12,845 nucleotides of DNA from an uncultured delta proteobacterium (GTDB lineage Bacteria > RBG-13-61-14 > DRUE01): assembly GCA_903930515.1 (NCBI GenBank), contig CAIYYW010000323.1:1-12845 (forward strand). Reading direction: 5' to 3'. Under the pieces are notes generated by a model. It searched no databases. It was given only the letters and a program-made list of their open reading frames with translations, and was not told the origin of the DNA. A program made the position numbers and the translations under genes. The first letter of the stretch is position 1; every line of letters starts with the position of its first letter. Below, in pieces: positions 1-12,845 of this stretch.

Positions 1-142
1 ATTTTTCTATCTTCAGGCCTTCCTGCTTGAGCGCCGCCTCCAGTTCCCGGCGGTCAACCTCCAGCAGGGACGCGATCTCCTCCAGGGATTTTTGGGGGTA
101 AAGCTTTTTCGCCTGTTTGATTTTTTTTCGGCTGATTTCCAT
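1..142 (-). CDS. Partial gene, N-terminal 47 codons, HTH-like, function unknown
   Basis: The reading frame starts at ATG 142-140 and runs off the left edge of the window, so only about 47 residues are visible. It begins MEISRKKIKQAKKLYP and continues with a short amphipathic stretch, SLEEIASLLEVDRRELEAAL, that looks like a small helix-turn-helix (about residues 19-38). There is no signal peptide or membrane segment in the visible part. I do not recognise the family: such short HTH-like N termini occur on regulators but also in front of unrelated domains. The start is supported by a good -35/-10 pair upstream (175-180 and 153-158). No Shine-Dalgarno sequence precedes it. It lies downstream of the GMC operon on the same strand but has its own promoter beyond a likely terminator. 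Confidence 0.6.
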   Translation of the reverse strand, partial: MEISRKKIKQAKKLYPQKSLEEIASLLEVDRRELEAALKQEGLKIEK

Positions 143-152
143 TTAAGGGATG

Positions 153-180
153 ATTTTATCACATTTTGCTGTTTGCTCAA
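153..180 (-). promoter_or_regulatory. Promoter of the left partial gene
   Basis: On the minus strand there is TTGAGC (180-175), a 16-base spacer, then TAAAAT (158-153). TGA sits directly before the -10 box, giving an extended -10 (TGn). Only 10 bases separate the -10 box from the ATG at 142, so the predicted 5' leader is about 3 bases and holds no Shine-Dalgarno sequence. Prediction from consensus match only. Confidence 0.5.
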
Positions 181-210
181 GAAAAATCTTGCTTCCCGGC
201 TAACCGGGAA
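181..210 (-). terminator. Likely intrinsic terminator of the miaB-GMC operon
   Basis: Positions 193-210 form a perfect 7-bp inverted repeat, TTCCCGG/CCGGGAA, with a 4-base loop. Read on the minus strand it is followed after five bases by a short T-tract (186-182). It lies 29 bases past the GMC stop codon. The gap between stem and T-run makes it less than ideal. A second small inverted repeat (CAAGA/TCTTG, 178-191) overlaps the T-tract and the next promoter's -35. Confidence 0.5.
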
Positions 211-238
211 TCAAGGAAGAAAAAGTCAGGGGACGCGC

Positions 239-1774
239 TCAGGCGGAACCCGGGCTGAGCTTCATCTTATGGATATAATCCGCGCTGCGGTTGGCAAAGG
301 CCATAATGGATTCCATCGGGTTCACCCCCAGGCAGGTCGGGAAGATGCTGGCGTCGGTTATGAACAAATTTTTTATATCCCAACTCTCCCCGTAGGGGTC
401 CACCACCGAAGTCCTTCGCTCCGATCCCATCTGGCAGGAGCCCATGGGATGGAAGGCCATCATCTCCAGTTCGCTCGGCTTCAAATAGCGCTGGAGCAAA
501 ACCCGGACCTCCTTGATTGAGGTCAGCTCCGGCATCCAGCAGACCGCGGGGTAAACCTTTTTGGCCCCGGCCGCGAGCCAGATTTCCGCGGCATAGGCAA
601 TGGCCCGGCTGGCTTTTTTTATATCTTCGTCGGAAAGCGGATAGTGGATCAAGGGCAGTCCCCAGGGACCCTGGTAAATCGTGCCGCGGGTCTCGTCCAT
701 AATCATCGCGCCGAAGGATGCCAGGTTTTGATAGTGGAACATCAATTCCTTGGCCCGTTCTCCCAGGAAAGGCAGGTTGGCCGCGCTTAACATCGGGATC
801 ACGAACACGCCTTCCAGCATAATCCCCTCGTTCGCGAACTCGTCCACATAAGCGGCCTGGGGAACCCCCAGGTGTCCCCGGATTTCCTGGTCAAATAAGG
901 CCGTCACCCGGATTCCGGGATGGATGCGCAGGTTCTTTCCCACCTGGCCGCTGGAGTTGGCCAGACGGTTCTTCTTGAGCAGGAGCGGGCTGTGGATCGC
1001 TCCCGCGGCCAGAACCAGGACCTTGCATTTCACGCTGAATTTGCTTTTCGGCTTTCCGGTCTCCGCGTCCAGGATGCTCCCCCCCACCCCAGTGGCCTGT
1101 CCGTCCTTGACCAGAATTTTTTCCGCCCGAGCGTTGCAATAAACCCGGGCCCCAAGCTCAACCGCCCGCGGGATATAATTCAAATCGGTGGACCGCTTGC
1201 CGTCGGTGGGGCAGCCCAGGGTGCATACGCCGCACCCGTGGCAATTCTCATTCGCGTTCCTGGTCAAGGGTCCGCAGGAATACCCAAGCTTTTTCGCGCC
1301 TTCCAGAAAAACTTCGTTGTTCCGGCCCATCACCTCGCGCGAGACCGGGGCGGCGCTCACCATTTTTTCCACCCGCTCAAAATAAGGCAGCATCTGCTCC
1401 GGCTCAACCCCTTCAATCGCGAATTCCCGCCTCCAACGACGCAGCACCTTGTTCGGGGTCTTGAAGCAAGTGCCGGAATTGACCTTGGTGGTTCCGCCCA
1501 GGGCCTTCCCGATTGGCAGGATCACCGGCGGCCTTCCCAGGGTAATGGTCCCGCCGTTGTCTCGGTACATTTTGCGGAAAACATCCATCGGGTCTTTCGG
1601 GTAGTTGTCCTTGTTCCACTTTGATCCTTCCTCCAGCAAAACCACGCTGTGGCCGTACTCGGCCAATTCCTTGGCCGCCACCGCCCCTCCGGCTCCGGAT
1701 CCGATCACGCAAACCTCCGCGCTCTCCGCCACTTCTCCGCAAAGCTCAAAACCTTCAAAAAGTTTTCCCTCCAT
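239..1774 (-). CDS. GMC-family FAD-dependent oxidoreductase (gluconate 2-dehydrogenase-like large subunit)
   Basis: A 511-residue flavoprotein that probably oxidises an alcohol or sugar hydroxyl and passes electrons from FAD to an acceptor; the substrate is unknown. An N-terminal dinucleotide-binding motif, VIGSGAGGAVAAKELAE, lies at about residues 23-39, and LGGTTKVNSG at about 92-101 fits the GMC FAD region. The C-terminal GMC domain has HPMGSCQMGS (about 442-451) and GVNPMES (about 483-489). By family comparison H442 and N485 would be the active-site pair. A Cys cluster NCHGCGVCTLGCP at about 177-189 is present. There is no signal peptide or twin-arginine motif, so it is probably cytoplasmic. 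The ATG at 1774 overlaps the upstream TGA by one base (TGATG), with GAAGG six bases ahead; a GTG at 1777 is a possible alternative start. It is the last gene of the operon. Confidence 0.88.
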   Translation of the reverse strand: MEGKLFEGFELCGEVAESAEVCVIGSGAGGAVAAKELAEYGHSVVLLEEGSKWNKDNYPKDPMDVFRKMYRDNGGTITLGRPPVILPIGKALGGTTKVNSGTCFKTPNKVLRRWRREFAIEGVEPEQMLPYFERVEKMVSAAPVSREVMGRNNEVFLEGAKKLGYSCGPLTRNANENCHGCGVCTLGCPTDGKRSTDLNYIPRAVELGARVYCNARAEKILVKDGQATGVGGSILDAETGKPKSKFSVKCKVLVLAAGAIHSPLLLKKNRLANSSGQVGKNLRIHPGIRVTALFDQEIRGHLGVPQAAYVDEFANEGIMLEGVFVIPMLSAANLPFLGERAKELMFHYQNLASFGAMIMDETRGTIYQGPWGLPLIHYPLSDEDIKKASRAIAYAAEIWLAAGAKKVYPAVCWMPELTSIKEVRVLLQRYLKPSELEMMAFHPMGSCQMGSERRTSVVDPYGESWDIKNLFITDASIFPTCLGVNPMESIMAFANRSADYIHKMKLSPGSA

Positions 1775-2199
1775 CACTTCCCTTCCCCCCCTTTAACCAC
1801 CCGGTAACATTTCCCGGTCTGATACCGGATCTTTTCCCAGACCAGGGGCTGATTATAAAACGCGGCCATAAACACCCCCTTGGTCAGCAGCACCGTCCAT
1901 CTCCGGAGCATCAACCGGCTCTGCTCCCAGCTTTCCAGGAATGCCGTCTGCTGCTCCGGGCTCATCCAGGTGAAGAGCCGGAACTTAAAAAACCAGAGCG
2001 GGGCCAATTCCCAGCTCCAGGCGAATAATTTCAAGCCCGTGACCGCGATCGGGAATTCGCCGAACCTTTCCAACATCCGCTCCACCAGGGCGGTATCCCG
2101 CGCCCCCGGATAGTCGGGGCCGCCGGAAGGAATGATCCGCTCCGCCAGATCCTCTAAAATTTTTAGCGTGCGATTCCCTAACTTTTTCTCGCTTGCCAT
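1774..2199 (-). CDS. Gluconate 2-dehydrogenase subunit 3-like protein
   Basis: A 141-residue protein whose N-terminal stretch, TLKILEDLAERIIPSGGPDYPGA (split here: TLKILEDLAERI then IPSGGPDYPGA, about residues 12-34), is typical of the small subunit of GMC-type membrane dehydrogenases (gluconate 2-dehydrogenase subunit 3 family). The rest is helical and rich in Trp and Phe, suggesting a close contact surface. It precedes and overlaps the GMC gene, matching the usual pairing of small and large subunit, so I infer the two products form one enzyme. No signal peptide is visible, although family members are often exported. The start has a full Shine-Dalgarno AGGAGG five bases upstream. Its first 22 bases overlap the end of the VanZ-like gene. 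Confidence 0.8.
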   Translation of the reverse strand: MASEKKLGNRTLKILEDLAERIIPSGGPDYPGARDTALVERMLERFGEFPIAVTGLKLFAWSWELAPLWFFKFRLFTWMSPEQQTAFLESWEQSRLMLRRWTVLLTKGVFMAAFYNQPLVWEKIRYQTGKCYRVVKGGEGK

Positions 2200-2567
2200 C
2201 CCAGCCTCCTTTTATGCAGCCATAACCACAACCCGAAACAGATCAGACCCGCCGATATCCCCAGCGCGTCCGCTAAAAAATCATATCCGTCGCAGACCCG
2301 GCCCGGAACCCTTCTCTGAAGCAGTTCCAGCAGCAGCCCGGCATTGGCTCCGAACAACGCGATCAGCAGCGCCATCCGAAGGCTCCGCCTCGGATGATAA
2401 AAACCGAAAACGCCGAACGGGATGTAAAATAAAAAATGAACCACCTTGTCCCGCCCGTGCGGAAGCGGCATCAGCGATTTGGGACTAAGGCTGAAAAACC
2501 CGATCAGGAGCACCCAAGCGAGGAATCCGATCCAGAACTTGCCGCCGGCCCGGAACAACAGCTTCAT
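2178..2567 (-). CDS. VanZ-like family membrane protein
   Basis: A 129-residue integral membrane protein with about four hydrophobic segments (roughly residues 11-27, 42-57, 64-81 and 99-117). VanZ-family signatures are visible: DKVVHFLFYIPFG (about 40-52) and E81-x-x-Q84 followed by VPGR and a later D-x-x-A-D-A-L-G-I motif (about 87-104). The family is named after a teicoplanin-resistance protein, but most members, probably including this one, have no proven role. The length is normal for a single-domain member. It starts 6 bases after the DUF151 stop with a weak AAGG Shine-Dalgarno, and its end overlaps the subunit-3 gene by 22 bases, so translation is probably coupled. Confidence 0.85.
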   Translation of the reverse strand: MKLLFRAGGKFWIGFLAWVLLIGFFSLSPKSLMPLPHGRDKVVHFLFYIPFGVFGFYHPRRSLRMALLIALFGANAGLLLELLQRRVPGRVCDGYDFLADALGISAGLICFGLWLWLHKRRLGWQARKS

Positions 2568-2573
2568 CCGGCC

Positions 2574-3068
2574 TTACATTTTATATTTGCCGAAGTCCTC
2601 AGGGTCCAGCCCTTCCAGAATCTCGGTCCATTTATCCTTGTTTTCCTGACTGAATTCGCTCTCCTTAGAGTCCAGCTTCTGAGACTTGTCCAGAACCTCC
2701 TGGGCCACAAATACCGGCGCGCTCACCCGGAGCGCCACCGCGATCGCGTCGCTGGGACGGGAGTCTATCGCGAGCGTCCCGGCCTGGGTCTGGAGATGGA
2801 TCAGGGCGTAATAGGTATTATCGCGCAGGTCGGTGATCTCAATCTTGACCACCGAAACCTTGAGCTGTTCCAGGATGTTTTTCAACAGGTCGTGCGTGAG
2901 CGGCCGATGGATCTTGATCTTTTCCAGCTCCATCGCGATCGCGCTCGCCTCCAGGAGACCGATCCAGATCGGCAAAGTATGTTTCCCGTCCGCGTCCTTC
3001 AGGATCACGATCGGGACATTACTGACCGGGTCCAGGATAATCCCGCTGACTTTCATCTCAATATACAT
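2574..3068 (-). CDS. Bifunctional nuclease family protein (DUF151/BFN)
   Basis: A 164-residue protein of the DUF151 family. Conserved blocks are ILDPVSNVPIVILKD (about residues 11-25), LPIWIGLLEASAIAMELE (about 32-49), RPLTHDLL (about 55-62) and IDSRPSDAIAVALR (about 101-114). A short charged C-terminal tail ends in LDPEDFGKYKM, common in bacterial members. Some family members have been reported to have RNase/DNase activity; the physiological role in bacteria is unclear. It is probably cytoplasmic and has no signal peptide. It starts inside the last codons of miaB (16-base overlap) behind a good Shine-Dalgarno (AAGGAG, 7 bases upstream), so it is likely cotranslated with miaB. Confidence 0.92.
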   Translation of the reverse strand: MYIEMKVSGIILDPVSNVPIVILKDADGKHTLPIWIGLLEASAIAMELEKIKIHRPLTHDLLKNILEQLKVSVVKIEITDLRDNTYYALIHLQTQAGTLAIDSRPSDAIAVALRVSAPVFVAQEVLDKSQKLDSKESEFSQENKDKWTEILEGLDPEDFGKYKM

Positions 3069-4441
3069 TGCTCTTCTCCTTGCCGGTTTCCTTCGTTATC
3101 CACGCGCGCAACGACTTCGCCAAGCAAAGAATGTTTCAAACTCCTCTTTATATTGGCGGAAACCAATCTCCCCTGCAACCCGCGATGACCTTGAGCCGGG
3201 ATATGAACCAGTCTCCCCTCGCGCGACCTCCCGGTCAGCCGTTCCGGATCGCTCTTGCTCACCCCTTCCACCAGGATCTCCTTGACCTTGCCCGCCTGGG
3301 CCTGGTTCTTCTTCTCCGTGATCCGGCTCACCGCCGACGAAAGCCGGTAAAGCCGTTCCAGCTTGACCGGCTCCGGAACCTGGTCCGGATAGTTTGCCGC
3401 GCGGGTCATCGGCCGGGAACAATAGCGGAAGGTGAAGGCCTCGTCAAATTCAATCCGCTCCGCCAACTCAAGGGTGCGCTGAAAATCCGGCTCGGTTTCG
3501 CCCGGGAAACCCACGATCAAATCCGTGCCGATCCCGATTTCAGGCATTGCCGAGCGGAGCTTCTCAATCAGCCCCAGGTATTGATCCCCGGTATAGTTCC
3601 GGCCCATCAGTTCCAGGATGTGGTCCGAGCCGGCCTGGAGCGGCAGATGGATCTGCTCGCAAATTTTCCTCTCTCCGGCCATCGCCTCAATCAGCCGGTC
3701 CGAGAGGTCCTTGGGATGGTTGGTGGTGAAACGGATCCGCTCGATCCCGTCCACTCGCGCCACCCTTTTCAGCAAAGCCGGGAAATCCACTCCCGAGCCG
3801 TTTTTAATTCCGTAGGAATTGACATTCTGCCCGAGCAAAACCGTTTCCTTGACGCCCTTTTCCGACCAGGCCTGAACCTCGGAAATAATCTCGTCCGGAT
3901 TCCGGCTGATTTCCGGACCGCGAACATAAGGCACCACGCAAAAAGCGCAGTAATTATCGCAGCCTTCCATGATCGTGACAAACTGGCTTACCCCGCCGGA
4001 CGGCTGGTCCAAAGAGATTCGGAAGAGCAAATCCGGATCATCGGCGTCCGCCCATTCCGTTCGCAGAACCCGCTTTCCGGTCAGGACCTGGTCCAGCACT
4101 TCTCCAAGTTTAGCCACCTGATTGGTCCCGAGCGCGAAATTCAAGCCGGGAAAACGGTCCAACAATTTCTCTTGGTATTGCTGAGAAACGCATCCGCAAA
4201 TGCCCAAAATCAATTCCGGCCGTGTCCGCTCCTTGGCCTGACAGAATCGCCCCACCATACTCAGCGCCTTCCGCTCCGGCTTGTCCCGGACCGTGCAGGT
4301 GTTGATCAGGATCAGGTCGGCCGAGTCGGAATTTTCAGACGCCTGAATCCCTCTTTCCCGCAGGATTCCCTCCATCCGCTCGCAGTCCCGCACATTCATC
4401 TGGCATCCGAAATTGATGATGAAATAGCGGCTCGGCTTCAT
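3053..4441 (-). CDS. miaB: tRNA-2-methylthio-N6-dimethylallyladenosine synthase MiaB
   Basis: A 462-residue radical-SAM methylthiotransferase that adds the 2-methylthio group to i6A37 of tRNAs reading UNN codons. The N-terminal UPF0004 domain has GCQMN (C13), NTCTVR (C49) and GCVSQQ (C84) for the auxiliary Fe-S cluster. The radical-SAM motif CDNYCAFC (C161, C165, C168) is followed by VVPYVRG, which favours MiaB over RimO or MtaB. GTDLIVGFPGET lies at about 315-326, and a C-terminal TRAM-like domain covers about 386-450. The length is normal. An oddity is YCSRPMTRAA (340-349), where the family usually has a YSxRPGTxA-type segment. It is first in the minus-strand operon and its ATG has no Shine-Dalgarno but sits 7 bases behind a -10 box. 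It overlaps the DUF151 gene at its 3' end. Confidence 0.96.
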   Translation of the reverse strand: MKPSRYFIINFGCQMNVRDCERMEGILRERGIQASENSDSADLILINTCTVRDKPERKALSMVGRFCQAKERTRPELILGICGCVSQQYQEKLLDRFPGLNFALGTNQVAKLGEVLDQVLTGKRVLRTEWADADDPDLLFRISLDQPSGGVSQFVTIMEGCDNYCAFCVVPYVRGPEISRNPDEIISEVQAWSEKGVKETVLLGQNVNSYGIKNGSGVDFPALLKRVARVDGIERIRFTTNHPKDLSDRLIEAMAGERKICEQIHLPLQAGSDHILELMGRNYTGDQYLGLIEKLRSAMPEIGIGTDLIVGFPGETEPDFQRTLELAERIEFDEAFTFRYCSRPMTRAANYPDQVPEPVKLERLYRLSSAVSRITEKKNQAQAGKVKEILVEGVSKSDPERLTGRSREGRLVHIPAQGHRGLQGRLVSANIKRSLKHSLLGEVVARVDNEGNRQGEEQCILR

Positions 4442-4448
4442 TCCGATT

Positions 4449-4477
4449 AAGCTAACGGAAACGCATCCTCAAGTCAA
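4449..4477 (-). promoter_or_regulatory. miaB operon promoter, predicted leaderless
   Basis: On the minus strand there is TTGACT (4477-4472, part of the longer TTGACTTGA), exactly 17 bases of spacer, then TAGCTT (4454-4449). The miaB ATG begins 8 bases after the -10 box ends (7-base gap), so transcription would start at or next to the A of ATG. The -35 matches consensus at 5 of 6 bases, the -10 only at 3 of 6. The same 9-mer, spacer and gap precede the divergent spoIID-like gene, which raises my confidence. Confidence 0.55.
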
Positions 4478-4527
4478 TCGCGACTTTTCCAAGGGAGTGC
4501 GATATAAATGTTGATAAATCACACCTA

Positions 4528-4559
4528 TGGCAGGAGCCCGCCCGAGGCAAGCCCTGCCA
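4528..4559. repeat. Inverted repeat TGGCAGG/CCTGCCA between divergent promoters
   Basis: TGGCAGG (4528-4534) and CCTGCCA (4553-4559) are perfect 7-bp reverse complements around an 18-base GC-rich loop. It lies between the miaB and spoIID promoters, about 50 bases from the first and 87 from the second. It could be an operator or a small dispersed repeat; there is no T-run to make it a terminator. Confidence 0.4.
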
Positions 4560-4574
4560 AGACAGAATCCATAG

Positions 4575-4594
4575 ATGTCGCCAAATATGTCGCC
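4575..4594. repeat. Short direct repeat ATGTCGCC x2
   Basis: ATGTCGCC occurs at 4575-4582 and again at 4587-4594. The copies are 12 bases apart, close to one helical turn, so both would face the same side of the DNA. They sit about 52 bases upstream of the spoIID -35. A tandem binding site for an activator is possible, but chance cannot be excluded for an 8-mer. Confidence 0.3.
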
Positions 4595-4645
4595 CACCCT
4601 TTTCCCGGATTCCGCGGCGCCCAGGGGTCTGTTGTTCGGCCAGGT

Positions 4646-4674
4646 TTGACTTGAAGGCGCTTTGTCCATAGAAT
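4646..4674 (+). promoter_or_regulatory. Promoter of the spoIID-GGDEF-queA operon, predicted leaderless
   Basis: TTGACT (4646-4651, within TTGACTTGA), a 17-base spacer and TAGAAT (4669-4674) give a strong housekeeping-sigma match, with 5 of 6 bases in each box. The ATG starts at 4682 after a 7-base gap, so the expected transcription start falls on or beside the start codon. No Shine-Dalgarno sequence is present between the -10 box and the ATG. Confidence 0.65.
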
Positions 4675-4681
4675 TGATCAA

Positions 4682-5803
4682 ATGTTTAAGAACAAAAGCC
4701 GGATTTGGATGGGACTGGCGGCGCTGGCCCTGACTTTTATGCTTGGGGCGGCCAAGAAGGACGAGCGTGGGGTCCGGGTATTGCTGGGCGAGATCAGCCA
4801 GCCGGTGATGCTAGACGGGAAAGAACTGAAGGTTCAATCAAAACGGAAGGCCCAGAATTTCAACGGCAAGGTCCAGGTTGAGCCGAGGGACGGCAAGCTC
4901 TGGATCCAGGGGAAGGATGTTGGGGCCTCGTTGAAGATCAGTGGCTCAGGGCCGATCTCGGCGAATGGCAAGAGCTATCACGGCGGTCTCCGGATTGAGA
5001 AGGTTGAAGGTCATTTTTTGATGATCAATATTTTGGGCCTGGAGGATTATTTGGCCGGGGTGGTCAAGAATGAAATGTCGGTGAAATGGCCGATGGAGGC
5101 CCTGAAGGCCCAGACCATCCTGGCGCGGACCTATGCCCTGGGAAGAATGGAACAGCCCCGGACCGAATTTTACGATCTGTTTTCCACGGTGGAGGACCAG
5201 GTTTATTCCGGGATGGACGCGGAGGCCGAGGAGAGCTGGAAGGCGATCAAGGATACCCGGGGCGAGGTTTTATTTTATCAGGGCAAGCCGGCCCAGGTAT
5301 ATTATCATTCCTGCTGCGGGGGTTGGACCGAGCCGGTGGAATATGTCTGGGGCGGAAGCGGAAATCCATATCTGACCGCGGTGAAGTGCGATTACTGCCA
5401 GGACTGTCCCTATTATTTCTGGAGGTATCCGGACCAGAGCGCGCTGAGCGGGCAGGAGCTGGCCAACCGACTCGGGTACCAGGGAGAGACGGTGAGCGAG
5501 GCTCGGGTGGCTGATCTGAGTCCGGGCCAGCGGGTGATCAAGCTGGAGTTGAAGTTCCAATCCGGGTATAAAACTATGATCAGCGGGAATGATTTCCGGG
5601 TGCGGCTGGGAAGAGAGGTGATCCGGAGCACGCTGTTCAAGGTGGAAAAGGTTCCGGAGGGATTCATCGTTTTCGGGTCCGGGTCCGGGCACGGGGTCGG
5701 CCTGTGCCAGTGGGGCGCGAAAGGGATGGCCGAGGCCGGGAAGAGCTGCCAACAAATCCTGGAATATTATTTCCCGGGCGCTGAAATCAAAAAGGCGGAT
5801 TGA
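4682..5803 (+). CDS. SpoIID/LytB domain protein, putative peptidoglycan lytic transglycosylase
   Basis: A 373-residue exported protein. Residues 1-24 form a signal peptide (MFKNKSRIW then a hydrophobic core ending LGAA), which argues for this ATG over the internal ATG at codon 10. The SpoIID/LytB catalytic region spans about 100-365. NILGLEDYLAGVVKNEM (106-122) includes E121, which aligns with the catalytic glutamate of SpoIID, followed by WPMEALKAQTILARTYAL. YYHSCCGGWTE (207-217), VWGG and C236/C239/C242 fit the His/Cys zinc-site region known from SpoIID structures. GSGSGHGVGLCQWGAKGMAEAG (332-353) closes the domain. In spore formers SpoIID cleaves denuded glycan strands; in non-sporulating bacteria homologues such as LytB act in division or wall turnover. 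With no sporulation genes here, I infer a wall-remodelling role in the periplasm or cell wall. Confidence 0.9.
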   Translation: MFKNKSRIWMGLAALALTFMLGAAKKDERGVRVLLGEISQPVMLDGKELKVQSKRKAQNFNGKVQVEPRDGKLWIQGKDVGASLKISGSGPISANGKSYHGGLRIEKVEGHFLMINILGLEDYLAGVVKNEMSVKWPMEALKAQTILARTYALGRMEQPRTEFYDLFSTVEDQVYSGMDAEAEESWKAIKDTRGEVLFYQGKPAQVYYHSCCGGWTEPVEYVWGGSGNPYLTAVKCDYCQDCPYYFWRYPDQSALSGQELANRLGYQGETVSEARVADLSPGQRVIKLELKFQSGYKTMISGNDFRVRLGREVIRSTLFKVEKVPEGFIVFGSGSGHGVGLCQWGAKGMAEAGKSCQQILEYYFPGAEIKKAD

Positions 5804-5810
5804 AGGCAAA

Positions 5811-6920
5811 ATGAATGAACGGGACCGACTGAAAAAGGAAACCAAGCGGCTGACCGAGGAGATCCTCAATTTAGAGGGAGCGAATCGGAAGCTGAACGAG
5901 CGGTTGATCGAGCTATATATCCTTTACCAACTCACGCGCCAGCTCAGCCTGAGCTTGAACCTGAACGAGTTGTTCGAGCGGGCGATGAACCTGATCCAGG
6001 ATGTGCTGCACCTGGATGAATATTCAATTATGCTCCTGAACGACGAGAGCGGTCTTCTGGAAATCCGGGCGAGCCGGGGATTGAGCGATGACATCGTGGC
6101 CCGGGGACGGGTCAAGTCGGGAGAGGGCTTGAGCGGAAAGGTGGCGGCGTTGGGCAAACCGGTCCTGGTCGCGGACCTGTCCACCAATGACACCTATATA
6201 TATTATCCCGGGAGCGGCAAGCGCAAGGGATCATATTTGGGAATCCCGCTCCTGGCCCGGGACGGCCGAATTTTTGGGGTGCTCAATTTACATAATTCTG
6301 ACCCGGCCGGCTTTAACGAGAAGGACTTGAGGCTGTTCCAGGCCGCGGCCGAGCAGGTGTCGATCTCGCTGGACAACGCGCTAACCTTCCAGATGACCAA
6401 GGAGCTGACCAACCGGGACGAGCTGACCAAGCTCTATAACCGCAGGTATTTCTTCGAGCGGCTGGAAAAGGAAGTGGAGCGGGCGAAGCGGTATCAGAGG
6501 AAGCTTTCCCTGCTGATGATAGACATAGACCATTTCAAGAACTACAACGACACCTTCGGACATCTCCACGGGGACGATGTGCTCCGCCAGATCGGGCAGG
6601 CCCTGGAAAAAAATTTGCGCAAGGTGGATGTGATCGCCCGTTACGGGGGCGAGGAATTTTTGGCGCTCTTGCCGGAGACCGACAAAAAGAGCGCCAAGCG
6701 GGTAGGAGAGAAACTGCGGAAGGCGGTGGAGAAAGCCGACTTTCATTCCAAGGTTTCCGAGCTGGGTCCGGGTAAAATCGCCATCACCATCGGGATCAGC
6801 GCGTTCCCGGACGATTGTCAGGACGCCCTTGAGCTTTTGGACCTGGCGGACAAGGCGATGTATTACGGAAAGGTCCAGGGCCGGAACCGGGTCTGCGCGG
6901 AACTGCCTTCTAAAAAATAA
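5811..6920 (+). CDS. GAF-GGDEF diguanylate cyclase
   Basis: A 369-residue cytoplasmic signalling protein that should make c-di-GMP from two GTP. An N-terminal coiled coil (about residues 1-45, rich in E, K, R and L) leads into a GAF sensor domain (about 50-195; ligand unknown). The GGDEF domain begins with the typical DELTKLYNRRYF (203-214), has IDIDHFKNYND (237-247), the active-site GGEEF (279-283) and the inhibitory I-site R270-x-x-D273 five residues upstream of it. All key residues are present, so it is predicted active and product-inhibited. It starts 8 bases after the spoIID-like stop, with GAAGG overlapping that stop codon as Shine-Dalgarno, so it is cotranscribed. There is no EAL or HD-GYP domain. 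Confidence 0.93.
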   Translation: MNERDRLKKETKRLTEEILNLEGANRKLNERLIELYILYQLTRQLSLSLNLNELFERAMNLIQDVLHLDEYSIMLLNDESGLLEIRASRGLSDDIVARGRVKSGEGLSGKVAALGKPVLVADLSTNDTYIYYPGSGKRKGSYLGIPLLARDGRIFGVLNLHNSDPAGFNEKDLRLFQAAAEQVSISLDNALTFQMTKELTNRDELTKLYNRRYFFERLEKEVERAKRYQRKLSLLMIDIDHFKNYNDTFGHLHGDDVLRQIGQALEKNLRKVDVIARYGGEEFLALLPETDKKSAKRVGEKLRKAVEKADFHSKVSELGPGKIAITIGISAFPDDCQDALELLDLADKAMYYGKVQGRNRVCAELPSKK

Positions 6921-6926
6921 CGATCA

Positions 6927-7976
6927 ATGTTGCTCTCCGAATTCAACTATCATCTCCCGGCCTCGGCCATTGCCCAGCATCCGCTCAAGGTCCGGGACCA
7001 ATCCCGGCTCCTGATCGTTGACCGAAAGACCGGAACCCTGGAAGACGCAAAATTCCTCGGGCTGCCCCAAATCCTGAAGCGCGGGGATTTGCTGGTGGTG
7101 AACAACTGCCGGGTGATCCCGGCGCGGATTTTCGCTCAAAGAAAAACCGGAGCCCGTTTGGAAATCACCCTGCTCCGGAAAACCGACCTGGGAATTTGGG
7201 AATGTTTGCTCAAGGGCAAGAAGCCCAAGCCCGGGGAAGCCGTGGAAATCGGGAAGAGCCAAAGCGCGGTTTTTTTGCAGGAGCTGGACCTGGATCCGAA
7301 CGCGGGTTGGATCGGAGGGTTGTGGCGGATAAAATTTTCCGGAGATGAAAAAAAAATTCTGGATCAAGCCGGGGTGGCTCCGCTTCCGCCTTACCTCAAG
7401 CGCAAGTCTCCGGAGGAATATCAGCAGGACCGGATTCGGTATCAGACCATTTTCGCGGATATGCCCGGGGCAGTGGCCGCGCCGACCGCGGGTTTGCATT
7501 TCACCGGCCGGGTGATCCGGAAGCTCAAGGACAGGGGGATCGGCGTCGCGGAGATCACCCTGGAGGTCGGGTACGGAACTTTCGCGCCGGTAAGGTCCGA
7601 GCGGATTGAAGACCATGGTATGCATTCGGAGAGATACCGGGTTTCGGAAAGCGCCGCGGCCAAAATCGCCCGGGCGAGAAAAAAACAGGGCCGGATCATC
7701 GCGGTCGGGACCACTTCGGCGCGGACCTTGGAAACGGTGAGCGATGGAAAAGGCGAACTCCGGGCAGGGCAGGGCGAGACCGATTTGTTCATATATCCGG
7801 GTTATCGGTTCCGCGCGGTGGACTCTTTATTGACCAATTTTCATATGCCGGGATCAACGCTTCTGATGCTGGTGAGCGCGTTCGCCGGGATGGAATTGAT
7901 CCGGAAGGCTTACCGGCATGCGCTCAGCCAAGGTTACCGTTTCCTCAGCTATGGAGATTGTATGTTAATAAAATAG
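6927..7976 (+). CDS. queA: S-adenosylmethionine:tRNA ribosyltransferase-isomerase QueA
   Basis: A 349-residue enzyme that transfers and isomerises the ribosyl part of SAM onto preQ1-tRNA to give epoxyqueuosine. The N terminus, SEFNYHLPASAIAQHP, matches the canonical family start, and LLVVNNCRVIPARIF, RYQTIFADMPGAVAAPTAGL then HF (171-192), GTTSARTLE, LLTNFHMPGSTLLML and RFLSYGDCMLI are all recognisable in the usual order. The length is normal. It begins 6 bases after the cyclase stop without a visible Shine-Dalgarno, so it probably depends on readthrough and translational coupling. Other queuosine genes (tgt, queG) are not in the window. No clear terminator follows. Confidence 0.96.
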   Translation: MLLSEFNYHLPASAIAQHPLKVRDQSRLLIVDRKTGTLEDAKFLGLPQILKRGDLLVVNNCRVIPARIFAQRKTGARLEITLLRKTDLGIWECLLKGKKPKPGEAVEIGKSQSAVFLQELDLDPNAGWIGGLWRIKFSGDEKKILDQAGVAPLPPYLKRKSPEEYQQDRIRYQTIFADMPGAVAAPTAGLHFTGRVIRKLKDRGIGVAEITLEVGYGTFAPVRSERIEDHGMHSERYRVSESAAAKIARARKKQGRIIAVGTTSARTLETVSDGKGELRAGQGETDLFIYPGYRFRAVDSLLTNFHMPGSTLLMLVSAFAGMELIRKAYRHALSQGYRFLSYGDCMLIK

Positions 7977-8019
7977 GCGCGCAAATAGTTTATTCCACCA
8001 ATCCCTCTGTGCCAACATG

Positions 8020-8035
8020 ACTGGGACAGTGCCCC
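8020..8035. repeat. Palindromic GGGACAGTGCCCC element
   Basis: ACTG-GGA-CAGT (8020-8030) is nested in GGGACAGTGCCCC (8023-8035), a palindrome with one A/C mismatch. Motifs starting GGGACAG are, from memory, frequent in short intergenic repeats near REP-associated Y1 transposases. A second GGGACAG lies at 12604-12610. No transposase is present here, so the assignment to a repeat family is a guess. Confidence 0.3.
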
Positions 8036-8217
8036 TATGGTAAGTTAATGTAGATGGGCGGGGGAGGAAGGAAGAAGATGGAAAGGGTTCCAGGGATGGA
8101 GGGAACGGTGGGCAGGGGTTAGGATTTTCGGTGGCAACTCACCGGTTTTCTCGGCGGCGAGGCTGGAAAAAGCATCTCCAAAAAGCTCAAGTGCTGGCTA
8201 AAGTCGCTCATAATTTC

Positions 8218-8246
8218 TTGAAGTCCTGGTATGGCTGTGCTAGGTT
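8218..8246 (+). promoter_or_regulatory. Putative promoter of the VWA gene
   Basis: TTGAAG (8218-8223), a 17-base spacer and TAGGTT (8241-8246) form a moderate promoter of the same TTGnnn/TAGnnT type as the miaB and spoIID promoters. The predicted start near 8253 gives a leader of about 47 bases that carries a Shine-Dalgarno AGGA (8289-8292) seven bases before the GTG. Confidence 0.45.
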
Positions 8247-8252
8247 AAAGAA

Positions 8253-8270
8253 ATGATAAATGGTTATCAT
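8253..8270 (+). promoter_or_regulatory. Perfect inverted repeat at the predicted +1 of the VWA transcript
   Basis: ATGATAA (8253-8259), loop ATGG, then TTATCAT (8264-8270). This is a perfect 7-bp inverted repeat beginning exactly where transcription from the promoter at 8218-8246 should start. It could be an operator covering +1 to +18, or a 5'-terminal mRNA hairpin. It is AT-rich, so the RNA stem would be weak. Confidence 0.4.
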
Positions 8271-8299
8271 CAAAGATTAAGTTCCGGCAGGAATTAACC

Positions 8300-9499
8300 G
8301 TGTTCATCCCATTTTTCTACGAGCTCCGCTCCGCTGGCATCCCGATCACGGCCACGGCTTTCTTGCGTTTGCAAAAGGCCTTGAACCTGGGCCTGATCAA
8401 TTCGCTGGAAGACTTTTATATCGCCGGCCGGGCGATTATGGTCAAGAGCGAAAGATATTTTGATCTCTATGACCGTCTGTTCGCGCATTATTTTCAGGGG
8501 GTGGAATTCAAGACCCCGGAGGACCAGGAACTGGAGGAAATGCTTTTGAGCCTGCTCCAGGAATGGCTCCAGGACCCCAAGGAGCTGGCGCGGATGCTGG
8601 GGATTCCGGAGGATGAGCTGAAAAAATACACTCCGGAGGACCTGATCAAATATTTTATGGACCGGCTCAAGGAGCAGATGGAGCGGCACGACGGGGGCAA
8701 TAAATGGATCGGAACCGGCGGGACCTCCCCGGTCGGCCACAGCGGGCATCATCCGGGCGGGATGAGGGTAGGGGGGATGTCGCGCAGCCAGAGCGCGATC
8801 AAGGTGGCGCTGGAGCGGAGGTGGAAGGATTACGCCTGCGACGGCCCGATCGATTCCAGCCAGTTGGCCGAGGCCCTGAAGCGGCTCCGGCACCTGACTC
8901 CCACCGGGCCCAAGGATCAGCTTAATATCCGGGAAACCATTTACCAGACCGTTAAGAAGGGCGGGGAAATAGATCTGGTTTTCGACCGGAGACTTAAGGA
9001 CAAGCTCAAGGTGATTTTGATGATGGACAACGGCGGTTGGTCCATGGACCCCTATATCGAGACCTGCCGGACCCTGTTCAAATACGCCAACGACAATTTC
9101 AAGGAAGTGAAAACCTATTACTTCCATAACTGCGTCTATGACCTGGTGTATGAGGATCCGCAACGGAATCTCCGTCCGTTCAAGACCCCGAATTTCGCCA
9201 AGAGCGACCCGGAGATCAGGCTGATCATCGTCGGAGACGCTTCCATGGCCCCTTATGAATTATTGGACCAGCACGGATGCGTTGAATACGAGGAGCGGCA
9301 GAGCAGAAGCGGATACCGGTGGCTGCAATTCCTTTCCCGCACCTTCTCGCGTGCGGTCTGGCTCAACCCCAAGCCCTCGGACCATTGGGATTTCACCGCG
9401 GGCAATTACACCATTTCCAAGATCAAGGAACTCTTCCCGATGTTTGATTTCAACCTGGACGGATTGGAAGACGCGGTGAATCAATTAATCAAGAAATAA
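8300..9499 (+). CDS. VWA domain protein, CoxE-like (COG3825 type)
   Basis: A 399-residue cytoplasmic protein. The N terminus MFIPFFYELRSAGIPIT and the following ALNLGLINSLEDFYIAGRAI and VKSERYFDLYDRLFAHYF are typical of CoxE-like VWA proteins. This supports the GTG start at 8300, which has AGGA seven bases upstream. A Gly/His-rich linker (about 132-160) precedes the VWA domain (about 236-380). Its metal-site motif reads DNGGWSMD (243-250) rather than the classic DxSxS, as I recall for this family. YYFHNCVYDLVYEDP (273-287), IVGDASMAPYEL (300-311) and the ending MFDFNLDGLEDAVNQLIKK follow. CoxE-like proteins usually work with a MoxR AAA+ ATPase to activate or assemble a client protein; no such ATPase is present here. 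The next gene is a PilZ-like/HEAT protein 97 bases downstream. Confidence 0.85.
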   Translation: MFIPFFYELRSAGIPITATAFLRLQKALNLGLINSLEDFYIAGRAIMVKSERYFDLYDRLFAHYFQGVEFKTPEDQELEEMLLSLLQEWLQDPKELARMLGIPEDELKKYTPEDLIKYFMDRLKEQMERHDGGNKWIGTGGTSPVGHSGHHPGGMRVGGMSRSQSAIKVALERRWKDYACDGPIDSSQLAEALKRLRHLTPTGPKDQLNIRETIYQTVKKGGEIDLVFDRRLKDKLKVILMMDNGGWSMDPYIETCRTLFKYANDNFKEVKTYYFHNCVYDLVYEDPQRNLRPFKTPNFAKSDPEIRLIIVGDASMAPYELLDQHGCVEYEERQSRSGYRWLQFLSRTFSRAVWLNPKPSDHWDFTAGNYTISKIKELFPMFDFNLDGLEDAVNQLIKK

Positions 9500-9582
9500 A
9501 TCTAACCGCAACGACACAAAGAAAAAAAAGAGCGGGCGACAAGCCGGAGGCTTCTTCCAGGTGATGGATTGGCCGGGAATAT

Positions 9583-9590
9583 GATAGAAT
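9583..9590 (+). promoter_or_regulatory. Extended -10 promoter directly before the PilZ/HEAT gene
   Basis: TGATAGAAT (9582-9590) is a TGn extended -10 with box TAGAAT (9585-9590), the same box as in the spoIID promoter. Only 6 bases separate it from the ATG at 9597. The -35 region is poor (best 3 of 6 bases, GTGATG at 9561-9566). No Shine-Dalgarno precedes the ATG, so a leaderless transcript is expected in addition to any readthrough from the VWA gene. Confidence 0.45.
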
Positions 9591-9596
9591 AATAGT

Positions 9597-12428
9597 ATGA
9601 GGGTTAGAATCCGGTTGAAGTTTCCGGCAATCGGGAAATCGCTTCAGGATTTCTTGAACTCGCTTTCTCAGGGCAATATCTCCATACCGGTCGGCAAGAT
9701 TTATGAGTCGGGCGCGGAAATAGATCTGGAGTTGATCCTGCCGGAGCTTGCGGAAGCTCAGACCATTAAAGCAAAGGTGCTCAATACAAATCCGGAAACC
9801 AAATCCCTCCAGGCCGTGATTATTGACCGCCAGGAGGTGGATCGCCTTTTTAATCAACTGCGGAAAATACCGGCTTACCATGATCTGGTTGACAATCCTG
9901 ATCGACCGGTGGTTACAATTGAAGAAGATCGCGAACCAGAGAGTCCCGCTCCAACCGCGGAACCGGAAGTGGTGATCAAGCCTTCTCTTCCTGAGTCAAA
10001 ATCAGAAAAGCAGGCCCCGGCAGTTGAGACCCAGCCGGCCCGGAAAGAAAAGGCGGAACTGCGCGCGCCCGAACCAGCCCCTCCGGAAAAACCAGCGGAA
10101 GAAAAAGTTGCGCCGAAAAAGCCCGCGGAACCAGAACCGGCTCCACCCCCAGGAACTGCGGAGCCGTCCGCCCAAGAACCGGCGCCGGAGAAGTTGGCCG
10201 AGAAAAAGGCATCTGCTCCGGATCTGATGGCCCAGCTCAAGGGTTGGCTTTTAATCAAAGACCAGAAACAAGAAAAGAAGGAGTCCAAAGAAAAAAGCGG
10301 GGAGAAAGAAGAAGAGCAAAAGGAAGAAAAGGAAAAAGAGCTTGACCTTGAACCTGCCAACCAATTTGTTCAATCCCTGGTCAAAGCTATGCTCAGAAGC
10401 GGCTATTACGCGCATGACCATCCCGAGTCCGGGCAGGCCAAGCACGGCCTTTATAATGAATATAAAAAAGCGGTTGGCGATAATAATGAATTGGGATTTT
10501 CGCTTCAGCATCGCGTGGGCCAGACTCCGGAAATATACATCATCGGCATCATTGATGATCCGATCCCGCTGAAAAAATTGCTCGGGCAGGGCACCTCGGA
10601 ACTTTTCTTTCCAAAATATATGGATTACTTCAACCGGAAACGGCTGGTCAGCTTTGCGATCAAAAGTGAAATCAGCAAGGAGCATTTTAATAGTTTTGTG
10701 GACATTATGAGCGACCCCAATGTGGACAAGGGAGAGGCCGGCGAATCCGGCCGGCTCTTAACCCGGATGCTGGTGGAAAGCCAGATCAACGAAATCTCCG
10801 CGCTGTTTGAAACCGACTTGATCCAATTGGAAACCAACCTGCCTTGGCGCGTGGAAATGGCGATCCAGCGGCTGGCAAAAGACCTCCTGGTCCTGCCCAT
10901 GTTCAAGAATATCGGTAAAGCAGACCTGCAACGATTGAAAAGGCAAATTATTCAAGACATCCAGAGGCCCTTGCGCAACCCGGAACTTCTGAAAGACATT
11001 GTTCTTAATATCTATCTGATTGCCCTGCAGGTGCCGGGGATAGATGAGGAAGAGTTGGAAGAGGCCATTATTGAAAATTTCCCGCTTCCAATGCTCTTGC
11101 CGACTTCGGAATTCATCTTCAAGGAATTTGCCAAAATAAGTGAATTGAAGCCTTCAACGCCGGAAGAAGAGCAGTTAATCTCCAGACGGATCCAGGCGGT
11201 AAAAAGAATCCTCAAAAAAATATCGGCGCGGGTCATTGATGCGGAACTGGAGGGGTCGGACAAATTTCTGGAACAACTTTTCGGCCTGAAAATTCTTACC
11301 TTTGAGGAACTGCCGGAATTGGTTCAAGAAAAGGTCAACAATCAGAAAATGGCTGACGAGTTTCAAAAACAGCCGGCGTACTGGTTGGGAAAATTTGCCG
11401 AGGCCCGGACCAAAGAAGAGCTGGACTTATTTTTAAAATATTTCTCGAAAATTCTGACGATCCTGATTGACCGGAAAGATTGGCAGGGCCTGTACCTGAT
11501 CACCGAAACCTTCTTGAGGATTCCGCCCAATAAGCTGAAAATCTTGGCGGAGATGGGCTTGGAAAATGCCGCGGCATCCCTCTGGGAACACCAGATCAGC
11601 GCATTGGTCCGCTGTCTCCTGGATGAGTCCGCGGCGAGCAGGAAAGGACTGGAGCAAATTCTTTTCCTGCTCGGGGAGTTCGCCATGAACGCGGCCTATC
11701 AAGCGTTGCTCCAAGAGGGCGAGCCGTCGAAAAGAAAAATCTTGATTGAAATCCTGATCCAATTCGGACCCAAAGCGATGGAGCTGTTCCGCGCTATCCT
11801 CAAAGACCCATCCAAGTCATCGCTGCTTCAGTTTCTGGCTCTGGAGGCGCTCGGTCGCGCCAAAGAAAAAAGCGATGTTGACCTGGTTCGGCGCTATCTC
11901 AGGCATAGCCGTCCGGAACTGCGCAGTGAAGCCATCACCGCCCTGGTAAGAATTTCCGGCTGGGAGGCAATCAATAATATCCTCGCTCTTATGTCCGACC
12001 CGGAGCCGGCAGTCAAGAAAAGATTGATTGCCACGCTGGGCGGATTTGCGGGCGCGCATCAAGAGGCAAAGTCAAAGCTGATGGAGATCGCGCTTGACCA
12101 TATCTTGGCCGGCGAGCAACGGGCGTTGGCGCTAATGGAACTGGGAAGGGCTTTGCCGGAATCTCCGGAAGACCGGGCAAAACTCCAGGATGAGCTTCTG
12201 GATTTGGTTTGCGAGGGAGAAGGATTCCGCGGCCGGCTGCGCCGGGCTTTTAAGCAGCGATCAGAAGAGCTTGGAAAACTCAAGCTTGCCGGCCTGGAGG
12301 TGCTGGGAAAAATCGGGAATGAAGAAGCGCTGCTTAAACTTTCCAAACTGAGTATGTCCGGCAAAGAACTTCAGTCCCGGCTGGAAGCGGTTTTAAACCA
12401 GCTCCACCTCCGGCTGGGCGCCAAATAA
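9597..12428 (+). CDS. Large PilZ-like / Pro-Glu-Lys linker / HEAT-repeat protein
   Basis: A 943-residue protein without signal peptide or membrane segments. Residues 1-95 resemble the PilZ-like beta-barrel seen in myxobacterial paralogues: FLNSLSQGNISIPVGKIYESGAEIDLELILPE (read as two blocks, FLNSLSQGNISIPVGKI and YESGAEIDLELILPE, 19-50), then IKAKVLNT. The classic RxxxR and D/NxSxxG c-di-GMP residues are not clear, so ligand binding is uncertain. Residues about 101-250 are a low-complexity Pro/Ala/Glu then Lys/Glu linker, probably disordered. Residues about 252-375 form a compact domain (FVQSLVKAMLRSGYYAHDHPE, split as FVQSLVKAML and RSGYYAHDHPE; later FFPKYMDYFNRKRLVSFAI) seen in other HEAT-protein families. 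The rest is helical, with clear HEAT-like repeats at about 680-940 (for example PELRSEAITALVRISGWEAI). It is probably a scaffold acting with the VWA protein encoded just upstream; function unknown. Confidence 0.8.
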   Translation: MRVRIRLKFPAIGKSLQDFLNSLSQGNISIPVGKIYESGAEIDLELILPELAEAQTIKAKVLNTNPETKSLQAVIIDRQEVDRLFNQLRKIPAYHDLVDNPDRPVVTIEEDREPESPAPTAEPEVVIKPSLPESKSEKQAPAVETQPARKEKAELRAPEPAPPEKPAEEKVAPKKPAEPEPAPPPGTAEPSAQEPAPEKLAEKKASAPDLMAQLKGWLLIKDQKQEKKESKEKSGEKEEEQKEEKEKELDLEPANQFVQSLVKAMLRSGYYAHDHPESGQAKHGLYNEYKKAVGDNNELGFSLQHRVGQTPEIYIIGIIDDPIPLKKLLGQGTSELFFPKYMDYFNRKRLVSFAIKSEISKEHFNSFVDIMSDPNVDKGEAGESGRLLTRMLVESQINEISALFETDLIQLETNLPWRVEMAIQRLAKDLLVLPMFKNIGKADLQRLKRQIIQDIQRPLRNPELLKDIVLNIYLIALQVPGIDEEELEEAIIENFPLPMLLPTSEFIFKEFAKISELKPSTPEEEQLISRRIQAVKRILKKISARVIDAELEGSDKFLEQLFGLKILTFEELPELVQEKVNNQKMADEFQKQPAYWLGKFAEARTKEELDLFLKYFSKILTILIDRKDWQGLYLITETFLRIPPNKLKILAEMGLENAAASLWEHQISALVRCLLDESAASRKGLEQILFLLGEFAMNAAYQALLQEGEPSKRKILIEILIQFGPKAMELFRAILKDPSKSSLLQFLALEALGRAKEKSDVDLVRRYLRHSRPELRSEAITALVRISGWEAINNILALMSDPEPAVKKRLIATLGGFAGAHQEAKSKLMEIALDHILAGEQRALALMELGRALPESPEDRAKLQDELLDLVCEGEGFRGRLRRAFKQRSEELGKLKLAGLEVLGKIGNEEALLKLSKLSMSGKELQSRLEAVLNQLHLRLGAK

Positions 12429-12474
12429 ATTTGCCGGCTTCTTAACCTGACCCGGGGAAGAATTCGTCCGCATC

Positions 12475-12553
12475 CCGCTCTGCTCCTCGGCAAGCTCGGA
12501 GTTGCGCGGGACTCGCGGTGAATACCGCTCGCAAATACACTGCGCGAGAGCGG
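12475..12553. repeat. Nested inverted repeats able to fold as a branched structure
   Basis: Outer arms CCGCTCT (12475-12481) and AGAGCGG (12547-12553) are perfect reverse complements. Inside are a small hairpin CTCC/GGAG (12483-12501) and a longer one: TTGCG (12502-12506), GCGGT (12515-12519), loop GAAT, ACCGC (12524-12528), CGCAA (12530-12534). Together they could make a three-way junction in DNA or RNA. No family match is claimed. Confidence 0.45.
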
Positions 12554-12621
12554 ATTTCATGAAAACCAGAAACCTGGGAGCGGTTACTGAAAGTCCATTT
12601 GCCAGGGACAGTTAAGAAAAT

Positions 12622-12687
12622 TTCCCGAGGTTTGATTTCAACCTGGACGGATTGGAAGACGCGGTCAGTCATCTGCTCAAAAAATAA
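12622..12687 (+). pseudogene. 3'-end relic of a second CoxE-like VWA gene
   Basis: The frame ending at TAA 12685-12687 reads FPRFDFNLDGLEDAVSHLLKK. This matches the last residues of the VWA protein at 8300-9499, FPMFDFNLDGLEDAVNQLIKK. Positions 12622-12665 match 9434-9477 with one mismatch in 44 bases, of which 35 bases (12631-12665 against 9443-9477) are identical. After that the DNA diverges but the encoded residues stay similar. An in-frame TAA at 12613-12615 and loss of similarity further upstream show that the rest of the gene is missing. It could be a paralogue cut by deletion or insertion, or a fragment copied from the intact gene. Confidence 0.75.
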
Positions 12688-12806
12688 GTTCAAGCCGTTG
12701 CGTATTTTTATCCTGCGAGCGAATTCCTGCTTGGTCCTGCAGGGCGGGATTACCGAGGACAAGTCAGCCGCGATTCCGCGCTTTCCCCGTTTTTCGCCCC
12801 CTTCTC

Positions 12807-12835
12807 TTGCCAAACCGAGCGGGAAGATTTATCTT
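12807..12835 (+). promoter_or_regulatory. Promoter for a gene starting at the right edge, predicted leaderless
   Basis: TTGCCA (12807-12812, 5 of 6 matches), a 17-base spacer and TATCTT (12830-12835, 4 of 6) are followed after 7 bases by ATG at 12843-12845. This is exactly the spacing found at miaB and the spoIID-like gene. Only the start codon lies in the window, so the gene cannot be identified. Confidence 0.4.
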
Positions 12836-12845
12836 AAGCTTGATG

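Follow-up and report, generated by a model that had tools for sequence, protein, structure and literature searches.

Divergent sigma-70 promoters at the start codons of miaB and a spoIID-like gene, and their probable leaderless mRNAs

In a delta-proteobacterial genome, miaB and a spoIID-like gene diverge from a 240-bp gap in which each has a candidate promoter next to its ATG, and both promoters carry the same 9-mer, TTGACTTGA. The locus raises the question of whether the two operons are transcribed as leaderless mRNAs, and whether the 9-mer marks a promoter class of its own. The window analysed here (12,845 nucleotides) is contig 323 of the source assembly G000 (3.65 Mb, 401 contigs).

On the plus strand, the spoIID promoter has its -35 hexamer TTGACT at 4646-4651 (9-mer at 4646-4654), a 17-nt spacer (4652-4668) and the -10 hexamer TAGAAT at 4669-4674. 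Seven nucleotides (4675-4681) separate it from the ATG (4682-4684) of the spoIID-like gene (ORF 4682-5803). The miaB promoter on the minus strand has TTGACT at 4477-4472 (9-mer at 4477-4469), a 17-nt spacer (4471-4455), TAGCTT at 4454-4449 and 7 nt (4448-4442) before the ATG at 4441-4439 (ORF 3053-4441). The layout common to both is thus TTGACTTGA within TTGACT-17-TAGnnT-7-ATG, with the first T of TANNNT at -13. Both genes read AATG, placing an A at the first base of the ATG and another just before it. The initial annotation had described 39 bases from TTG through the end of the ATG in both promoters, the 9-mer in both, and no Shine-Dalgarno (SD) sequence ahead of either ATG. Coordinates and upstream sequences on both strands bear this out, and the two 9-mers are the only copies in the window.

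A consensus promoter scan of 4380-4760 reported only 4646-4674, the spoIID promoter. With 10 of 12 consensus matches by the scanner and a 17-nt spacer, this site has the spacing and hexamers of a sigma-70 promoter. The miaB promoter matches the consensus at 8 of 12 positions by reading, which is below the threshold of the scanner, and its -10 box TAGCTT is weak. The RpoD protein of the genome scores 385 bits against TIGR02393 (cut-off 354) and carries the usual promoter-reading motifs, including TRERIRQIEAKALRKL, as a canonical primary sigma factor does. No Rfam family was found in the window.

Both start codons are credible from the encoded proteins. The miaB product, a tRNA methylthiotransferase with UPF0004, Radical_SAM and TRAM domains (Pfam), is only about 45% identical to its closest named relatives; its start is credible because the conserved GCQMN comes right after it. 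The plus-strand operon has the order spoIID (SpoIID-domain protein), GGDEF, queA. The SpoIID start is credible because the signal peptide length (26 residues to GAAKK) equals that of the ORF in a congener, G001, where the start position is matched.

To place the two promoters in the context of the genome, operon-first genes were examined in a sample of about 1.09 Mb, with simple gene calling that was blind to upstream signals. The start codons of most genes were called without homology, and the Poisson p-values given below assume independent positions. TANNNT peaked 6-8 nt ahead of operon-first ATGs (42 vs. 13 expected). Part of the contigs had entered the sample on account of the pattern itself, and a second count therefore left out both these and the window. 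In the remaining 0.96 Mb with 238 first genes, 34 had TANNNT at this distance vs. 12 expected (p = 1.5e-7), as did only 2 of 232 operon-internal genes. SD-like tetramers were found in 3 of the 34 first genes with such a -10 box vs. 102 of the 204 without (p = 3e-6), and a -35 box with at least 5 of 6 TTGACA positions stood 16-18 nt upstream in 10 of 34 vs. 1 of 102 control placements. Contigs taken purely in number order gave 15 vs. 6.3 expected (p = 2e-3), with SD in 1/15 vs. 62/115. The same procedure was positive in the same-order relative G002 (12 vs. 3.4) and in the positive control, Deinococcus radiodurans plasmid MP1 (8 vs. 0.8), and flat in four 50-kb pieces of Escherichia coli K-12 (4 vs. 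6.2 expected). Enrichment at 6-10 bases from start codons, the genome-wide check proposed by the initial annotation, was thus present at 6-8 bases and for operon-first genes only. By the strict TANNNT count, the excess amounts to about 9% of the first genes that start with ATG, and the leaderless arrangement appears to be used by a minority of the genes in this genome. Chance alone could account for any one site, because many first genes are conventionally led (about 12 of the 34 are expected).

Pattern counts over the whole genome gave a similar picture. TTGAC-N18-TANNNT-N5-9-ATG occurred at 39 sites vs. 3 for the reversed control pattern, and a spacer one base longer gave 16 vs. 4. The same promoter at a leadered distance from the ATG (N25-29) was found 20 times vs. 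2, and conventional leadered promoters are therefore also present. Relative to the far distance, the near one showed an enrichment of about twofold.

These data argue for the leaderless state that had been proposed for both operons: it is supported by the operon-first enrichment, the depletion of SD and the matched -35 boxes, and the 7-base gap would permit a leader of 0 or 1 base. We consider it very probable that miaB and spoIID are driven by two independent, divergent and ordinary sigma-70/RpoD promoters placed at their ATGs, that both operons yield leaderless mRNAs, and that the 9-mer is shared by chance; where transcription starts and how ribosomes bind are what we infer from this arrangement. 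Sigma-70 transcription usually starts 7-8 nt after the -10 box. Since each -10 box ends 7 bases before its ATG, RNA polymerase would start at the A of the ATG or at the A one base earlier, and the resulting messages would have a leader of 0-1 nt. The first gene would then be translated through ribosome binding to the 5'-terminal AUG, and downstream genes of the operon would use SD where a ribosome site exists. That mRNAs without a leader can be translated is established; E. coli does so with 70S ribosomes (PMC3898074).

The proposal that the 9-mer defines a class of promoters whose -35 box is followed by TGA did not hold. A scan for the TTGACTTGA geometry over 3.65 Mb returned only the miaB and spoIID sites as full matches, a class of two members that both lie in the window. 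The 9-mer has 41 copies in the genome, and of 30 others inspected, one was promoter-like in register (L023) and one was shifted (L005); the remaining inspected copies had no -10 box at the correct distance. TGA occupied positions 7-9, after the -35 box, in 3 of the 138 strict promoters in the sample, which amounts to no preference, and the -35 boxes of the other leaderless promoters in the genome are plain TTGACA-like, likewise with no TGA preference. Many identical 9-mers recur among these 138 promoters, and the coincidence of a shared 9-mer is therefore modest once both promoters are of the TTGAC type. The shared TTGACTTGA is a local coincidence, a chance match of two TTGACT promoters. The idea that one promoter arose as a copy of the other was also considered and rejected: outside TTGAC, TAnnnT and ATG, 12 of 28 positions agree, and 4 of these 12 are the rest of the 9-mer.

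The two inspected copies with promoter-like surroundings were read individually. At L023 (G000:C200, ~10789-10818), a TTGACTTGA promoter with TCCATATAAT has the -10 box TATAAT, 12 nt from the next ATG, and precedes a glycosyltransferase-like ORF. Its sequence, TTGACTTGATTTCCAAAATCTCCATATAAT, has TTGACTTG and TCCATA before the -10 box, as does the spoIID promoter in both G000 and G001. At L005 (G000:C58, ~6095-6103, minus strand), TTGACTTGACA includes a TTGACA out of register with the 9-mer, from which 17 nt lead to TATAAA and a further 6 nt to an ATG; the downstream protein of 318 aa, as read from its sequence only, resembles a REP/IS200-type transposase.

Conservation was followed in G001 and G002. 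The spoIID ortholog of G001 (72% identity) is preceded by TTGACTTG, the same 17 nt between hexamers, TAAAAT, 8 nt and the ATG. The aligned block GTTTGACTTG....CTTT.TCCATA.AA is a conserved island, and the rest of the spoIID upstream region aligns poorly between G000 and G001. The divergent neighbour in G001 is not miaB but a nucleotidyltransferase-like ORF (GSAASGGFDPARSDLDCLVEF, read from sequence), and the spoIID promoter is therefore maintained independently of the divergent pair. In the G001 assembly, which is 87% complete, paralogs but no ortholog of miaB were found. The miaB gene of G002 (L260, G002:C27, 5975-6085) is preceded, at about 41 nt from the ATG, by TTGACA-17-TAGCTT, which gives a leader of about 35-40 nt with no obvious SD. 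The likeness of this promoter to TTGACT-17-TAGCTT in the window may reflect conservation or chance. Because this promoter is leadered, members of the order do not all share a leaderless miaB, and a switch of one gene between the leadered and the leaderless state is possible. A different divergent promoter lies beside the miaB promoter at L260. A search for 16S rRNA gave no match in G000 or G001, and in G002 only pieces ending at model position 1335.

Two other explanations of the locus were weighed. The operons could have ordinary leaders if transcription began at promoters elsewhere in the gap, at a greater distance from the ATGs, and if ribosomes needed no SD, being helped for instance by ribosomal protein S1 on an unstructured leader. 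Half of the first genes without an ATG-adjacent -10 box also lack SD, and SD-less leadered genes may therefore exist; the leader of G002 miaB appears to be one such case. Yet the scan of the gap offered no promoter besides the one at the spoIID ATG, and it is this promoter, in its ATG-adjacent position, that is conserved in the congener. We regard ordinary leaders as unlikely here. A dedicated promoter class, or the site of a regulator coupling both operons, would account for two copies of TTGACTTGA in one intergenic region (0.08 expected in the window; two copies were reached in 1 of 200 shuffles), where each is one arm of an inverted repeat that is imperfect (18 nt, 78%). The conservation of TTGACTTG in the G001 spoIID promoter and the further TTGACTTGA promoter with TCCATATAAT at L023 also speak for it. 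However, the 9-mer is absent from the other leaderless promoters of the genome, TGA is rare after the -35 box, most sampled copies have no suitably placed -10 box, the spoIID neighbour in G001 is a different gene, and among promoter-like sites TTGACTTT is three times commoner than TTGACTTG (n = 22 vs. n = 7). This leaves such a class or coupling site highly improbable. A narrower version, in which TTGACTTG together with the spacer CTTT-TCCATA is a regulator site of very few genes (spoIID, the glycosyltransferase-like gene at L023 and perhaps miaB), is given slightly less credence still; if it were true, leaderless cell-wall and tRNA-modification operons would be co-regulated.

Ordinary sigma-70 promoters with leaderless mRNAs, the reading we prefer, have clear precedents. 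Among 953 bacterial genomes, Zheng et al. (2011) found 207 in which leaderless ('TA-led') genes are marked by a TANNNT placed about 12 bp ahead of the start codon, with averages of 13.3% in three Acidobacteria and 15.8% in eight delta-Proteobacteria genomes, and that SD is usually needed by operon-distal genes (PMC3160421). The genes described here resemble their TA-led genes in the position of TANNNT (T at -13), the absence of SD and the operon-first location. The excess of about 9% in our strict TANNNT count differs from their averages, the methods being not directly comparable. On each feature open to testing, the case agrees with their account, the transcription start itself being placed by the usual distance from the -10 box. 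In Deinococcus-Thermus, TANNNT 6-7 bp upstream of ORFs acts as a promoter and gives leaderless mRNA (PMC12340547). The -10 motif adjoins the ORF in both systems, with promoter function shown there and read from sequence here; unlike in Deinococcus-Thermus, many -10 boxes in this genome have a conventional -35 box at 16-18 nt, and the share of genes is smaller. In Mycobacterium tuberculosis, experimental mapping showed that, of the genes with a primary start site, about a quarter are transcribed from the start codon itself with a TANNNT -10 box, and the -10 box was inferred to be the dominant recognition determinant (PMC3898074). The placement of TANNNT relative to the start codon is the same, with starts mapped there and predicted here, whereas the -35 box is clear in the present genome.

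A known mode of expression is thereby extended to a poorly sampled lineage, the mechanism being already established elsewhere. Only two other genomes among those searched belong to the same order, all remaining ones sharing only the domain, and this rarity of the lineage among the genomes searched is the only new element. For start-codon annotation in such genomes, an ATG-adjacent -10 box can serve as evidence beyond SD.

A third leaderless candidate, absent from the initial annotation, was seen on the plus strand of the window at 9582-9599: TGATAGAAT, an extended -10 box (9585-9590), is separated by 6 nt from the ATG that opens ORF 9597-12428. This -10 box has no evident -35 box, and the ORF encodes a HEAT-repeat protein of 943 aa.
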